A stretch of DNA of 64,000 nucleotides from an uncultured bacterium (GTDB lineage Bacteria; Bacillota_I; Bacilli_A; RFN20; CAG-826): positions 62,001-126,000 of the forward strand of contig CASDXP010000001.1 in the NCBI GenBank assembly GCA_949285455.1, given 5' to 3'. A program made the position numbers and the translations under genes. Below, piece after piece: positions 1 through 64,000 of the stretch; the stretch's first letter is position 1; each line of letters starts with the position of its first letter. The notes under the pieces are model-generated. The model saw only the letters and a program-made list of their open reading frames with translations. It was not told where the DNA came from and made no database searches.

Positions 1-69
1 CAAGACATCCGGGGTGAGGAATTTATCCCTTCGAAAATATGCAATATTTAAGGAAGGAGGAAAAAAGAC

Positions 70-672
70 ATGAGAGATCGTAGTTCTACCTGGAAGAAAT
101 CACGTCGCTTAGAATTCTCAATCTTAGAAAATGGAAAAGAATTCAAGAAACGTAAATATGGTCCAGGTCAACACGGTAATGACCGTAAGAAAAAACCATC
201 TGAATATGGTAAGCAATTGATTGAAAAGCAAAAACTTCGCCACATGTATGGCGTCAGTGAAAAACAATTCCGTCGTCTCTTCAACATTGCTAAAAAATCT
301 AAAGATGTTACCGGTTTAGCGTTCATGCACATCTTAGAGAGCCGTCTAGACAATGTCGTCTATCGTCTCGGCTTTGCAAGAACTCGCAAAGGTGCAAGAC
401 AAATCGTCAGCCACAACCACATCTTACTCAACGGTCAAAGAGCGAATATTCCAAGCATGCTCGTCAAGATTGATGACGTCGTATCCGTCAAACCAGGTCA
501 CGACTTAAAAGTCATCAAAGAAAGTCTTGAAGCGAACAAAAATAGTTGTGCTTGGGTCGAAGTTGACGCTGATAAATTAAGTGGCAAACTCATTCGTTTA
601 CCAGAACGTAATGAATTGCCAAAAGATATCAACGAAGCGCAAATCGTCGAATACTACAACCGTTTGCTCTAA
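70..672 (+). CDS. rpsD: 30S ribosomal protein S4
   Basis: Primary 16S rRNA-binding protein of the small subunit body and, in Bacillus, an autoregulator of its own mRNA. The 200-residue length is normal. The N-terminal region has the family pattern KKSRRLEF followed by YGPGQHG, and the C-terminal half holds the S4 RNA-binding domain (SRLDNVVYRLGFA, RQIVSHNHILLNG). The zinc-binding cysteines of some S4 proteins are absent. A strong ribosome binding site (AAGGAGG, positions 53-60) precedes the ATG. The gene stands alone and ends in a strong hairpin terminator that it shares with the convergent tyrS. The 69 bases upstream could hold part of a leader RNA, but the window cuts it off. Confidence 0.98.
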   Translation: MRDRSSTWKKSRRLEFSILENGKEFKKRKYGPGQHGNDRKKKPSEYGKQLIEKQKLRHMYGVSEKQFRRLFNIAKKSKDVTGLAFMHILESRLDNVVYRLGFARTRKGARQIVSHNHILLNGQRANIPSMLVKIDDVVSVKPGHDLKVIKESLEANKNSCAWVEVDADKLSGKLIRLPERNELPKDINEAQIVEYYNRLL

Positions 673-695
673 TACTAATTTATCTACTCAAAATG

Positions 696-726
696 AAAGG
701 ACAGCCGTACGGCTGTCCTTTTTTTA
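696..726. terminator. Bidirectional intrinsic terminator between rpsD and tyrS
   Basis: Perfect inverted repeat AAAGGACAGCC / GGCTGTCCTTT around GTAC, followed on the plus strand by a run of T residues. On the minus strand the hairpin is followed by TTTCATTTT, so it can also stop the tyrS operon, whose last gene ends 20 bases away. Confidence 0.93.
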
Positions 727-745
727 TTAATTTTTAAGTTAAAGA

Positions 746-1999
746 TTAAATATGTTTAACAAGATAATAATTTTTCTTACCACGTTTGATGAGATGATAT
801 TCATCAAATAACGCATTCGTTTGGTCGATAATTAAGTTAGGATCACTAACTTTTTCACCATTTAAACGAATCGAACCGCCATTGATAAATTCTCTTGCTT
901 CGCGTTTAGATTTAGCAGCCCCAATCGTGATGAGCAAATCTTCTAGTTTCAAATCATCTTTTACTTCGACCATAAAAGAAGAAAAAATATCTTCTAATTG
1001 ATTTTTATTAAGTTTAGAGATTTCACCACTAAAAAGAATACTAGACATCTCTTTTGCTTCTTTAGCAGCTTCTTCACCATGAATCGTCTTCGTCACCTCG
1101 AACGCTAAAGCTTCTTGCGCTAGTCGTAGATGAGGCGCTTTAAGGTGTTCTTCGCTAATGCGTTCAATTTCTTCTTTAGAAAGGAAAGTAAATATCTTCA
1201 GATAACGAAGTGTATCTTCATCGCTCGTATTGATTAAATATTGATAAAGTTTATATGGACTAGTTAATTCTTTATCAAGGAATAACGCTCCATCTTCCGA
1301 TTTACCAAATTTTCTTCCATCGCTACGCGTAATCAAGGGAGCGGTTAAGACTTCAACTTTCGCATCTGTTCCACGCACTTTTCTAATAAGCTCAAGCCCG
1401 CTTGTAAGATTGCCCCATTGGTCGCTTCCACCAATTTGGATATGGCAATCTTTAGTATCGTAAAGGTGTAAGAAATCGATCGATTGTAAGGTCATGTAAG
1501 AAAATTCACTATAAGAAATACCAACATTTAATCTCGAAGCGATAATATCTTTTGAAAGCATGTAATTAATAGAGAAATATTTACCATAATCTCTTAAGAA
1601 ATCGATGACTTTTAAATTGCCGAGCCATTCGTAATTATCAAGTAATTCACCCTTATTAGGATCACTTAAGTCCAAAAATCTTTCTAGTTGTTTCTTAATG
1701 CAATTACGATTGTTTTCTAGTGTGTGAATATCGAGTAAATTTCTTTCTTGCGACTTGCCGCTTGGATCACCGATCATCCCTGTCACTCCACCGACGACAG
1801 CAATAATTTTATGGCCTGCGCGTTGTAAACGCATGAGAATGGATATCATGACAAAATTGCCTAAGTGCATACTTTTTGCGCTCGGATCGAAACCACAATA
1901 AATCGTTTGTTTACTTTTTAGTAATTCTTCTAAGGTTTCTTCATTCGAGCAATCTTTCACTAAGCCTCGCCATTTTAATTCTTCTAAGATATTATTCAT
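746..1999 (-). CDS. tyrS: Tyrosyl-tRNA synthetase
   Basis: Class I aminoacyl-tRNA synthetase that charges tRNA-Tyr. Its 417 residues match the bacterial TyrS length. The HIGH-type signature is HLGN in the segment FDPSAKSMHLGN, the KMSKS loop is KFGKS (KFGKSEDGALFL), and the C-terminal roughly 65 residues form an S4-like RNA-binding domain (KREAREFINGGSIRLNG). The start is supported by AAGGAGAA nine bases upstream. It is the last gene of the coaX-to-tyrS operon, 25 bases after pncB. There is no room for a T-box leader, so expression depends on the upstream operon promoter. Confidence 0.97.
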   Translation of the reverse strand: MNNILEELKWRGLVKDCSNEETLEELLKSKQTIYCGFDPSAKSMHLGNFVMISILMRLQRAGHKIIAVVGGVTGMIGDPSGKSQERNLLDIHTLENNRNCIKKQLERFLDLSDPNKGELLDNYEWLGNLKVIDFLRDYGKYFSINYMLSKDIIASRLNVGISYSEFSYMTLQSIDFLHLYDTKDCHIQIGGSDQWGNLTSGLELIRKVRGTDAKVEVLTAPLITRSDGRKFGKSEDGALFLDKELTSPYKLYQYLINTSDEDTLRYLKIFTFLSKEEIERISEEHLKAPHLRLAQEALAFEVTKTIHGEEAAKEAKEMSSILFSGEISKLNKNQLEDIFSSFMVEVKDDLKLEDLLITIGAAKSKREAREFINGGSIRLNGEKVSDPNLIIDQTNALFDEYHLIKRGKKNYYLVKHI

Positions 2000-2024
2000 A
2001 TAACTTAATTCTCCTTACTATTTA

Positions 2025-3128
2025 CTATTTTACTTCGATAGGGTATGGAACTTTTTTAAGACGATGGGAAGTTATTTCTCTTCTACCTTCTTTTGCTTGT
2101 GGATGACCATCTAAATTTACTAAATCACCAGTGAAACCACAAGTCATATTATTGACAAAATATGTACCAACACCATAGGTGTCAACTGGTACTCCTTCCT
2201 TCGTCCATTCATCAATTTTTTCTTTTGAAAAGGAACTAGAAACGATAATTTTGACGTGATTAAATCCTTCGTTATCTAAAGCTTCTCTTAAAACATAAAT
2301 TAATTGCTTACAAACGCCATGTGGATCAAAGCCTGACGTATCTTTGTCATCGAAATAATGATCGATGAGAGATTTTGAAGTGTCGACTCTCACAGCATTA
2401 AGTTTATCTTTTAAATGTCTTGCTAATAGCAAAGAATCTTTCACTACATCATTATGATAATCAATTAGGGCAGTCAATTTTTCATCTGGATAAGCTTTTA
2501 AATATGCTTCGCTTGCTTTGATGATATCACCGCCACAAATTTCAATTAAAGCATGTGGCATCGTACCGCTACCTTTTCCACCCCACCATAAGCCTTGTGC
2601 ATCTGTAGAAACTTTTGTAATACCACCAACGTAAGTTGCATAGCCATCACCAACTTGCGTCAAATAATCATCTTGCCTATCCGCCATGGAAAATACATTT
2701 GTCCCTCTTGCGGCTAAGACGACTTCGTGCACATTCGTGGCGACGCTCGTACGTCTTGCTAAAATACCATCGATTAACGATTCGAGATAACCGAAGTCTT
2801 CATAACGGCCTTTAATCTTTAAAACTGGTTCATTCGCACTGATGATATCACCATCTTCTAATGCATAAATTTCTAAATCTTCTGGATGCTTAGCGAAAGT
2901 GTGAACAAGAGCAATCACTTCATCTAAACCGCAGACCATCGCTTGCTCGCGGCGTTGAAAAAATTGCATGGTGACAATATGACCTGGGAGTAAAGATTCG
3001 ACGATATGATGCGATTTTAAAAAATAATTCGCAGAGAAAAAACCATCTTTAATTCTTTCATCAAATTTGAACGTTTTATTCGTTAATCTCGCTAATTTAC
3101 CGCTCTTTTTAAGTTCAATCTCTTCCAT
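2025..3128 (-). CDS. pncB: Nicotinate phosphoribosyltransferase
   Basis: Converts nicotinate and PRPP to nicotinate mononucleotide, the entry step of NAD salvage. Seen: the C-terminal active-site region VDTYGVGTYFVNN, a central WWGGKGSGTMPHA segment, and the VDTSKSL phosphoribosyl-binding stretch. The length is about 367 residues, in the range of short Firmicutes forms. I place the start at the ATG giving MEEIELKK, because AAAGGAAA lies at the right distance upstream. A longer reading from 3170 would start within the M42 gene without a ribosome site. It overlaps the end of the M42 gene by 14 bases. No de novo NAD genes are seen in the window. Confidence 0.93.
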   Translation of the reverse strand: MEEIELKKSGKLARLTNKTFKFDERIKDGFFSANYFLKSHHIVESLLPGHIVTMQFFQRREQAMVCGLDEVIALVHTFAKHPEDLEIYALEDGDIISANEPVLKIKGRYEDFGYLESLIDGILARRTSVATNVHEVVLAARGTNVFSMADRQDDYLTQVGDGYATYVGGITKVSTDAQGLWWGGKGSGTMPHALIEICGGDIIKASEAYLKAYPDEKLTALIDYHNDVVKDSLLLARHLKDKLNAVRVDTSKSLIDHYFDDKDTSGFDPHGVCKQLIYVLREALDNEGFNHVKIIVSSSFSKEKIDEWTKEGVPVDTYGVGTYFVNNMTCGFTGDLVNLDGHPQAKEGRREITSHRLKKVPYPIEVK

Positions 3129-4206
3129 AGACTGTTTCCTTTCGTAATTTTGAAATGACTTCTTTATCAAGTTTTTTAATAAGAGAAATTAAAGAAATTC
3201 TAGCAACTTCATAATCTCTTCCATCGATGATTGAAGAAGGAGAATGAATATTTCTTGCACATAAGCAATGCGATAAAAGTAGCACTCCATCGTAGGCTAA
3301 TTGGACTTTAGAGCCATCAGTCGTTCCAGCAGATTGAAAATATTGATAAGGAAGTTTTAATTCGCTTAACGTATCAATTTGTAAATCTAATAAAACTTTA
3401 TTTGCGATGACTCCCCGATCAAGATAACGAATTAAGACCCCTTCTCCTAATCTACCATTCGCATTTTTATTTCCATCGTAATCATTCGCAGGTGAACAAT
3501 CTAAGATGATGCAAATATCAGGCTTTATCATATGTGACAAAGTAATCGCGCCGCGACAGCCAACTTCTTCTTGGACGGTCGCACCTACGTAAAGATTAAC
3601 ATTTAATCTTTCTTCTAACAAAGCATCTAATAAATCTAAACCTAACGCACAGCCATAACGATTATCGAAAGCCTTGGCAAGATAACGATGTCTTCCAATC
3701 TTTTTAAAACTGCCTTCTTCTACGATCATATCGTTAACGTTAACTCCAGCTTTCGAAGCTTCTTTTGCGCTAGAAAAGCCAAAATCAAAAGTTAAATCTG
3801 AAGATTTGATGTCTTTATTAGGTCCACCGAGATGAGGCGCTAAAGCGGAGACGCTACCATAATATTTCTTATTATTCTTCGTCGTCAAAATAAGACGAGA
3901 ACTAGGAAGTCTAGAAAGGCTAATACCGCCGACAACATTAACGTTAATGAGACCATTTGGTAAAATTTGTTTCACGACAAAACCAACTTCGTCCATATGC
4001 CCGATGACTAGGACTTTAGGTAAACTTTCATCTACTTCTTTTTTATGAGCGACAATTGAACCTAATTCGTCGTATTCGACGACTAAATTACGTTCTAAAT
4101 AAGCTTTTTTTAGATAATTTCTTACTTCATCTTCTCGTCCAGAAATAGCATCAAGCGACGTTAATTCTTTTAAATATTTTACTGATTTTTTATCGATTTT
4201 GATCAT
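3115..4206 (-). CDS. M42-family metallopeptidase (glutamyl aminopeptidase-like)
   Basis: Cytosolic two-metal aminopeptidase of the M42 family, which trims short peptides; the exact residue preference cannot be read from sequence. Expected metal and catalytic motifs are present in order: GHMDEVGFVV (His and Asp), AFDNRYGCALGL (bridging Asp), GATVQEEVGCRGA (Glu pair), ILDCSPANDYDG, and ARNIHSPSS near the C-terminus. At 363 residues it has the normal length. The start has GAGGTAAGTT directly before the ATG. The gene overlaps trmB by 17 bases and pncB by 14, so it is probably translationally coupled in the operon. Confidence 0.92.
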   Translation of the reverse strand: MIKIDKKSVKYLKELTSLDAISGREDEVRNYLKKAYLERNLVVEYDELGSIVAHKKEVDESLPKVLVIGHMDEVGFVVKQILPNGLINVNVVGGISLSRLPSSRLILTTKNNKKYYGSVSALAPHLGGPNKDIKSSDLTFDFGFSSAKEASKAGVNVNDMIVEEGSFKKIGRHRYLAKAFDNRYGCALGLDLLDALLEERLNVNLYVGATVQEEVGCRGAITLSHMIKPDICIILDCSPANDYDGNKNANGRLGEGVLIRYLDRGVIANKVLLDLQIDTLSELKLPYQYFQSAGTTDGSKVQLAYDGVLLLSHCLCARNIHSPSSIIDGRDYEVARISLISLIKKLDKEVISKLRKETVYGRD

Positions 4207-4816
4207 AACTTACCTCAACTTTATACATTTGTTTACCTATCTTCATGTACTTTTCTTCATAGTTTGACATCGGCCCAGAAGAAATTGAATAATTTCTCTC
4301 CAGTGTTAATATCTTAAAACCTTCTTGTTCAAAAGTCATCACACTATCGTCAAAAAGTTCTAAATGATCAGTTTTTAAGATGACTTTACCGCCTGGCTTT
4401 AAAATATTTTTATAAATATCTAAGAATTTTTTAGCTGTCAGTCTCCTTTTATGATGACGAATTTTTGGCCAAGGGTCAGGAAAATTTAAATATATGGCAT
4501 CAAATTTTATATTCGAAGGTAAAACTTCTTCTAAAAGAGAAGCATTACCGATATAAAAATAGACATTAGGAATATTTTCTTCGATGATTTTTTTCATCGC
4601 TATGGCTCCACATGTCTTATTTAATTCTACGCCAACAAAATATGTGTCAATGTATGCTTTAGCCATTCTAAAAAGAAAATCACCCTTGCCCATTCCTATC
4701 TCTAAAATATGACTATGATAATTATTAAAATTATCAACCGCGTTAGGCGAAGTAATCATTCTTTCATCATTCGCTATTAAATATGGTTCTGCCCAAGGTT
4801 TAAATTTTTGTCTCAT
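4190..4816 (-). CDS. trmB: tRNA (guanine-N7-)-methyltransferase
   Basis: Makes m7G46 in the variable loop of tRNAs, using S-adenosylmethionine. The 208 residues include the SAM-binding motif ILEIGMGKGDF near residue 38 and the diagnostic TrmB signature FPDPWPKIRHHKRRLT near residue 112. Its ATG overlaps the stop of the preceding S-component/PepV gene in an ATGA junction, a classic coupling arrangement. It also overlaps the following M42 gene. Nothing is missing from the catalytic core. Confidence 0.97.
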   Translation of the reverse strand: MRQKFKPWAEPYLIANDERMITSPNAVDNFNNYHSHILEIGMGKGDFLFRMAKAYIDTYFVGVELNKTCGAIAMKKIIEENIPNVYFYIGNASLLEEVLPSNIKFDAIYLNFPDPWPKIRHHKRRLTAKKFLDIYKNILKPGGKVILKTDHLELFDDSVMTFEQEGFKILTLERNYSISSGPMSNYEEKYMKIGKQMYKVEVSYDQNR

Positions 4817-6768
4817 AAATCTAACAATTTAAGTAATGCTTCATAATAAATATGCATCGCCTGTTTCATCTCTTCGATATCGTAAACTTCATCCGCTCCA
4901 TGCATACGATAATCTTTATCGGGAAGTGCAGGTCCAAAAGCCACACAATTTTTCACTTCTTTAGCATAGGTTCCTCCACCAATCGCTAATGGTTTAATGT
5001 CTTTTTGACCACTTACATTCTTATAAGCATCAAGTAAAGTTTTTACTAAGGAGCCATTAGGATCAATATATAAAGGTGGAGCGTAACTATCTTCTTTATA
5101 GATAAACCTACGATGCTTTTTAATATTTTTAACAATTTGGTCGTAATTAATTAAATGTGGGTGACGATAATCTATACCGATAGTTATGTTATCATCTTTA
5201 AAAGTCGCTAAGCCTATATTTAAAGAAGTTGCCCCTAATTCTTCATCATGAACGTAAATATCTAAACCTTTACCTTCTTGATCAGCAAGAAGAGAATAAA
5301 GTTCTTTTAAATCTAATTCATCATAATATTCACCGATAGCGTTAATAGCGATTAAAAATGCATTCTTTCCAAGCAAAGGTAAAGAACCATGTGAGGCTTT
5401 TCCTAAAAATAAAATCGTCTTATTATCCAATGAAGAATATTCGATATTTTTCTCATCTAAAAATTTAATAAATTTTTCATCCTCATCATTAAGCTTCACT
5501 ATAGCCTTATCAATACAAATATTAAAAGCATTACCAGCTTCGATGGAAGAAACATTTTTTAAATGCGTTTCTAAACTTAAATAAAAATGTAAGATACCTT
5601 TTTCACTATAAATTAAAGGAAAATCAGCATCAGGAGTAAAAGCGTATTGAGGTTGTTCTTTTCCGAGTGTTTCGAAATAATATTTTAGACAGGAAGAACC
5701 TCTTTCTTCATCCCCGCCGATGACGAGTCTAATTTTGTGATTTTTAATCTTATTTTGTTCTTTTAAAACTTTAAGTACATACATTAATGCGACGAGTGGT
5801 CCTTTATCGTCGATGACCCCACGACCATAGATAAGATTATCGACGCGAGAAAGACTAAAAGGAGGATGATGCCATTCCCCATCTGCACTTACGACATCTA
5901 CGTGAGCAAAAATACCAATTAGTTCTCCTTTTCCACCTACATCAATTTCTAAGACACGATTATCGTAAATCGTCGCTTTATCAAAACCTAATCTTAACGC
6001 TTCTTCTTTCAAGAAGATTAAAGCATCGCTCACTTTTTTTCCATAAGGATGAGCATCGCTAACGCTGGAAGGATCATAAACGCTAGGAATAGCGATGAGT
6101 TTAGAAAGAGCATCTAACATATTTTCTTCTTGTTCTTCGATAAATGTGGGAACTTTTTTCATAGAGATTTTCTTACCTTTCTTCATTTTTAAACGTAATC
6201 TCGACGCTGGTTTCAATAAAGGAATTGAGATGAGCGGCACTAAGACGACCGCTAAAGAAATTTCGACGACACAATTTAAAGTAAATATCGCCGATATAAC
6301 AGCGAAAAATGTCGTATCTTGATCTGGCATAAAAGCGTAAAGCAAGGGGATGACCATAGCGGTATGGAGTAAAGTTAATAGACCGCTTAACACCCCGCTT
6401 AGGACGCTAAAGCCTACTTTATTATGCACTTTATTTCTAATAACTTGAAATAAAATGCCCGCTAACAAACCAAAAACTACACGTGGGAGGACTGAGATCA
6501 AAGGATTGACGAATAAGTAATCAACTACACTTGCAGGCATAGTTAAGGCTTTAAATAAGGAACATAGGCCAAAGGCTAACCCAAAAATTGTTCCTTCGAT
6601 AATGCCAAATAAGAAAGCACCTACTAAGACGATGAGATGGATCGTGGTAAAAGAAATAGGTCCGATAGTGATGAAACCTAAGTTAGGAATAAATGAAAAT
6701 AGAGCAATAATCGCGATGAACATCGCATCGACGCACATACGAAGTATTTTTTTATCGGTTGCGATCAT
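4813..6768 (-). CDS. Fusion: ECF transporter S component (PanT-like) + M20 dipeptidase PepV
   Basis: One continuous reading frame joins two proteins. Residues ~5-190 form about six hydrophobic helices resembling the ECF S-component family PF12822 (ISFTTIHLIVLVGAFLFG, LPRVVFGLLAG), which binds a vitamin for an energy-coupling transporter. After a basic linker, residues ~205-650 are a complete PepV dipeptidase: FAHVDVVSADGEW, GRGVIDDKGP, GGDEERGSS, TPDADFPL and MHGADEVYD carry the metal and catalytic residues. PepV is normally a free cytosolic enzyme. The neighbour coaX makes pantothenate the likeliest ligand (inference). I start at the ATG at 6768; a TTG at 6777 nearer AAAGGA is possible. An internal Met at 6160-6162 with a weak upstream AAAGG could give free PepV. 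Confidence 0.88.
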   Translation of the reverse strand: MIATDKKILRMCVDAMFIAIIALFSFIPNLGFITIGPISFTTIHLIVLVGAFLFGIIEGTIFGLAFGLCSLFKALTMPASVVDYLFVNPLISVLPRVVFGLLAGILFQVIRNKVHNKVGFSVLSGVLSGLLTLLHTAMVIPLLYAFMPDQDTTFFAVISAIFTLNCVVEISLAVVLVPLISIPLLKPASRLRLKMKKGKKISMKKVPTFIEEQEENMLDALSKLIAIPSVYDPSSVSDAHPYGKKVSDALIFLKEEALRLGFDKATIYDNRVLEIDVGGKGELIGIFAHVDVVSADGEWHHPPFSLSRVDNLIYGRGVIDDKGPLVALMYVLKVLKEQNKIKNHKIRLVIGGDEERGSSCLKYYFETLGKEQPQYAFTPDADFPLIYSEKGILHFYLSLETHLKNVSSIEAGNAFNICIDKAIVKLNDEDEKFIKFLDEKNIEYSSLDNKTILFLGKASHGSLPLLGKNAFLIAINAIGEYYDELDLKELYSLLADQEGKGLDIYVHDEELGATSLNIGLATFKDDNITIGIDYRHPHLINYDQIVKNIKKHRRFIYKEDSYAPPLYIDPNGSLVKTLLDAYKNVSGQKDIKPLAIGGGTYAKEVKNCVAFGPALPDKDYRMHGADEVYDIEEMKQAMHIYYEALLKLLDL

Positions 6769-7513
6769 AAATATCAAATAATCCTTTTAATACGAGATGA
6801 TGATCAAATAGATAAGACTTCGGAAGAAGACCTTGTAAGATACTAGAATAACCACCAGTAATAATTTTGTTTAAAGAATAACCTAACTCGTCTTCGATCA
6901 TTTTTGCTAAGCCAGTGATGAGCGCAATGGTTCCATTAACCGCGCCACTATTTAAGCTAGTGACAGTATTTTTACCGATGACATTTTCTGGCTTTTCAAA
7001 GGAAATATCCATAAGTTGCGCGGCTTTTTCTGCTAAAGCATCAAAACTAACCTTCACACCAGGATAGATAATGCAACCGACTAAATCTTCATTTTTATCG
7101 ACCACAATAAATTTTGTCGCAGTGCCTAAATCGATAATTAGTGCCGGCGCTAAATTCATCTTCTTAACTGCTACACCTGCGCATAATAAGTCTTGACCAA
7201 GTTCTTGTGGATGATCAATTTTAATTCTGATACCACTTTTTAAATGCCTTGAAAGCAAGGTCGGGTTCACTTTAAAAACTTTTTCTAAAGCTCTAGCAAT
7301 TCTTTTGGAAATCGAAGGGACGACACTTGCAATATATATTGCTTCGATGTCTTTCGAATCGATATTATCGCTTAAAAGTGAATTGAAACTTAAATAATAT
7401 TCATCGCTAGTTTTCGTTAAAGAAGTATTGAAAAGATAAGTCTTAATAATCTTTCCTTCTTTAAAAATACCTAAATCGATGCAGGTGTTACCAATATCGA
7501 CGCATATGATCAT
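6752..7513 (-). CDS. coaX: Type III pantothenate kinase
   Basis: Phosphorylates pantothenate in the first step of coenzyme A synthesis; type III enzymes are not feedback-inhibited by CoA. The ASKHA-fold motifs are seen: CVDIGNTCIDLGIF at the N-terminus, LGQDLLCAGVAVKKM in the middle, and LIIDLGTATKFIVVD. The length of 253 residues is normal. GGAGGT lies upstream of the ATG, and a minus-strand promoter is visible in the divergent region. It is the first gene of the operon and overlaps the S-component/PepV gene, consistent with paired uptake and phosphorylation of pantothenate. Confidence 0.96.
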   Translation of the reverse strand: MIICVDIGNTCIDLGIFKEGKIIKTYLFNTSLTKTSDEYYLSFNSLLSDNIDSKDIEAIYIASVVPSISKRIARALEKVFKVNPTLLSRHLKSGIRIKIDHPQELGQDLLCAGVAVKKMNLAPALIIDLGTATKFIVVDKNEDLVGCIIYPGVKVSFDALAEKAAQLMDISFEKPENVIGKNTVTSLNSGAVNGTIALITGLAKMIEDELGYSLNKIITGGYSSILQGLLPKSYLFDHHLVLKGLFDIYDRNR

Positions 7514-7566
7514 AAATGCTTACCTCCGCTACAATCTCAACTAATTTGAGTATCGTGCCTGTTAAC

Positions 7567-7594
7567 ATTATAAATAATTCAATTTGAATATCAA
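7567..7594 (-). promoter_or_regulatory. Promoter of the coaX-tyrS operon
   Basis: TTGATA (7589-7594, minus strand) and TATAAT (7567-7572) with a 16-base spacer, followed about 30 bases later by the GGAGGT ribosome site of coaX. Its -35 box overlaps by one base the -35 box of the divergent lipoprotein promoter, so the two promoters may compete. Confidence 0.65.
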
Positions 7595-7612
7595 TTTTTA
7601 TATTTATATAAT
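7584..7612 (+). promoter_or_regulatory. Leaderless-type promoter of the lipoprotein gene
   Basis: TTGAAT (7584-7589), a 17-base spacer and a perfect TATAAT (7607-7612). Only six bases separate the -10 box from the ATG at 7619, so transcription should begin at or next to the start codon. There is no ribosome binding site. Confidence 0.8.
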
Positions 7613-7618
7613 TGAAGT

Positions 7619-8602
7619 ATGAAAAAATTTGCTTTATTAATATTACTCCCTATCATTACTCTTACTTCCTGCACTGAAGGTGGCTATAGCACAAAACGCG
7701 CTAACGTTTTAATGAGCGAACTCATAGGTGTTTCTTCTTCTTACTTAAAAGATTTAACAGCTATCGAATATGCACTTGATAATTTAGAAATGTTCGTTAC
7801 AGCAAGCGATTCTTCTAACGCTATTAGTGAAGATCTTGAAATTGAAATAAATGAAGATGATCATAGTGATTACTCTTTAGTAATGAAAGAAAAAAATACA
7901 TCTAATCAAGGTAAAATAATACAAGGCTCCACCAATTTAAAAATTTCTCTTCTCACAAGTGCTATCGCCCCTAAAATCGATGTCGATTTCTACGTTGAAA
8001 ATGAGGCTGCTTACGCTCATTTTAAAGACACCAGCGTGCTTGAACTAAGTGAAATTTTACTTGAAACTTATCTAGAAAATGTCGATATCACTTTTCCAGA
8101 AAACGGAAAAATTTACGTCGATTTATCATCTTTCCAAGGTTTAGAGAATGTAAGTGATGCTTTTGGTGTTTCCACTATTTTAAATACGATTTCTTTCTTC
8201 GATACCCCTTATGCTTATCTAGAAGAAGATGTAATTACTTTATCTTTTTCTTTAAGTAAAAGACATATCGCTATCTTACAAGCTGAGGCTAGTTTAGAAG
8301 CCCAAGGCCAAACTTATTTAGACGTGAGTCAAACTGAATTCGATGCTCTCGTACAAGATAATTTAGAAAACTTAAAAGATATGAATTTAAATTATTTTTA
8401 TTTAGATTTTACTTTCGATGATGAAACTATTTATAGTTTCGATGTCGATTTTAATGCGACTCAATCCATAAATAATCAAACGAGTCAAGAAACGGTTGAC
8501 ACCAATCTAACTTTTACAACTATTTTACTAAATAAAAATGAGGGTGTAATTATAAACACCCCCACTGACTTAGATGAATATTCAAGCGTACAAATCGTTT
8601 AA
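7619..8602 (+). CDS. Lipoprotein of unknown function
   Basis: A 327-residue protein with a lipoprotein signal peptide: basic MKKF, a hydrophobic stretch, and the lipobox LTSC with Cys18 as the expected lipidation site. The remaining chain is acidic, rich in beta-strand-like alternation, and has no motif that I recognise. It should be anchored to the outer face of the membrane. It is transcribed alone, divergent from coaX, from a promoter that leaves no leader. Its 3' end overlaps the end of convergent leuS by four bases and contains the leuS terminator on the opposite strand. No substrate or partner can be proposed from the sequence. Confidence 0.85.
8530..8561 (-). terminator. leuS terminator embedded in the lipoprotein coding sequence
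   Basis: On the minus strand GGGTGT, loop TTATAATT and ACACCC form a six-pair hairpin followed by TCATTTTTATTT. It lies 38 bases beyond the leuS stop, inside the coding sequence of the convergent lipoprotein gene. There is no T tract on the plus side. Confidence 0.75.
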
Positions 8603-11001
8603 TTTACGACGATTGAAATAATTTTATGTTTGATGACGATAATCTTTTTAATTTCGTGACCATCCGTATATTTTTTAATCGCTTCTAAATTTAGAGCCAT
8701 CTCTTTCATCTTTTCTTCATCTTCATCGACATCCACTTCTAATGTCGCACGTAATTTACCATTCACTTGGATAGCGATCGTCACTTCATTTTTCTTGAGA
8801 TAACTTTCTTCATAAGTAGGCCATTTCGCCGCACTTAATGAATCGTTATGTCCAAGCATTTCATACATCTCTTCCATAAGATGAGGAGAAACTGGTGAAA
8901 GCATGATGATGAGCCCTTCTAAATAAGGACGATAAATACTTTTTGCTTTATAAAATTCATTCGTGAGAACCATGAGTTGCGCTAAAGCGGTATTATATTG
9001 TAAATTTAAATAATCTTCCGTTACTTTCTTCACGCTAAAATGATAGACGTAATCTAAAGAATGATCATTTTCTTCACTAATTTTATTTTTAAATTCATCG
9101 CTCTCCAATAAACGATAGACACGGTCCAAATATTTTCTTGCTGCTTCCACTCCATTATCGTTCCAGGGTAAAGATGCTTCAAGTGGTCCCATGAACATCT
9201 CGAAGAAACGAAGAGCGTCCGCCCCAAATTGCTCGATTAATTCATCTGGGTTTACGACGTTCCCGCGCGACTTCGACATCTTTTCATAATTGCTACCTAA
9301 TATCATTCCTTGATGGAACAATTTTTTAAATGGCTCTTTACATTTGACGATACCGTGGTCATAGAGAACTTTATGCCAAAATCTCGCGTAGAGAAGATGA
9401 AGCACAGCATGTTCTGCTCCGCCGACGTAAAGATCGACAGGTAACCAATGTTCGATTAATTTTGGATCAGCTAAAGCATTTTGATTATGTGGATCAAGAT
9501 AACGAATGTAATACCAACATGACCCAGCCCACTGCGGCATAGTATTAGTTTCTCTTCTTGCTTCTTTTCCATCTACTTCGACGTGGAGCCAGTCTTTAGC
9601 CAATGCTAAAGGCGATTCACCTGTTCCACTTGGCTTATATTGTTCAAGATGTGGTAAAGTTAAAGGTAAATCTTCTTCCTTTAATGGCACAATTTTATGC
9701 TCATCTAAGAAGACGACAGGAATTGGCTCGCCCCAATATCTTTGACGAGAAAATAACCAATCTCTCAATTTATAAGTAATTTGTTCTTCGCCTTTACCAA
9801 TTTCTTTTAAATATTTATTTAAAATTTGTTTCGATTCGGCAATATTTTTCCCATTAATCAAAGGTGAATTAATATGTTTGGCATCATCCACCATCGCCGA
9901 ATGAGAAATATCACCTTCTAAGACTTGTTTCATCTCGATGTGATGAGCTTTAGCGAAAGCGTAATCTCTTTCATCGTGAGCGGGTACAGCCATGACCGCT
10001 CCTTCACCATAATTAGAAAGAACGTAATCAGCGATATAAATTGGAACTTTTTCATCATTGATAGGGTTAATCGCATAAGCGCCGATGAAAACACCAGTTT
10101 TTTCTTTATTTAAATCGGTTCTTTCTAAATCGGACTTAGAAGCAATTTTAGCGAGGTAATCTTCGACATCTTTTTTTCTCTCAGGCGTCGTAATTTTATT
10201 CACTAAAGGATGTTCAGGCGCTAAACAACAATAAGTACAACCGTAAAGTGTATCGACTCTCGTCGTAAAAATATTGAAAGATAAATCCGTGCCATCAATT
10301 TTAAAATTGACGCGCGTTCCAATCGATTTACCAATCCAATTTTTTTGCATCTCCAAAGTCGAATGCGGCCAATCAAGCGTCGCTAAATCTTCTTCTAAGC
10401 GATCTGCGTAAGCCGTAATTTTTAACATCCACTGACGCATCGCTTTTCTTATGACAGGAAAACCACCAACTTCCGATTTTCCATCGATGACTTCTTCATT
10501 CGCTAGGACTGTTCCTAAAGCTGGGCAGAAATTGACTGGCTGATAAGAGACGTATGCTAAATTATCTTTATACAATTGTAAAAATATCCACTGCGTCCAT
10601 TTGACGTAATCATCATCGATCGTAGCAATTTCTTTACTCCAATCGTAAGAGAAACCTGCCTTCATAAGCTGCGTCTTAAATCTTTCGATATTAGCCCTCG
10701 TAAATTCTTCTGGATGATGATTCGTCTTAATCGCATATTGTTCAGCGGGTAAACCAAACGCATCCCAGCCGATAGGATGAAGGACATTGTAACCTCTTAA
10801 TCTTTGCATCCTAGCCATGATATCGGTCGCCGTATAATTTTCAAAATGACCGACGTGCAAACCTTCTCCACTCGGATAAGGAAACATGTCTAAAACGTAA
10901 AATTTAGGCTTAGAAAAATCGTAAACATCACACTCAAATGTGTGATGCTCTTCCCAATATTTCTGCCATTTCGCTTCTATTTTTTTATGTTCGTAACCCA
11001 T
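8599..11001 (-). CDS. leuS: Leucyl-tRNA synthetase
   Basis: Class I synthetase that charges tRNA-Leu and edits mischarged norvaline or isoleucine in its CP1 domain. At 800 residues it has the usual Firmicutes length. Seen: HIGH-type motif in [16 protein letters not shown] near residue 41, a long CP1 insertion with the threonine-rich editing segment [13 protein letters not shown], and [16 protein letters not shown] as the KMSKS loop. The C-terminal domain ends in the usual short hydrophobic tail. It follows glgA by 16 bases with no space for a T-box, so it is co-transcribed with the glycogen genes, an unusual partnership. Confidence 0.98.
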
Positions 11002-11017
11002 AAGATATCACTTCTTT

Positions 11018-12466
11018 CTATTTACCTATCGCTTTATTATACGCACGTAGATAAAGTTTTGCATACTTTTTCCACGAATTGTTCGTTTTCATGCCGTTAC
11101 GAATTAATCTTTTAAATAGCCATTTATTATCGTAATAAATATCCAAAGCTTGATTTAAAGTTTGTAAGAAGGAAGAACTATCGAAGTTAATAAAATTAAA
11201 CCCATTCGCCTTATCGTGATTGATTCCATCGTAAGCAACGATTGAATCGATTAGACCTCCTGTAGCGCGCACGATGGGAATCGAACCATATCTTAAAGCG
11301 ATAAGTTGGCTTGTTCCGCATGGTTCGAATAATGATGGCACTAAAGTGAAATCACTTCCGGCATAAATTAGATGAGCGAGCCTTTCATCGTAACCGATGA
11401 TGACTTTGACGTTATCAGGATAATTATTCATGTAATTAGAAGCATATAATTCTAACTCTTTTTCACCGCTCCCCATGATGATGATATTCGCACCGCGATT
11501 TACTAAATCATTTAGCGAAGCAAAAATTAAACCTAAACCTTTTTGCCAAGTAAAGCGTGAGACGAAGCCAATCAAAGGCTTATTTTCGTCATTTAAGCCT
11601 AATTCTTCTAAAACGATTTTTTTGTTCGCTAATTTACCTTTCGTGTAATTTTCGATGGAATAATGTTTCGAATAGGCATCTTTTTCTGGATCATAATAAT
11701 TTGTGTCGATGCCATTCGCAATACCGATGAAATAGTCTTTCTTTTCTTTCAAAAGTTCTTGAAAACCCATTCCATGTTCTGGATTTAATAATTCGTCACG
11801 ATAAGTTTTTGAGACAGTCGTCACAATATCGCTATAGCAAATTGCCGCTTTAAGCGTCGAAACCATCCCTTTAAATTCTAATCTTCCATCATCGAAATAA
11901 AGCCGGTCTAATTCATAAATTTCTTCTAACGCTCTGACATCGAATAATCCTTGATAAGCCGGATTATGGATAGTGAGGACGAACTTTGTGTTTTTAAAAT
12001 TATAAATATAATTTTCTTCTTCCCTAGCTAAAAAAGGTAATAGACCAGCATGCCAATCGTGGAGATGAACAATTTTAGCTTTGTTATTTTTAAAACTCGC
12101 CAAAAGATCTAAAGAAGCGTAGGTAAAGAAAGCAAAACGTTCGATATCATCGTGATAAGAATAAATGCCATGATCACGCATAAAATAACGATCTGAACGG
12201 ATGAAATAATAATTGACTCCTTCTAAATTAATTTTATAAACTTCGCACATTTCTCTTCGCCAAGCGATATTGACAAGAATTTGACGAAATGGTTTCTTCT
12301 TTAAAATTTCATCTTCTTTGATATATTGCATACCTTTGTATAAAGGCATAATAATACTAACTTCATGAAGTTTTGCTAATTCTTTAGCTAATCCAAAAAC
12401 AACTTCACCCATCCCACCAGTTTTCATGAATGGGGCGGCTTCTGAAGAAATCATGGCAATGTGCAT
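11018..12466 (-). CDS. glgA: Glycogen synthase
   Basis: Family GT5 ADP-glucose glycosyltransferase that extends alpha-1,4-glucan chains. The ADP-glucose-binding KTGG motif is at the N-terminus (MISSEAAPFMKTGGMGEVV). The C-terminal Rossmann domain has GFVSRFTWQKGL and the LVPSLFEPCGTSQLIALRYG acceptor region with its catalytic Glu. Its 482 residues match bacterial GlgA. The gene is third in glgC-glgD-glgA-leuS, 14 bases after glgD. Branching enzyme and glycogen phosphorylase genes are not in the window. Confidence 0.97.
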   Translation of the reverse strand: MHIAMISSEAAPFMKTGGMGEVVFGLAKELAKLHEVSIIMPLYKGMQYIKEDEILKKKPFRQILVNIAWRREMCEVYKINLEGVNYYFIRSDRYFMRDHGIYSYHDDIERFAFFTYASLDLLASFKNNKAKIVHLHDWHAGLLPFLAREEENYIYNFKNTKFVLTIHNPAYQGLFDVRALEEIYELDRLYFDDGRLEFKGMVSTLKAAICYSDIVTTVSKTYRDELLNPEHGMGFQELLKEKKDYFIGIANGIDTNYYDPEKDAYSKHYSIENYTKGKLANKKIVLEELGLNDENKPLIGFVSRFTWQKGLGLIFASLNDLVNRGANIIIMGSGEKELELYASNYMNNYPDNVKVIIGYDERLAHLIYAGSDFTLVPSLFEPCGTSQLIALRYGSIPIVRATGGLIDSIVAYDGINHDKANGFNFINFDSSSFLQTLNQALDIYYDNKWLFKRLIRNGMKTNNSWKKYAKLYLRAYNKAIGK

Positions 12467-12480
12467 AAAAATAATACTCC

Positions 12481-13581
12481 TTAATTAGATTTGTTGACGT
12501 AAAGCGGGTGATTCTCATCACCGATGATGTGACTTCCGCCTTTAATTACAACACCTCGTTCGATGACCGCGTGTTTAATTTTAGCATTTTTTCCGATGAT
12601 AGCTTCGGAAAAAATTAAAGTTTCATCCACTTCCGCTCCTTTTTCGACGCTGACGTTTCTAGAAAGAATAGAGGAATGTACTTTACCAGCGATGACGCTA
12701 CCATTTGCGACGAAGGAATTAGTGACTTCGCTTCCTTCACAAATTTTGCTAGGCGGGGTATCATGCGTCCTAGTATAAATTGGCCAATTTGAATTGAATA
12801 AATCTTTGCGTTTTTGATAAGAAAGTAATTTTAAAGACGTATCGACGTAATCTTTAAAAGTTAAAATAGTTTGGACTGAACCAAGGAAAGGATAGGCTTT
12901 TATTTTTCCTTTTTTTGTCTCGATAGCGATTTTAATCGCTTCTTTGAAGGAAATACCTTTCCCTTCATGCTCTAAAATTCTAAGTAAATATTCGTAACTG
13001 AAAATGTAAGATTCGATATCAGCATAAACATGTTCTTTACTTAGATCATTTTCTTTCATTTGAGTCACAAAACCGTTTTTATTGAATTTAATTAAAGTGA
13101 TACCTTTTAATTCTTTTCCTCTCTGACTTTCTTTATAGATGATAGTCACATCATTATTATTCGTCTCGTGAAATTTTAAAGCTTCGCGATAATCAAGCCT
13201 TACTAAATAATGACAGCTTGCCACGACGATAAATTGTGGTTTAGCTCTTTCTAAGACCCAAGCATTGAGTTTTAGATTAGAAATATCAGTGTTGTAATTT
13301 TCGTTTAAAATGCCTCTTTCATCGTAAAGGGTGTAAAGAAAACCTGTTTTAGTATTCTTGTTCCAAGATTGGTTATTGCCTAGATGCATGCTAATGTTTT
13401 GAGGATTATTTCTCACTAAAATACCCATCTTATCGATGTCAGAATTAGAAAAATTCGATAAGGTGAAATCTAAGAAAGTATATCGGCCCAAAAAAGGAAT
13501 GATAGGAAAACTACGCACATCCTTAAATTCATCAATTTCAGGACTAGTGTGAGTGTTACATAACGCTAACACACGATACAT
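12481..13581 (-). CDS. glgD: GlgD, regulatory/second subunit of ADP-glucose pyrophosphorylase
   Basis: A 366-residue GlgC paralogue. It has a nucleotidyltransferase-like N-terminal domain in which the GlgC glycine-rich loop is replaced (CNTHTSPEIDEFKDVR) and a C-terminal left-handed beta-helix of hexapeptide repeats (EGSEVTNSFVANGSVIAG). In Firmicutes GlgD pairs with GlgC and raises its activity. The loss of the GGxGTRL loop here fits a non-catalytic partner. It begins exactly where glgC ends (one-base overlap at 13581), supporting a co-translated heteromer. Confidence 0.94.
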   Translation of the reverse strand: MYRVLALCNTHTSPEIDEFKDVRSFPIIPFLGRYTFLDFTLSNFSNSDIDKMGILVRNNPQNISMHLGNNQSWNKNTKTGFLYTLYDERGILNENYNTDISNLKLNAWVLERAKPQFIVVASCHYLVRLDYREALKFHETNNNDVTIIYKESQRGKELKGITLIKFNKNGFVTQMKENDLSKEHVYADIESYIFSYEYLLRILEHEGKGISFKEAIKIAIETKKGKIKAYPFLGSVQTILTFKDYVDTSLKLLSYQKRKDLFNSNWPIYTRTHDTPPSKICEGSEVTNSFVANGSVIAGKVHSSILSRNVSVEKGAEVDETLIFSEAIIGKNAKIKHAVIERGVVIKGGSHIIGDENHPLYVNKSN

Positions 13582-14714
13582 TATTCATCTTCCCCCTCTC
13601 CACTATAAAGGATAATTTGTTTCCTTTCGGCATTGATAATTTTATTTTCTTCGATGTAAGTGTGCGGAGCGATGATGGCATCAAAAATTTTTGCACCTTT
13701 ACCAATGGTTACATCATTCATGACGATGCAACGATTCACTAACGCACCTTTTTCGATCAGAACTTCATTTGAAACGACGCTATTGACGACTTCACCTAAG
13801 ACGATAGCCCCTTGATTAATTAAAGAATGTGCGACTTTCGCACTTTTACCAATGTAAGCTGGGAAAGAATGTGTATCTTCAGTATAGATATGTCTTACTA
13901 AATCATTTTCGCTTTTAGCGAATTCGTGCATTTCATCAATAATATCCATATTCGATTGGTGTAGGCTCGCTAAGGTACCTACATCGCGCCAATAGCCTTT
14001 AAAGATGTAGGTGTAGACACGATATTTATTTTTAAGCATATAAGGAATGATATCTTTACCAAAATCATGCGTCGAATTTTCATCTAGATGGTCCTTGATT
14101 AAAATATTTCTTAAAACTTCGTATTTGAAGATGTAAATGCCCATGCTCGCTAAGGTAGATTTAGGCAATTTAGGTTTTTCTTCAAAATTTAAAACTTTAC
14201 CTTGTTCATCACAAGTGATGATACCAAATCTAGATGCTTCTTCTAAACTAACTTCAATGCTAGAAATCGTCACATCAGCTCGACGTAATTTATGAAAATT
14301 TAATAAGTCGACATAAATTGTCTTATAGATGTGATCGCCTGATAAAATTAAGACGTGTGAAGGTTTAAGTTCATCGAGATAATCTAAGTTTTGATAAATT
14401 GCATCCGCCGTTCCAAAAAACCAGCTCGCCCCTTCTTCCGTTTGCCTTGGAGAAAGGACGTTAGAGACACTTCGACAACCATTTAAACCCCACTTTTCGC
14501 CATTGCCAATATAGGCATTTAACGCAATCGATTCATATTGAGTGATGGTCGAAACATTATCGAAACCAGAATTAGCGAGATTCGATAGAGGAAAATCGAT
14601 GATACGGTAACGCGCAGCGAATGAAATCGCAGGCTTCGCCATCTTTTTTGTTAGAGAAGCAAGCCTCGTCCCTTTTCCGCCGGCAAGGATGAAACTAACG
14701 ACATCTTTGGCCAT
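13581..14714 (-). CDS. glgC: Glucose-1-phosphate adenylyltransferase
   Basis: Makes ADP-glucose from ATP and glucose-1-phosphate, the committed step of glycogen synthesis. Seen: nucleotide-binding ILAGGKGTRLASLTKK, the substrate region KPAISFAARYRIIDFPLSN, FFGTADAIYQN, the active-site region LILSGDHIYK, and C-terminal hexapeptide repeats. It has 377 residues, the normal length. AGAAGGAG precedes the ATG, and a TATAAT lies about 45 bases upstream on the minus strand. It is the first gene of the glycogen operon and divergent from a small membrane protein gene. Confidence 0.97.
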   Translation of the reverse strand: MAKDVVSFILAGGKGTRLASLTKKMAKPAISFAARYRIIDFPLSNLANSGFDNVSTITQYESIALNAYIGNGEKWGLNGCRSVSNVLSPRQTEEGASWFFGTADAIYQNLDYLDELKPSHVLILSGDHIYKTIYVDLLNFHKLRRADVTISSIEVSLEEASRFGIITCDEQGKVLNFEEKPKLPKSTLASMGIYIFKYEVLRNILIKDHLDENSTHDFGKDIIPYMLKNKYRVYTYIFKGYWRDVGTLASLHQSNMDIIDEMHEFAKSENDLVRHIYTEDTHSFPAYIGKSAKVAHSLINQGAIVLGEVVNSVVSNEVLIEKGALVNRCIVMNDVTIGKGAKIFDAIIAPHTYIEENKIINAERKQIILYSGEGEDE

Positions 14715-14778
14715 CCTACACTCCTTCTTTCCAAAATGTTTTTAAATCTAGTTTTATTATAAAATAATACTTCTCCAT

Positions 14779-14807
14779 TTGTATAGATTTTTCATTTGCT
14801 TTATAAT
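14779..14807 (+). promoter_or_regulatory. Promoter of the small membrane protein gene
   Basis: TTGTAT (14779-14784), exactly 17 bases, then TATAAT (14802-14807). The ATG lies 15 bases after the -10 box, leaving a predicted leader of about 8-9 bases and no ribosome binding site. Confidence 0.7.
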
Positions 14808-14822
14808 TTGTAAAGTAAATTT

Positions 14823-15293
14823 ATGACGAAAGAAAAGACAAAAAATCTTACAAAATTAAAAATATCGCCGATCAAAAGCGCTCTCATTTTCGTTGGGGTA
14901 GTAACTATTATCGCTATCGGTTTATATTTTATCAATCCGCCCAGTTGGCCACCTTCCATTTTACAATACGTTGTCATCGCTATTTGGTTTGCGTTATCAA
15001 TTTTTCTTACCATCATCTCGATCAAAATGAATTATTACACCTACAATCGTTACGAATTAGTGAGACACGTCTATACCAAAGAATACGTCATCAAATATAA
15101 AGACGTTCTTTACATCGATATCGAGTGGTCAAAAAAGCATTCTTCCTTACTTCTTTTTACAAGTCTTGGCCACGAAAGATATCTGCCTTTCGATAAAGAA
15201 AGAAAAATCTTAGATTTGTTACAAGAAAGATGTAAGCATCTTATCTCTAAAGAAGAATATTTAGTGAAGTTTCCTAACGCAAAAATTAAATAA
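14823..15293 (+). CDS. Small membrane protein, two helices plus possible PH-like domain
   Basis: A 156-residue protein with a lysine-rich N-terminus, two transmembrane segments (about residues 18-38 and 48-68) and a soluble C-terminal half. The soluble part alternates short strands (YVIKYKDVLYIDIEW, SSLLLFTSLGHERYLPF) and ends in a helix, a layout like bacterial PH domains of the YcxB type. That likeness is weak and only by eye. It is transcribed alone, divergent from glgC, from a promoter that leaves almost no leader. Function unknown. Confidence 0.7.
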   Translation: MTKEKTKNLTKLKISPIKSALIFVGVVTIIAIGLYFINPPSWPPSILQYVVIAIWFALSIFLTIISIKMNYYTYNRYELVRHVYTKEYVIKYKDVLYIDIEWSKKHSSLLLFTSLGHERYLPFDKERKILDLLQERCKHLISKEEYLVKFPNAKIK

Positions 15294-15364
15294 TTCGTTA
15301 TTTGAAAATATAATATATTTTCATTTAATAAAATAATCCATAAAAAATATTTAAATATTTTTCA

Positions 15365-15393
15365 TTTACTTAGACATTTAAATTTGTTATACT
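15365..15393 (+). promoter_or_regulatory. rpmB promoter
   Basis: TTTACT (15365-15370), a 17-base spacer, TATACT (15388-15393), and then a real leader with AAGGAGAAAA before the ATG at 15420. It sits in a 126-base, very AT-rich spacer in which I see nothing else. Confidence 0.75.
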
Positions 15394-15419
15394 TTTAACT
15401 TGCAAGGAGAAAATAGAAT

Positions 15420-15608
15420 ATGTCAAGAATTTGTCCTTTAACTGGTAAAGCCCCCTTAAGCGGGAACAAAAGATCTCACTCATTACGCGCTTCAAGACGC
15501 GTCTTTAATCCTAACTTACAAAAGTGTCGTGTAGAAATCGATGGAAAGATTGTCACTCTCCGTCTCTCTGCAAGAGCGCGTAGGACTTTAGCGAAACAAG
15601 TTCGCTAA
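15420..15608 (+). CDS. rpmB: 50S ribosomal protein L28
   Basis: Small subunit-interface protein of the large ribosomal subunit, 62 residues. It shows the typical start MSRICPLTGKAPLSGNKRSH and the basic RLSARARRTLAK tail. Of the four zinc-ligand cysteines found in C+ forms only two remain (Cys5 and the Cys of LQKCRV), so it is probably zinc-independent. It has a good ribosome binding site and a strong terminator. It sits beyond rpe, as in the Bacillus priA-to-rpmB neighbourhood, although on the opposite strand. Confidence 0.97.
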   Translation: MSRICPLTGKAPLSGNKRSHSLRASRRVFNPNLQKCRVEIDGKIVTLRLSARARRTLAKQVR

Positions 15609-15632
15609 GCGTTTATATCTTCCTTTCTAGAA

Positions 15633-15667
15633 AATAGCGGTCTACCCCCTGGACCGTTATTTTTTTA
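15633..15667. terminator. Terminator between rpmB and the convergent membrane protein gene
   Basis: Stem AATAGCGGTC / GACCGTTATT with one G-U pair and a pyrimidine-rich loop, followed by TTTTTTA on the plus strand. The minus-strand side is followed by TTTTCTAGAAAGG, so weak stopping in that direction is possible. The T tract overlaps the stop codon region of the minus-strand gene. Confidence 0.9.
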
Positions 15668-16357
15668 TACTATTAAAACGAGAACTAAAATTAACACGAA
15701 TGATAGATGACTTATTAAGATAGTAAGCCACTCAGATAACGCTAATATAAAAACTTTCGGGCGGCGGTAAGCGATCGTTCCATCACTATTAACTTGTTTT
15801 TCTAATCTCGCCCAATCACGTAACTTCGGGTTGAACATGATGATTAATAGGCTCACGATGAACACTAAGGCAATAGCGAAAACAAGATAACCTACCCAAC
15901 TAGGAAAATTGAAGGCGAATGGAAATTTCCAATCGATGAAATAAAAAGCAAAGAAAGCTATCGATAAGACGTTTACTAAAGTTGATAAAAAATTTAAACC
16001 AAAAATAAGTAGATGAATTTTAACAAATCTCGTATCGATGATAGCTAAGAAGAATAACGATAAATAAGATAAGATGCCGAAAATAGCGATGACGTAAGTT
16101 AAAGTTGTATATTGAAAATAATCTTTTAAAGCTAAAACGTAACTTACTCCCATAAGAGCGAACACTAAGATGAGCATCGCTCGATAAATAAATTTACGAT
16201 CACCTTTCTTCTCTTGATCTAATTCGAATGGAAAATGACGGAGAAAAGAAAATTTATCCCCATATTCATCTTTAAAAGAACGAATATTGACAAGATAGAT
16301 GATAAGAAACAAAACGAAAGTTGCAAGGTAGCAACCTAAAGCGACGAAAGGATACAT
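15665..16357 (-). CDS. Polytopic membrane protein of unknown function
   Basis: 230 residues with about seven hydrophobic helices (near residues 1-25, 60-80, 85-110, 112-140, 145-175 and 205-230, the last two close together). A short basic loop near residue 180 (NPKLRDWARLEKQ) precedes a DGTIAYRRPK stretch. No transporter or enzyme signature is visible. It starts at the last base of rpe (overlap at 16357) and is the final gene of the long gmk-to-15665 minus-strand series. In Bacillus this place after rpe holds thiN; this protein is not related to it by eye. Confidence 0.8.
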   Translation of the reverse strand: MYPFVALGCYLATFVLFLIIYLVNIRSFKDEYGDKFSFLRHFPFELDQEKKGDRKFIYRAMLILVFALMGVSYVLALKDYFQYTTLTYVIAIFGILSYLSLFFLAIIDTRFVKIHLLIFGLNFLSTLVNVLSIAFFAFYFIDWKFPFAFNFPSWVGYLVFAIALVFIVSLLIIMFNPKLRDWARLEKQVNSDGTIAYRRPKVFILALSEWLTILISHLSFVLILVLVLIV

Positions 16358-17022
16358 TAGTAATCTAAAGATTCTAACCTTTCTTTTAGATCATCATGGC
16401 CAAAAAGATAAGAACCCGCCACTAAGATATCCGCTCCATTCGCGTGTGCGTAATATCCCGTTACGTGGTTGATACCACCATCGACTTCAATTTTAAAGGA
16501 AAGATGATCTTTTTCACGATAATAGCGAAGTAAGGCAATCTTAGCATAAGCTTCATTTAAAAATTCTTGACCACCGAAGCCTGGTTCGACGCTCATGACG
16601 AGCACTAAATCGACGAGTGGTAAGTAAGGAAGTAAATCTTCCACAGCAGTTTTAGGACGTAAGGAAATACCAACTTTTAAGCCTAGGCTACGCATGTAAG
16701 CAATAAGTTCTTTTCCTTCCTCTTCGTTTGCTATAGCTTCGATGTGAAATGTAATAAGATGAGCACCTGCTTCTTTAAAAGGCAAGATAAATTTTTTTGG
16801 ATTAGAAATCATAAGATGCACATCATTGAAAAAATAATGTTTCTTTTCAACTGCTTTAAGTAACGGAATTCCAAAAGAAATATTATCGACGAAATGGCCA
16901 TCCATGACATCGAAGTGTAGCCAATTGACACCTAGATTATGAAGTTTATCTAATTCTTCTTCTAAATGCAAAAAATCCGCGCTTAATAACGATGGAGCAA
17001 CAATCAATTTTTCTTTTGCCAT
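16357..17022 (-). CDS. rpe: Ribulose-phosphate 3-epimerase
   Basis: TIM-barrel enzyme interconverting ribulose-5-phosphate and xylulose-5-phosphate in the non-oxidative pentose phosphate pathway. Diagnostic segments: APSLLSADF at the N-terminus, WLHFDVMDGHFVDNISFG (catalytic Asp and metal ligands), HLMISNP, VEPGFGGQEF and IEVDGGIN. About 222 residues, normal. I use the ATG of MAKEK because GAAGGA lies eight bases upstream; the alternative ATG six bases earlier is too close to it. It sits just after the kinase gene as in Bacillus, but rsgA, which normally lies between them, is missing. Confidence 0.97.
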   Translation of the reverse strand: MAKEKLIVAPSLLSADFLHLEEELDKLHNLGVNWLHFDVMDGHFVDNISFGIPLLKAVEKKHYFFNDVHLMISNPKKFILPFKEAGAHLITFHIEAIANEEEGKELIAYMRSLGLKVGISLRPKTAVEDLLPYLPLVDLVLVMSVEPGFGGQEFLNEAYAKIALLRYYREKDHLSFKIEVDGGINHVTGYYAHANGADILVAGSYLFGHDDLKERLESLDY

Positions 17023-17071
17023 AATCATTTTCCTTCTTTCTATTTAATAGTATCAAAAAATTAGTAAATTA

Positions 17072-17956
17072 TTAATCTTCACTTTTAAAGCCAAATAATC
17101 TTTCTAAAATCGTCTTTTTCTTCTTCACTTGTTTAGCGTCGACAACTTTTTTAATATCATCGTGCATCTCTTGTACACTATTATATCTTTCGTATGGATT
17201 TTTTCTCGTCGCCTTCAAAATGATCCGTTCGAGCGATTTATTCGCATTCGGTAAATATTTATGAAGGCTCGGGAATGCTTTTCTTACGTGCGCTAAAGCA
17301 GTATCGTATTTCGTCGCTTCTTCAAATGGCATTTTAGAAGTCATAAGTTCGAAAAATAAAACACCTAAAGCATAGATATCACTTTGCTTAGATGGTCTAA
17401 TACCTTTAGAAAGTTCAGGCGCTAGATAATGGACGCTACCAGCAATCGTCCTATCTTTCTTTTGATTATCGTTTTCTCTTCCGATGATAGCGAGACCAAA
17501 ATCCGCTAATTTTACTGTGCCATCAGGTTCTAAAAATACGTTCGTAGATTTGATATCACAATGTAAGACTCCTCTAGAATGAGCGTGTTCGACTGCGCTC
17601 GTCAGTTGGAGCATAATATCGCATACTTCATCTTGAGGTAAAGCTCCTCGAAAATCTAAGACGTCACGTAACGTTTGACCACGAATGTATTCGTTGATGA
17701 TGTAAGGTAATCCTTCGTAAGTACCAGTATTTAATAAAAGAACAATGTTAGGATGATTTAAAGCAGCGACCGCTCTAGCTTCGTGTTCGAAGCGAGCGAT
17801 ATTAGACTTATTCGCTACTTCTTCTTTCAATATTTTAAAAGCGACAATCTTGCGCGTGATGATATCATTCGCTTCGTAAACTTCTGCCATCCCACCGCTA
17901 CCGATGCGGGCATTGATGCGATAACGTTCGTCGATTAATTGCCCTAATTTAATCAT
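17072..17956 (-). CDS. prkC: Serine/threonine protein kinase, PrkC-type but without membrane and PASTA domains
   Basis: Hanks-type kinase. The glycine loop GSGGMAEVYE, the ATP lysine (VAFKILKEE), DFG (LADFGLAI) and the APE region (HYLAPELSKG) are intact. The catalytic loop reads HCDIKSTN instead of HRDIKPxN, so the Arg of the RD class is replaced by Cys. Only about 294 residues are present. The chain ends in a lysine-rich tail directly after the kinase fold, without the transmembrane helix and PASTA repeats of PrkC/StkP, so it should be cytosolic. The gene overlaps its phosphatase partner (TGATG junction). A GTG at 17959 is an alternative start. Confidence 0.92.
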   Translation of the reverse strand: MIKLGQLIDERYRINARIGSGGMAEVYEANDIITRKIVAFKILKEEVANKSNIARFEHEARAVAALNHPNIVLLLNTGTYEGLPYIINEYIRGQTLRDVLDFRGALPQDEVCDIMLQLTSAVEHAHSRGVLHCDIKSTNVFLEPDGTVKLADFGLAIIGRENDNQKKDRTIAGSVHYLAPELSKGIRPSKQSDIYALGVLFFELMTSKMPFEEATKYDTALAHVRKAFPSLHKYLPNANKSLERIILKATRKNPYERYNSVQEMHDDIKKVVDAKQVKKKKTILERLFGFKSED

Positions 17957-18714
17957 CACTTAGACTCCCATAAGGCGACAGCGATATTATCACTTCCCCC
18001 ATTCGCGTTCGCGACGCTTATAAGCGATTCACATTTAGCGGAAACACTATCGTCCGTCAAAAGAATCGCTAACGTTTCTTTTTCGCTCACCTGGTTATAT
18101 AAGCCATCGCTACACAGTAAAATAGTTTCCCCATGATATGAGACACGCTCAATTTCGACGCTGATGGAAGGATAGATACCTAAGGCGTTCGTAAGAATAT
18201 TTTTCTGCGGATGATTTTTCGATTCTTCTTTAGAAATCTTTCCTGATTTAACTAAATAGTTAACGTAAGATTGATCATCTGTTAAAGGCACAAGTTTTTC
18301 ATCTTTTAAAACGTAGCAACGTGAATCGCCGATATTTGCGATGTAAAGATGCTCGTTATGGATGAGACAAGCAACGATAGTTGTCGCCATATCTTTGTAT
18401 AAGCTATTCGTATTAGCCATATTAAAAATATAATCGTTAATCTTAGAAATATTATGGATGAAAAATCTTCTAATGGCGTAAGGAAAGCGGAACGGACGAT
18501 GTTTTAAAAAAGCTTCCATCAATTGTTCCGTTGCGACTTTTGAAGCATATGCCCCTTGATTATGACCGCCTAAGCCGTCGCTGACGATAAGTAAAATATC
18601 ACCGTAGGCATTCGCCCCAACTCGAGCTTGATCTTCATTCGTGAGACGCACCTTACCTAAGTCAGTTAAAAAAGCATAATTTCCGATGTATCTAGCACTC
18701 TTTTTCATCTTCAT
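17956..18714 (-). CDS. prpC: PP2C-family serine/threonine phosphatase
   Basis: Metal-dependent phosphatase that reverses the action of the adjoining kinase. All family motifs are visible in 252 residues: TDLGKVRLTNEDQARVG, LIVSDGLGGHNQG (metal aspartates), ANIGDSRCYVL, TDDQSYV, LLCSDGLYNQV and GGSDNIAVALWE. Its ATG overlaps the stop of rlmN (ATGA) and its own stop overlaps the kinase start, so rlmN, prpC and prkC are tightly coupled, as in Bacillus. Confidence 0.96.
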   Translation of the reverse strand: MKMKKSARYIGNYAFLTDLGKVRLTNEDQARVGANAYGDILLIVSDGLGGHNQGAYASKVATEQLMEAFLKHRPFRFPYAIRRFFIHNISKINDYIFNMANTNSLYKDMATTIVACLIHNEHLYIANIGDSRCYVLKDEKLVPLTDDQSYVNYLVKSGKISKEESKNHPQKNILTNALGIYPSISVEIERVSYHGETILLCSDGLYNQVSEKETLAILLTDDSVSAKCESLISVANANGGSDNIAVALWESK

Positions 18715-19748
18715 TTAACTTTCGCCCTCAACTGTCCACAAGCCGCATCGATATCACGACCAAATTCTTTTCTTATTGTACAAGTAATTTTACGTTTATT
18801 TAAGTAATTTAAAAAGTCTTTAATCCGACTTTCATCGCTTCTTTGAAATTCTTTTTCTTGGATAGGATTATAAGGAATGAGATTAACGTAGCAATTTAAA
18901 CCGTGGAGAAGATTCGCTAATTGGATAGCGTGTTCTTCTTGATCGTTGACATCTTTAATCAAAATATATTCGAAAGTTAATCTACGATTAGTGGCATTTA
19001 CGTAATCTTTACAAGCGCGAATTAAATCTTCGATAGGATAAGCTTTATTGATAGGCATAAGTCCATTTCTAATTTCATCGTTTGGAGCGTGCAAAGAAAT
19101 AGCTAAATTCACTTGTAAACCTAACTTCGAAAATTCGTAAATTTTCGGGATGATGCCACAGGTAGAAACAGTGATATGCCTCGCTCCGATAGCGAAACCG
19201 AAAGGCGAATTGATGATGTGGATGAAATCGACCACATTATCGTAATTATCGAAAGGTTCCCCTGTCCCCATGATGACGACGTGGCTAATTCTATCCCCTT
19301 TATTTTCTTCTTCTAAAATTTTATTGAGCAAAATGATTTGACCAACCATCTCCGCTGCCGTCAAATTTCTTTTTTTCTTAAGCATACCTGAAGCACAAAA
19401 AGCGCAGTTCATATTGCACCCCACTTGACTAGAGATGCAGGCTGCCGTCCCATAACGGTAACGCATGATGACAGCTTCGACTTTTTCTTCATCGCTCAAG
19501 CTGGCTAAAATTTTTACCGTTCCATCACTAGAATCACTTTTTAAATATAAGGAAGGAATGTTGAGACAAAAATCTTTTTTCAACACTTCGATAAAAGATT
19601 TAGAAATGTCGCTCATCTTATCGAAATTTAATGTTCTTTTTTCGTAAATCCAACGATAAATTTGCTTCGCACGATAAGCTTTTTGATCGTAATCACTAAC
19701 GAGTAATTTTTCTAATTTATCCAAAGGATAATCTAAGATGTTAATCAT
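18711..19748 (-). CDS. rlmN: Dual-specificity 23S rRNA/tRNA adenine C2-methyltransferase
   Basis: Radical-SAM enzyme that methylates A2503 of 23S rRNA and A37 of some tRNAs. The Fe-S cluster motif CxxxCxxC is CNMNCAFC. The substrate-side cysteine occurs in the C-terminal DIDAACGQL, and GEPFDNYDNV and HAPNDEIRNGLMPINK are typical of the family. Length 345, normal. The start overlaps the end of the RsmB-like gene by eight bases. Its place between the RsmB homologue and prpC is the standard Firmicutes order. Confidence 0.97.
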   Translation of the reverse strand: MINILDYPLDKLEKLLVSDYDQKAYRAKQIYRWIYEKRTLNFDKMSDISKSFIEVLKKDFCLNIPSLYLKSDSSDGTVKILASLSDEEKVEAVIMRYRYGTAACISSQVGCNMNCAFCASGMLKKKRNLTAAEMVGQIILLNKILEEENKGDRISHVVIMGTGEPFDNYDNVVDFIHIINSPFGFAIGARHITVSTCGIIPKIYEFSKLGLQVNLAISLHAPNDEIRNGLMPINKAYPIEDLIRACKDYVNATNRRLTFEYILIKDVNDQEEHAIQLANLLHGLNCYVNLIPYNPIQEKEFQRSDESRIKDFLNYLNKRKITCTIRKEFGRDIDAACGQLRAKVK

Positions 19749-21012
19749 TTCTTTTTTCTCTTTTTAATTTAGCGAAATAGAAACACGTATCAAATTTATC
19801 GTAAGGAAAATATTCCTTTTCTAATTCGAGTTTAAAATCTTCATGTTTCGCTAAGAATTCTTTGATGAGAACACTACTTTCTTTCTTCGATAAAGTCGGA
19901 ACAAAATAGATAAGATAACCATCTTCCATGACAAAATTCGCTAATTCTTCTAATAGATAACTTTGATTAGCAATAAGCGCATCTAAATTCTCTTTTTTAA
20001 AATGTAAAAGATAATCGGGTTGCGATCTAATCGCATCAAAATTAGACGAATAAGGGATGGCAAAAACGAAAGGATATAAATCGTGTAGATGTGCGATTAA
20101 TGTCGAAGGATTAGAAGCGAAAAGATGAACATTATCGAGTTTATTAAGTTTGACGATACGTAATAATTCCATCCTATTTTCTAAAGCCGGAACCGCTAAT
20201 TCGATATGTAAATTTTCTTTTTTATAAAGAACGGAAAAAGTTCCAAATAAAGTCGAATAATCTTCAGCGTAAATCAAAGTATCTAAGACCTTTGGTAAAT
20301 TGAGTTCTTTTAACATATCAGAAATTGCAAGTTTTTGGGTGAAGACATCAAAATTTCTTAAGAATTCATTTTTTCTTAATGGCGTCTTCCCGTCGTAGAT
20401 GACGACATTATTCATCCCTTCGAAACGATGGAAATTTTCATTTTTCACTACTTCTTCCACGTTCGTATAATTTAAGTTGACAAAACAAGCAATTTTTTGC
20501 GATTTTTGATTAGCCTTCAAAATCTTTAATGTTTTAGCGTGCCCATAATGTTTTTGCCACATCTTGACAAGCCACATAGGTGTATTGAATCGATAAGCTT
20601 TAAATTCGATAGAAAGCGGTTGGACATTGCTAGGGATGAGAAGAGAAGTATCTTTAAGATTCAAAAAGAAATTAGAGATGACCTCATCATCGATGGATGG
20701 ATGAGTGTCTTTTTTAATATTTAAAATAAATTTTAAAATTTCTGCATTATCGACTCTTTTAGCAAACAAATTATTCGCAAGTCCTAAAAGGAGAGCAAAA
20801 TAAAGATTGTCTTTTTCGAGCGAAGGGAAATTTAAAGTTAATTGTAGTTCGAAGACGAGGTGATGGCGAAGTTCGCAACCCACCAAAGTTGAAATGATCG
20901 CACGATTGATGCGTGGATGATCGATGATTATTTTTTTGATGGCCGCTTGAAAATGCGTATCATGCGTGATGATATCTTTTAAGACGACGTGGGCTAAAGC
21001 GAGTTCTTCCAT
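19741..21012 (-). CDS. RsmB-like protein lacking catalytic and SAM-binding motifs (probable pseudoenzyme)
   Basis: Position (immediately before rlmN), length (423) and outline match RsmB/Sun, the 16S rRNA m5C967 methyltransferase: a NusB-like helical N-terminus followed by a Rossmann-like domain. The usual SAM loop DxCAAPGGKT corresponds to DTLIYAEDYSTLFG, the catalytic DAPCSGTG to AIPYSSNFD (near residue 318), and the second Cys motif YxTCS to YFVPTLS (near residue 369). Both cysteines are therefore gone. The C-terminus still has the expected CFYFAKLKR. The frame is intact and long, so this is a maintained but probably inactive homologue, not a decayed pseudogene. The identification rests on synteny and by-eye alignment. 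Confidence 0.75.
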   Translation of the reverse strand: MEELALAHVVLKDIITHDTHFQAAIKKIIIDHPRINRAIISTLVGCELRHHLVFELQLTLNFPSLEKDNLYFALLLGLANNLFAKRVDNAEILKFILNIKKDTHPSIDDEVISNFFLNLKDTSLLIPSNVQPLSIEFKAYRFNTPMWLVKMWQKHYGHAKTLKILKANQKSQKIACFVNLNYTNVEEVVKNENFHRFEGMNNVVIYDGKTPLRKNEFLRNFDVFTQKLAISDMLKELNLPKVLDTLIYAEDYSTLFGTFSVLYKKENLHIELAVPALENRMELLRIVKLNKLDNVHLFASNPSTLIAHLHDLYPFVFAIPYSSNFDAIRSQPDYLLHFKKENLDALIANQSYLLEELANFVMEDGYLIYFVPTLSKKESSVLIKEFLAKHEDFKLELEKEYFPYDKFDTCFYFAKLKREKRND

Positions 21013-21097
21013 AATTTATTACCTAGTTTGCATTATAAGAAATTATCGACTAAAAAGATAGCAAAAAGAAAATATTTTTCTTTAAAACGTTAAATTT

Positions 21098-21111
21098 AGG
21101 TTGTTGAACCT
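21098..21111 (-). terminator. Possible weak terminator after the secreted RNase gene
   Basis: AGGTT-CAAC-AACCT hairpin directly after the stop codon on the minus strand, followed by AAATTT rather than a clean T tract. An AT-only palindrome lies about 25 bases further on. Stopping is doubtful, but the next gene seems to have its own -10 box (TATAAT, RC of 21036-21041 region). Confidence 0.35.
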
Positions 21112-21117
21112 CTTATT

Positions 21118-23328
21118 TTATAACTCGATTGTCGTCGCAGCACCGTATTTATAAGGTGTGAGTTTCATCTCAGCATTGAAATTAGGACCGAACGTACCAT
21201 CGTTATAATATTCTTTAAATGTAGCGTAATGATCATCTGTGTACACTACGACTGGATAAGTGTCATCGTAACAAGTAAAACCACTCGTCCAACAGACAAG
21301 TCTTCCTACGCCTCTTGGTCCTTCTGCGTCATATGCCGCATCTAAAGCAATATCTAATTCGTAGTAGACGAGGTCACCATATGCATCTAAGCGATAAGGA
21401 ACTGCCGTCGCATAACCATCCGTGAGGCTAAATTGTTGAGCAAGTCTAGCTTTATCACCCATCACCCGTTTCGCTAATGAGCCATCCCCGTCCATGTAAT
21501 AATTACATGGATAAGAACCAAATGCGATAAAATATGCTGCGACTTCAACTGGGTCAGTGTAAGCATACATATCGTCTCTACCTGAATTATAGGCGTCTTG
21601 TAAAGTATCGCACACTAATTCTTTTCTTTCGTTAACGCTGTAACCACCTAAGCCATCGTAAGTGACATCGATTGGAACGGAGATGCTCGTCTCACCAGCC
21701 ACTAAAGAGGGACGTTTATATACCGTTGGTGACAAGCGATATTGGCCGCTTAGATTTTCATAAGCAGTATAAGGACCATAACCATCTTCATAATCGATAG
21801 AAATGTATTGAATATCTAATTTTGATTGACCAGTTTCGACGCTGAAGAAGAAGTTATTACTTCCATCTAAATTAAATACGCTCGAACGATAAGAGGAAGA
21901 AGGATTTAAAGTAAGAGTGTTATTCATATGCCTATCTTCGCCATAACGGATATAGGCTTCGCTATTAGTTCTATAACTAATGGTGATGGAAGTCATATTA
22001 GACATCGCTTCTTCATTGTAGAAAGCCCCAGGCATAGTTAAAGGTGGATTGAGCCAAATATTTTCATATTGTGACAATAAAGTCATAAAGCCACCGCTTA
22101 GATTAACTGCTCTATAGAAACCAAAATCTAAATAATTGTAAGTTTCTCCTCCATAATTACCAGTATCGTATTTTCCAATATATGGAGCGTTATAAGAATC
22201 TAACATTAAGGTTTCGACGTTTCCTGTTCCGCCCCCGCCACCAGAAGTAGAGACGTTAACTTGAATGTCGACGTAGACATTTTCATTACCGTTTGCCTTC
22301 ACGCGATAAATATCGCTTCCTTCCGCACTAAAGGAAGTGATGACGATCATATGACGATTGTTATCGATAGAATAAGATGAAACTAAATTTCCTTCTAATC
22401 TTTCGACATCGAAAGTAATATTTGCCGCATTTTGCGGTAAAACGTTCGCTATTAAAGTTACGCTTTCATTTAATTCCATCTCGATATTAGAAGAGGAAAT
22501 TTCGATATCTTTCACCGTTTCTATTCTTTCTTCACCGATGACAATTTGTTCAGGAGAAGAAATTAAAAATTCTAAAAATTCATAGCCACTTCTTGATTCG
22601 TAGGCTTGCATTGGAGCGTGGATGTCGATTGGAGCGCCATAAGAACTATTCAACTTTTCAACGATAGAAGAATTATCCATTGAGTTTAGATATAAAGTTA
22701 CACTTTCCCCGCTTGGAAAATTTAAAATTTGTTCACGTTCGTCGAAATCGACTGGACCTTGTTCATATTTTAAATTGTAAGCGACGCTATAAATTGGACC
22801 GTGCTCATACATCGTAAAATAGGCATCTTCTGTCTCATAAGTTCCGCTTCCAAAATCGAAGGAAGTTAACTCGTAAGGAACGATCGGAGAAGAATTGACA
22901 TAATAATCTAAATTATGCGTAACTACATCCATCGTGAGTAAACCATAGTTTCGAGAAACTTCGCCTTCGATCGTCAAAACGTTACCGATTTCGTAATTAG
23001 ATGGTAAGTTATTGATGGCAATCGCTCCTTTTTCCCCACTTTGGTTCGTCGATTGTAAAAAGGCACGTGATGAACCATCGTTTAACGTATGGATATCGCT
23101 TATCGTTCCCCAAGTTTTATAAGAACTAGAAACATTGGAAGTAACACTTTGAGCAATTTCTGCTAAAGAAGTATAAGAAGAATCGTTGAAATAACGCGAA
23201 CAATCGACTTCATCATTTGGATCGATAGATGTAGCTACACCGCTAAAAGGGATGAACGCTAAAGAAAGTCCGACGGAGGGCACTAATACTAACGTCAATA
23301 AAGTTTGAATTTTATTCATCTTCATCAT
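21118..23328 (-). CDS. Secreted multidomain protein with C-terminal barnase/RNase Sa-type ribonuclease domain
   Basis: 736 residues with an N-terminal signal peptide (MMKMNKIQTLLTLVLVPSVG). Next come an OB-fold-like domain (TWGTISDIH, NYEIGNVLTIEGEV, residues ~60-130), a bacterial Ig-like domain (residues ~270-355), a glycine-rich linker (SGGGGGTG), a beta-rich domain, and a C-terminal guanyl-type ribonuclease domain (~590-715). The catalytic set of barnase/RNase Sa is visible: Glu657 in YYELDI, Arg672 and Arg676 in GPRGVGR, His700 in TDDHYATF. The upstream VAAYFIAFGSYPCNYY matches the N-terminal helix of barnase. Cys679 and Cys686 may pair. GGAG lies six bases before the ATG, which overlaps the upstream DUF1904-like gene. 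It probably degrades extracellular RNA. Confidence 0.8.
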   Translation of the reverse strand: MMKMNKIQTLLTLVLVPSVGLSLAFIPFSGVATSIDPNDEVDCSRYFNDSSYTSLAEIAQSVTSNVSSSYKTWGTISDIHTLNDGSSRAFLQSTNQSGEKGAIAINNLPSNYEIGNVLTIEGEVSRNYGLLTMDVVTHNLDYYVNSSPIVPYELTSFDFGSGTYETEDAYFTMYEHGPIYSVAYNLKYEQGPVDFDEREQILNFPSGESVTLYLNSMDNSSIVEKLNSSYGAPIDIHAPMQAYESRSGYEFLEFLISSPEQIVIGEERIETVKDIEISSSNIEMELNESVTLIANVLPQNAANITFDVERLEGNLVSSYSIDNNRHMIVITSFSAEGSDIYRVKANGNENVYVDIQVNVSTSGGGGGTGNVETLMLDSYNAPYIGKYDTGNYGGETYNYLDFGFYRAVNLSGGFMTLLSQYENIWLNPPLTMPGAFYNEEAMSNMTSITISYRTNSEAYIRYGEDRHMNNTLTLNPSSSYRSSVFNLDGSNNFFFSVETGQSKLDIQYISIDYEDGYGPYTAYENLSGQYRLSPTVYKRPSLVAGETSISVPIDVTYDGLGGYSVNERKELVCDTLQDAYNSGRDDMYAYTDPVEVAAYFIAFGSYPCNYYMDGDGSLAKRVMGDKARLAQQFSLTDGYATAVPYRLDAYGDLVYYELDIALDAAYDAEGPRGVGRLVCWTSGFTCYDDTYPVVVYTDDHYATFKEYYNDGTFGPNFNAEMKLTPYKYGAATTIEL

Positions 23329-23767
23329 CTAATACTCCTTTAAAAACGTTTCCTTCATAAATTTCATCATCATCATTTTCTTCGTCGAGCATCGCTTCAT
23401 CTTCAATTTCAACTTGAATATTATCTTTCATAAATAAAGGAAATTCTTCGTTACGATGGAAGTAAGTATGATGTTCATTAAAATAATGAAATTCGACGCG
23501 AACATTGATGATGAGACGATTAACTTCATCAATTAAAATTTTCGCGGCTTGTTCTTCGAAAGGATGATATTTTTCAGGTAAAAACACTCTTATGATGGTA
23601 TACCAAGAAGTTTGTTCGATACCTTCATGATAAATTTGAGCATTCGGGGCATAAAAATTAATTTCGTCGGGATTAGTTTCAAAAACATTCGCAAGTGGTT
23701 TTGTTAAAACTTTCGAAACATCGCCGACAAGATATTGGTCAAGACCGATAAATTCAATTAAAATCAT
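23312..23767 (-). CDS. DUF1904-like protein with acidic C-terminal tail
   Basis: 151 residues. The first ~110 resemble the DUF1904/tautomerase-like fold by pattern: IEFIGLDQYLVGDVSKVL, a central helix with EEQAAKILIDEVNRLI, then VRVEFHYFNEHHTYFHRN. The last ~35 residues are strongly acidic (DEENDDDEIYEGN and a final DDEDE). Its stop overlaps the start of the secreted ribonuclease gene by 17 bases, so the two are translationally coupled. It lies just after priA, where def and fmt are found in many Firmicutes. Enzymatic role unknown; a protective or regulatory role toward the RNase is conceivable but only inferred. Confidence 0.65.
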   Translation of the reverse strand: MILIEFIGLDQYLVGDVSKVLTKPLANVFETNPDEINFYAPNAQIYHEGIEQTSWYTIIRVFLPEKYHPFEEQAAKILIDEVNRLIINVRVEFHYFNEHHTYFHRNEEFPLFMKDNIQVEIEDEAMLDEENDDDEIYEGNVFKGVLDDEDE

Positions 23768-23810
23768 CCTAGATCACTCCTTCAATTCTTTATAATTCAG
23801 GGTGCATTAA

Positions 23811-26009
23811 TTATAATGCATCAACATCTAAAAACGCTACGATTTTTCTTCTATTTTTCAATTTATCTAAGAATTCCACTAAAGTGGGTTTAGCTTTAGT
23901 AAAATCTTTATATTTGATGATGAGACTTGCTCTATATCTACCATTGACGAACAATGGTTCTTCATTATCATCGAACGTTATGATAGCTCTATCTTCTAAT
24001 TCCTCTTCTAACATTTCTTTCAATTGCATCGCGACGCTATAAAGATCATCTTTCGTTTCCATTTCGATGTAAAGAGCACTTTGAAAATAGAAAGGTGGAT
24101 TATTCATCACTTTGCGTACTTTCATCTCTTGGACGTAAAATTTATCGTAATCTTGTTTAGCGCCGCAACTAATCGCATAATGCGTTGGATTATAAGTTTG
24201 AATAATCGCTTCACCCGCTAAAGATGATCTTCCAGCTCGACCGATCGCTTGCATCACTAATTCGAAACAAGATTCAGCGGAACGATAAGATGAAAAAGCT
24301 AAACCGATGTCCGCATTGATGACACCCACTAAAGTGACTTTAGGAAAATCGTGACCTTTCGCTACCATCTGAGTGCCGATTAAAATATCAGCTTTTTCTT
24401 CGAAAAAATCTTTTAATATTTTAGCGACGTTACCTCTTTTAGTCGCGACATCTTTATCAAGTCTTAACGTTTTTACGTTAGGAAATAATTTTTTCACTTC
24501 TTCTTCCAATCTTTCCGTGCCAAAACCTAGGATGGAAAGATGATCGTAATCACAATCTGGACAACGATCGACTTTTTCTTCGACGTAACCACAGTGATGA
24601 CATTTGAGCATTTGATCTAGAGTGTGATAGACGAGTGGAATATGACAATTTGGACAAACGAAGACGTGACCGCATCTTCGACATTCGATGCGCGAAGCAA
24701 AGCCGCGACGATTGAGAAGTAAGATGACTTGTTCGCCTCTTGCTAAAACTTGACTAATTTTATTTCTTAGCACCCTAGAAAGAATTACCGACTTATAATC
24801 GTAAGAATATGGATCGCTCGAATCGACGATAGTCGTCTTAGGCAAATTGATGTGATTGATGCGATGTTTTAAAACGAGAAGATGATAAACTTTGCGATAC
24901 GCTCTTGCAAAAGATTCTAGCGATGGAGTAGCGCTTCCTAACAATACTTTTGCCCCATTTCTTTTCGCCCGCATAATCGCTACTTCCCTCGCGTGATAGA
25001 AAGGTAAATTATCTTGTTTGTAAGATTCGACGTGTTCTTCATCTAAAATAATTAAACCTAAGTCTTTCAAAGGGGCGAATATAGCCGATCTCGCTCCGAC
25101 GACGATGCGTGCTTCCCCACTTGCGATATGGCGATATTCATCATATTTTTCCGCTTCGCTTAAATCGCTATGTAAAATTGCGACATTTTTAGCAAATCTC
25201 TTCTTAAAATAAGAAACCATGAGAGGTGTCAAAGATATTTCTGGCACTAAGAAGAGGACACTTTTACCATGTTCGATATAATATTTAGCAAGGTGAAGAT
25301 AAACTTCAGTCTTGCCTGAACCTGTCACTCCGTAAAGTAGATAAGTTATATCGCTCGAACGTATAAATTCATCCACGACTCGTTTTTGTTCATCATTTAA
25401 AACGTGCGGTTTTTCTTGCACTGCAAAGATTTCATCTTTTGCGAGCCTTAATTCTTCTTTCGATATTTTTTCAATCTTCCCTAATTTAATCAAAGTATTG
25501 ACGATGGAAAGATGATTCATCAAATCGCGCATCTTCATTTCTTTTTCGCGTGCGATTAGACGATAAATTTCTTTTTGTTTAGGCGTTAAATTATCTTCGC
25601 TTTTATCGATGATATGAACATAAGTAACATAATGAATCTTCGGCTTTTTAAGGGCACTTTTCTTCGGCTTTAAAGAAGGAGGAAGCATCGCTTGAAGAAC
25701 GCTTATCAAAGGAGAGACGTAATAATCTTTAATTTCGTAAGCAAGAGATAATAGTTCTTCGCTAAGCAAAGGCTTCGTATCGATAACTTCGTCGATATTG
25801 CGTAGTGTAAAAGTTGAATTTCGATTTATTTCTTCTTCGCTTAAATCACTCTTTTTTAAACTTATGACGTAACCTATAACTTTTGCGTTATTAAAAGAGA
25901 TGACGACTCTAACTCCAATCGATTTCACCGCATCATCTTTATCGAGGTAAGAAAAAGTTCGATCTAAGGCTAAGGCTTTGCGTTCGATTAAAACTTCGAC
26001 AATTTGCAT
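23811..26009 (-). CDS. priA: Primosomal helicase PriA
   Basis: 3'-5' DNA helicase that restarts collapsed replication forks. Its 732 residues hold the N-terminal fork-binding domain, Walker A in YGVTGSGKTEVYLHL, the DEAH-type box as LDEEHVESYKQ, and two paired zinc motifs beginning CRRCGHVFVCPNC and CHHCGYVEEKVDRCPDC. Motifs V and VI follow (GTQMVAKGHDFPKV, QAIGRAGRSSLAG). All helicase residues appear intact. It lies 20 bases after gmk, as in Bacillus, but rpoZ and coaBC are absent between them. Confidence 0.97.
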   Translation of the reverse strand: MQIVEVLIERKALALDRTFSYLDKDDAVKSIGVRVVISFNNAKVIGYVISLKKSDLSEEEINRNSTFTLRNIDEVIDTKPLLSEELLSLAYEIKDYYVSPLISVLQAMLPPSLKPKKSALKKPKIHYVTYVHIIDKSEDNLTPKQKEIYRLIAREKEMKMRDLMNHLSIVNTLIKLGKIEKISKEELRLAKDEIFAVQEKPHVLNDEQKRVVDEFIRSSDITYLLYGVTGSGKTEVYLHLAKYYIEHGKSVLFLVPEISLTPLMVSYFKKRFAKNVAILHSDLSEAEKYDEYRHIASGEARIVVGARSAIFAPLKDLGLIILDEEHVESYKQDNLPFYHAREVAIMRAKRNGAKVLLGSATPSLESFARAYRKVYHLLVLKHRINHINLPKTTIVDSSDPYSYDYKSVILSRVLRNKISQVLARGEQVILLLNRRGFASRIECRRCGHVFVCPNCHIPLVYHTLDQMLKCHHCGYVEEKVDRCPDCDYDHLSILGFGTERLEEEVKKLFPNVKTLRLDKDVATKRGNVAKILKDFFEEKADILIGTQMVAKGHDFPKVTLVGVINADIGLAFSSYRSAESCFELVMQAIGRAGRSSLAGEAIIQTYNPTHYAISCGAKQDYDKFYVQEMKVRKVMNNPPFYFQSALYIEMETKDDLYSVAMQLKEMLEEELEDRAIITFDDNEEPLFVNGRYRASLIIKYKDFTKAKPTLVEFLDKLKNRRKIVAFLDVDAL

Positions 26010-26028
26010 CTTTTAATTCAAGAAAAAA

Positions 26029-26619
26029 TTATTTGACAATCTGAGCGGCAAGTTTAGTTTTGATAATATTTTTTACTTCTTCCGCTGCACGATCTACATC
26101 ATCGTTTAAAACGACGTAGTGATAATTATATTTCAAATTCATTTCGCGTTTAGCTTTGGCAAGTCTTTCTTCGATATTCGTCGCTCTTTCGTTACGACGT
26201 GAATGAATTCTTTTTTCTAAGTCTTCTAAAGAAGGTGGCATTAAGAAAATGGAAATAACATCGCTACCTTGACATTTTTCCATCACTTGTTTTGCCCCTT
26301 CAACTTCGATTTCTAAAATGACATTTTTCCCTTGCTCACGAAGTTTTTCTACCGGAGCTTTAGGAGTTCCATAATAATGACCGACAAATTCCGCCCATTC
26401 GAGAAGTTCATCGTGGGCGATTAAATCTTTAAATTTTTCTTCGCTCACATAATAATAATCGATTCCTTCTTTTTCTAAAGGACGGGGAAGCCTAGTCGTA
26501 CAAGAAATAGAAAAAGCGAGATTTAAGCTCTTATCTTCCATGACTTTTTTTCTAATGGTGCCTTTGCCGACTCCACTAGGGCCACTTAAGATGATGAGTA
26601 AACCACGCTTCGCTTCCAT
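26029..26619 (-). CDS. gmk: Guanylate kinase
   Basis: Phosphorylates GMP to GDP. The P-loop is LSGPSGVGKGT, the GMP-binding region includes SCTTRLPRPLEKEGIDYYYV, and the lid region ERLAKAKREM is present. I start at MEAKRGLL, giving 196 residues, the standard size. A reading from 26679 adds 20 non-family residues upstream of the predicted transcription start. No ribosome site is visible. A promoter TTGACT-17-TATCAT leaves a leader of only about six bases. First gene of the gmk-priA series. Confidence 0.95.
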   Translation of the reverse strand: MEAKRGLLIILSGPSGVGKGTIRKKVMEDKSLNLAFSISCTTRLPRPLEKEGIDYYYVSEEKFKDLIAHDELLEWAEFVGHYYGTPKAPVEKLREQGKNVILEIEVEGAKQVMEKCQGSDVISIFLMPPSLEDLEKRIHSRRNERATNIEERLAKAKREMNLKYNYHYVVLNDDVDRAAEEVKNIIKTKLAAQIVK

Positions 26620-26632
26620 AAATATTGTAATA

Positions 26633-26661
26633 ATGATAGTCTCGTATTGAATAAAAGTCAA
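26633..26661 (-). promoter_or_regulatory. gmk promoter
   Basis: TTGACT (26656-26661), a 17-base spacer and TATCAT (26633-26638) on the minus strand; the ATG lies 13 bases after the -10 box. This decides the gmk start, since the longer reading frame would begin upstream of the transcript. Confidence 0.75.
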
Positions 26662-26687
26662 TAACGCACTTGCGTACACATAGATAA

Positions 26688-27158
26688 TTAAGTTTCGCTA
26701 ACAGTTATTAAACTATCTAGAGTCTCACTAAAATTTTCATTCACCGCAATAGCGACATATTTTTCAGTGAAGATGTAAAGTTGAGGAAAACCAATATCTA
26801 AAGGAAAGACGTAATAATCTTCACCTTCGTAACTCGTCGCACGGATTAGAGCATCCAATTCACCACTACTCATATTGACATGAGTGACATCGCATAGATA
26901 AATGTCGATCGAATGCACGTTTGCATAAGTTCTTAATTCGTTTTGTGCTTCTAAGCAATAGGGGCAATCTTGGATGATGAAAGTTAAGATATAATTTTCA
27001 CCATTTGTAATCGTCTTTTCTTCCACTTCGAAAGGCGTGATCGTCACTAAGGAAGGATTTTCGCTTCTAGCGACGCTAATTTTTTTGTCGATCGGACGAA
27101 GAGGTTGACAGGCAAGAAGACTAAGAATTAATAAACTTGGTAAAATAATTTTTTTCAT
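26688..27158 (-). CDS. Thioredoxin-fold lipoprotein (CPYC motif)
   Basis: A 156-residue protein with a lipoprotein signal peptide (MKKIILPSLLILSLLAC, lipidated Cys17) and a thioredoxin-like domain: FIIQDCPYCLEAQNEL carries a CxxC redox pair and FPQLYIF supplies a Pro close to the usual cis-Pro position. It should act on the outer face of the membrane as a thiol-disulfide protein. The start is set by the lipobox and by a TATAAT seven bases upstream; there is no ribosome site. A second lipoprotein of this type lies at 28748. Partner unknown, since no DsbB- or CcdA-type protein is in the window. Confidence 0.82.
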   Translation of the reverse strand: MKKIILPSLLILSLLACQPLRPIDKKISVARSENPSLVTITPFEVEEKTITNGENYILTFIIQDCPYCLEAQNELRTYANVHSIDIYLCDVTHVNMSSGELDALIRATSYEGEDYYVFPLDIGFPQLYIFTEKYVAIAVNENFSETLDSLITVSET

Positions 27159-27165
27159 CAAATGT

Positions 27166-27171
27166 ATTATA
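27166..27171 (-). promoter_or_regulatory. Leaderless-type -10 box of the CPYC lipoprotein
   Basis: A perfect TATAAT on the minus strand, seven bases before the ATG. The -35 region is poor (TAGTAA at the 17-base position). Confidence 0.65.
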
Positions 27172-27271
27172 ATGAGTTTGTCACTCACTTACTACCAAGA
27201 AAAGAAAATAGATGCTAGATAAAAGTTTTATGATTTCATAAAATATGATATTATCGAAGTGATTTAAGACT

Positions 27272-28123
27272 ATGTACGATAAAGATGAAGCCAAAAAAAT
27301 ATTTAGCGAATTGACGAATAAGCGCGTCCATTATATCTCTTTGATACCAGAAGGGACGACGAATATTCTTTACAATATTAATGATGCTTACATTTTACGT
27401 TTTAGAAAATATCATGACGACTTATTTTACCGTAGCAAAAATGAAAGAGACGCTATAAGAAAAATCGCTCCTTTAAATATTTCTGAAATCGTCTTATATT
27501 ACGATGAAGAGACAGATATTAAACTTTCTAAGTTTATTCATGGTACACATCTATACATCGATGAACTTTCCGAAGAACAACTTCGTTACAGCGCAAAAAC
27601 GCTTAAAAAACTTCATCGTGCGAACTTAAAAATTGAAGGAAAATTTAATAGTTTGGATCGTCTTTATGCTTATAAAAAAGAGGCGGGAGAAACTAAAATT
27701 CCTAACCTTTATGAAAAGCATACGATTAGAGATGCTTTAAATTTTTTAAAGAAAGAAGAAAAAGAATTCGTCTTATGCCATAACGATTTAGTGAGAAATA
27801 ATCTTCTTTTCAAATTTGATAAGATGCTTCTCATCGATTGGGAATACGCTGGGATGAATCATCCTTATTTCGACTTAGCATCATTCATAAGTGAAAACAA
27901 TGTCGAAGATGAAAAGATGATCGAAACTTTCCTAAAATTTTATTTCGGTAGTCAATTTAACTCATTAAAATTACGAAGAATTAAATTGATGTGCCGTTAT
28001 CTAGATATACTTTGGTATTATTGGGCTTTAGCGATGTATAAGAAAAGAAAAGAAGAAATTTATGAAAAAATAGCGGCGAATAAACTCCGCCGCATCTTAG
28101 CTATGGCTAGTTTAGAAAAATAA
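27272..28123 (+). CDS. Choline/ethanolamine kinase-like phosphotransferase (LicA/APH fold)
   Basis: A 283-residue aminoglycoside-phosphotransferase-fold kinase. Seen: an ATP-binding N-terminus (GTTNILYNINDAYILRF), the catalytic loop CHNDLVRNNLLF (HxDxxxxN), and the metal-binding LLIDWEYAGMNHPYFDLA, which is nearest to choline kinases of the LicA type. The substrate cannot be proven: choline, ethanolamine or a related alcohol. No other lic genes are near. No ribosome site is visible; a TATTAT 17 bases before the ATG suggests a very short leader. Its 3' end faces ppa with a four-base gap, and each gene carries the other's terminator in its coding sequence. Confidence 0.85.
   Translation: MYDKDEAKKIFSELTNKRVHYISLIPEGTTNILYNINDAYILRFRKYHDDLFYRSKNERDAIRKIAPLNISEIVLYYDEETDIKLSKFIHGTHLYIDELSEEQLRYSAKTLKKLHRANLKIEGKFNSLDRLYAYKKEAGETKIPNLYEKHTIRDALNFLKKEEKEFVLCHNDLVRNNLLFKFDKMLLIDWEYAGMNHPYFDLASFISENNVEDEKMIETFLKFYFGSQFNSLKLRRIKLMCRYLDILWYYWALAMYKKRKEEIYEKIAANKLRRILAMASLEK
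28065..28093 (-). terminator. ppa terminator embedded in the choline-kinase-like gene
   Basis: On the minus strand GCGGCG and CGCCGC pair around a nine-base loop and are followed by TATTTTTTC. It lies 35 bases beyond the ppa stop, inside the coding sequence of the convergent gene. Confidence 0.85.
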
Positions 28124-28127
28124 ATAT

Positions 28128-28670
28128 CTATTTCTTTTTCCCAAAAGTTTCATCGTATCGTTCGATACATTGAGCGATAATTTCTATCGCTTTTTTTGGT
28201 CCTTCAGTTTCATAGACCGCAGTCGGTTTACCTTCTAAAGTTTTATAGACGGAAAAGAAATGTTCAATTTCTTCATAGATATGTTTAGGCAAATCTCTAA
28301 TATGTCTAAATTTTTGATAGAAAGGATCATTTAATGCGATAGCGATAACTTTTTCATCGCGGTAACCGCTATCAATCATATGGAGGACGCCGATAGGATA
28401 ACATCTAACAAGGGTCATAGGAATAATTGGTTCAGAAGAGATGACTAAGACGTCGATTGGATCTAAATCTTCCGCATAAGTATGAGGGATGAAACCATAA
28501 TTATGAGGGTAATGGGTGGAAGTATATAAGATACGATCGAGTTTTAATAGACCCGTTTCCTTATCTAATTCGTATTTATTTTTGCTCCCTTTTTCAATTT
28601 CGATGACGACGTAAAAATCATCCGGTTTAATTCTTTCCTTAGGAAAGGTGTGCCAAATATTATTGTGCAT
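28128..28670 (-). CDS. ppa: Inorganic pyrophosphatase (family I)
   Basis: Hydrolyses PPi to phosphate. 180 residues with the family I signature DLDPIDVLV and the preceding [12 protein letters not shown]; further metal and phosphate ligands lie in the [14 protein letters not shown]-terminal segment. CGAGGT precedes the ATG, and a TATAAT lies about 19 bases upstream of it on the minus strand. A PPase alongside a probable PPi-dependent phosphofructokinase means the two would compete for PPi unless controlled. Confidence 0.97.
28173..28197 (+). terminator. Terminator of the choline-kinase-like gene embedded in ppa
   Basis: AGCGATA-ATTTC-TATCGCT followed by seven T residues on the plus strand, 50 bases beyond the stop of the choline-kinase-like gene and inside the convergent ppa coding sequence. 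Confidence 0.88.
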
Positions 28671-28711
28671 AATTGTTACCTCGTAATCTATTATACGAAG
28701 AAAAAGATATT

Positions 28712-28740
28712 TTGCCTAACGAAAGTAAACTTTATATAAT
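28712..28740 (+). promoter_or_regulatory. Leaderless-type promoter of the CSFC lipoprotein
   Basis: TTGCCT (28712-28717), exactly 17 bases, TATAAT (28735-28740). The ATG lies seven bases later, at the expected transcription start. Confidence 0.8.
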
Positions 28741-28747
28741 AATTTCC

Positions 28748-29557
28748 ATGAAAATCAAAGTTCTATTAGTGTTACCAATTTTACTTCTAAGCGGCTGCGA
28801 TAATGAACAAAATAAAATTTATTTAGAGCGGAATGCATTATTAGAAAATAATTTAGTGACTTCCGAAGATGATATCACGCTTTTTACAAAAAGCGCGGAT
28901 AATGATCTATTGATTAAACTCAGTGAAACTAAACAAGACTACGTCGTCTACACGTATAGCGAAAACTGTTCTTTTTGCACTTCTTTTCTACCAATTCTAA
29001 AAGATTACTTATTAGATACGCATCATCTCATCTATTCATATAATGCATCTTCTAACGATTTAAATGCTTTAAATTCTTACTTACCTGATGTCTATTCCGT
29101 TTTAGGCACACCTAACATGTCTTTTTTCAAAGATGGTAAAAAGATTAGCGAACTGGCTTCATCGCGTTTTCAAAACGCTCATAACTTCAAGATTGCATTC
29201 GAAAGTTACATCACTTCTTCATATATCCTAGAAATTTATGATTTTAATTCTGCTTTTAAAGCATTAGGGACGAATAATTCTATCTTCTATTTTTATGAAG
29301 ATGATACATCATATACTTTTTATAAAGAACATTTTTATCTTGATTTTAATAAGTTAACTACTATCGATGCATATCGAATCGATTTATCTAGATTAAATGA
29401 AGAACAAATAAATATTTTAGAAGATAATTTTGCTATAAATCTTTCTAGTGGGAGCATCTATCTTAACACATTGAACGAAAAAGATTTTATAGCTCATGAC
29501 GATATAAATTTTATCGAACGATACGAAGAAATCGTCTCTAGCCTTTCAAACGATTAG
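28748..29557 (+). CDS. Thioredoxin-fold lipoprotein (CSFC motif)
   Basis: A 269-residue protein. The true start is the ATG giving MKIKVLLVLPILLLSGC, a clear lipoprotein signal with lipidated Cys17; a longer frame from 28673 has no signal logic and lies upstream of the promoter. The thioredoxin-like domain has YSENCSFCTSFLPILKDYL (CxxC) and LGTPNMSFFKDGK with the cis-Pro. A second, less clear region of thioredoxin-like strands follows (residues ~160-260). Its stop overlaps the convergent atpC by 20 bases. Likely an extracytoplasmic thiol-disulfide protein. Confidence 0.82.
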   Translation: MKIKVLLVLPILLLSGCDNEQNKIYLERNALLENNLVTSEDDITLFTKSADNDLLIKLSETKQDYVVYTYSENCSFCTSFLPILKDYLLDTHHLIYSYNASSNDLNALNSYLPDVYSVLGTPNMSFFKDGKKISELASSRFQNAHNFKIAFESYITSSYILEIYDFNSAFKALGTNNSIFYFYEDDTSYTFYKEHFYLDFNKLTTIDAYRIDLSRLNEEQINILEDNFAINLSSGSIYLNTLNEKDFIAHDDINFIERYEEIVSSLSND

Positions 29558-29945
29558 AAACATTTAGACGATTCTTATTTTTGGCTAAACTTAATTTAGC
29601 TTTTTCTATCGCGTCTTCATCGTCCGCGTGAGCGATAATTTCTTCGTCGCTAACGATAGCTTTCAATAATCTTTCTTTATCGATCGCATGCGCCTCTTCA
29701 ATTTGAGAAATTAAGATGATAACTTCATCTTGTTTAACTTTTAAAAAGCCTTCGCTTACAGCGAATAATTGCTTTTTCTTCCCGTCGACAATTTCTAATG
29801 GTGAAGTGACGATTGGGGCGACAAGAGGCATATGTCCAAATAAAATGCCGAGCATTCCAGAAGAGGTAAAAACATTTACCATCTCAGCATCTTCTTCTAG
29901 ATAAATTCCATCAGGATTAACAATTTGGACATGAATCTTTTTCAT
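29538..29945 (-). CDS. atpC: ATP synthase epsilon subunit
   Basis: Central-stalk subunit that couples and inhibits the F1 motor. 135 residues: an N-terminal beta-sandwich (IHVQIVNPDGIYLEEDAEMV, GILFGHMPLVAPI) and a C-terminal helical hairpin rich in Ala, Lys and Glu. Last gene of the ATPase operon, three bases after atpD. Its 3' end overlaps a convergent lipoprotein gene by 20 bases and contains that gene's terminator on the other strand. Confidence 0.95.
   Translation of the reverse strand: MKKIHVQIVNPDGIYLEEDAEMVNVFTSSGMLGILFGHMPLVAPIVTSPLEIVDGKKKQLFAVSEGFLKVKQDEVIILISQIEEAHAIDKERLLKAIVSDEEIIAHADDEDAIEKAKLSLAKNKNRLNVSNRLKG
29584..29606 (+). terminator. Terminator of the CSFC lipoprotein embedded in atpC
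   Basis: GCTAAA-CTTAA-TTTAGC followed by TTTTTC on the plus strand, starting 26 bases beyond the lipoprotein stop and inside the convergent atpC coding sequence. Confidence 0.78.
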
Positions 29946-29948
29946 AAT

Positions 29949-31373
<1,425 letters not shown>

Positions 31374-31383
31374 CTACCTTTCT

Positions 31384-32235
31384 TTAAAGTAAAGCGGAAC
31401 TGATTTCATTTATTTCTTCGGTGATAGCCCCTTGTCTTGCCTTCGCTTTTTCAATCGTCAAAGTATCGATAATTTCTTGGGCATTATTCGTCGCATTTTC
31501 CATCTGCAAACGTTTAGATGCTTGTTCAGAGACGCGACTTTCTAAATATTTTCCATAAATGGAAGCACTTAAAACATGGGGAATTAAAGAATCGACTACT
31601 TCTTTTAAATTAGGCTCAATTAAAAGAGGTGAATTATCGATTAAAACATCATCTTTCGAAGCAAAAAATGGAAGAAGATAAGTTGAAGTTGCTTCGAAGA
31701 CGAGAGGATTTTTATAATGCATGTAGACTAATTCAATCGAACCATAAGTTTCATTTTGATAAAGTTTTAGGATGCGTTCTAAGATGACTTCAAGACGCGA
31801 GCCAATATTTAATTCGTGTTGCGAGAAAGCAATCTTATTTTCGATATTTAATTTATTTAAGGAAGCTAGGCCCAATTTACGATTACCAATTAAATAAATT
31901 TCATCGTTTGGATGAATCTTAGTTTTTAAAAAAGAGGCAATTTGATAATTGAAAGATGAAGACATCGAGACACTAGAGAAGATGACGATGAATAATTTTC
32001 TTTTTTGTAGATGGGGACGATATAAATAAGAGTGATCATCTCTTCTTAAATAACGTGAAAAAACGTCTTTTCCTAAATTTAAATAAGAATCGAAAAAGAT
32101 GCGTGATTCTTCTAATTTCTTACGATATTTGCGCAAGTTAGAAGTAGCGATGAGCATCATCGCATTCGTCAGTTTCTTCGTGGAAGAAATCGACCTCACA
32201 CGTCTTTGAATGTCATTTAAATTTAGACTGCTCAT
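31384..32235 (-). CDS. atpG: ATP synthase gamma subunit
   Basis: Rotor shaft of F1, 283 residues. The N-terminal helix starts NDIQRRVRSISSTKKLTNAM and the C-terminal helix has MENATNNAQEIIDTL with IEKAKARQGAITEEINEI, both typical. The middle Rossmann-like part is more divergent. Three bases separate it from atpA. Confidence 0.95.
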   Translation of the reverse strand: MSSLNLNDIQRRVRSISSTKKLTNAMMLIATSNLRKYRKKLEESRIFFDSYLNLGKDVFSRYLRRDDHSYLYRPHLQKRKLFIVIFSSVSMSSSFNYQIASFLKTKIHPNDEIYLIGNRKLGLASLNKLNIENKIAFSQHELNIGSRLEVILERILKLYQNETYGSIELVYMHYKNPLVFEATSTYLLPFFASKDDVLIDNSPLLIEPNLKEVVDSLIPHVLSASIYGKYLESRVSEQASKRLQMENATNNAQEIIDTLTIEKAKARQGAITEEINEISSALL

Positions 32236-32238
32236 CTT

Positions 32239-33759
32239 TTAAATTTCCTCACCGCGATAGACGACTTCTTTATAGTCGCTTATCGTTTCATGTAAAGTTT
32301 TTTCTAAAGCTTCACTTATAACTTTTTTATCTTTAATTTCCTCTAATATTTCGCTATGAAAATTTTTGACATATTCATATAATCCGTCGAGAAAGAAGTT
32401 GACTTTATTCGTCTCTAAATCATCTAAATAAGCGTGATTAACCGCGAATAATTCTAAAATTTGTCTTTCCATAGAGAAAGGGAAATATTGGTCTTGCTTA
32501 AATAATTCGACGAGTACTTCACCATGTTTTAAAATCTCTTTCGTCTTCGGATCTAAATCGCTACCGAAGCGAGCAAAATCTTTCAATTCCTGATAATTCG
32601 CTAAGGAGATTTTTAAAGATGACGCTACTTGTTTCATCGCTTTAATTTGAGCGCTACCGCCAACACGCGAAACAGATAGACCACTATCGATCGCTGGTCT
32701 TACCCCTTCGTTAAATAAATTTGACATCAAAAATATTTGTCCGTCCGTAATGGAGATGACGTTCGTTGGAATGTAAGCACTTATATCCCCTGCTTGCGTT
32801 TCAATAATTGGTAGAGCTGTCAAAGATCCTCCCCCTAGTTTATCACTTAATTTACACGCTCTTTCAAGTAGCCTTGAATGAAGATAGAAAACATCACCTG
32901 GATAAGCTTCTCTTCCTGGCGAACGTTTTAAAAGTAAAGATAAAGTACGATACGCGACTGCGTGTTTTGATAAATCATCATAGACGATTAAAACATCTTT
33001 TCCTTGTTCTAACCATTCTTCCGCCATCGCTGTTGCGCTATAAGGGGCAATGTATTGTAAAGAAGCGTTTTCACTCGCAGAAGCTGCGACGATGACAGTG
33101 TAACTTAATGCATTAGCGAATTTTAATTTTTCGACGATATTAGCGACCGTCGATTGTTTTTGACCAATAGCGACGTAAACGCAATAAATATTTTTATTCT
33201 TTTGGTTGATGATCGTATCGATAGCAATCGCCGTCTTACCAGTTTGCCTATCGCCGATGATAAGTTCTCTTTGACCTTTGCCAATTGGAATCATCGCATC
33301 GATTGCTTTGATGCCAGTTTCTAAAGGTTCATCGATCGATTTGCGAAGCATGACGCCAGGAGCAATTCTTTCGATAGGACGAGTGCGTTCGTATTTAATT
33401 TCTCCTTTGCCATCGATCGCGTGACCTAAAGCATCGACGACACGGCCAAGATATTGATCGCCGACACCAACTTCGATGAGCGCTCCACTACGTTTAACTT
33501 TATCGCCTTCTTTAATTTCTAAATCGCTACCTAAGACGACGACACCCACATATTCTTCTTGTAAATTTAACACTAAGCCCTGCACACCATTTTCGAAGAT
33601 GACAAGTTCATTTAACATCACTTGGTCTAAACCGTAGACTAAGGCGATACCATCGCCCACACTTAAAACCATGCCGACATCTTCATTATGCACGTAGAAA
33701 GTATGTTCTTTAATTTGCTCTTTTATAAGAGCACTAATTTCTGAAGCATCAATTTTCAT
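32239..33759 (-). CDS. atpA: ATP synthase alpha subunit
   Basis: Non-catalytic F1 subunit. 506 residues with P-loop [15 protein letters not shown], the [11 protein letters not shown] segment and the signature [17 protein letters not shown]. Complete and ordinary in length. It overlaps atpH by 11 bases. Confidence 0.98.
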
Positions 33760-34306
33760 AAGTGGCTATCTCCTTTCCTCTTAGCGATTTTTTTAAATTT
33801 TTCAATTTGCGTTTAATAGACATATCGATGATGCGATCACCGCACACTACTTTAAATCCACCGATTAAAGATGTATCGATGCGATTAGATAAATAGACTT
33901 CACATCCTAAATTTTTTCTTACGTAATCTTTGATCTTTTCTTGGCTTTTTTCATCTAAAGGGTAAGTAGAATAAATGTAGCCTTCCCTTATTCCTAAGAA
34001 AAGATGAGCTTGATGGATGAAATCATCTAAGATGTAAATAAGTTTTCTTGCTCGACCATTTTTCGTGACGAGAGCGATGAATTTTTTTAAAGGAATTAAA
34101 GATAAATCTTTAAATGTCTCATCTAATATTTTTGTTTTCTTCGTATCATCTAACTTATAAGAAGCAAGAATGTAGATGAATGATTCATTTTGAAAAAGCA
34201 CAGAACGAATCTTTTTTACTTCATCTAGATAAGTTTCTAGAGCATTTTCTTCTCTTGCGACAGCGAAGAGAGCGGAAGCATATTTACTAGCAATTTCATC
34301 GATCAT
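33749..34306 (-). CDS. atpH: ATP synthase delta subunit
   Basis: Peripheral-stalk subunit joining F1 to the b subunits. 185 residues: N-terminal helical bundle beginning [18 protein letters not shown] and a C-terminal region with [23 protein letters not shown], the family signature. It overlaps atpF by 11 bases and atpA by 11 bases. Confidence 0.94.
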
Positions 34307-34856
34307 GATCTTCTTCCTCTTCTAATAACTCATCGATTATTTTTTCATTATCTTCTTTTTTTACTTCGCGCTTTAAAATTTTCGATGACATCAAGATAGC
34401 AACGTCTACCACGTCGTTTTTAAGTTGTTCCTTCGCTAACGCTTGTTCTTTAGCAATATCTTTTTTTGCTTCTTCTTTCATCATGGCGATTTCTTTAGCG
34501 TTTTCTTGTTTGACGAAATCAGCCTGTTTAATCGCCTCATTTTTCGCACTAGCGATAATCTTATCGGCTTCGACATGACTTTCTTTAATTAAGTTTTTAC
34601 TCACTTCGACATTTTGTTTAGCTTCCTTATTTTTATCTTCCGCTTCCTTAATTTCATTTTCGATATGTTCTTTACGTTTCGAAAGCATCTTCTTCACCGG
34701 TTTATAGATGAGGAAGGTGACGACAATAATTAAGATGATAAAAGCGATGAGCTGCGTCAAAAAAGACCAAAAATCAGGAATTAATTTATCTAAAATATCA
34801 TCCCCGTTAATGGGTGGAGTCGATGAAAATGTCCAAAGCTTAGTAAGATGAAGCAA
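34296..34856 (-). CDS. atpF: ATP synthase b subunit
   Basis: Membrane-anchored stator, 186 residues. One transmembrane helix near residues 31-52 (FIILIIVVTFLIYKPVKKML) is followed by a long charged helix. The start is a TTG, chosen because AAAGGAG lies seven bases upstream and no better ATG precedes the helix. It lies 12 bases after atpE. Confidence 0.93.
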   Translation of the reverse strand: MLHLTKLWTFSSTPPINGDDILDKLIPDFWSFLTQLIAFIILIIVVTFLIYKPVKKMLSKRKEHIENEIKEAEDKNKEAKQNVEVSKNLIKESHVEADKIIASAKNEAIKQADFVKQENAKEIAMMKEEAKKDIAKEQALAKEQLKNDVVDVAILMSSKILKREVKKEDNEKIIDELLEEEEDHDR

Positions 34857-34868
34857 GTAAGTTCTCCT

Positions 34869-35084
34869 TTAGATGAACAAGATTAAAATAGCGATAACTA
34901 GAGCGTAAATGGCTGTCGTTTCTGAAAGTGCACAGCCAAGAATCATCGTCGTACGCACTTTTGAATAAACTTCAGGATTACGAGCGATACCATCCACTGC
35001 TTTCATGCAGATAATTCCATCTGCAATCGCGGATACAGCCCCCGCGAAGACGGCAATAGCCGCGGCTAAGTATTTAAGTTCCAT
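34869..35084 (-). CDS. atpE: ATP synthase c subunit with two-carboxylate (probable Na+) site
   Basis: Rotor-ring proteolipid of 71 residues and two helices. The essential carboxylate is Glu55 in ALSETTAIYAL. The spacing to Asp22 in helix 1 (AIADGII) equals that of Gln32 to Glu65 in the Ilyobacter tartaricus Na+ ring, so an acid sits where Gln usually lies. Thr56, Thr57 and Tyr60 occupy the other Na+-ligand positions. This resembles the two-carboxylate Na+ motif described for Fusobacterium. The helix-1 GxGxGxG motif is reduced to G15xV17xA19xA21, which may affect ring size. Its ATG overlaps the atpB stop (TGATG). Confidence 0.95.
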   Translation of the reverse strand: MELKYLAAAIAVFAGAVSAIADGIICMKAVDGIARNPEVYSKVRTTMILGCALSETTAIYALVIAILILFI

Positions 35085-35842
35085 CAGTGAGCCCTCCTTT
35101 CTTCGAAATTGGTGATGGATATTTCATGCGCTAAATCTTCATCTGGTTTTTCTTGAGCGATGAATATAAGACTCAAGAAAATGAAGACGACAATTTGAAT
35201 AAAACCAGCGAAGACATCAAAATATAGATGTAGAACTGGCGTGATAATAGGTGCGATAAAAATAGAATTTACTCCAGCAGGCAAGGCACTAAAAAGAAGA
35301 GCGCTTAAATTTTCTAAAGCCCAATAGACTAACGATAAGACGATGTAACCACTTAGCGCATTGCCGAAAAGACGGAACGCGAAAGAAAGTAAAGGTGACC
35401 ACATCGATACTAAGTTGATAGGTAGGAAAATAAAAACTGGTTCAGTAAAACGTTTAAAATATTTCCATTTGTTATATCTTGCTGCGGTAAAATGAATTAA
35501 AAAGAAAGTACATAAAGATAAAGTTAAAGGGATAGCTAAAGATGTGACAGGTTGAGGTAAGCCAGTCATACCGATAAAGTAACATAAGCCAAGATAGAGA
35601 GCGACACTTACGACGTATGCCCCAAAATTTTGCTTATCGCTATTCATGAATGAATTAGCGAGTTCATCAGCTTTTCTTACTCCTAATTCGGCGATGAGCA
35701 ATAAGCCTTTCGGGGCTTTTAATGGGTCTTGCCTTTTCGCTAAGAAAAAGATGACAAAAGCAAATAAAATGATAAGACCGATGACGATCAAAGAAACGAT
35801 TATTTCACCTGACATGTCGAAGACGAAGAAGTTATCGAACAT
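35084..35842 (-). CDS. atpB: ATP synthase a subunit
   Basis: Membrane stator that forms the ion half-channels. 252 residues with five to six helices; the essential Arg lies in SFAFRLFGNALSGYIVL. It starts 11 bases inside the preceding atpI-like gene and ends at the atpE start codon. Confidence 0.96.
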   Translation of the reverse strand: MFDNFFVFDMSGEIIVSLIVIGLIILFAFVIFFLAKRQDPLKAPKGLLLIAELGVRKADELANSFMNSDKQNFGAYVVSVALYLGLCYFIGMTGLPQPVTSLAIPLTLSLCTFFLIHFTAARYNKWKYFKRFTEPVFIFLPINLVSMWSPLLSFAFRLFGNALSGYIVLSLVYWALENLSALLFSALPAGVNSIFIAPIITPVLHLYFDVFAGFIQIVVFIFLSLIFIAQEKPDEDLAHEISITNFEERRAH

Positions 35843-36239
35843 ATTTTAAATCCTCTTTGGAAACGCTAGTGGTAACGATAAACATAATATTTGCGAAGAT
35901 TAGAGCTCCCATCACCATGAAAAAATTTAATCCTTCGATACGATAATAAAACGTCAATAATGCTGAAATAATCAAACATAGAGCGTAAAGTAAAAGGCGA
36001 GCGCTAAAAAGTAAGATACTTAGAAAAACTTTTTTATTTTTTAAGATGAACGATGCACTAATTTCTTGTAGATAAGAAGCGAGAGTAGCAAAAAATAAAC
36101 CGCATAACCACCCGAGTGGATAGCCATAATAACCGAAGAAACATAGCGGTAATAAACATACAAAAATCAGCAAACCGATAATTAAAGTGAACAAGAACTT
36201 ATATTTGTAATGTAAAAGATTAAAAAAGGTGCGCTTCAT
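35832..36239 (-). CDS. atpI: AtpI-like membrane protein at the head of the ATPase operon
   Basis: 135 residues from the ATG of MKRTFFNLLH, with four hydrophobic helices in two pairs. No sequence motif is diagnostic; the call rests on position directly before atpB and on the helix pattern of AtpI, an assembly helper for the c ring. The start is chosen because an extended -10 element lies six bases upstream, so a longer reading from 36257 would begin before the transcript. Confidence 0.65.
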   Translation of the reverse strand: MKRTFFNLLHYKYKFLFTLIIGLLIFVCLLPLCFFGYYGYPLGWLCGLFFATLASYLQEISASFILKNKKVFLSILLFSARLLLYALCLIISALLTFYYRIEGLNFFMVMGALIFANIMFIVTTSVSKEDLKYVR

Positions 36240-36245
36240 ATATAT

Positions 36246-36254
36246 ATGATAGCA
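36246..36254 (-). promoter_or_regulatory. Extended -10 element of the ATPase operon, leaderless type
   Basis: TGC-TATCAT on the minus strand (preceded by GTG), six bases before the atpI ATG. There is no good -35 box, which the extended -10 may replace. The similar elements at 58061 and 58139 follow the same plan. Confidence 0.6.
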
Positions 36255-36293
36255 CACCTAGACTAGTTAAATCATTCAAAATTGTATTTAATT

Positions 36294-37502
36294 TTATTTT
36301 ACTTTAACGTATTTAAATTTCGCGTATTTTAAGATGCCGTTATCCCACTTCAAATCGGTCTCACCGACGATGAGAGGTTTTAAATATTCACGGTAGGAAA
36401 CATCCATCTCTTTGTTATTTAAAATCATCGATAAAGGCAAGGTTCTTTCCGTATTAGCGATACCGCTTAAATCTTCGATGACAAGTTCAGTTTTATAAGG
36501 CGCTGAATTTAATCTTTTGATAGCGACCATTTGACCGGTGATGCCTTGGCAAGCAGATTTCACCGCTAACGCACCAATAGCTTTTGCTTCCTCTTGATCT
36601 ACTTTAGAAATAGTCAACGGATTAGCCCTTTGTAATAAAGATAATTCGATTGGACGAGTTGGAATATTCAATCTAGATTCCACAATCTTACAAAGCTCGT
36701 TGCAAAGACCACCTAATTGCACGTGATTGAAAGCATCGACAAACGCACTTTGACTACTTCTTTCAAAATGGATACCTTCAGAAATAGCGACGATGCAATA
36801 ACCATCTTTTTCATGGATAGCTTTAACTTTATTTAAGAAATCTTCTAAATCGAAATCTTGTTCAGGAAGATAGATTAAATCAGGGCGCATATCTTCATCG
36901 AGCAAATCGATTGTAGCGGTAAGCCAACCAGCGTTACGACCCATAATTTCGATGATAAAAACTTTACCTTTACGATAGCTCGCGGCGTCGATAGCGATCG
37001 ATTGAACGACGTTGATGACGCATTTTGCTGCGCTTGGAAAACCTAATGAGTGATCGGTGCAAGCTAAATCGTTATCGATGGTTTTAGGCACGCCCATAAC
37101 TTTAATATCGACACCTTTTTCTTTAAATAATAAAGAAAGTTTGTAACATGTATCCATCGAGTCGTTTCCGCCGTTAATGAACAAATAACCGACGTTATGC
37201 TTTTCTAAAGTCTTTAAAATGGTTAGATAGATTGGATCGTGGAAATCGGTGGGAAGTTTATATCTTGATGTTCCTAAAATCGCGCCCGGTGTCTGTAACA
37301 ACAACTCGATATCTTCATCGCTTTCCATATTGATGTCGATAAGATTGTCATTGATCAATCCTTCGATACCATATCTTGAGCCGTAGATTGCTCCAATTTG
37401 GTTAGGATGCTTTCTCGCTTCTTTAATTGCCCCATATAAGGACGTATTGATAACTGGGGTTGGGCCCCCACTTTGGATATAGACCATCGTCTTTTTTTCC
37501 AT
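36294..37502 (-). CDS. pfkA: 6-phosphofructokinase, probably PPi-dependent
   Basis: Phosphofructokinase family, 402 residues. The substrate motif is GVPKTIDNDL, with Lys before TIDND as in pyrophosphate-type enzymes; ATP-type enzymes usually have GTIDND. The nucleotide region reads INGGNDSMDTCYKL, where the second acidic residue after GG replaces the Gly of ATP-dependent enzymes. PPi use is thus likely but unproven. AGAGGT precedes the ATG, and a good promoter lies upstream. It is followed by the ATPase operon without an obvious terminator. Confidence 0.88.
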   Translation of the reverse strand: MEKKTMVYIQSGGPTPVINTSLYGAIKEARKHPNQIGAIYGSRYGIEGLINDNLIDINMESDEDIELLLQTPGAILGTSRYKLPTDFHDPIYLTILKTLEKHNVGYLFINGGNDSMDTCYKLSLLFKEKGVDIKVMGVPKTIDNDLACTDHSLGFPSAAKCVINVVQSIAIDAASYRKGKVFIIEIMGRNAGWLTATIDLLDEDMRPDLIYLPEQDFDLEDFLNKVKAIHEKDGYCIVAISEGIHFERSSQSAFVDAFNHVQLGGLCNELCKIVESRLNIPTRPIELSLLQRANPLTISKVDQEEAKAIGALAVKSACQGITGQMVAIKRLNSAPYKTELVIEDLSGIANTERTLPLSMILNNKEMDVSYREYLKPLIVGETDLKWDNGILKYAKFKYVKVK

Positions 37503-37533
37503 ATGATTACTACCTCTTTAATTAACAGAAAAT

Positions 37534-37562
37534 ATTGTATGTGTATACGCTCACATTTGCAA
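37534..37562 (-). promoter_or_regulatory. pfkA promoter
   Basis: TTGCAA (37557-37562), 17 bases, TACAAT (37534-37539) on the minus strand, with a normal leader of about 25 bases holding AGAGGT. Confidence 0.72.
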
Positions 37563-37602
37563 GAAAAAGCCATCTAAGATTTAACTTTATAAAATCATTT
37601 TG

Positions 37603-37630
37603 TTGGGATTATTTATTATGCTAATATAAT
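37603..37630 (+). promoter_or_regulatory. Promoter of the TGS-domain nucleoside kinase
   Basis: TTGGGA (37603-37608), 16 bases, TATAAT (37625-37630), then a leader with GAGGT before the ATG. Confidence 0.65.
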
Positions 37631-37661
37631 ATTTAGACAAAAAGAACAGCGAGGTAAAAAC

Positions 37662-39308
37662 ATGTCTTATACTCTTTTGATTGACGGCGAACAAAGAACA
37701 TATGATTCGCCAATGCGATTACTCGATTTATTGTCTGATGAAGACAAAAAGAAATATTATGCTGCACGCATCGATCGTCGCGTTCGACCATTAACGTACG
37801 AAATTAATGAAGACGCAATCGTCACATGGCTCGATTTAAGTGATAGGCAAGCGTGCCAATTTTACGAAAATTCCTTACGTTATTTAATTTGTATGGCATT
37901 TTATCGTCTTTATCCTAAGACAAAAATTAGATTATCATATAACGTTTCACGTTCTATCTTCTTAGAAATTTTAGATAAATCCATCCAAGTAAATAGCCAC
38001 TTAGTGGAAGAACTTAAAGCGAAGATGGAAGAAATTGTTAAAGAAGATTATCCTCTCATCTTAAAAAGATGTAGCAAAGAAGAAATTACTGAAATTTATC
38101 AAAAGGAAGGTTACGAAGATAAAATTGAAATCTTACCGTATCGACCAGAAGAAATTTGCCACTACCACGAATGCGATGGTTATAAAAACTATATGTATGG
38201 ACAACTTGTCCCTTCTACTGGCTACATTTCAAAATGGCAGATGAGACTTTATCTTCCTGGCATTTTATTCCAATATCCACGTTACGAGTCAAAGGGCGAA
38301 ATTCCTCCTTTCCAAGACGCTCCAACGTTTGGTAAAGTTCTAAAAGAAGTACATAATTGGGGGCGTATTGCTGGGGCTGATTCAATCGCTGGCATCAATA
38401 AGCATATCGATAAAGATGGTTCTATTGATTTTATCAATATGTGCGAAGCTAGACACAATAAAATGTTCGTTGAATTAGGCAATCAAATCGAAGAAAATAT
38501 CGATAATATTCGCCTCATTTGTATCGCTGGGCCATCTAGTTCAGGCAAGACGACATTTGCGAATAGACTTAGAACTGAATTACTAAGTCGTGGTATTAGA
38601 CCAATTAGAATTTCTATCGATGACTATTATTTACCACGTAGCCTTGCTCCAAAAGATGAAAATGGCGATCCGGATTTAGAAAGTATCTACGCTTTAGATA
38701 TCGATCTATTCAATAAAAATATGGCTGATTTAATTTCTGGATTAGAAGTTGAATTACCAAAATTTGACTTCATGATTGGAAAAAGAGTTAAAGGTCGTAA
38801 ACTTCGTGTCGCGGCAGATGAGCCAATTATCATCGAAGGTATTCACGCTTTGAATGAAAAACTCACTAATTTAATTCCGAAGCATCAAAAATTTAAAATC
38901 TATATTGCTCCACAAGCTCAAATTAATATCGATAATCATAATCCATTATCGCTCACCGATTTACGTCTTTTAAGACGTATCATCCGTGACAATCGTACGA
39001 GAAACGCTTCCGCTATCGACACAATTAAGATGTGGCCAAGCGTTCGTATGGGCGAATTTAAATGGATTTATGATACGCAAGAAGGCGCTAATTACGTCTT
39101 TAATTCGTTGCTAAGTTATGAAATTTCTGCGATGAAAAAATACGCTATTCCATTACTTAATAACGTCGACCGCAATAGTGAATTCTATCCGATGGTTGAA
39201 AGATTAATTCGTACTTATAAGTTCTTTGAACAAATCGACGATAAATTTATTCCTTGCAATTCACTTATGAGAGAATTTATCGGTGGATCTTGCTACGAAG
39301 GAGAATGA
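37662..39308 (+). CDS. Nucleoside (uridine-type) kinase with N-terminal TGS/SAD domains
   Basis: 548 residues in three parts: an N-terminal TGS-like domain (1-60), a middle region like the second additional domain of threonyl-tRNA synthetase (60-200, with EICHYHECDGYKNYMYGQL), and a C-terminal kinase of the uridine kinase/phosphoribulokinase family. The P-loop is IAGPSSSGKTTFANRL, followed by ISIDDYYLPR and IIIEGIHALNEKL. Such proteins are widespread in Firmicutes and are annotated as nucleoside kinases. The substrate is not fixed by sequence. It has a normal ribosome site and promoter, and overlaps the convergent gene by 16 bases. Confidence 0.88.
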   Translation: MSYTLLIDGEQRTYDSPMRLLDLLSDEDKKKYYAARIDRRVRPLTYEINEDAIVTWLDLSDRQACQFYENSLRYLICMAFYRLYPKTKIRLSYNVSRSIFLEILDKSIQVNSHLVEELKAKMEEIVKEDYPLILKRCSKEEITEIYQKEGYEDKIEILPYRPEEICHYHECDGYKNYMYGQLVPSTGYISKWQMRLYLPGILFQYPRYESKGEIPPFQDAPTFGKVLKEVHNWGRIAGADSIAGINKHIDKDGSIDFINMCEARHNKMFVELGNQIEENIDNIRLICIAGPSSSGKTTFANRLRTELLSRGIRPIRISIDDYYLPRSLAPKDENGDPDLESIYALDIDLFNKNMADLISGLEVELPKFDFMIGKRVKGRKLRVAADEPIIIEGIHALNEKLTNLIPKHQKFKIYIAPQAQINIDNHNPLSLTDLRLLRRIIRDNRTRNASAIDTIKMWPSVRMGEFKWIYDTQEGANYVFNSLLSYEISAMKKYAIPLLNNVDRNSEFYPMVERLIRTYKFFEQIDDKFIPCNSLMREFIGGSCYEGE

Positions 39309-40402
39309 GATTTCGCTTTGTTATAAGATAGGAACTTATTTCTCTCTTCTTCATAAATTACATTAATATCATGCATATAAGCGTTACGCATTTCTAAGTA
39401 ACGCTTTTTATTTGCTTCATCAACATTTTTAATGTATAGATTTGTAAATATTGGTTCGACTCTAAAGAATGATTCATATAAATTTAAAAGGCTTGCTCTA
39501 GCAAAATATTCTTTCCTAGAAAAAATTAATAGAGGCGAAGAATGAGCGATTTCAGAAGACATTTCATACCATTTAGAATAATTTCCTAAGCCTGCCGCTA
39601 CTTCTAATCCATTGCGGAAATTTAGTTTGAATCCTTCAATTTTATCCGTTTCCACCGCTTTATAAAGCCAACCATATTCGATAAATTTCTTCATATCTTT
39701 CGATTTTAAATCGTGTTCTTTCATCTTTTCTTTTAATTCGACAAATATCGCATCTTGTTTCGCTTTATCTTGGATGCCGTTTCTAAACGCTAAAGAGTAG
39801 ACCATATGTCTTAAATAAGCATCAAGTCCTTCCTTTTCAGTCTTAGATAAAATGAGCAAAATACATTCTGATTCATGCATCGTTCGCCAAGTGGAAAAAG
39901 CTTCTGTTTCAAATCCTGCAAGAATTAAATCGATCATACATTTCGCTAAAAAGATAACTTTCTCTAATATGTCGAAACGAACATCGTTTTTATTTTTAAG
40001 GCGGATGAGAGGTAAACTCGAAAGCATGAAAGAAATAAGTGTCATAAGATTAGAAATGACAGGTGAATATTTAGCGTATAAACCATGTGTTTTAATAGAA
40101 AATAATTCGATGGTGACGAACTTATCGACGACACGATTCACTAAATTAGCGATCAAATTTTCATCGTAAACAACATCTTTTTTATCTTGCAAATAGAGCA
40201 ATTCACCAATTGTATAATTTAAGATGACCAATGAATTGATAATTTGATAAGTTGCAATAACTTTATTATCTTTTAGATAATCAATTGTCGAACAAGCATC
40301 GAAATAAATGCGATATAGAATTTCGAAAGGAACCTTATCCTTAATTTTTAAATTTTCTAAAGTTTTTAAGACGTGTTCTTTACTTAATAAGATTGTTTTC
40401 AT
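39293..40402 (-). CDS. Helical protein of unknown function, DUF5677-like
   Basis: 369 residues, almost wholly helical. A central helix has SFMLSSLPLIRL and then FSTWRTMHESECILLIL, with Arg and Glu five residues apart. Later comes YSKWYEMSSEIAHSS with an Ser/His pair. This arrangement is like DUF5677, a family without a known activity; the match is by eye. It overlaps the end of addA by 23 bases, so it is coupled to the recombination nuclease genes. It could be an accessory to AddAB or an unrelated passenger. Confidence 0.7.
   Translation of the reverse strand: MKTILLSKEHVLKTLENLKIKDKVPFEILYRIYFDACSTIDYLKDNKVIATYQIINSLVILNYTIGELLYLQDKKDVVYDENLIANLVNRVVDKFVTIELFSIKTHGLYAKYSPVISNLMTLISFMLSSLPLIRLKNKNDVRFDILEKVIFLAKCMIDLILAGFETEAFSTWRTMHESECILLILSKTEKEGLDAYLRHMVYSLAFRNGIQDKAKQDAIFVELKEKMKEHDLKSKDMKKFIEYGWLYKAVETDKIEGFKLNFRNGLEVAAGLGNYSKWYEMSSEIAHSSPLLIFSRKEYFARASLLNLYESFFRVEPIFTNLYIKNVDEANKKRYLEMRNAYMHDINVIYEEERNKFLSYNKAKSHSPS
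39379..39409 (+). terminator. Terminator of the TGS kinase embedded in the DUF5677-like gene
   Basis: AAGCGTTAC, ten-base loop, GTAACGCTT, then TTTATTTG on the plus strand, about 70 bases beyond the kinase stop and inside the convergent gene. The nine-pair stem is among the strongest in the window. Confidence 0.85.
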
Positions 40403-43400
40403 CGGTCTTCACCTCCTTACATGTTGCTTGAATGACGCTGGTGAGGTAGGTTCTAATTGGTAAATTATTTTTATTAATTTTTTCAAGATAATGCTTATAC
40501 ATCCCTAACTGTCGAGCGTAATTTGGATCATCGATATGTGAAAGTTTAAAGTCGATGATATCGATATGGTCTTCATAAATCAAGATTAAATCGATGAAAC
40601 CAGAGATATCTTCTTCTTCATCATAATAAGAAAATTCATGTAACGCTCTTGCGATATTTGCTTCTTTAAAAATGTCTAATTTTAAAAACTTATCGATTAA
40701 ATTTCTTTCTTTTTCATCGTTTATAAAACTTAAATCAATGTGTTTAAAATCTACTTTTTCTAAATAGCTATGAAGTCTAGTGCCTAAGTTAAGTAAATCT
40801 TCATTAACATCATCGCTTTCTTCTTTCGAGGCACGAATCTTTTTCGTCGGTTTCATCAATTTTAAAGTTGGACATTCTTCGATTACCAAAGTAGGCTTTG
40901 AAGACTTATCTTCATCGCTTGAATCATTTTGATCGATAGGAACATCCATCATCTTATTAAAACTTTCAAAATCAACATTGATAACTTCTGGATAATCTCT
41001 AAAGGAATAATCATCGTTCATTAAACCGTAATAATAGAAACTAGAGAAAGTCGAAGAATTTTCTTTGAGAATGTTAGCCTCTTTTTTCTTAACCTTACTT
41101 GTGGGAAATGGAAGAAGAACGATATTTTGTTTTTTCGCCCTAGTTAAGCCAACATAAAGTAAACGAAGTCTTTCTTTTGCAGATTCAGAATTAATTTTAT
41201 CGCTTATTTTATCTCTAAAAGGCGAACCTACATCGCCATAATCATAACTTGGAATAAATAATCCTAGCTTTTGATCGAACAAGATGCGAGATTTTAATTC
41301 ATCCGTATTTGGTAAAACATCATTAAATGGAAGATAGACGTAATCAAATTCAAGTCCTTTTGAACCGTGAATTGTCATAAGTTTCACACAATTTTCAATA
41401 TCTTCTTTAACGCGTATTTTCATGCTAACTTCATATTCATCAGCATCGATAAAATAATTTAATAATTCTTCTAAAGATTGTCCGAGTTCATCATATGAAA
41501 TAGCTAAAGATAAAATACGATCTAAAATTGCTAAATTAAAGTCGTAATTATCAATCTTTAATAAATTTTTATAAATGTCAAATAACTCATAGATTTTTAA
41601 AATAAAATCTTTGATTGATAAGTTATCTTTCTCTTTATTTAATCTTTCGATAATTTTATATAAATCGTAAGAATAATAAGTTTTCTTATCTACTAGATCC
41701 GCTAGTTCTTCATCGCTTACTTCATAGATAAAAGAACGTAAAATAGAGATAAAAGAATGGTTAAATTCCGTCTTTTTACTATCGTCATAAATATAAAACA
41801 CTAATTTTAAAATATTTTTAATGATTAGATATACATCATCCATTTCGACGTTATCTTCTCTTTCGATCGATAGAGGAATTGAATATTCATCAAATATCTT
41901 TTTAATGAAAGTAAACTTCTTAGCGCGATCGACTAAAATAGTAAAATTCGAGAAATTTAAATTTTTATTACTCTCTTTAATTTTCTTCAATATGTCTAGT
42001 GCCATATAGCGTACTTCAAATTCATCTTTATCGATATTTTTTTCGATTTCTTTCGACTCGTAACTTATGACTTTTAAACCTAAATCTACGCCATGTTTTC
42101 CTTCTAATGGTTCCATTGCATGACCGTTATTATAATCGTATTCTTGATGAGGTGGTTTCATAACTTTTTCAAAAAATAAGTTTATAGCATCGATAACCTC
42201 TATCGTTGGACGATAATTAGTTTTTAATATATGAGTTTCGCCACCTTGTTTTTTATTAAATTTATTCATCTTGTCTAAGAATAAAGTCGGATTTGCGTTT
42301 CTAAATCGATAGATAGATTGTTTGATATCTCCCACTTGAAAAACGTTGTTATTTTTTATTAGGTTGATCGTTTCTTCTTGTAAATCTGATGTATCTTGAT
42401 ATTCATCGATCATAATGTAATCGAACATAGAAGAAATTTCTTTTCTTACTGATTCGTTTTCCTTCAATAATTTAATGAGATATTTCGCAATATCGATAAA
42501 ATCGAATGCGTTATTGCGTTTTTTAAAATCTAGAAGCCTACGATATAGTTCCTTTATAATTTCTAAAACAATTTCGATATGCTTTTTACTACTTTGATAG
42601 GTTAAAAGCATCTTTTCTTTGCTCACAAAGTAATGAGATTCTTTATAATTATTATGTTTTTTAATGTATTCGAGAACAGTCTTTAATCGACTGTGGAAAT
42701 CTTTAGAGGCTTCATCCCCTTTTACTCTACCGAAGTCAAAATCGTTCAATGCCACTAAGTCATCGTAATCCTTACATGATAAAGCCACCAAGAAGGTATG
42801 ATAAATATCATCATTTAATTCGTAATTACTTGCGTCGTATTCATCTTTTAATGATCTTAATTTTCCTATTACTTCTAGATAATAATCATCTAAAGATTTA
42901 ATGAATTTTTTTTCATCGTAGAAACTTAATAAATAATTATCGATATATTCTTCCGTATCAGGAATGATTTCAAACTTCGTAAAAAGTTTGATAATGACAC
43001 TATTTTTAATATTTTCATCGTCTTTAGAAGAAAATTGTGTAATGAAATTTAAAAACCTTTCATCTTGTTTTTCATAATATTCATCAAAAATTTCTTGGAT
43101 GAGGCGGCTAGTTTCTATTTCTAGAATGCCTTTATCAAGGATAGTGACATTCGCATCCAAATTTAATAGATTATGATATCTCCTTACCATCGCTAAACAA
43201 AAAGAATCAAAAGTTTCAATATGCGCTAAATCGACTTTGCTAGCCGCTTCAAAATTTCCAACTTTCATAAGGAGGCTTTTTATTCTTTCACCCATCTGCT
43301 TAGCTGCTTCTTTTGTGAAAGTTAAAATAAGTAATTTTTCAACAGGTGTGCCTTCTAAAATAAGTTTAGTCGTTCGACTCGATAAAACTTTTGTTTTACC

Positions 43401-43508
43401 AGATCCTGCTGAAGCAGAAACGAGAAATTCACCTTTTTTCGTCACCGCAGCCTTTTTTTGAGCAGGGTTAAGATTTTCGCTTTTAATAAATTGATCAGCA
43501 GAAATCAT
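40380..43508 (-). CDS. addA: ATP-dependent helicase/nuclease subunit A
   Basis: UvrD-type helicase fused to a RecB-type nuclease, for double-strand break repair. 1042 residues with Walker A SASAGSGKTKVLSS, Walker B/motif II IDEYQDTSDLQEE, motif V VKLMTIHGSKGLEFDYVYLP and motif VI LLYVGLTRAKKQ. The C-terminal nuclease has LGTRLHSYLE, ISGFIDLILIYEDH and IDFKLSH, the PD-(D/E)xK pattern. It is shorter than the roughly 1230 residues of Bacillus AddA. One base separates it from addB. Confidence 0.95.
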   Translation of the reverse strand: MISADQFIKSENLNPAQKKAAVTKKGEFLVSASAGSGKTKVLSSRTTKLILEGTPVEKLLILTFTKEAAKQMGERIKSLLMKVGNFEAASKVDLAHIETFDSFCLAMVRRYHNLLNLDANVTILDKGILEIETSRLIQEIFDEYYEKQDERFLNFITQFSSKDDENIKNSVIIKLFTKFEIIPDTEEYIDNYLLSFYDEKKFIKSLDDYYLEVIGKLRSLKDEYDASNYELNDDIYHTFLVALSCKDYDDLVALNDFDFGRVKGDEASKDFHSRLKTVLEYIKKHNNYKESHYFVSKEKMLLTYQSSKKHIEIVLEIIKELYRRLLDFKKRNNAFDFIDIAKYLIKLLKENESVRKEISSMFDYIMIDEYQDTSDLQEETINLIKNNNVFQVGDIKQSIYRFRNANPTLFLDKMNKFNKKQGGETHILKTNYRPTIEVIDAINLFFEKVMKPPHQEYDYNNGHAMEPLEGKHGVDLGLKVISYESKEIEKNIDKDEFEVRYMALDILKKIKESNKNLNFSNFTILVDRAKKFTFIKKIFDEYSIPLSIEREDNVEMDDVYLIIKNILKLVFYIYDDSKKTEFNHSFISILRSFIYEVSDEELADLVDKKTYYSYDLYKIIERLNKEKDNLSIKDFILKIYELFDIYKNLLKIDNYDFNLAILDRILSLAISYDELGQSLEELLNYFIDADEYEVSMKIRVKEDIENCVKLMTIHGSKGLEFDYVYLPFNDVLPNTDELKSRILFDQKLGLFIPSYDYGDVGSPFRDKISDKINSESAKERLRLLYVGLTRAKKQNIVLLPFPTSKVKKKEANILKENSSTFSSFYYYGLMNDDYSFRDYPEVINVDFESFNKMMDVPIDQNDSSDEDKSSKPTLVIEECPTLKLMKPTKKIRASKEESDDVNEDLLNLGTRLHSYLEKVDFKHIDLSFINDEKERNLIDKFLKLDIFKEANIARALHEFSYYDEEEDISGFIDLILIYEDHIDIIDFKLSHIDDPNYARQLGMYKHYLEKINKNNLPIRTYLTSVIQATCKEVKTDENNLIK

Positions 43509-43509
43509 T

Positions 43510-45831
43510 TTAATTCTCCCTCTTAGAAATTTTCGTAATCATTTCATCTTTTCTAAAGCAAATATCTCTAAAATTACAATATTTACAACTATTGAAATCA
43601 TTGCCTATTTCTTTTGGATTAATATCAAATTCGAAGTTTATGATAGAAACTATCGCGTCTTTTAATAATTCTTCTGTGCGTTTATTTAGCGCTTCTTCTT
43701 GCCCTAATTTGATTTTTTTATCATTTTTAGAAGGCGTATAATCTGCGTTGAAACCTTTAAAATATAAACTTTTCTTTAAATTTTTATCTGCTAATGAAGT
43801 ATCAAGTTTTCTAAAACCTTTCAAGTCGAAAGTTAAACCATCAAATTTTTCATTTTCGATACTTTCTTTAATTAATTGATCATTACTTTTTATAGCTGAA
43901 GGATAAAAGACACGGATGTAAGCACCGACAATTTGTTTAGAAGCATATTCTTTCTCCTTAGAAAGGAGCAACGAATAAAATGGTAATTGTAAAGATAAAC
44001 CATAATTCGCTAAAAAGTCATTGTAAAAATCATTTTTTGAAGATTTGTAATCGATAATAGCGTAATATTTATCCATATCTACAAGCATGTCGATTTTGCC
44101 AAGTAGTTTGATTTTATCGACAAAGTCGATAGTGAATGTTTTTTCTTTAATCAAAGAATAAGGTGATTTAATTTGAGAATAAAATTTTTTTAATAATTCC
44201 GCATTCGTGACGATGATTTTTTTCATCTTTTCTTTAAGTGCTTGCTCATTAATTTTCCAAGTGTAATTTTTAAAACAATCTTCAAATACCTGATTAAAAT
44301 CAATGTCTTTATCGGCATCGACTTGTTCGAATACTTTATGCGCAAGTTCACCTAATTTTAAATGGATGGAAGTAGAATCATCATCGATATTGAGAACGTG
44401 AGAAACAAAATATTTAAAATGACATTCAAAATATGATTTGATATGTGAATAAGAAATAGGCGTTTCAAAGAAATGATGCGTATTTTTAAAGTTGATGAAG
44501 GAAGGATTATATGGTTTAGGAAGTTCATCACTTAAACAATTTTGATAAGCTTCAAATACTTTATTTGTATCATTATATTTATCATTTTTTTCTTTGATTT
44601 TTTTAAAATAAATTAAAGAGGCGTCTTTAGAAAAAGAGGCGTCTAATTTAATGTCTTTTAAATAATATCCCACCATATTAAATTCGCTTACAAAAGGCGA
44701 AGGAGAAATAGTCTCGCTTCCTTCAACTTTATGATAGGTAAAGATTAATTTGATATTAGAGTTTAATAAATTTTTACAACGCTCCTTTTCGAAATTAGAT
44801 AAAGTTAAATTGGATGTTTGATGTAGTTTCAAAGAAGTTTCTTCATCTAGCCCATGAAAAGAATCATAGACTTTTGGAAAAGATGAATTTGCAAAATTTA
44901 AAATAAATAAATATTTTCCTTCAAAAGAGTCGAAATCTTCGACGATTTTAATCTTAGATTTTTCTTTTAATATATCGATATCGTTATCTAAAAATAAGGC
45001 TTTAAAAAATTCTAGTTTTCTTTGATGATCGAAATTAAGATTTAGATATGGTTTCACTAGGTTATAAAAATCGTCAAAATTATCAGGATAATTTTCTTTC
45101 AAGGCATTTAAATTAACTTCATTAAATTCTTCTAATCGTAAAAAGGCTTTAGCGATAGATAAAGATATTACTTTAATTTTAGATGGATAATTTAATCCTA
45201 GATGATATGATCTTTCAAGTCGATGAATTGAAAGTAGATAAGTATCGTTAAGCCCATAAATTCCAATATCAGAAGGGTCAATTAAATTATTATTTTCATC
45301 TTGTTTACTTAATAATGAAGCGATTTTATTATAAACATAATAGATTTCATCATCTGGATTATTAAATATAAGATAAGATAGTTTTTCTTCGGGCTTTGCG
45401 GTATTAATCGGTGAAAAAACAGGATTAAATTGTAATTTTTCTTGTAAAAACAATAAGAGTTCATCGTTCTTTGCATAGCCTACAACATTTAAAATTAATC
45501 CTTTTAAATCATCTAAACTAGAGGAATTTACAATTAGATTATGTTCGAGAAGATATCGTTTCATTTTCGCTAATTTGATGAGCTTAGGATCATCTACATT
45601 TATATCGACATAAATTAAATTTTTAAAACTTTCTTTGGCATCGCCATAACTTAGTTTAAAAGCATTTACTAATTCGATGAATGCTTGTTTTTTAAATGAA
45701 CCAAAATAAAGACTAACTAAGTCCTCTTTAGTATATAGTTTCACATCGGCAAAAACATCGTCTTTACGATACTTTTTAAGTAGTGATTTATGTAACGAGT
45801 AAGGGGCGAGAATATTATACTTATGTACCAT
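43510..45831 (-). CDS. addB: AddB/RexB-like nuclease subunit
   Basis: Partner of AddA. 773 residues, shorter than the ~1160 of Bacillus. No Walker A is visible at the N-terminus, as in RexB proteins, so it is probably not an ATPase. The C-terminal nuclease is intact: LGKIDMLVDMDKYYAIIDYK holds the metal ligands. The Fe-S cluster cysteines appear as FECHFKYF and SCKYCNFRDICF. It follows glpK by eight bases. Its GGAAGG ribosome site sits about 14 bases upstream in the glpK end, a long spacing. Confidence 0.88.
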   Translation of the reverse strand: MVHKYNILAPYSLHKSLLKKYRKDDVFADVKLYTKEDLVSLYFGSFKKQAFIELVNAFKLSYGDAKESFKNLIYVDINVDDPKLIKLAKMKRYLLEHNLIVNSSSLDDLKGLILNVVGYAKNDELLLFLQEKLQFNPVFSPINTAKPEEKLSYLIFNNPDDEIYYVYNKIASLLSKQDENNNLIDPSDIGIYGLNDTYLLSIHRLERSYHLGLNYPSKIKVISLSIAKAFLRLEEFNEVNLNALKENYPDNFDDFYNLVKPYLNLNFDHQRKLEFFKALFLDNDIDILKEKSKIKIVEDFDSFEGKYLFILNFANSSFPKVYDSFHGLDEETSLKLHQTSNLTLSNFEKERCKNLLNSNIKLIFTYHKVEGSETISPSPFVSEFNMVGYYLKDIKLDASFSKDASLIYFKKIKEKNDKYNDTNKVFEAYQNCLSDELPKPYNPSFINFKNTHHFFETPISYSHIKSYFECHFKYFVSHVLNIDDDSTSIHLKLGELAHKVFEQVDADKDIDFNQVFEDCFKNYTWKINEQALKEKMKKIIVTNAELLKKFYSQIKSPYSLIKEKTFTIDFVDKIKLLGKIDMLVDMDKYYAIIDYKSSKNDFYNDFLANYGLSLQLPFYSLLLSKEKEYASKQIVGAYIRVFYPSAIKSNDQLIKESIENEKFDGLTFDLKGFRKLDTSLADKNLKKSLYFKGFNADYTPSKNDKKIKLGQEEALNKRTEELLKDAIVSIINFEFDINPKEIGNDFNSCKYCNFRDICFRKDEMITKISKREN

Positions 45832-45839
45832 GAATATAG

Positions 45840-47321
45840 TTATTTTCCTTCCTTAAAGCTAATGGCGGCCTTAATGGCACTTTTCCAACCCTTAATCTTA
45901 TGGATTCTCGTCGCTTCATCCATCTTTGGAGTGATGATTTTTTCGTAAGAATGAAGTTTTAAAATTTCATCTAAATTTTTAAAATAACCAGTTGCAAGAC
46001 CAGCAAGATATGCCACACCTAAAGCAGTTACTTCGACACAACTAGGCTTCTTTAAAGTTGCATTTAATAAATCGGATTGGAATTGTAAAATGTAATTATT
46101 TTTCGATGCCCCACCATCAACTTTTAAATCTCCTAATTCAAAATTTATTTCATCTTCCATCGTCTTAATAACTTCGTAACATTGATAGGCGATGCTCTCT
46201 AATGTAGCCTTAATAATTTCAAGTTGCGAACTATCTCTCGTCAAACCAAATATTGCCCCTCTTACATCATCGTCCCAATAAGGTGTGCCTAGTCCTACGA
46301 AAGCTGGAACAAAGTATAATTCATTATCGTTTCTTGCAAGATTAGCCTTACTTTCCGTCTCATCTGGAGTTTTAATGATTTTCAATTGATCTCTAAGCCA
46401 GCTAACCGCTGCTCCACCAACGAAGACGCTACCTTCTAAAGCATAAGTTACTTCGTCTCCTATCTTCCACGCCACCGTCGAAAGTAAGCCATTCTTGGAA
46501 TTAACAATTTCGTTTCCAGTATTTAAAAGCATAAAACAACCTGTACCGTAGGTATTCTTATATTCGCCTTTTTTAAAGCAAGCATGGCCAAAAAGCGAAG
46601 CTTGTTGGTCCCCAGCTACACCAGTGATAGGCGTATTGACTCTAAAAAATTTAGCCTTGGCAAAATATCCACTCGATGCTTGTACGCGTGGAAGCATAAT
46701 TTTAGGAATATTAAATAATTTTAATAATTCATCATCCCATTCGTTATTATGAATGTTATAAAGCAAAGTACGAGAAGCATTACTAACGTCAGTGACGAAA
46801 CTTTCACCATTGCTTAATTTATAGATGAGCCAAGTATCAATTGTGCCAAATAATATTTCACCTTTTTTAGCTCTAGCTTGCCCATTTTCAATATGATCTA
46901 ACAAATATCTGATCTTCGATGCACTAAAATATGGATTTAATCTAAGACCAGTTTTTTCATATATTAGTTGTTCTTTATCTCTTCTTTCTTCACATATCTC
47001 TAACGATTGCCTCGATTGCCATACGATTGCGTTACTTAAAGGCATACCTGATTTATCGAATAACACAGTCGTTTCTCTTTGATTAGTAATACCAATACAA
47101 TCGATATCATCGAATGTAGAATTACTTTTAACTAGTAATTCATTGATAACATCAATGACCGAGAGCCAAATTTTTAAAGCATCGACCTCGACGTAACCAG
47201 CTTTTGGATAAATTAAAGGAATTTCTTTTTGCGCTATCGCCACCATATGAGCGGACTTATTAAAAAGTATCGCACGCGAAGAAGTCGTTCCTTGATCGAT
47301 AGATAAAATATATTTTTTCAT
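45840..47321 (-). CDS. glpK: Glycerol kinase
   Basis: FGGY kinase making glycerol-3-phosphate. 493 residues, complete: SIDQGTTSSRAILF phosphate loop, GITNQRETTVLFD, GTIDTWLIYKL, GVAGDQQASLFGHACF, and KVDGGASKNNYILQFQSD. No glycerol facilitator or glycerol-3-phosphate oxidase lies nearby. It heads the glpK-addB-addA-DUF5677-like series. A TATAAT lies seven bases before the ATG and there is no ribosome site. Confidence 0.97.
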   Translation of the reverse strand: MKKYILSIDQGTTSSRAILFNKSAHMVAIAQKEIPLIYPKAGYVEVDALKIWLSVIDVINELLVKSNSTFDDIDCIGITNQRETTVLFDKSGMPLSNAIVWQSRQSLEICEERRDKEQLIYEKTGLRLNPYFSASKIRYLLDHIENGQARAKKGEILFGTIDTWLIYKLSNGESFVTDVSNASRTLLYNIHNNEWDDELLKLFNIPKIMLPRVQASSGYFAKAKFFRVNTPITGVAGDQQASLFGHACFKKGEYKNTYGTGCFMLLNTGNEIVNSKNGLLSTVAWKIGDEVTYALEGSVFVGGAAVSWLRDQLKIIKTPDETESKANLARNDNELYFVPAFVGLGTPYWDDDVRGAIFGLTRDSSQLEIIKATLESIAYQCYEVIKTMEDEINFELGDLKVDGGASKNNYILQFQSDLLNATLKKPSCVEVTALGVAYLAGLATGYFKNLDEILKLHSYEKIITPKMDEATRIHKIKGWKSAIKAAISFKEGK

Positions 47322-47328
47322 GTTTCTA

Positions 47329-47334
47329 ATTATA
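47329..47334 (-). promoter_or_regulatory. Leaderless-type -10 box of glpK
   Basis: A perfect TATAAT on the minus strand, seven bases before the glpK ATG. The -35 at 17 bases is TTAAAA. Confidence 0.65.
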
Positions 47335-47388
47335 GACTAGATTCACTATATTTTTAATATAATGTGTGCAAAGTAAGAAAAATATGTT

Positions 47389-47394
47389 TAATAT
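47389..47394 (+). promoter_or_regulatory. Possible leaderless-type -10 box of the endonuclease I gene
   Basis: TAATAT six bases before the ATG at 47401, with no ribosome site. A TATAAT at about 47357-47362 is an alternative that would give a leader of some 32 bases. Confidence 0.45.
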
Positions 47395-47400
47395 TAAATT

Positions 47401-49821
47401 ATGAAGAACAAACGTTTACTTTTTATTCCCTTGACGACTACTTTACTAGTGAGTAGCTTTTCTTTTTCTTTTTTCGTTTCACCGACCAAAGCTTCATCAG
47501 CGGCGCAAAGCATTGACGCATCCGATTTAGGTGAAGAAGAAATAAGAACATATTATGAAGGTATCGATAATCTAAGCGGAGACATTTTACTTACTTCACT
47601 TAGCGATATAATTGATGATCACACATCTATTTCATACGACAGTACGTTCGATTGGATGGCTATCACTGATCGAGATTGGATTCAATCTCCACTTAGCGAA
47701 GAAGAATTAGCGAATTATGATTTCTCTAACTTAACAAATGATAATCCTATCATGCATCTTATGTATCGAAATGATAATTATCTTCCTAGCGCTTTAAGAT
47801 ATTACGCTAGCGGAAGTGAAGATCAAAAAAGTTTCGATAGAGAACACGTCTGGGCTCAAACAAGAGGTGGCTTCGATACAAGCAATGGTATGGGCACAGA
47901 TATGCATCATCTTTTCGCTAGCGATAAAATGAATAACCAAAACGGACATGGTAATAGTGATTTTGGTAATGTAGATGAAGTAAGTAGTCAAATCGGAAAT
48001 ACCGATTATAACAATACAGGTAAAACCGGATCACAAAACGGCTCAAGCGTCACGGTCTATGAACCGCACGATGATGTTAAAGGTGATATTGCACGTGCTT
48101 TGTTTTATATGGCTGTAAGATATGATGAGACATTATCTTTAACTAGTGAAATTCAAAATAGTAGCGTCAAAGGCACCATTGGTAACTTAGACGTTTTATT
48201 AGAATGGAATAAAACTGATCCAGTCGACGTTTTTGAAATTCATCGTAACAACTTGATTTACAATAACATTCAGCACAATAGAAATCCTTTCATCGACTTC
48301 CCTAGTTGGGCGGACGCTATATGGGGAAATGAGACCGCTAACGTAAGTGAAGATACGCCTTCTCTTATCGATAACGTCATCGATTTAAGACCTTCGAGGA
48401 ATGGCAGATTAGTGATCGAACACCTACCAAATAAAATAACTTACACCCGTGGCGAAGCCTTAGATGTAACAGGCTTAGTCGTTAGTTACGAGCATGATGG
48501 AACGCGTGAAACTATCACTGATTACGTCTTAAGTATCGAAGATGAATCTATTCTATCTAACCCCGGGAATTATCGTGTTTTCGTCTCTTCTAAACTAGAA
48601 GGTGTCATCTATACGTATTTTGATATTAACGTTACAAATACCCAAGAAGAAACACCTACACAAACAGTCATCTACTCAACTGGCTTTGAAGAAAGCGAAG
48701 GATTTAGCACTGGAACAAATTATCAAGGTAACGTCAAAAGCGGCCCAGAAGGTCAACAATGGAATATTGATGGGAATTTTTCTTCATCAAGTGGTAATAT
48801 CGACGGCGTTTCCGCTAGACTTAGATATTATAAAAATTCAACTAAGTTAAACGAATTAAAAATGGAATTCGACGTATCAAACGTTTCCTCAATTAAATTT
48901 GATACGAAGATGAACGCTAATTTGACTTTAGATGCATTCTATAGTCTAGATAGTGGCGTCACTTACAATTATTTAAAACAAGCTGATGGAAGCGATTTTA
49001 AAAATGTGAAGACGACAAGCGTTCGAACTTACGAACTAGATGTAGCGAATGGAAGTACTAGTGAAACAGTTCGCTTTAAATTCGCTTTAGGCGATGCTTC
49101 ACAAAAACCAAGCAGTGGTAATGCTGAACTAGTAATTGATAATATTAGTATCTATGGAGAAAACTACGCTAGTCCATTTGATGATTTCCTTACAATCAAA
49201 GATTTACCACGTACTTTAACTTACGAAGTAGGCGATACATTTACGAGTGAAAATTTACTTGTCAATCGCTTAAGTTATAGCGCTCCTACTTCTAATTTCT
49301 ACGATTATACTTTATCGATTCAAGATGGTGCACTTTTAACTACATCAGGACAAATTAGAGTAGAAATTAATCCTCTTGATTCTAACATTAAATCCGCTTA
49401 TTTCTACATCACCGTCACCGGTGAAATTAGTGCTGCACAAGCTTTCGCTAATAAACTTAGCGAGTATAAGACATGTCTTGATTACATCGAAGCCTACGAA
49501 AATTTGATCGATGAATATAACGCTTTAAGCGATGCTGATAAAGAAGCATTAAAAGATATCATCATCTACGATTATGATTATCAAGAATATCTTAATAATA
49601 ACAAAAGTTATGATGGCTTAAATCCTACTAGTCAAATTGACGCTCATTCGAAATGGATGCAAATTGTTGCTATGTATGATCGCACTAATCGCGCCACGTG
49701 GATTTCAACTTTATTTAGCAATCCACAGACTTATTTAACTTTACTTTACATCGCTCTTGCTTTAGGAGCAATTACAATTACTATTTACTTTGTAAATAAG
49801 AAACGTAAACAAGTTCGTTAA
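47401..49821 (+). CDS. Surface-anchored endonuclease I family nuclease
   Basis: 806 residues: signal peptide (about 1-31, ending VSPTKASSA), an endonuclease I domain (~80-310), two Ig-like regions (~340-420 and ~590-670) separated by a jelly-roll-like domain (~430-585), a helical stretch (~675-770), and a C-terminal transmembrane helix with basic tail (LTLLYIALALGAITITIYFV, then KKRKQVR). The nuclease motif is intact: FDREHVWAQTRGG with His149, then TDMHHLFASDKMNNQNG with His169-His170. It should cut DNA or RNA outside the cell for nucleotide scavenging. It is transcribed alone, divergent from glpK, and abuts pepP exactly. Confidence 0.9.
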   Translation: MKNKRLLFIPLTTTLLVSSFSFSFFVSPTKASSAAQSIDASDLGEEEIRTYYEGIDNLSGDILLTSLSDIIDDHTSISYDSTFDWMAITDRDWIQSPLSEEELANYDFSNLTNDNPIMHLMYRNDNYLPSALRYYASGSEDQKSFDREHVWAQTRGGFDTSNGMGTDMHHLFASDKMNNQNGHGNSDFGNVDEVSSQIGNTDYNNTGKTGSQNGSSVTVYEPHDDVKGDIARALFYMAVRYDETLSLTSEIQNSSVKGTIGNLDVLLEWNKTDPVDVFEIHRNNLIYNNIQHNRNPFIDFPSWADAIWGNETANVSEDTPSLIDNVIDLRPSRNGRLVIEHLPNKITYTRGEALDVTGLVVSYEHDGTRETITDYVLSIEDESILSNPGNYRVFVSSKLEGVIYTYFDINVTNTQEETPTQTVIYSTGFEESEGFSTGTNYQGNVKSGPEGQQWNIDGNFSSSSGNIDGVSARLRYYKNSTKLNELKMEFDVSNVSSIKFDTKMNANLTLDAFYSLDSGVTYNYLKQADGSDFKNVKTTSVRTYELDVANGSTSETVRFKFALGDASQKPSSGNAELVIDNISIYGENYASPFDDFLTIKDLPRTLTYEVGDTFTSENLLVNRLSYSAPTSNFYDYTLSIQDGALLTTSGQIRVEINPLDSNIKSAYFYITVTGEISAAQAFANKLSEYKTCLDYIEAYENLIDEYNALSDADKEALKDIIIYDYDYQEYLNNNKSYDGLNPTSQIDAHSKWMQIVAMYDRTNRATWISTLFSNPQTYLTLLYIALALGAITITIYFVNKKRKQVR

Positions 49822-51099
49822 TTAACGATTACGATGATAAAGAGCAATCTCTAAATCGTTTAGTTCCTTTTTGATGTCGCTACTTAGGTTAATAGCCCCA
49901 TCTTTCGTCACTAAAATATCATCTTCGATACGAATACCGATACCAAGTTCTTCAATATATAAGCCTGGCTCAACAGTGATGACGTTTCCTGCTTCTAATG
50001 GAAGTTCCCTATCCGATTCATCATGCGTATCTAAGCCTAGGTGATGAGAAACATTATGATAATAATATTTATAAACATCTTTATCTTCTTTAATAAGACC
50101 AATTTCTTTTAATTCCTTCGCGTAGAAACTTACAGTCTCTGTTTGTAAATCATGGATTGTAAGCCCTGGCTTTATATATTCGATAATATGTTTATTACAT
50201 CTTAAAACGATGTCATAGATTTCTTTTTGTGTGGCGTTAAATTTACCATTTATCGGATAAGTTCTTGAAATATCTGCGTGGTAACCATCAAGTTCCGCTC
50301 CAAGATCGAAAAGCATCAAATCACCATCGCGCAGTTTATCATTTGGTGTCGGATAATGAAGTGTCGTGGCATTTTTTCCTGCCGCGGCAATCGTCGCAAA
50401 AGATAGATTCGCATTCGCATAATCTTTGATCACATATTGAAATAAAGACGCTAGTTGATATTCAAATAAACCAGGTTCGATCATGTTGATGAGAGCGTTA
50501 ATGCCTACATTCGTTATACGAATGGCTTCTTTAATCGCTTTAACTTCATCTTCTGATTTGACCATCCTTAGACGGATGATCATCTTCGATAAATCGATCA
50601 TTTCAAGATGTTTATCTTTACCGTATTGATGAATGATATCTTCTTTAAAATTTTCTTGATAATAATTATCTTTAATTTTTACTTCTGGCGTCGTATCTAA
50701 ATAAACGTGTTCAATTAAACCATATTGAGATTCTTTGCCGAGTATGAGAGATAATTTTTCATTAAAATGATCAAAATATAAGATATTATCGATTCCACTT
50801 AGCTTTCTAGCTTCATCATCGCTTAATCTTCTTCCTACCCACTTAGCCTTAGTTTCATTAGGCTCTTTGATAAAAAGGATGACTTTTTCATCCGTGCTCG
50901 TTTTAATGAACATCAAGCACGATTCTTCTTGGCTGATGTTTGTTAAATAGAAAAAATTGCGGTTAGGTGTAAAAGGATAACTTGCATCATTTCCGCACTC
51001 AAGTTTTGCCATACCCGAAAACACTAAGGCGATGGAATCAAATTTCATCGCCGCTAAGATTTTATTTCGTCTCGCTATTAATTCATTTACTTTAATCAT
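49822..51099 (-). CDS. pepP: Xaa-Pro aminopeptidase (M24B)
   Basis: Removes N-terminal residues before proline. 425 residues: an N-terminal creatinase-like domain (FTPNRNFFYLTN) and a C-terminal pita-bread domain with all metal ligands: DLGAELDGYHADISRTYP (two Asp), SHHLGLDTHD (His), VITVEPGLYIE (Glu) and GIRIEDDILV (Glu). GGAGG precedes the ATG. It follows yigZ by 47 bases. Its stop codon abuts that of the convergent nuclease gene. Confidence 0.95.
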   Translation of the reverse strand: MIKVNELIARRNKILAAMKFDSIALVFSGMAKLECGNDASYPFTPNRNFFYLTNISQEESCLMFIKTSTDEKVILFIKEPNETKAKWVGRRLSDDEARKLSGIDNILYFDHFNEKLSLILGKESQYGLIEHVYLDTTPEVKIKDNYYQENFKEDIIHQYGKDKHLEMIDLSKMIIRLRMVKSEDEVKAIKEAIRITNVGINALINMIEPGLFEYQLASLFQYVIKDYANANLSFATIAAAGKNATTLHYPTPNDKLRDGDLMLFDLGAELDGYHADISRTYPINGKFNATQKEIYDIVLRCNKHIIEYIKPGLTIHDLQTETVSFYAKELKEIGLIKEDKDVYKYYYHNVSHHLGLDTHDESDRELPLEAGNVITVEPGLYIEELGIGIRIEDDILVTKDGAINLSSDIKKELNDLEIALYHRNR

Positions 51100-51146
51100 A
51101 CGATTATGCCTCCAAATTACTTACCTATTATATGCCTATTTTAAAT

Positions 51147-51737
51147 TTATATGACGATATATTGTTCTTTTTCTAAATTTATTTTCATAAATGATGTTTC
51201 TAATTCATCGATTTCTTTTAAAGTTAAAAAAGAAATTTCAGCACATTCTTCTAAATGTTTTTCTTCTTTGATTTGAATGACTTTTTTAGCTTTTAATTTT
51301 GCTAAATTTTCATAACTTATTAAGCCTTTATAAACATAAGCTTTTTCTTGTCTACCAAAAGATACTTTATCAATCACTAACTTCACCGTATTTAAATACG
51401 TTCTTAATAGTCTAGAAGCACCTAGTAAAGTTCCACCAAAATAACGAACGACGATGATGAGATAACAATTTAAATTTAACTTTTCGCACATCTCTAAAAC
51501 TGGTTTAGCGAAAGTATTATGAGGCTCACCATCCCCACTTGCGTAACTGACATCAAATATTTTATAAGCGTAGCAATAATGTCTTGCATTAGGGTATTTA
51601 ATTTTTATTTCTTCTAATGCTCTTAAGACATCATCTTTCGTTTCAATTGGCTGCAAAACACCAATAAAACGCGATTTTAGCACTTCTAAACATACTTCAA
51701 AATTTTTTGTAGGAACTTTATAGATTTTACTTATCAT
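51147..51737 (-). CDS. yigZ: YigZ/IMPACT family protein
   Basis: 196-residue member of UPF0029/IMPACT. Signature: NARHYCYAYKI, SGDGEPHNTFAKPVL and VRYFGGTLLGASRLLRTY. The family is linked to translation and protein turnover, but its bacterial role is unclear. The ATG overlaps the stop of the giant membrane protein (ATGA), so translation is coupled. Confidence 0.93.
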   Translation of the reverse strand: MISKIYKVPTKNFEVCLEVLKSRFIGVLQPIETKDDVLRALEEIKIKYPNARHYCYAYKIFDVSYASGDGEPHNTFAKPVLEMCEKLNLNCYLIIVVRYFGGTLLGASRLLRTYLNTVKLVIDKVSFGRQEKAYVYKGLISYENLAKLKAKKVIQIKEEKHLEECAEISFLTLKEIDELETSFMKINLEKEQYIVI

Positions 51738-54700
51738 AAAGAATTAATGTGCGAGACTAAATTCGTATAAAAATTATCGACTCCAAATGGATCGAAGAAG
51801 TTTTCTAAAATATTCGATGTCGGATAAGAATTAGCTAATGGTGTAACAAAGTAGGCAAGGTAGAAATAATCAGAATAAAGACTATGACCCATCTTTGCTA
51901 AATTAATGAGGAAAGTTTCATTATAAATGATTGTTTGATTTGTTAAATCAATATTTTCATACATATCAAATAACATACGAATTTCTTCACAAGTTTCAGG
52001 CACTACTAATGTTAGATAATCATCGTACGTTAATGTCTTATATTGTTCATAAGAAGTAGATTCATAATTACCTACTTTCTTAATATCTTCATCGATGATG
52101 TTTTCAAAATATGAGAAGAAATGACGCACGCTAAGATCTAAAGAGACGTAAGCTCTATTGCCTTCATCATCAAACGTCGCATCGAAGATACTTTCTAAAT
52201 TTAATTTATCGAAGCCTAAAATATTTTTAGAAACTTGAATAGCTAATAATTCAGACATATTAGAATAAACATTTAAGAAGAATTTATTGACGCCTCTACC
52301 TTCGCTTCTTCCACTAAAATTAGGCATTGATGAATAAGTGTAGAATTGATGAGCAACATTAGAAACATCGTTATTAAATAACGTAGAACATAACCCGCTT
52401 TCATCGAACATGCGCGCAAAGCCGACGGAGGCGGCATCGTAAGTTACATTCGCATCTTGATAAATTTCATCGAGAAGATTGGAATTGTAGAAAACTTCTA
52501 AAATAGTGTCGAAATGTTTTGAAGTATCAATTAATTCTTCTAAGGTTGAAATGCGTAAATCATCATAAATGGCGGAAGCATCTTCAACATTTATTAAAAC
52601 ATCAAATAAATTCTTTAAATTCGCTAATTCAGCATCACGATATAAAACTTGTGAGATACGGAAATTAGCCATATTTTCATCATTCAATGGATTATCAAAT
52701 AAATCTAATAAAGTATGACCATTAGAGACATTAATACTAATTTCTCCTAATTGATTTTCAATCAATTGAGGAATGACGTTATTCAAAGTATCCACTTCGT
52801 TTAATCTTCCTAAAATAGTGAAAACTTTATCATTCGGATTTTCACCTAATTGAGGTAATAAATTACTTAAAGAATTTAAATTATCGAAGCTCAGATTAGC
52901 GGCGCTAAGATAAGTTCCTACTACATCTAAGAAAGCTTTTAAATCATCTAATTCATCTAACCAATTACCTTCATTTAAACCAGCCGCACTACCTTCAAAA
53001 TTTCTTAGACGATATGCCATATATGTAGAAGCATCATTTGCGACTCCACTATCGTATCTAGCATCGTAATTTAAATGCACTAAGCCGAGATTATCATAGA
53101 CGTTAATCATCGTTTGAATGAAGACTGTATCGCTATTAGAAGAAACGCTACCCGCTTGATGGAAGATTGAACTTTCATAGATGGCTTTTAAGCCAGTGAT
53201 GATATGTTCATTGTTAGCGAGTGAATAAGTCGATAGTTTCGTTAAGTCTAAATCGATAATAACTTTTAATTCATCTAGCATCGTCTTCATGAAATCAAAT
53301 TCACTTTCAGGATATTTAACTTCGTAATTATTACTAGACTTATAATGATAGAAAACATTCGCGCTACTTAAGTCGATACTAAAACCGTTTTGAGCATCAT
53401 CGAATGGATTAGCTAAGACGAATTGATGAATTAAATTAGGTGCACCATCATAGATGACGTTAGAATTGTTCAGGGCGAGCACTAAATCGTAGACAAGCTT
53501 AGTATCGACATTTAAATAATCGATACGATCGATCGACATCGATTCACCATCAGCGATATTAAGTGATTTTAAAATCTTTAAAACATCAAATATTTTGATA
53601 AGTTCTTGTTCTTGATAATTATAATTTGAAGTATCGCTTAACCCATATTTGAAATGTTCATCGATTAAATAATCGGCTTTAGCTAAACCATCCATGTAAA
53701 GGTTAACGTTATGGATATCTTTAGGGGAAGATTCATCATAGATAATAGTTTGCATATCTTCAAGTTCAAGAATGCTCGTCGTAAGCGCTTGGAAGAAGGA
53801 ATCTTCACTACCGCTATTAGGGTTAGGACCGCTACGATGGAAAATATTCGAAGCATTAAGATTTAACATCGTCTCTTCAAATAAATCTAAATCTAAACTG
53901 CTAAGACTCGTATATTTACCTTCATTGATGTAATAAAGGTTTTCAATAATGGCTACTAAATTTTCAATTTCCCCATCTAAATACGGATTATCGCCATTAT
54001 AATAAACGTTTACGCAATCGAAAGATACATCAGGTAAGAAAGATAAACCAGATGTCGTAAGAGTCGCACTACTCATAGCGTTTTCAAGCTCTGAAGGTAA
54101 AATTCTAAAGAACAATCGAGAATCATTTAAAGAGTTTAAGAAATTTGTTAAAGGTAAGACATCGATTTGACCATTTTGATCTAAAGTCGCCCAAAGCCTA
54201 TTTAACGTATCGATTGAAATTTCACCATTGCTATCAGCGACAGGAACAGCGTGAGAAATGACGTTCATCGTCAGCCTAATCTCACCATCTTCACCTAACC
54301 AGCCATCGTGATCAACGCTAACGTCCGCGTGTTTATTTCCGACGCTGATGATAAGTTGTTCGAAACTTTGATTGGGGCCAGCCATCTGTTGTTCATAACC
54401 AATTTTTCTTACAAAATAAGTGATGATCGATTCAAAAGCCGTAAGATTTTCTTCGAGACGTACTTCGCTATCCTTAAATGTATTGAACACTTCAGAATCA
54501 TAGATTCTATTCAATAGTTGTTCGAACGTATCTTTATTTTCATCGATATCAAAAATGTTAAAATCTGGCACGTTACCATCTAAAGATATACCTACTTCTT
54601 TAAAATCGCTAAGGACGTCGACGATCAAATCTAGTTCTTGTTTTCTTCCTTGTTTATCTAATTCTAATAAAACTTCGCTATTAGCGTTCGTCAAATCAAA

Positions 54701-57700
54701 ATCTTCGACGGAAACATGACTGATAAGTTCATCGATGGCATTATAAATAGGTACTCTTAAAATATCGACTTCATTGAATGAATGAATAGCGTTTCTAAGC
54801 AAAGTTTCATCCATTTCATCGCTAAATAAATTTTCAAAAATATTACCGCTTGCATTAGGTAAAGAATCGATAGCGAGATTGATATCGACAAGCATCTTAT
54901 AAATACCATAATTTAAATCGTAACCAGTCTCTAATTCACGGCTCGATAAATCTTTCCACGCTTCTTTATAATTCGCATCTTCGAAATCTTTTTCTATTTC
55001 GCTATAACTCACACCATCAGGATCTGCAAAATAATCGCGATTCGTACCGAGCGAATCCATCGATTGATGTAGTTTATCGTAGATGAAATTAGAGAAGAGG
55101 AATTCTTGGCTTTCTTTTTCTATAAAGAGGCTTGAATCCACTAAATTATCGAGTAATTCTAACACTAATTCGGGTTCAACTTTGAAAATATCAATTTCGT
55201 TAATATTTTGTTCAAATTTACCGATGGTCGTACAAATCCTAGCGAAGACTTCACCTTCTTCCGTCCAATTGATGACGTTTACAAAAGAAATGCCGCTATC
55301 AGGATCGATGATGCCAGAATTGACAAGGTAATAATCGAACGTATCAGCGATGCTAGATTTCGTCACTTCTGATAAATCGATCGCGGCAAAAATATCAGAG
55401 ATACGATAGACTGTTTCAAGTTGTCCAATCGTCTCATTACTTAAAGTTTCACCTTGTAAGGCATCATAGATACCAGTCCCACCGAAGACGCTAAAGAAAT
55501 TGACGATGTAGCCAATTTCACCATCGTAGATTATTTTACCATCACGATTTAAAATGTAATCGCCGTTAAGATGTTTGCTATTTTCCCATTTGGTGACGTT
55601 AAAACGAGAAACGTCGAAGTCAAATTGCGGAACACTATTTTCGTACACTAATTCTAAAACATTGTAGAAATTGTCCGTGCGCATATTTCCAAAGGCATCT
55701 TTCGGATTGAGAATGTTAGAAATGTAAAAAATCTCTAATAAAGATAAAAGTTCTTCTTCATTTTCAGGAATGGAACGTAAAGCCATAGAAATGCTCACTT
55801 CATCTTTTTCCATGAAATTGTTCGAGACGTAAACGACTCCTTCGATGCTAGAGAAAATAAGCGCTAATTCTTCACCGATATGTTCCACTTCCCAATCAAA
55901 ATTTGCTGGACTTAAACCAATCTTAGCTAATGCATTCGTCACATCGGGCGAATCCATAAATCCTTGGATGATATCAGGAACGACAGAACTTAATATTTTT
56001 GAATTATCGATAGTAGGTAAAACATTTTCCATCCCATCGATGAAAGTTTCATCGACGTCGACGATCATTCCTTCTTCATCAAAAATTATCGCTTCACTAT
56101 TCATCGGATCCATGATGTAATCGACGATAGAATCGTATTCATTCATGAGCGATAAAGTATTTAAAAGCGCACCGAACTCCTTTTTGAAGTTATAAAATGC
56201 TCTTTCATCGTTCATCGTATCGATAATATTTTCTAGTTCAACAGTGTCAATATCAATCGTATCGTTCGAAGATAAAGAAGTGACAAGTAAATCTACTAAA
56301 TCATCGATAGCGTATCTAATTAAATCTGAATCGAATAATGCATAATCAGCGTTTTCTAACCTATTACCGTCTTTATCAGTCATGATCGTACGTCCAGCTT
56401 CATCGACTCCAATTGGATTACCATTCGCATCTAATGGTCCGACGAAAATGTAACTTAACGCTTTTGCGTTAACGAACACTAAATCGATAATTTGTTGGCC
56501 TGTCTCATCGATAGCGGCACCATTTCTTACATCTTCTACAAGTTCGCTTACGCTCACTTCTTCTTGATTTTCATTCGGTAGGAACATATCGAGTAAATTT
56601 GGTTCGACTTGATTTAGTTCATAAAGCGAATCGTAGATGATAGCTAAATTTCTTCCCCAATCGATATTTTTATAATCTTCTAGCTCGCTAGGTAGATAAG
56701 TAGCGATATCTTCACCGATTGTTCCGCTAGTGGTTACGCTATAAAGGACGATAGGAATGAGACGAGATAATAATTCGCTATTAGAAATGGATTCGAATAT
56801 ACGCATGTAGTAAGGATAATTTTCTTGCGTCAGCATCGATTGATATAACTCATCGATGTCGATTTGACTAACATCTTTCCAGCCGATAGCCTTACCGTTT
56901 TCATCATATAATACAAAATTATGTAACAAGCCAGAATTGAAGACGTCAGAAACGATAATTTGTAAAGTGTCAATTTCTTCTTGCACATCGAAATTAAAAT
57001 CTTCAATTAAAGAAGTGTCGATGTAATCTTTCATCGCTTCTTGATTTAAACCAATCGCTAAAGCGATAGGAAGAGCGTAAACGATCAAATCTGAACCTGA
57101 TAAAGTTTCTAATAATTGGATGAAGAAATCCGCATTATTTATTAAAGCTGGATCGAATGAAAAACCATCTTCCGTCACTAAGCCATTAGAGATGATCGAG
57201 CCGCCGCCATGACCAATTTGAGCGATGATATCATAGATGCTATCACCTGTCCCTGTATCGGTGAAGAAATCCATGAGCCACGTATCGAAAGCCCATACAC
57301 CATCTTTAGATGTCCAATTAAAAAATACGTTCGCAAATATAGAATTGTTATACGTTGAAATAAAACTATTCATGTACTGAGCGATTTCCGAATCGCTTTC
57401 ACCAGTATTTGTTTGCTGGTAAGCTCTAGAAAAAGTTCCGATGATACTCACAGTAGGAAGCGCACACATCAAGGTGATGACGAGGTATCTTGCGGTATGA
57501 ATTAAACCACCGAGCCATTTTTTTCTTTTCGTTTTGACGACTCTTTTTGAAAAGAAACGTTTGAATACTAAATTCCAAAGAAGAATAGTGAGGAAGCCAC
57601 CGACAGAAATGATGAGTATAGAAGAAATGATAATGGAGAGCAAAGCTAATAGGGAAGCAGCAATGCTCAAAGCATATTCGCTCGCTGCTTGCCCACTTGC

Positions 57701-58054
57701 GACATCGTAGACATTGAAGAAAGCTTCGATATAACTAGAAAGTGTGCCAAATATCGAAGTGATAGTAACATCTAACGAGGCTCCAGTTGAACTATTGGTA
57801 ACAGTGATGACATCTTGGATACCAAAAGCACCTAAAATTGCTTTCGCATCAAATCCACCAATCCAACGTCCGAACATAGGCGCACAAAATAAAGCGATGA
57901 TCGCTAAACCACCCATGAAACAAAATCTAAATAAAGAATTTAATAATCCTCTTTTCCAACCGATGAGAAAGGAAATGAAAAGTCCAAGAAAAAATAAAAC
58001 GAAAAGGACGATGAGAGTAATATTGACGATAAGCCCAAATGTTTCAGGTGTCAT
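51734..58054 (-). CDS. Giant (2106-residue) membrane protein with CvpA-like N-terminus and long repetitive domain
   Basis: A single uninterrupted frame taking a tenth of the window. Residues 1-210 hold about four transmembrane helices; the first part (FLIGWKRGLLNSLF) resembles CvpA-type proteins. The other ~1880 residues are acidic, rich in Asn, Asp, Leu and Ser, and built of degenerate modules around a motif like LLxxLxxSxIF: examples are LLETLSGSDLI, LLDNLVDSSLF, TMLNLNASNIF, GLKAIYESSIF and ILEVFYNSNLL. No enzyme motif or cell-wall anchor was found. The start follows an extended -10 box by six bases without a ribosome site. It may be a surface or envelope-spanning scaffold; function unknown. 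Confidence 0.88.
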   Translation of the reverse strand: MTPETFGLIVNITLIVLFVLFFLGLFISFLIGWKRGLLNSLFRFCFMGGLAIIALFCAPMFGRWIGGFDAKAILGAFGIQDVITVTNSSTGASLDVTITSIFGTLSSYIEAFFNVYDVASGQAASEYALSIAASLLALLSIIISSILIISVGGFLTILLWNLVFKRFFSKRVVKTKRKKWLGGLIHTARYLVITLMCALPTVSIIGTFSRAYQQTNTGESDSEIAQYMNSFISTYNNSIFANVFFNWTSKDGVWAFDTWLMDFFTDTGTGDSIYDIIAQIGHGGGSIISNGLVTEDGFSFDPALINNADFFIQLLETLSGSDLIVYALPIALAIGLNQEAMKDYIDTSLIEDFNFDVQEEIDTLQIIVSDVFNSGLLHNFVLYDENGKAIGWKDVSQIDIDELYQSMLTQENYPYYMRIFESISNSELLSRLIPIVLYSVTTSGTIGEDIATYLPSELEDYKNIDWGRNLAIIYDSLYELNQVEPNLLDMFLPNENQEEVSVSELVEDVRNGAAIDETGQQIIDLVFVNAKALSYIFVGPLDANGNPIGVDEAGRTIMTDKDGNRLENADYALFDSDLIRYAIDDLVDLLVTSLSSNDTIDIDTVELENIIDTMNDERAFYNFKKEFGALLNTLSLMNEYDSIVDYIMDPMNSEAIIFDEEGMIVDVDETFIDGMENVLPTIDNSKILSSVVPDIIQGFMDSPDVTNALAKIGLSPANFDWEVEHIGEELALIFSSIEGVVYVSNNFMEKDEVSISMALRSIPENEEELLSLLEIFYISNILNPKDAFGNMRTDNFYNVLELVYENSVPQFDFDVSRFNVTKWENSKHLNGDYILNRDGKIIYDGEIGYIVNFFSVFGGTGIYDALQGETLSNETIGQLETVYRISDIFAAIDLSEVTKSSIADTFDYYLVNSGIIDPDSGISFVNVINWTEEGEVFARICTTIGKFEQNINEIDIFKVEPELVLELLDNLVDSSLFIEKESQEFLFSNFIYDKLHQSMDSLGTNRDYFADPDGVSYSEIEKDFEDANYKEAWKDLSSRELETGYDLNYGIYKMLVDINLAIDSLPNASGNIFENLFSDEMDETLLRNAIHSFNEVDILRVPIYNAIDELISHVSVEDFDLTNANSEVLLELDKQGRKQELDLIVDVLSDFKEVGISLDGNVPDFNIFDIDENKDTFEQLLNRIYDSEVFNTFKDSEVRLEENLTAFESIITYFVRKIGYEQQMAGPNQSFEQLIISVGNKHADVSVDHDGWLGEDGEIRLTMNVISHAVPVADSNGEISIDTLNRLWATLDQNGQIDVLPLTNFLNSLNDSRLFFRILPSELENAMSSATLTTSGLSFLPDVSFDCVNVYYNGDNPYLDGEIENLVAIIENLYYINEGKYTSLSSLDLDLFEETMLNLNASNIFHRSGPNPNSGSEDSFFQALTTSILELEDMQTIIYDESSPKDIHNVNLYMDGLAKADYLIDEHFKYGLSDTSNYNYQEQELIKIFDVLKILKSLNIADGESMSIDRIDYLNVDTKLVYDLVLALNNSNVIYDGAPNLIHQFVLANPFDDAQNGFSIDLSSANVFYHYKSSNNYEVKYPESEFDFMKTMLDELKVIIDLDLTKLSTYSLANNEHIITGLKAIYESSIFHQAGSVSSNSDTVFIQTMINVYDNLGLVHLNYDARYDSGVANDASTYMAYRLRNFEGSAAGLNEGNWLDELDDLKAFLDVVGTYLSAANLSFDNLNSLSNLLPQLGENPNDKVFTILGRLNEVDTLNNVIPQLIENQLGEISINVSNGHTLLDLFDNPLNDENMANFRISQVLYRDAELANLKNLFDVLINVEDASAIYDDLRISTLEELIDTSKHFDTILEVFYNSNLLDEIYQDANVTYDAASVGFARMFDESGLCSTLFNNDVSNVAHQFYTYSSMPNFSGRSEGRGVNKFFLNVYSNMSELLAIQVSKNILGFDKLNLESIFDATFDDEGNRAYVSLDLSVRHFFSYFENIIDEDIKKVGNYESTSYEQYKTLTYDDYLTLVVPETCEEIRMLFDMYENIDLTNQTIIYNETFLINLAKMGHSLYSDYFYLAYFVTPLANSYPTSNILENFFDPFGVDNFYTNLVSHINSL
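52440..57120 (-). repeat. Degenerate protein repeats within the giant membrane protein
   Basis: At least ten copies of the pattern L-x2-L-x2-S-x-[IVL]-[FLI] occur near residues 319, 425, 778, 975, 1185, 1308, 1402, 1528, 1627 and 1858, each commonly followed by a Pro, Gly or charged loop. Spacings are irregular (about 90-210 residues, or multiples), and the DNA itself is not repetitive, which points to old diverged duplications. Confidence 0.6.
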
Positions 58055-58060
58055 GTCAAT

Positions 58061-58069
58061 AATCTAGCA
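58061..58069 (-). promoter_or_regulatory. Extended -10 element of the giant protein gene, leaderless type
   Basis: TGC-TAGATT on the minus strand, six bases before the ATG; TTAAAT at the 17-base position. No ribosome binding site. Confidence 0.6.
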
Positions 58070-58138
58070 TATTTAAATTAACAATTTAAGAAAAAAATGT
58101 ATAAATTTTAAAAATGGTAATTAAAAAATATTATTTTG

Positions 58139-58147
58139 TGCTATTAT
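58139..58147 (+). promoter_or_regulatory. Extended -10 element of the CPBP gene, leaderless type
   Basis: TGC-TATTAT on the plus strand (within TTGTGCTATTAT), six bases before the ATG at 58154. There is no ribosome site and no clear -35 box. Confidence 0.6.
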
Positions 58148-58153
58148 TTCTCT

Positions 58154-58948
58154 ATGTTTATTAAAAGAACTTGTCCAGAATGTCAAAAATTATATGATGA
58201 TCATCGTCATCGTTGTCCTAAATGTCACCTTATCAACGAATACGTTCGTGATGATAAGAAAATTAATATGATGTTTTGGCCTAACCCAATCATGCAAGTA
58301 ATTTATTTTATTGCCGGCATGCTACTTTTGTTCATATTGCCTATCATCATGCAAGCATGCTATAAAGATTTAATATCTTCTAACCCTATCCTTTATAGCG
58401 CTCTTACAAATTTTGCTACTTATTGTAGCATCTTCGTTTTATTCATCTTGCTTTTAATTCCTGATTATCCAGCTTTCGGTAAGCAATTCATCCATGGCTA
58501 TAAGCCTTACATTATCTTCGCTATCGGCCTATGTTTACTTATCGCCTTTTCTTATTTTTGGTCTTGGATTTCTTCCATTATCTTACCTGGAACAATCAAT
58601 GATAATCAAAGTGCCGTCAACGCTGTCACTTTAGATTACCCCCTACTCGCGTTATTCACGACGGTCTTTTTTGCCCCGTTCGTCGAAGAACTCATCTACC
58701 GCGTCGGATTATTTGGTTTTTTACACCGTATAAATCGTTATCTAGCATATGCTATCACGATCGTTTTCTTCGCCTTAATTCATATCAATTTTGCTTCTTC
58801 TAATCTGGCAAGCGAAGCTCTAGCCATTCCAACTTACCTCGTTGCCGCCTTCATTTTAACAGCTAGTTATGAAAAAGGTGGATTCGCTTCTTCTTATCTA
58901 ATTCATGTCGCGAACAATTTAATCGCTTTCATCCTCATATTAGTCTAA
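58154..58948 (+). CDS. CPBP (CAAX protease-like) membrane protein with N-terminal zinc ribbon
   Basis: 264 residues from the ATG of MFIKRTCPECQ; an upstream in-frame ATG at 58136 lies before the promoter. Two CxxC pairs (TCPECQ, RCPKCH) form a zinc ribbon, followed by about six helices. The CPBP motifs are present: APFVEELIYRVGLFGFL (EExxxR), FALIHINFA and LIHVANNLIAF. Such proteins act as intramembrane proteases or scaffolds, for example in bacteriocin immunity or peptide maturation. The target is unknown. It is followed by TraX after four bases. Confidence 0.9.
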   Translation: MFIKRTCPECQKLYDDHRHRCPKCHLINEYVRDDKKINMMFWPNPIMQVIYFIAGMLLLFILPIIMQACYKDLISSNPILYSALTNFATYCSIFVLFILLLIPDYPAFGKQFIHGYKPYIIFAIGLCLLIAFSYFWSWISSIILPGTINDNQSAVNAVTLDYPLLALFTTVFFAPFVEELIYRVGLFGFLHRINRYLAYAITIVFFALIHINFASSNLASEALAIPTYLVAAFILTASYEKGGFASSYLIHVANNLIAFILILV

Positions 58949-58952
58949 ATTT

Positions 58953-59879
58953 ATGGAACAAGTTAACGAAGTTAAAAAAACGCATCATTTCAATATCTTA
59001 TCAAACTTTTCTTTAAAACTTTTAGCGATGCTTTTTATGACTATAGATCACATAGGTCTACTTCTTTCGGATAACGCAGATTACTTCGGCTTTACGATTA
59101 ATTCACCTGCCCTAATCATGTGCGATGTCTTCCGTATCTTAGGAAGATTTGCGTTCCCGCTTTTCGCTTTCCTTCTCGTAGAAGGCATTCGACACACCCA
59201 TTCGATTAAAAAATATTTTTTAAGATTAGGTATCATGGCTACTTTGATTAGCGTAGCCTACATCATCATGATTTATGGTTTAAAAATGAATATGTCTGGA
59301 GGAAACATTTTCTTCGATTTATTGCTCGCTGGTGTAGCGATTTATCTTTTAGAAAAGAAAAAATGGATCTCTTTACTTGCTTTACTTCCTTTCGCTTACA
59401 CTTTATTTTGCACTTGCGTCAATTCTTTAGAAGAAGTTCATGTCATCAATTGGTCAAATTATTTTCCTTATTTTTTAAGACTACAATACGATGTCTTTGG
59501 CTTCGCCTTAATTTTATCTTTCTACTTCGTCTATAAATTAATTCCTTACATGTTTAAAACTGAAACGTTTAAGAATCTAGATTTCGATGCTTATAAGACG
59601 ACGAACGAATATCGTTTGTTCGCAAATGGGATGATCATCGCTTCTTTACTCGTCATCAATCTCATCTGGTATTTTTTAAGTTATTACATCGTTGGCTTAC
59701 AATATCTTATGGGGCTTGGAGTAGAAAGTTGGTCCATCTTTGCCGGAATCTTTATATTATTATATAACGGTAGACGAGGCTACAACGCGAAATGGTTCTA
59801 TTATGGAGCGTACGCATATTATCCGATGCATCTTCTTATCATCGGAGGAATCATTTATGCTATCATTATGTTCGCATAG
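58953..59879 (+). CDS. TraX-family membrane protein
   Basis: 308 residues with about eight helices. The TraX-like pattern is FSLKLLAMLFMTIDHIGLLL at the N-terminus and RILGRFAFPLFAFLLVEG, HTHSIKKYFLRLG further on; HAMHL-type end seen as YYPMHLLIIGG. TraX acetylates F pilin in Escherichia coli, but chromosomal Firmicutes homologues probably acylate another surface molecule. It begins four bases after the CPBP stop without a ribosome site, so re-initiation is likely. Confidence 0.87.
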   Translation: MEQVNEVKKTHHFNILSNFSLKLLAMLFMTIDHIGLLLSDNADYFGFTINSPALIMCDVFRILGRFAFPLFAFLLVEGIRHTHSIKKYFLRLGIMATLISVAYIIMIYGLKMNMSGGNIFFDLLLAGVAIYLLEKKKWISLLALLPFAYTLFCTCVNSLEEVHVINWSNYFPYFLRLQYDVFGFALILSFYFVYKLIPYMFKTETFKNLDFDAYKTTNEYRLFANGMIIASLLVINLIWYFLSYYIVGLQYLMGLGVESWSIFAGIFILLYNGRRGYNAKWFYYGAYAYYPMHLLIIGGIIYAIIMFA

Positions 59880-59898
59880 ATAAAGGAGAATGAAACAT

Positions 59899-60210
59899 AT
59901 GTTAAAACATGTAGAAAACGTGCAAGAATTTGATCAATTGATCGCTAATGACCTTACGGTCGTCGACTTTTATGCGGATTGGTGTGGCCCATGTAAGATG
60001 CTCGCCCCCATTTATGAAGATGTCGCGAAAGAATTTCAAGAGATAAACTTCTTAAAAGTAAACGTCGATCATCTTTTTGAAATCGCTAGTCGCTATCGCA
60101 TCGCAAGTATCCCTACCATCCTCATCTTTAAAGAAGGTAAAATTGTCTCTTCGCACGTCGGATATTTAGAAAAATCTCAACTCGTCGGTCTAATTAAAGC
60201 AAATATTTAA
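59899..60210 (+). CDS. trxA: Thioredoxin
   Basis: Cytosolic thiol-disulfide reductant. About 103 residues with FYADWCGPCKMLAPIYEDVA (WCGPC active site) and IASIPTILIFKEGK (cis-Pro). I start at the second ATG (MLKHVENV) because AAAGGAG lies ten bases upstream; the earlier ATG at 59890 is only one base from that site. Third gene after CPBP and TraX. Confidence 0.95.
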   Translation: MLKHVENVQEFDQLIANDLTVVDFYADWCGPCKMLAPIYEDVAKEFQEINFLKVNVDHLFEIASRYRIASIPTILIFKEGKIVSSHVGYLEKSQLVGLIKANI

Positions 60211-60239
60211 TTGAACAAGGTCTCACTTTGTGCCATAAT
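60211..60239 (+). promoter_or_regulatory. tRNA-Gly promoter
   Basis: TTGAAC (60211-60216), 17 bases, CATAAT (60234-60239), ten bases before the mature tRNA 5' end. Confidence 0.7.
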
Positions 60240-60249
60240 CTTTGTTGCT

Positions 60250-60323
60250 GCAGGTGTAGTTCAATGGTAGAACTTCAGCCTTCCAAGCTGACCACGCGGG
60301 TTCGATTCCCGTCACCTGCTCCA
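60250..60323 (+). tRNA. tRNA-Gly (anticodon TCC), CCA encoded
   Basis: A 74-base cloverleaf: acceptor GCAGGTG / CACCTGC with discriminator T and encoded CCA; D arm around AGTTCAATGGTAGAAC; anticodon stem TCAGC / GCTGA with loop CTTCCAA, anticodon TCC at 60282-60284; T arm GCGGGTTCGATTCCCGT. The T discriminator is normal for bacterial tRNA-Gly. It has its own promoter and terminator. Confidence 0.97.
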
Positions 60324-60334
60324 GTAACAAACTT

Positions 60335-60355
60335 CCTAGCTTCGGCTAGGTTTTT
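60335..60355 (+). terminator. tRNA-Gly terminator
   Basis: CCTAGC-TTCG-GCTAGG hairpin followed by TTTTT, twelve bases after the CCA end. Confidence 0.92.
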
Positions 60356-60365
60356 ATTTATTTAA

Positions 60366-60392
60366 AATTAAAAAAGGCGAACTTCATCGCCT
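60366..60392 (-). terminator. Terminator of the deoD-NERD transcript
   Basis: On the minus strand AGGCGA-TGAAGT-TCGCCT followed by TTTTTAATTTT, 42 bases beyond the stop of the NERD-like gene. Confidence 0.88.
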
Positions 60393-60433
60393 ATTTTATA
60401 ATGTAAGTTTCACAAGTAATTTAAAAAATCTAA

Positions 60434-61054
60434 TTAATTTTTATTACGTTGCTTCATCCTCGCTAGATCATTGACGACATATTGAAGTTGTTTCGTATCA
60501 ATTTTTGCGACATCACGCTTTTCGATGTTTTTGATGAGACGATTAAGTTTAGAAAGCGGTACAAGATAAGAATCTTTCGCGCGAACTTCGAAAGGAAAAA
60601 GTAAACAATCATCGTTTACGACGACGATAGAAATCATCATTTTAGGATCGATATTTGTCGCGTAAGAAAATCTTTGCACCCTTTCCTTATTTTTTAAAAG
60701 CGGATTATCGATGTAACGTTTTTCGAACAATTTTGGATAAAAATACCACGATTTATCCATTTCATTGCCTTCGATTGCTCCACGATAGAATCGATCTTTA
60801 ATGCAATAAATATATTTGTCGCCGAAAAGAATATGGTCGATATGAATAGCTTTATCATCATCTGGTCGTAAGATGAAATCATTGATGAGATAAAAATCAA
60901 AATTCAAAGCAATTTTATAAATCTTCTTCCCATAAAAATAGGTGAAATGACGAAAGAAAATAACTCTTTTAACAATAGGAAATAGGAGCAAAAAGAGGAC
61001 GATTAATCCTCCTAGTATAGCTAAAACAATATATAAGATTTGCTCCATTGTCAT
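60434..61054 (-). CDS. Membrane-anchored NERD-like protein with altered nuclease motif
   Basis: 206 residues: one transmembrane helix (LYIVLAILGGLIVLFLLLFP) and a soluble domain patterned like NERD: IDHILFGDKYIYCIKDRFYRG, a Trp-containing strand (DKSWYFYP), NPLLKNKERVQRF, and later KMMISIVVV. The usual catalytic ExK of the PD-(D/E)xK fold reads CIK, so the Glu is missing and nuclease activity is doubtful. The call is by eye. It starts 14 bases after the deoD stop with only a weak AAGAG site and ends before a strong terminator. Confidence 0.68.
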   Translation of the reverse strand: MTMEQILYIVLAILGGLIVLFLLLFPIVKRVIFFRHFTYFYGKKIYKIALNFDFYLINDFILRPDDDKAIHIDHILFGDKYIYCIKDRFYRGAIEGNEMDKSWYFYPKLFEKRYIDNPLLKNKERVQRFSYATNIDPKMMISIVVVNDDCLLFPFEVRAKDSYLVPLSKLNRLIKNIEKRDVAKIDTKQLQYVVNDLARMKQRNKN

Positions 61055-61068
61055 AATGAAATGTTCTC

Positions 61069-61785
61069 TTATTTATCAGCAATTTCTAAAGCGATATCCA
61101 CCATAGTGGCAACGCCTGTTTCACGTTCCTCTGGTGTCGCTTTTCTACTGCTATCTAAAAATAGATCAGTGACCGTTAAAATACATAAGGCACGCTTTTT
61201 AAGTCTCGCCGCCATCGTATATAGAGCATAACTTTCCATCTCGACGCCAAGAATACCTAATTTAGCCCAAGATTTCCAAAAATCAGGATCGAAGTCGTAG
61301 AAAATATCACTAGATAAGATGTTACCGACATGAACTTCAAGACCCCTTCTAACAATAGCAGAATAAGCAGCAAGAATCATATCGAAATCAGCGACGGCAG
61401 AAAAAGTACCGCCTCTTAAATTAAATTGTTGAGCCCAATCAGAATCAGTCGAGGCGGCTTGACCGATGATGACATCGAACAAATTGATACCGGGTTGATA
61501 AGCTCCACAAGTGCCGATACGAATGATCGATTCGACGCCGTAATGCGTAAATAATTCATAAGAATAAATGCCGATGGAAGGAAGGCCCATTCCACTCGCC
61601 ATGACAGAGACACGTTTTCCACTCTTAGTGTAACCAGTGTAACCTAGAATTCCTCTTACATCCGTCACAAGTTTTGCGTCCACTAAGAAATTTTCAGCAA
61701 TCCATTTTGCTCTTTTAGGATCGCCTGGCATTAAAACAGTTTTAGCGAAAGCGCCATCTTCCGCATTGATATGGGGTGTTGGCAT
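61069..61785 (-). CDS. deoD: Purine-nucleoside phosphorylase
   Basis: Phosphorolytic cleavage of purine nucleosides, for salvage. 238 residues: TPHINAEDGAFAKTVLMPGDP at the N-terminus (first 20 residues), IRIGTCGAYQPGI, GVEMESYALY and TVTDLFLDSSRKATPEERE, all of the hexameric DeoD type. Strong ribosome site AAGGAGG. It fits with secreted nucleases that would supply nucleosides. Confidence 0.97.
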   Translation of the reverse strand: MPTPHINAEDGAFAKTVLMPGDPKRAKWIAENFLVDAKLVTDVRGILGYTGYTKSGKRVSVMASGMGLPSIGIYSYELFTHYGVESIIRIGTCGAYQPGINLFDVIIGQAASTDSDWAQQFNLRGGTFSAVADFDMILAAYSAIVRRGLEVHVGNILSSDIFYDFDPDFWKSWAKLGILGVEMESYALYTMAARLKKRALCILTVTDLFLDSSRKATPEERETGVATMVDIALEIADK

Positions 61786-61833
61786 AGTTAAATTTCCTCC
61801 TTCATATTGATGTGTTTTTCTTTATGCAAAGTA

Positions 61834-61862
61834 ATTATAACAATATTTTTTAATTTATTAAA
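61834..61862 (-). promoter_or_regulatory. deoD promoter
   Basis: TTTAAT (61857-61862), 17 bases, TATAAT (61834-61839) on the minus strand, with a normal leader of about 40 bases. Confidence 0.68.
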
Positions 61863-61865
61863 TTA

Positions 61866-62474
61866 TTAATCAAATAAAGTCTTTCCATTAATCGCTGCGT
61901 CGATCAATCTTAAAATATCTTTTTTCGTATTTTTAAAGGATAAATTAGGTAACTTATCAATTGGAAAATATTTGACATCGTTCGTCTCGTAACTATGTTC
62001 TTGAAATTCGCTTATTTGCTCAGCTAGAAAACAGACGACATATTGAGCTTCAAGTAGACCATTTTGATCTTTAGAAACATCTAAGACACCTAAAAGCCTT
62101 TTAATTTTAATATCGATACCAGCTTCTTGTTTGACTTCGTTGATAGCTGCTTCGCTCGGCGTATCGCCTAAATCGCACCATCCACCTGGTAAGGAATAGG
62201 CATTATCTTTACTTTCTCTTACGAGCAGTAGTTCATTTTTTTCATTGAACACTAAGGTTCGACAAGAAATATTAGGTGTCGGATATAAATCTTTAATAAA
62301 ATAATTCGGGCGATCAAATTTTTCATCTAAAAAATGTTCTAAAACATCCATCGACCTCTCTTCTACTTCCTTATAATTTTCAATAGCGTAAGGGTCTTTA
62401 GAATATTTTAAGCCAATCTTTGCAATAGCGAGCATCCTCAAGACGTAATTATAAAATTCTTTGTTATCGATCAT
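61866..62474 (-). CDS. NUDIX hydrolase with Nudix_N_2-type N-terminus
   Basis: 202 residues: a helical N-terminal domain (YNYVLRMLAIAKIGLKYSKD) and a NUDIX fold. The Nudix box reads GGWCDLGDTPSEAAINEVKQ followed by EAG; the Glu of GE is Asp and the Arg of REV is Asn, both deviations from the consensus, though the metal Glu residues remain. The family often hydrolyses ADP-ribose or similar. GAGGT precedes the ATG. Confidence 0.92.
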   Translation of the reverse strand: MIDNKEFYNYVLRMLAIAKIGLKYSKDPYAIENYKEVEERSMDVLEHFLDEKFDRPNYFIKDLYPTPNISCRTLVFNEKNELLLVRESKDNAYSLPGGWCDLGDTPSEAAINEVKQEAGIDIKIKRLLGVLDVSKDQNGLLEAQYVVCFLAEQISEFQEHSYETNDVKYFPIDKLPNLSFKNTKKDILRLIDAAINGKTLFD

Positions 62475-62523
62475 ATTTTTACCTCATTTTTAAATAAATT
62501 AACTAGCATTCGTAAATTACACG

Positions 62524-62529
62524 TATAAT
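62524..62529 (+). promoter_or_regulatory. -10 box of the SPFH-like gene
   Basis: TATAAT ten bases before the ATG at 62540; an ATG at 62534 lies only four bases away and would precede the transcription start. No ribosome site. Confidence 0.6.
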
Positions 62530-62539
62530 AATAATGTTT

Positions 62540-62992
62540 ATGGATAATTTTCTCTACTCTTTATTGAGCATGCCCGCGATCATTGCTATCACCGCTATCA
62601 TAGTCATCCTTCTCGGTGTCGCAATTTTCTTGTTGACTGGTTTCATCCACGTCAAGAAAGGCTACATCGCTATTATCGAACGCGTCGACATCTACGTGAA
62701 GATGTCTAAGAAACGCTGGAATTATTTCCCACCTATTTTATATCGCCGCGCTGGCTATTATTTTTTAGGGATAAATGATCGAGAAATTAATCTTCCTAAC
62801 GGGGTGAAAGCTAAATTATTTTATGAAATTAAAGATGTTTTACTCTATCATTATTCCGGCCACAACATCAAAGCCGCTATCGATAGATATTATTTTTTAA
62901 ATAATAATCATCTCAATATCGACATATTAAAAGATGCTTTAAATTCGATTGGAATAAATTTTATTGAAATCGTCGAAATTAAACAAAATTAA
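62540..62992 (+). CDS. Small single-helix membrane protein, SPFH/band-7-like
   Basis: About 150 residues: one long transmembrane segment (IIAITAIIVILLGVAIFLLT) and a soluble domain. KKGYIAIIERVDIYVKMSKK and RWNYFPPILYRRAG resemble the start of SPFH domains (VERxGKF...PG...P), and EIKDVLLYHY may match the following strand. The rest of an SPFH protein and its coiled coil are missing, so the assignment is tentative. Transcribed alone, with its terminator inside convergent glmS. Confidence 0.6.
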   Translation: MDNFLYSLLSMPAIIAITAIIVILLGVAIFLLTGFIHVKKGYIAIIERVDIYVKMSKKRWNYFPPILYRRAGYYFLGINDREINLPNGVKAKLFYEIKDVLLYHYSGHNIKAAIDRYYFLNNNHLNIDILKDALNSIGINFIEIVEIKQN

Positions 62993-62994
62993 TA

Positions 62995-64000
62995 TTATTC
63001 GACGGTGACAGATTTAGCTAAATTGCGAGGCTTATCGACATTTAAGCCTTTTTTAATAGCAGTATAATAAGTTAGATATTGAGCGACCATCACTTTCGAC
63101 ATCGGCGAAAGGTATAATGGTGAATCGCAGACGACGATATCATCGCCTTCAATTGATAAAGATTTAGATGAAACGACGAATACTCTTCCACCCCTCGCTT
63201 TAATTTCTTGGAAACCGTTGCGCATTTGATGGGCAGTTTTTTCTTCGGAAATAAAAGCGATGGAAGGAAATTTATCAGAGATGAGCGCAATCGGACCATG
63301 TTTCAATTCACCAGCTTGGACAGCGCTAGAATTGATGTAGGTCACTTCTTTCATCTTCAAAGCCCCTTCTAACGCAGTCGAATAATCGATGCCTCGCCCT
63401 AAGAAGAACAAATTATCGTATTTAGCAATTTCTTCTGCAATAGGAATAAGTTTTTCTTTGTTTTGAATAATTTTTTCTAAACATTTAACTTGTTCTCTCA
63501 TCTCATTGAAATGATGACCTTTGATGAAAGCTGCATCTAAAAGCATGATGAGCAACGCAAGTTCGGATTGATAAACTTTCGTCGATGCCACGCTTACTTC
63601 TACGCCACTATAAAGATTTAAATAATATTCAGCTTTTCTTGCCAAAGAAGAATAACGATTATTCGTAATTGTTAAAAGATGATAAGCGTTATCTTGAATG
63701 AACGGAATACATTTGAGCAAATCTGCTGTTTCGCCACTTTGCGAAATGATAATGAACAGAGGATTTTTACTCATGACGACTGGATGATAAGCGAATTCAC
63801 TGGCGATGTAAGCGCTAGCGAGTTTACCCTTCGCTCTAAGTAGATCGACAGCGATCAAAGAAGCGTGATAGCTTGTTCCACAAGCTAAGAAAATAATTTC
63901 GCTCGCTCTTTCAATAATTTTTAATAATTTTGCGTCAAAAGTATATTCGTCATTGAAGACGTAATTTTTAATTAATCTTTCGATGCAGCTTGGCGTTTCT
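62995..64000 (-). CDS. glmS: Glutamine-fructose-6-phosphate aminotransferase (3' part, cut by window edge)
   Basis: Makes glucosamine-6-phosphate, the first step toward UDP-GlcNAc and, where present, peptidoglycan. The frame is open to the window edge; the visible ~335 residues are the two SIS isomerase domains: LACGTSYHASL just inside the edge, SQSGETADLL, ASTKVYQSELALL, GRGIDYSTALEGALK, LKHGPIAL and the conserved C-terminus PRNLAKSVTVE. The N-terminal glutaminase domain lies outside. An apparent start at 63858 (TTG) is internal. Confidence 0.97.
   Translation of the reverse strand, partial: ETPSCIERLIKNYVFNDEYTFDAKLLKIIERASEIIFLACGTSYHASLIAVDLLRAKGKLASAYIASEFAYHPVVMSKNPLFIIISQSGETADLLKCIPFIQDNAYHLLTITNNRYSSLARKAEYYLNLYSGVEVSVASTKVYQSELALLIMLLDAAFIKGHHFNEMREQVKCLEKIIQNKEKLIPIAEEIAKYDNLFFLGRGIDYSTALEGALKMKEVTYINSSAVQAGELKHGPIALISDKFPSIAFISEEKTAHQMRNGFQEIKARGGRVFVVSSKSLSIEGDDIVVCDSPLYLSPMSKVMVAQYLTYYTAIKKGLNVDKPRNLAKSVTVE
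63028..63054 (+). terminator. Terminator of the SPFH-like gene embedded in glmS
   Basis: AGGCTTA, eight-base loop, TAAGCCT, then a six-T run on the plus strand, 36 bases beyond the SPFH-like stop and opposite the conserved C-terminal codons of glmS. Confidence 0.85.

Follow-up and report, generated by a model that had tools for sequence, protein, structure and literature searches.

A PanT-type S component fused in frame to a PepV/Sapep-type dipeptidase beside the pantothenate kinase gene coaX in uncultured Bacilli

The S component of an ECF transporter must tip over (topple) in the membrane to work. Docking on an ECF module goes with an AxxxA motif, which is absent from the receptor relatives of S components; transport S components are described as ending at helix 6, a generalisation rather than a definition (PMC11109136). 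In the pantothenate S component PanT of Lactobacillus brevis, residues W64, R95 and N131 are reported to be important for pantothenate binding (PMC7755397). The kinase CoaX is described as accepting only pantothenate, with no support of pantetheine use in B. subtilis (PMC11487621). Among M20 enzymes, the position of PepV D177 distinguishes di- and aminopeptidases, which have Asp, from carboxypeptidases and aminoacylases, which have Glu (PMC6271292). The PepV of staphylococci cleaves dipeptides in general, Cys-Gly included (PMC11742315). A search of the open-licence literature returned nothing relevant on fusions of S components with peptidases, and an earlier report in a subscription paper is possible.

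The locus described here lies in a window of 64,000 nt, the whole stretch of DNA that was analysed, and coordinates are positions within it. A single intact open frame joins an S component (residues 1-196), an 11-residue hinge and a PepV/Sapep dipeptidase (residues 208-651), in agreement with a preliminary description of this DNA that had reported an S component and a complete M20 PepV domain in one frame (Table 1). Searched separately against Pfam, the two halves match PF12822 and Peptidase_M20 (PF01546), respectively. The pairing of the ribosome-binding region is better for a TTG start at 6777 (-6.0 kcal/mol) than for the ATG at 6768 (-4.5 kcal/mol). The gene overlaps the start of trmB as well as the 3' end of coaX, the latter overlap with a type III pantothenate kinase gene having been noticed from the outset. 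The AlphaFold model of the whole chain (alignment of 32 rows) has a mean pLDDT of 89.9 and displays six membrane helices (TM6 at 164-196), a disordered hinge at 197-203 and the full PepV fold from residue 208; because its pTM is 0.64, it does not fix the placement of the two domains relative to each other. The same open frame is present in two congeners (78% and 65% identity), where synonymous change far exceeds non-synonymous change in both domains, indicating purifying selection, and the linker aligns in frame. In the fourth congener, G002, the region of the locus consists of N and is uninformative on the fusion. An assembly artefact or frameshift is ruled out by the fusion frame being open in 20 genomes. 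An Rfam search of the locus returned no riboswitch and no other RNA, and the plasmid collection holds no full-length match to the fusion.

Table 1. Features of the fusion locus and of related loci. Positions refer to the window unless a locus is named.
Feature	Position	Strand	Basis or remark
PanT-PepV fusion gene	4813..6768	-	651 aa from ATG 6768; 654 aa if TTG 6777 is the start
PanT-type ECF S-component domain, residues 1-196, six TM helices	6181..6768	-	PF12822; phmmer; Foldseek
AxxxA motif, helix 1 (A15, A19), EcfT-docking signature	6712..6726	-	alignment with 4rfs/6zg3
H135 at the L. brevis PanT N131 position, invariant His in the coaX-linked clade	6364..6366	-	alignment
Linker/hinge, residues 197-207, lysine-rich	6148..6180	-	predicted disorder 197-203; in-frame codon alignment, three congeners
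Possible internal ATG for free PepV	6160..6162	-	Met conserved in three congeners
PepV/Sapep-type M20 dipeptidase domain, residues 208-651	4816..6147	-	TIGR01887; 3ki9, 1lfw folds; residue mapping
coaX, type III pantothenate kinase, upstream, overlapping the fusion	6752..7513	-	PF03309 3.4e-53; TIGR00671 189.6 bits, cutoff 58.2
Promoter-like site upstream of coaX, candidate operon promoter	7567..7594	-	11/12 consensus matches only
trmB, tRNA methyltransferase, downstream neighbour	4190..4816	-	PF02390
M42-family aminopeptidase, downstream neighbour	3115..4206	-	PF05343
Other-subfamily S components	L020:1902-2537; L023:2869-3396; L028:2853-3416; L030:2850-3443		

The S domain is of PanT type. 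The ECF_trnsprt family (PF12822) covers residues 10-180 (2.3e-17; 63.9 bits, cutoff 30.7), and a phmmer search against the PDB, read up to an E value of 10, matches only 4rfs_S (2.3e-23) and 6zg3_C (1.3e-20). Folded alone, the domain reaches a pTM of 0.87, and Foldseek places this model on 6zg3_C (TM 0.82) and 4rfs_S (TM 0.73), both from ECF-PanT, with E values of about 1e-7; a thiamin S component follows at E 0.02, and PanT alone is significant. The vitamin-transporter S component recognised earlier beside a pantothenate kinase gene can therefore be narrowed, PanT being its sole solved relative by sequence and its sole significant one by fold. The AxxxA motif, or a small-residue variant of it, is kept across the fused proteins. 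Compared with the L. brevis PanT pocket, R95 is kept as R96, W64 is replaced by F and N131 by H. The same holds for the coaX-linked PanT clade, in which the W position is occupied by F or M and the N131 position by an invariant His. In a set of 80 named loci, a single branch (support 92, not starred) separates the His forms from the Asn forms, and coaX is adjacent at 41 of the 46 His loci versus 6 of the 34 Asn loci; pepV lies within 4 kb at 36 loci, all of His type. Pocket and neighbour track imperfectly, the Asn type standing beside coaX at L118, L131, L135, L146, L147 and L148. Because coaX is found with both pocket types, pantothenate would be favoured as what the His type binds as well.

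In the genome of the window, a single EcfA1-EcfA2-EcfT module is encoded, on contig C7, only two PF12822 S components were found, and the fusion is the only PanT-type protein among the proteins found. Profile searches of the draft genomes detected PanC in none of 20 and CoaA in none of 12, so CoA is likely made from imported pantothenate that CoaX phosphorylates, and the gut and rumen carriers of the coaX-panT-pepV cluster are likely pantothenate auxotrophs. The ligand of the S domain is likely pantothenate, a link that is strengthened because the solved relatives are all ECF-PanT, coaX adjoins the gene, and PanC and CoaA were not found in these searches.

The C-terminal domain has the complete equipment of an M20 dipeptidase. 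Peptidase_M20 (PF01546) covers residues 287-646 (3e-24), and the NCBIfam model of Sapep-family dipeptidases (TIGR01887) covers residues 216-645 along nearly its whole length (345.1 bits, cutoff 207.95; model positions 3-447 of 447). Because its score with the PepV equivalog NF005591 (345.6 bits) is below the curated cutoff of 435, the domain is filed as Sapep/PepV-like and not as PepV sensu stricto. In the AlphaFold model it superposes on 3ki9 with a TM score of 0.83 and on 1lfw with 0.82 (by target length). The metal motifs reported earlier are all in place: H87, D89, D119, E153, E154, D177 and H439 of L. delbrueckii PepV correspond to H289, D291, D320, E354, E355, D380 and H623, and the lid residues N217, H269 and R350 to N416, H460 and R535, so that every catalytic, metal and lid residue can be mapped. 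These residues are invariant in the alignment of fused proteins, and no second PepV-type protein was found in the genome. Because Asp380 is accompanied by the full dipeptide-binding set of PepV, the domain is not predicted to hydrolyse pantetheine or pantothenate, the latter an N-acyl amino acid. The preliminary description had suggested that the tethered enzyme processes an imported pantothenate or beta-alanine amide as it enters; this suggestion finds no support, the residue being Asp and not the Glu of aminoacylases, and a role as pantothenate or pantetheine hydrolase is argued against by Asp380 together with the lid residues. Supply of beta-alanine for pantothenate synthesis was likewise considered and rejected, being moot because PanC was found in 0 of 20 genomes.

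The fusion recurs in relatives, where the preliminary description had proposed to look for it. Among the matches listed in a survey of 279 genomes of the order, it is present without internal stops in 20 genomes of six genera (g1, g13, g28, g30, g31 and g50), all from one family of uncultured Bacilli; besides the window and the two congeners, these comprise 17 further genomes in five genera, and one copy runs off the end of its contig. Some g27 genomes with long open frames had also been taken to carry fusions, and there the S gene and pepV are actually split. Outside the family, no fusion-length open frame occurs among the S-component matches listed for 395 genomes class-wide and 392 phylum-wide (overlapping sets). 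The named relatives are metagenome-assembled and entered as 'uncultured Bacilli bacterium', several with rumen or omasum isolate names, and the genomes carrying the fusion seem to come from metagenome assembly. A locus with two separate genes, named earlier as evidence that would speak against the fusion, does occur in other genera and is not found in the genus of the window.

In these other genera of the family, coaX, panT, pepV, trmB and often the M42 gene are separate adjacent genes. In some genera coaX and pepV are present but the S gene between them is missing, and pepV-trmB can also form a block that coaX does not adjoin; the open-licence literature yielded nothing relevant on pepV-trmB operons. 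A different arrangement of these five genes, pepV-trmB-M42-panT-coaX, is seen in further Bacilli such as 'Candidatus Izimaplasma' (L100, L122, L175 and similar loci, Izimaplasma-like and from other Bacilli), so the coaX-panT-pepV cluster seems to predate the fusion. Since the S gene and pepV are separate and adjacent in other genera, the fusion can be traced to neighbours in an operon. On a tree of PepV, TrmB and CoaX, the fused/unfused state needs five changes, at least four of them forced by strong branches, a parsimony count in which gains and losses of the fusion are not distinguishable. A tree constrained to a single clade of all fused rows is rejected (AU p 3e-9), which shows that the state changed repeatedly, and because the junctions differ in sequence between genera, several separate fusions are the simplest reading. 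Where the genes are split, S and pepV stand in the same frame at 7 of 22 loci found by the S domain alone, as by chance; an enrichment of in-frame pairs appeared only in loci picked by full-length matches, a biased choice, and was discarded. At least four genomes (L020, L023, L028, L030) encode, in the place between coaX and pepV, an S component that belongs to another subfamily; these proteins have 32-42% mutual identity and weak similarity to PanT, and those of L028 and L030 are without the pocket Arg. L020 and L023 had been read as missing the S gene, which is rejected given these proteins. This other S component may be a second one for pantothenate. As for the promoter-like site upstream of coaX, the number of such sites in the region is not above that in shuffles.

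Further genes of the window deserve mention. A quinolinate/nicotinate phosphoribosyltransferase-like gene (2025-3170, minus strand) directly follows the M42 gene, thus placing a second vitamin-salvage gene beside the cluster. At some distance lie a 2106-aa ORF (51734-58054, minus strand) that has several helices at its N terminus and matches nothing in Pfam at E values up to 0.01, a 548-aa ORF (37662-39308, plus strand) that by eye resembles a nucleoside kinase with an extra N-terminal region, and a secreted 806-aa protein with an Endonuclease I domain (PF04231) and an apparent C-terminal membrane helix (47401-49821, plus strand), possibly serving the use of extracellular DNA.

The account that we consider rather probable is that of a two-function membrane protein, arisen by recurrent fusion of operon neighbours, in which pantothenate uptake and dipeptide hydrolysis proceed side by side. 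The N-terminal six-helix PanT-type S component would bind pantothenate and dock through its AxxxA helix on the single shared ECF module of the cell (EcfA1A2T), and the imported vitamin would feed CoaX, no other pantothenate kinase having been found. The C-terminal domain would hang on the 11-residue hinge, presumably on the cytosolic side, and act as an ordinary PepV/Sapep dipeptidase that frees amino acids from dipeptides, a specificity predicted from its residues. Any benefit of the fusion would then lie in co-expression or placement at the membrane, and not in vitamin chemistry. Three points weigh against this account. The retention of the fusion in six genera and the loss of a usable internal PepV start in most members of two of them (g30 and g31) suggest more than a neutral accident; C-terminal soluble domains are proposed to limit toppling, so transport by a protein with a PepV tail is not guaranteed (PMC11109136); and two pocket residues differ from Lactobacillus PanT. 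Since the docking motif is kept and no other PanT-type protein was found in the genome, either the S domain topples with a 50-kDa tail or pantothenate enters by another way.

Physical coupling of the two halves appears unlikely. The tethered PepV would move with the toppling S component and act on a substrate delivered with the vitamin, or it would be gated by whether pantothenate occupies the S domain; if gating were true, a vitamin uptake protein would regulate the breakdown of peptides. A more specific form of coupling, in which the S component imports a pantothenate conjugate (pantetheine, or its mixed disulfide with Cys-Gly) and PepV trims it at the exit for CoaX, is improbable. It would accord with the selectivity of CoaX for pantothenate and the existence of a cysteine-pantetheine mixed disulfide in complex medium (PMC11487621), with the cleavage of a bulky Cys-Gly S-conjugate by PepV (PMC11742315), with the 0 of 12 genomes positive for CoaA and with the altered S pocket of the coaX-linked clade. 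However, the PepV residues are those of a dipeptidase that needs a free N terminus and a C-terminal carboxylate, with Asp and not Glu at the D177 site (PMC6271292), and trimming of Gly leaves pantetheine, whose use by CoaX is not expected; moreover, the same PepV is kept in genomes that have coaX and no S gene at the locus.

Equally doubtful is a joint supply of CoA building blocks, in which PanT brings in pantothenate and PepV frees cysteine from Cys-Gly or further Cys dipeptides, both for CoaX and CoaBC. PepV of S. hominis cleaves Cys-Gly with a kcat of 405 per s (PMC11742315), and coaX and pepV stay neighbours where the S gene is absent, but no preference of this general dipeptidase for Cys-Gly is known, and the pepV-trmB block is also present without an adjacent coaX.

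The number of products bears on the separate possibility that an internal start also makes free PepV, the fusion being a minor or regulatory form. For the window, the preliminary description had proposed both fused and free PepV from a start at 6162. The upstream pairing with the 16S tail is -4.0 kcal/mol there, and 85% of synonymous shuffles are as good, so the proposal is unsupported in the window. Strong internal sites with a start codon do exist elsewhere: uncorrected for the 20 tests made, the fraction of shuffles as good is 0.005 in G003, 0.015 in G155, 0.028 in G125, 0.037 in G154 and 0.048 in G121. In g30 and g31, however, the junction lacks a start codon in six of the seven members and offers only a weak GTG in the seventh, and the fusion is probably the sole source of PepV in these. 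Mixed products have a low probability.

Very improbable is a receptor-like protein whose S domain no longer topples and anchors PepV, perhaps regulating it by pantothenate as in 5TMR histidine kinases: S components are described as ending at helix 6, and the C-terminal soluble domains of receptors are proposed to limit toppling (PMC11109136), but the fused proteins keep AxxxA or its small-residue variant, and with the fusion as the only PanT-type protein found and PanC not found in the profile searches, another route for pantothenate would be needed.

The fusion offers a natural test of whether a C-terminal domain blocks the toppling of an S component. It further points to a group of PanT proteins whose pocket has changed (F/M-R-H) and which is tied to CoaX, and it draws attention to the conservation of the coaX-panT-pepV cluster in gut and rumen bacteria that are likely pantothenate auxotrophs.

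Compared with PanT of ECF-PanT (L. brevis 4RFS, L. delbrueckii 6ZG3), the S domain shares the six-helix fold, sequence similarity, AxxxA, the equivalent of R95 and the setting of a pantothenate auxotroph. Unlike PanT, the fusion clade has F for W64, H for N131, a PepV domain at the C terminus and coaX as neighbour. By function, PanU (YhfU) of B. subtilis is also close. The hydrolase half resembles the M20A dipeptidases PepV (L. delbrueckii 1LFW) and Sapep/SACOL1801 (S. aureus 3KHX/3KI9) in its full-length domain with lid and in the presence of all metal, catalytic and substrate-binding residues; in contrast to these enzymes, it is predicted to be tethered to the membrane by the N-terminal S component. 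BtuM, an S component reported to decyanate its ligand B12 (PMC6072759), also joins a vitamin uptake protein with chemistry; it acts through a cysteine of the binding site, whereas the fusion has a separate hydrolase domain and vitamin chemistry is not indicated. The 5TMR sensor histidine kinases and other receptors with the S fold likewise continue after helix 6 into a cytosolic soluble domain (PMC11109136), but the fusion has no H0 helix, keeps AxxxA and carries an enzymatic PepV instead of a signalling domain. The PepV domain thus follows helix 6 where S components are described as ending, and a joined state that changed several times within one family with the docking motif kept is unexpected from that description.

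Follow-up and report, generated by a model that had tools for sequence, protein, structure and literature searches.

In the window, the 64,000-nucleotide stretch of DNA analysed here, a single open frame that begins with ATG and runs without interruption over positions 51734-58054 of the reverse strand encodes a giant protein of 2,106 amino acids, with exactly the start and length that an earlier note on this DNA had claimed for a single 6.3 kb frame. The gene is present in one copy in its own 1.1 Mb genome (97% complete, 21 contigs). It is followed by yigZ (UPF0029, IMPACT family; 51147-51737, reverse strand; PF01205, E = 5e-26), the next gene of a putative operon, and the stop of the one overlaps the start of the other by 4 bases in the sequence (ATGA, 51734-51737, reverse strand; junction TTATGATAAG), which bears out the coupling to the yigZ start codon that had been proposed. 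The two genes overlap or lie a few bases apart in most loci of the positional orthologues, which are found across the window's own family and a sister family.

In these two families, the order of genes around the giant gene is maintained: CPBP, TraX-like and thioredoxin genes stand to one side, and to the other come yigZ, in many cases a gene for an Mrp-type ATPase, and then the M24 peptidase gene and glpK. The conserved neighbours in the window are an M24 peptidase of the Xaa-Pro aminopeptidase type (49822-51099, reverse strand; PF00557, E = 2e-55, and PF05195), a divergently transcribed CPBP (Rce1-like) membrane protease with a zinc-ribbon-like motif at its N-terminus (58136-58948, forward strand; PF02517, E = 2e-12) and a TraX-like membrane protein (58953-59879, forward strand; PF05857, E = 2e-30). 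The protease, the TraX-like protein and the thioredoxin form a trio on the forward strand (58136-60210) that is kept in most of the family. Also conserved beside the locus in congeners is an Endonuclease_1 protein of 806 residues (47401-49821, forward strand) that looks secreted, having a signal at its N-terminus and a hydrophobic helix at its C-terminus. Directly upstream of the giant gene lies a conserved stretch, TATGCTAGATTATTGAC (58055-58071, reverse strand), that is identical in two congeners and partly so in a third. A -10-like TATGCT box, conserved in congeners, is located 11 bases 5' of the ATG, and no obvious Shine-Dalgarno sequence was seen upstream of that ATG; the transcript may be leaderless.

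The orthologues in three congeners are 2,103, 2,104 and 2,529 amino acids long. Relative to the nearest congener, the protein is 84.5% identical and its gene evolves with an omega of 0.115 (dS 0.89, dN 0.10; 2,103 codons), inside the range of the neighbouring genes (0.02-0.24). Purifying selection extends along the whole gene and is tightest at residues 208-1000 (omega 0.07, compared with 0.15 distally). A chance open frame, a decayed gene or an assembly artefact has a practically negligible probability, as nothing was found to favour any of them, the gene is intact at 2,103-2,104 amino acids in two more congeners with an omega of about 0.11, and its homologues are present throughout the class. 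Given this conservation in congeners, the purifying selection and the class-wide homologues, the gene is real and under selection, as had been supposed when a real function was suggested for it.

The N-terminal membrane domain

The first 207 residues (57434-58054, reverse strand) form a CvpA-like membrane domain with four helices predicted from hydropathy, at residues 14-32 (57959-58015), 44-62 (57869-57925), 131-149 (57608-57664) and 188-206 (57437-57493), all on the reverse strand. The CvpA-like look that the earlier note had seen in these helices is substantiated by profile-profile comparison with hhalign: 15 homologous N-termini matched nine CvpA-family proteins of related genomes at 97.8% (E = 8.1e-13), and a repeat with 39 N-termini gave 97.6% (E = 3.4e-12), the alignments spanning 184-191 columns. 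Unrelated membrane proteins used as controls, the TraX-like and CPBP proteins, reached at most 2.1% against the N-terminal profile, and reversed profiles 11-26%. The window protein itself has no match to Colicin_V (PF02674) in Pfam, and the N-termini of three other members score 24.3 (E = 3.3e-5), 21.5 and 19.7 bits, below the curated cut-off of 29.3 bits. Because the profile-profile match is significant while the Pfam scores stay under the cut-off, the N-terminus is, by these comparisons, a remote relative of CvpA without formal membership of PF02674. It shares with CvpA the number of membrane helices (four), a glycine conserved behind helix 1 and a basic loop between helices 3 and 4; however, the CvpA relatives compared are approximately 160-340 amino acids long, and the giant protein adds about 1,900 residues. 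At 2,106 amino acids it is far from the small stand-alone size, about 160-250 amino acids, expected of CvpA, the colicin V production protein. Frames of about 250-305 amino acids that match the N-terminal profile occur in six genomes (G008, G017, G103, G180, G207 and G260), possibly as stand-alone versions of the anchor.

The distribution of charge suggests how this domain is oriented. Averaged over 39 homologues, the loops between helices 1 and 2 and between helices 3 and 4 hold 2.4 and 7.8 lysines plus arginines, versus 0.03 and 1.2 aspartates plus glutamates, while the loop between helices 2 and 3 holds 1.9 of the former versus 6.4 of the latter. In the same homologues the body is 6% basic and 17% acidic by these residues. 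By the positive-inside rule, we infer that both termini lie outside the cytoplasmic membrane and, consequently, that the acidic body is extracytoplasmic.

A body of diverged repeats, predicted to be helical

The body, residues 208-2106 (51737-57433, reverse strand), is predicted from its charge, self-comparison and AlphaFold2 models to be an extracytoplasmic, acidic, alpha-helical repeat region; it has a pI of 4.05, a net charge of -227 and four cysteines. The earlier note had described about 1,880 residues of diverged modules carrying L-x2-L-x2-S-x-[IVL]-[FLI]. The modules held up, but the literal motif is sparse: the body contains it 3 times, against an expectation of 0.09 in shuffled sequence, and BLASTP self-comparison of the protein revealed no internal repeats. 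Profile self-comparison of residues 210-2106 with 23 homologues, in contrast, aligned 1,289 off-diagonal columns (P = 2.4e-60, a value that distant homologues with differing numbers of units can inflate), and column-shuffled alignments gave nothing (P about 1). In view of this possible inflation, the figure that matters is that from three close orthologues alone, for which P is 2.2e-7 at an offset of 227.

An iterated unit profile applied to the window protein located seven repeat cores on the reverse strand: residues 418-525 (56480-56803; i-E < 1e-3), 672-807 (55634-56041), 885-998 (55061-55402), 1079-1216 (54407-54820), 1297-1430 (53765-54166), 1516-1655 (53090-53509) and 1739-1865 (52460-52840). 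From residue 672 onwards the starts are spaced by 194-223 residues. The consensus is a super-unit of about 220 residues composed of two half-units of about 110 residues each, the first marked by L..LN.S.LL...lP and AN.yY and the second by L..L..S.IFh and T.FE. The protein of congener G003 is longer by 423 amino acids, close to two super-units, and the extra length lies in the distal repeated half. The body thus consists of real but very diverged repeats with a period near 220 residues.

The protein could be placed in no known family, in agreement with the earlier claim to that effect. Searches of Pfam, NCBIfam, PHROGs, PADLOC and PDB sequences, with the single sequence and with profiles, returned no match, the remote likeness to CvpA being confined to the N-terminus, and no catalytic family was matched in the libraries searched. 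A phage or defence protein was rejected as an identity, with 0 families matched in either PHROGs or PADLOC. Nor did a calcium-binding role find support, since [DN]-x-[DN]-G turns number 160 versus 101 in shuffled sequence but EF-hand loops only 4 versus 2.5. The C-terminus (...YTNLVSHINSL) has neither an LPXTG sorting signal nor a terminal hydrophobic helix; an adhesin anchored by sortase through LPXTG was rejected, as the anchor is N-terminal.

Two segments were modelled with AlphaFold2: residues 1-800 (pLDDT 74.3, pTM 0.62; alignment of 14 sequences) and residues 1030-1780 (pLDDT 81.6, pTM 0.73; alignment of seven sequences). Helix and strand make up 63% and 5% of the proximal body and 59% and 0% of the distal model, and the predicted fold class is a helical repeat. 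Neither model has a convincing structural relative in Foldseek (against the PDB) or VIA-align: the best Foldseek E values are 0.05 for residues 1-800 and 0.3 for residues 1030-1780, and the VIA-align Z scores of both (at most 4.5) fall under the usual level of helical models without a clear match. The top Foldseek rows are intracellular alpha-solenoids. HEAT-type solenoids such as exportins and cohesin SA2, which head the structural lists, resemble the models in being all-helical repeats, but their scores are insignificant (E of at least 0.05; Z of at most 4.5), and the protein is assigned to no solenoid family. We claim none of the listed folds, exportin, talin and complex I among them, the rows being weak and all-helical, and a fold that is missing from these lists is not thereby counted out.

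Distribution and the cell wall

N-terminal profile matches are present in 162 of 395 sampled genomes of class Bacilli, and all 82 matching genomes in a sample of the phylum fall within this class. Named records with matches, obtained with a narrower profile (13 loci), are metagenome bins labelled Bacilli, Bacillales, Erysipelotrichaceae, Erysipelotrichia or Firmicutes. By these matches, the giant protein is a member of an unnamed, class-wide family and not an orphan. Complete genes in the window's family and its sister family encode 732-2,671 amino acids, open frames across the class reach 6,056 amino acids, and some contigs have giant genes in tandem, two or more together. Two such giants are neighbours on one contig of genome G152 (loci L129 and L130): a frame of some 6,050 amino acids and another, CvpA-like one with a length of 1,067 amino acids or more.

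Among 44 sampled genomes of the window's own family, 22 carry a frame of at least 700 amino acids, 5 show nothing beyond a match that is short or marginal, and 17 have no match. Six genomes (G007, G009, G014, G020, G094 and G294) maintain the locus order with the CPBP gene directly adjoining yigZ, and G020, which does not carry the giant gene, belongs to the same genus as G287, in which the protein has 2,400 amino acids. This pattern is most simply explained if an accessory gene was lost cleanly several times. The absence from an intact locus in six family members indicates that the protein is dispensable and that it is no universal part of the envelope. The argument that a compact genome would keep such a gene only for good cause is accordingly half right: the gene is retained here, but several relatives whose genomes are of comparable size have lost it cleanly. 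Presence and absence at a fixed locus provide natural deletions for comparison.

The bacterium itself is apparently a peptidoglycan-deficient member of class Bacilli; searches of its 97% complete genome and of congeners revealed neither a penicillin-binding transpeptidase nor a Mur ligase. Families deficient in peptidoglycan, and lacking sortases, have been predicted in order RFN20 of this class (PMC10868615). The window's genome probably belongs to that order. We considered whether the giant protein substitutes for the wall. In the class sample, penicillin-binding proteins are present in 35 of 119 genomes with strong matches versus 140 of 276 others (Fisher P = 1e-4, a value that ignores kinship). 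Yet six walled relatives of the same order (G008, G031, G187, G314, G335 and G377) carry proteins of similar size (1,370-2,179 amino acids), and some wall-less relatives do not have the gene. We therefore do not adopt this hypothesis: the giant protein is neither a strict substitute for the wall nor dependent on its loss.

Candidate roles at the cell surface

We suggest that the protein is an extended surface stalk, spacer or scaffold anchored by its CvpA-type domain, a reading to which we assign a probability of about 0.5. Four CvpA-related helices would be embedded in the cytoplasmic membrane, both ends facing the exterior, and the acidic body of about 1,900 residues would project from the cell as a series of alpha-helical units, with a half-unit of about 110 residues arranged in pairs of about 220 and a fold that is predicted. 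Comparison of relatives shows that the arrays vary by whole units. In a cell apparently without peptidoglycan, a long stalk, spacer or scaffold of this kind would be secured by the membrane alone, and its most likely role would be in organising or shielding the cell surface or in presenting partners, rather than in catalysis. The extended overall shape is tentative, as the models were based on 14 and seven sequences. An analogue in walled Bacilli is provided by Giant1-3 of Apilactobacillus kunkeei, surface proteins of several thousand residues built largely of alpha-helical repeats (PMC12863079); these differ in that a beta-solenoid forms their N-terminal part and beta domains their C-terminal part, and a CvpA-like anchor is not described there.

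Scaffold and adhesin had both been put forward in the earlier note; we retain both, and regard the adhesin as on balance unlikely. The repeats would then be the spacer of an adhesin or attachment leg whose distal end binds a host, a particle or a neighbouring cell. An analogue is Gli349 of Mycoplasma mobile, a protein of 3,183 amino acids with an N-terminal transmembrane segment and 18 repeats of about 100 residues (PMC7052211), which by its published description resembles the giant protein in its wall-less host, N-terminal membrane anchor, repeat length and great size (PMC7052211). Faster evolution of the distal half (omega 0.15 versus 0.07) would also fit a binding end, as would clean absence in relatives, which is common for accessory surface proteins. 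However, Gli349 is anchored differently, has a foot domain at its C-terminus and belongs to a gliding operon, the gli operon; the neighbours of the giant gene are yigZ, M24 peptidase, CPBP and TraX-like genes; a distinct C-terminal binding domain was not recognised in the giant protein, which has no family match; and overall the selection on it is strongly purifying and not diversifying.

It is also conceivable, but less probable still, that the membrane part does the work, as in a CvpA-type protein of envelope stress or export, with the ectodomain serving as a regulator, a receptor or a platform for docking. The remote homology of the N-terminus favours such a role, given that CvpA is required for deoxycholate resistance in enteric bacteria, EHEC and Vibrio (PMC6705877). 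MarP (Rv3671c) has a comparable layout, with four N-terminal helices joined to a large extracytoplasmic C-terminal domain, in that case a periplasmic serine protease (PMC4992679). In the giant protein, no trypsin-like protease domain follows the helices in searches of Pfam, NCBIfam and PDB sequences; the ectodomain is instead a helical repeat array, about nine times the size of the membrane part and without any enzyme match, and its clean absence in relatives implies that the function is dispensable.

A cytoplasmic body acting as an intracellular alpha-solenoid scaffold would accord with the identity of the best, though insignificant, Foldseek rows, which are intracellular eukaryotic solenoids. 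We consider this very unlikely, as the positive-inside signal is strong, consistent over 39 homologues and places the C-terminus outside. Bridge-like lipid-transfer proteins form beta-rich grooves. A lipid-handling bridge of the VPS13/AsmA-like type, as once suggested for this gene, has great length and a single membrane anchor in its favour and nothing else, and it is highly improbable, because both models (residues 1-800 and 1030-1780) are all-alpha, with 59-63% helix and 0-5% strand in the modelled body, and no Pfam match points to such a protein.

Returning to the surface stalk or scaffold, we speculate, tentatively, that CvpA-type helices were recruited in wall-reduced and wall-less Bacilli to anchor giant alpha-helical arrays, which would amount to a cell-surface architecture not described before: a coat or filament layer at the surface, secured by the membrane. 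Such arrays, sometimes encoded by tandem genes and reaching about 6,000 residues, could arise, disappear and grow by whole units. Searches of the open-access literature turned up no account of giant proteins with a CvpA anchor, and none of CvpA, MarP, Gli349 and the Apilactobacillus giants is known to unite an anchor of the CvpA type with repeats arrayed in this way.

CvpA-like membrane domains are widespread and poorly understood, and here, in a genome of very small size, a giant protein is rooted in one. For the diverged helical repeat of the body that it carries, no structural relative has been recognised to date, and the family is worth a name. With members in both walled and wall-less Bacilli, this family lends itself to the question of what takes the place of wall-anchored surface proteins after the loss of peptidoglycan.
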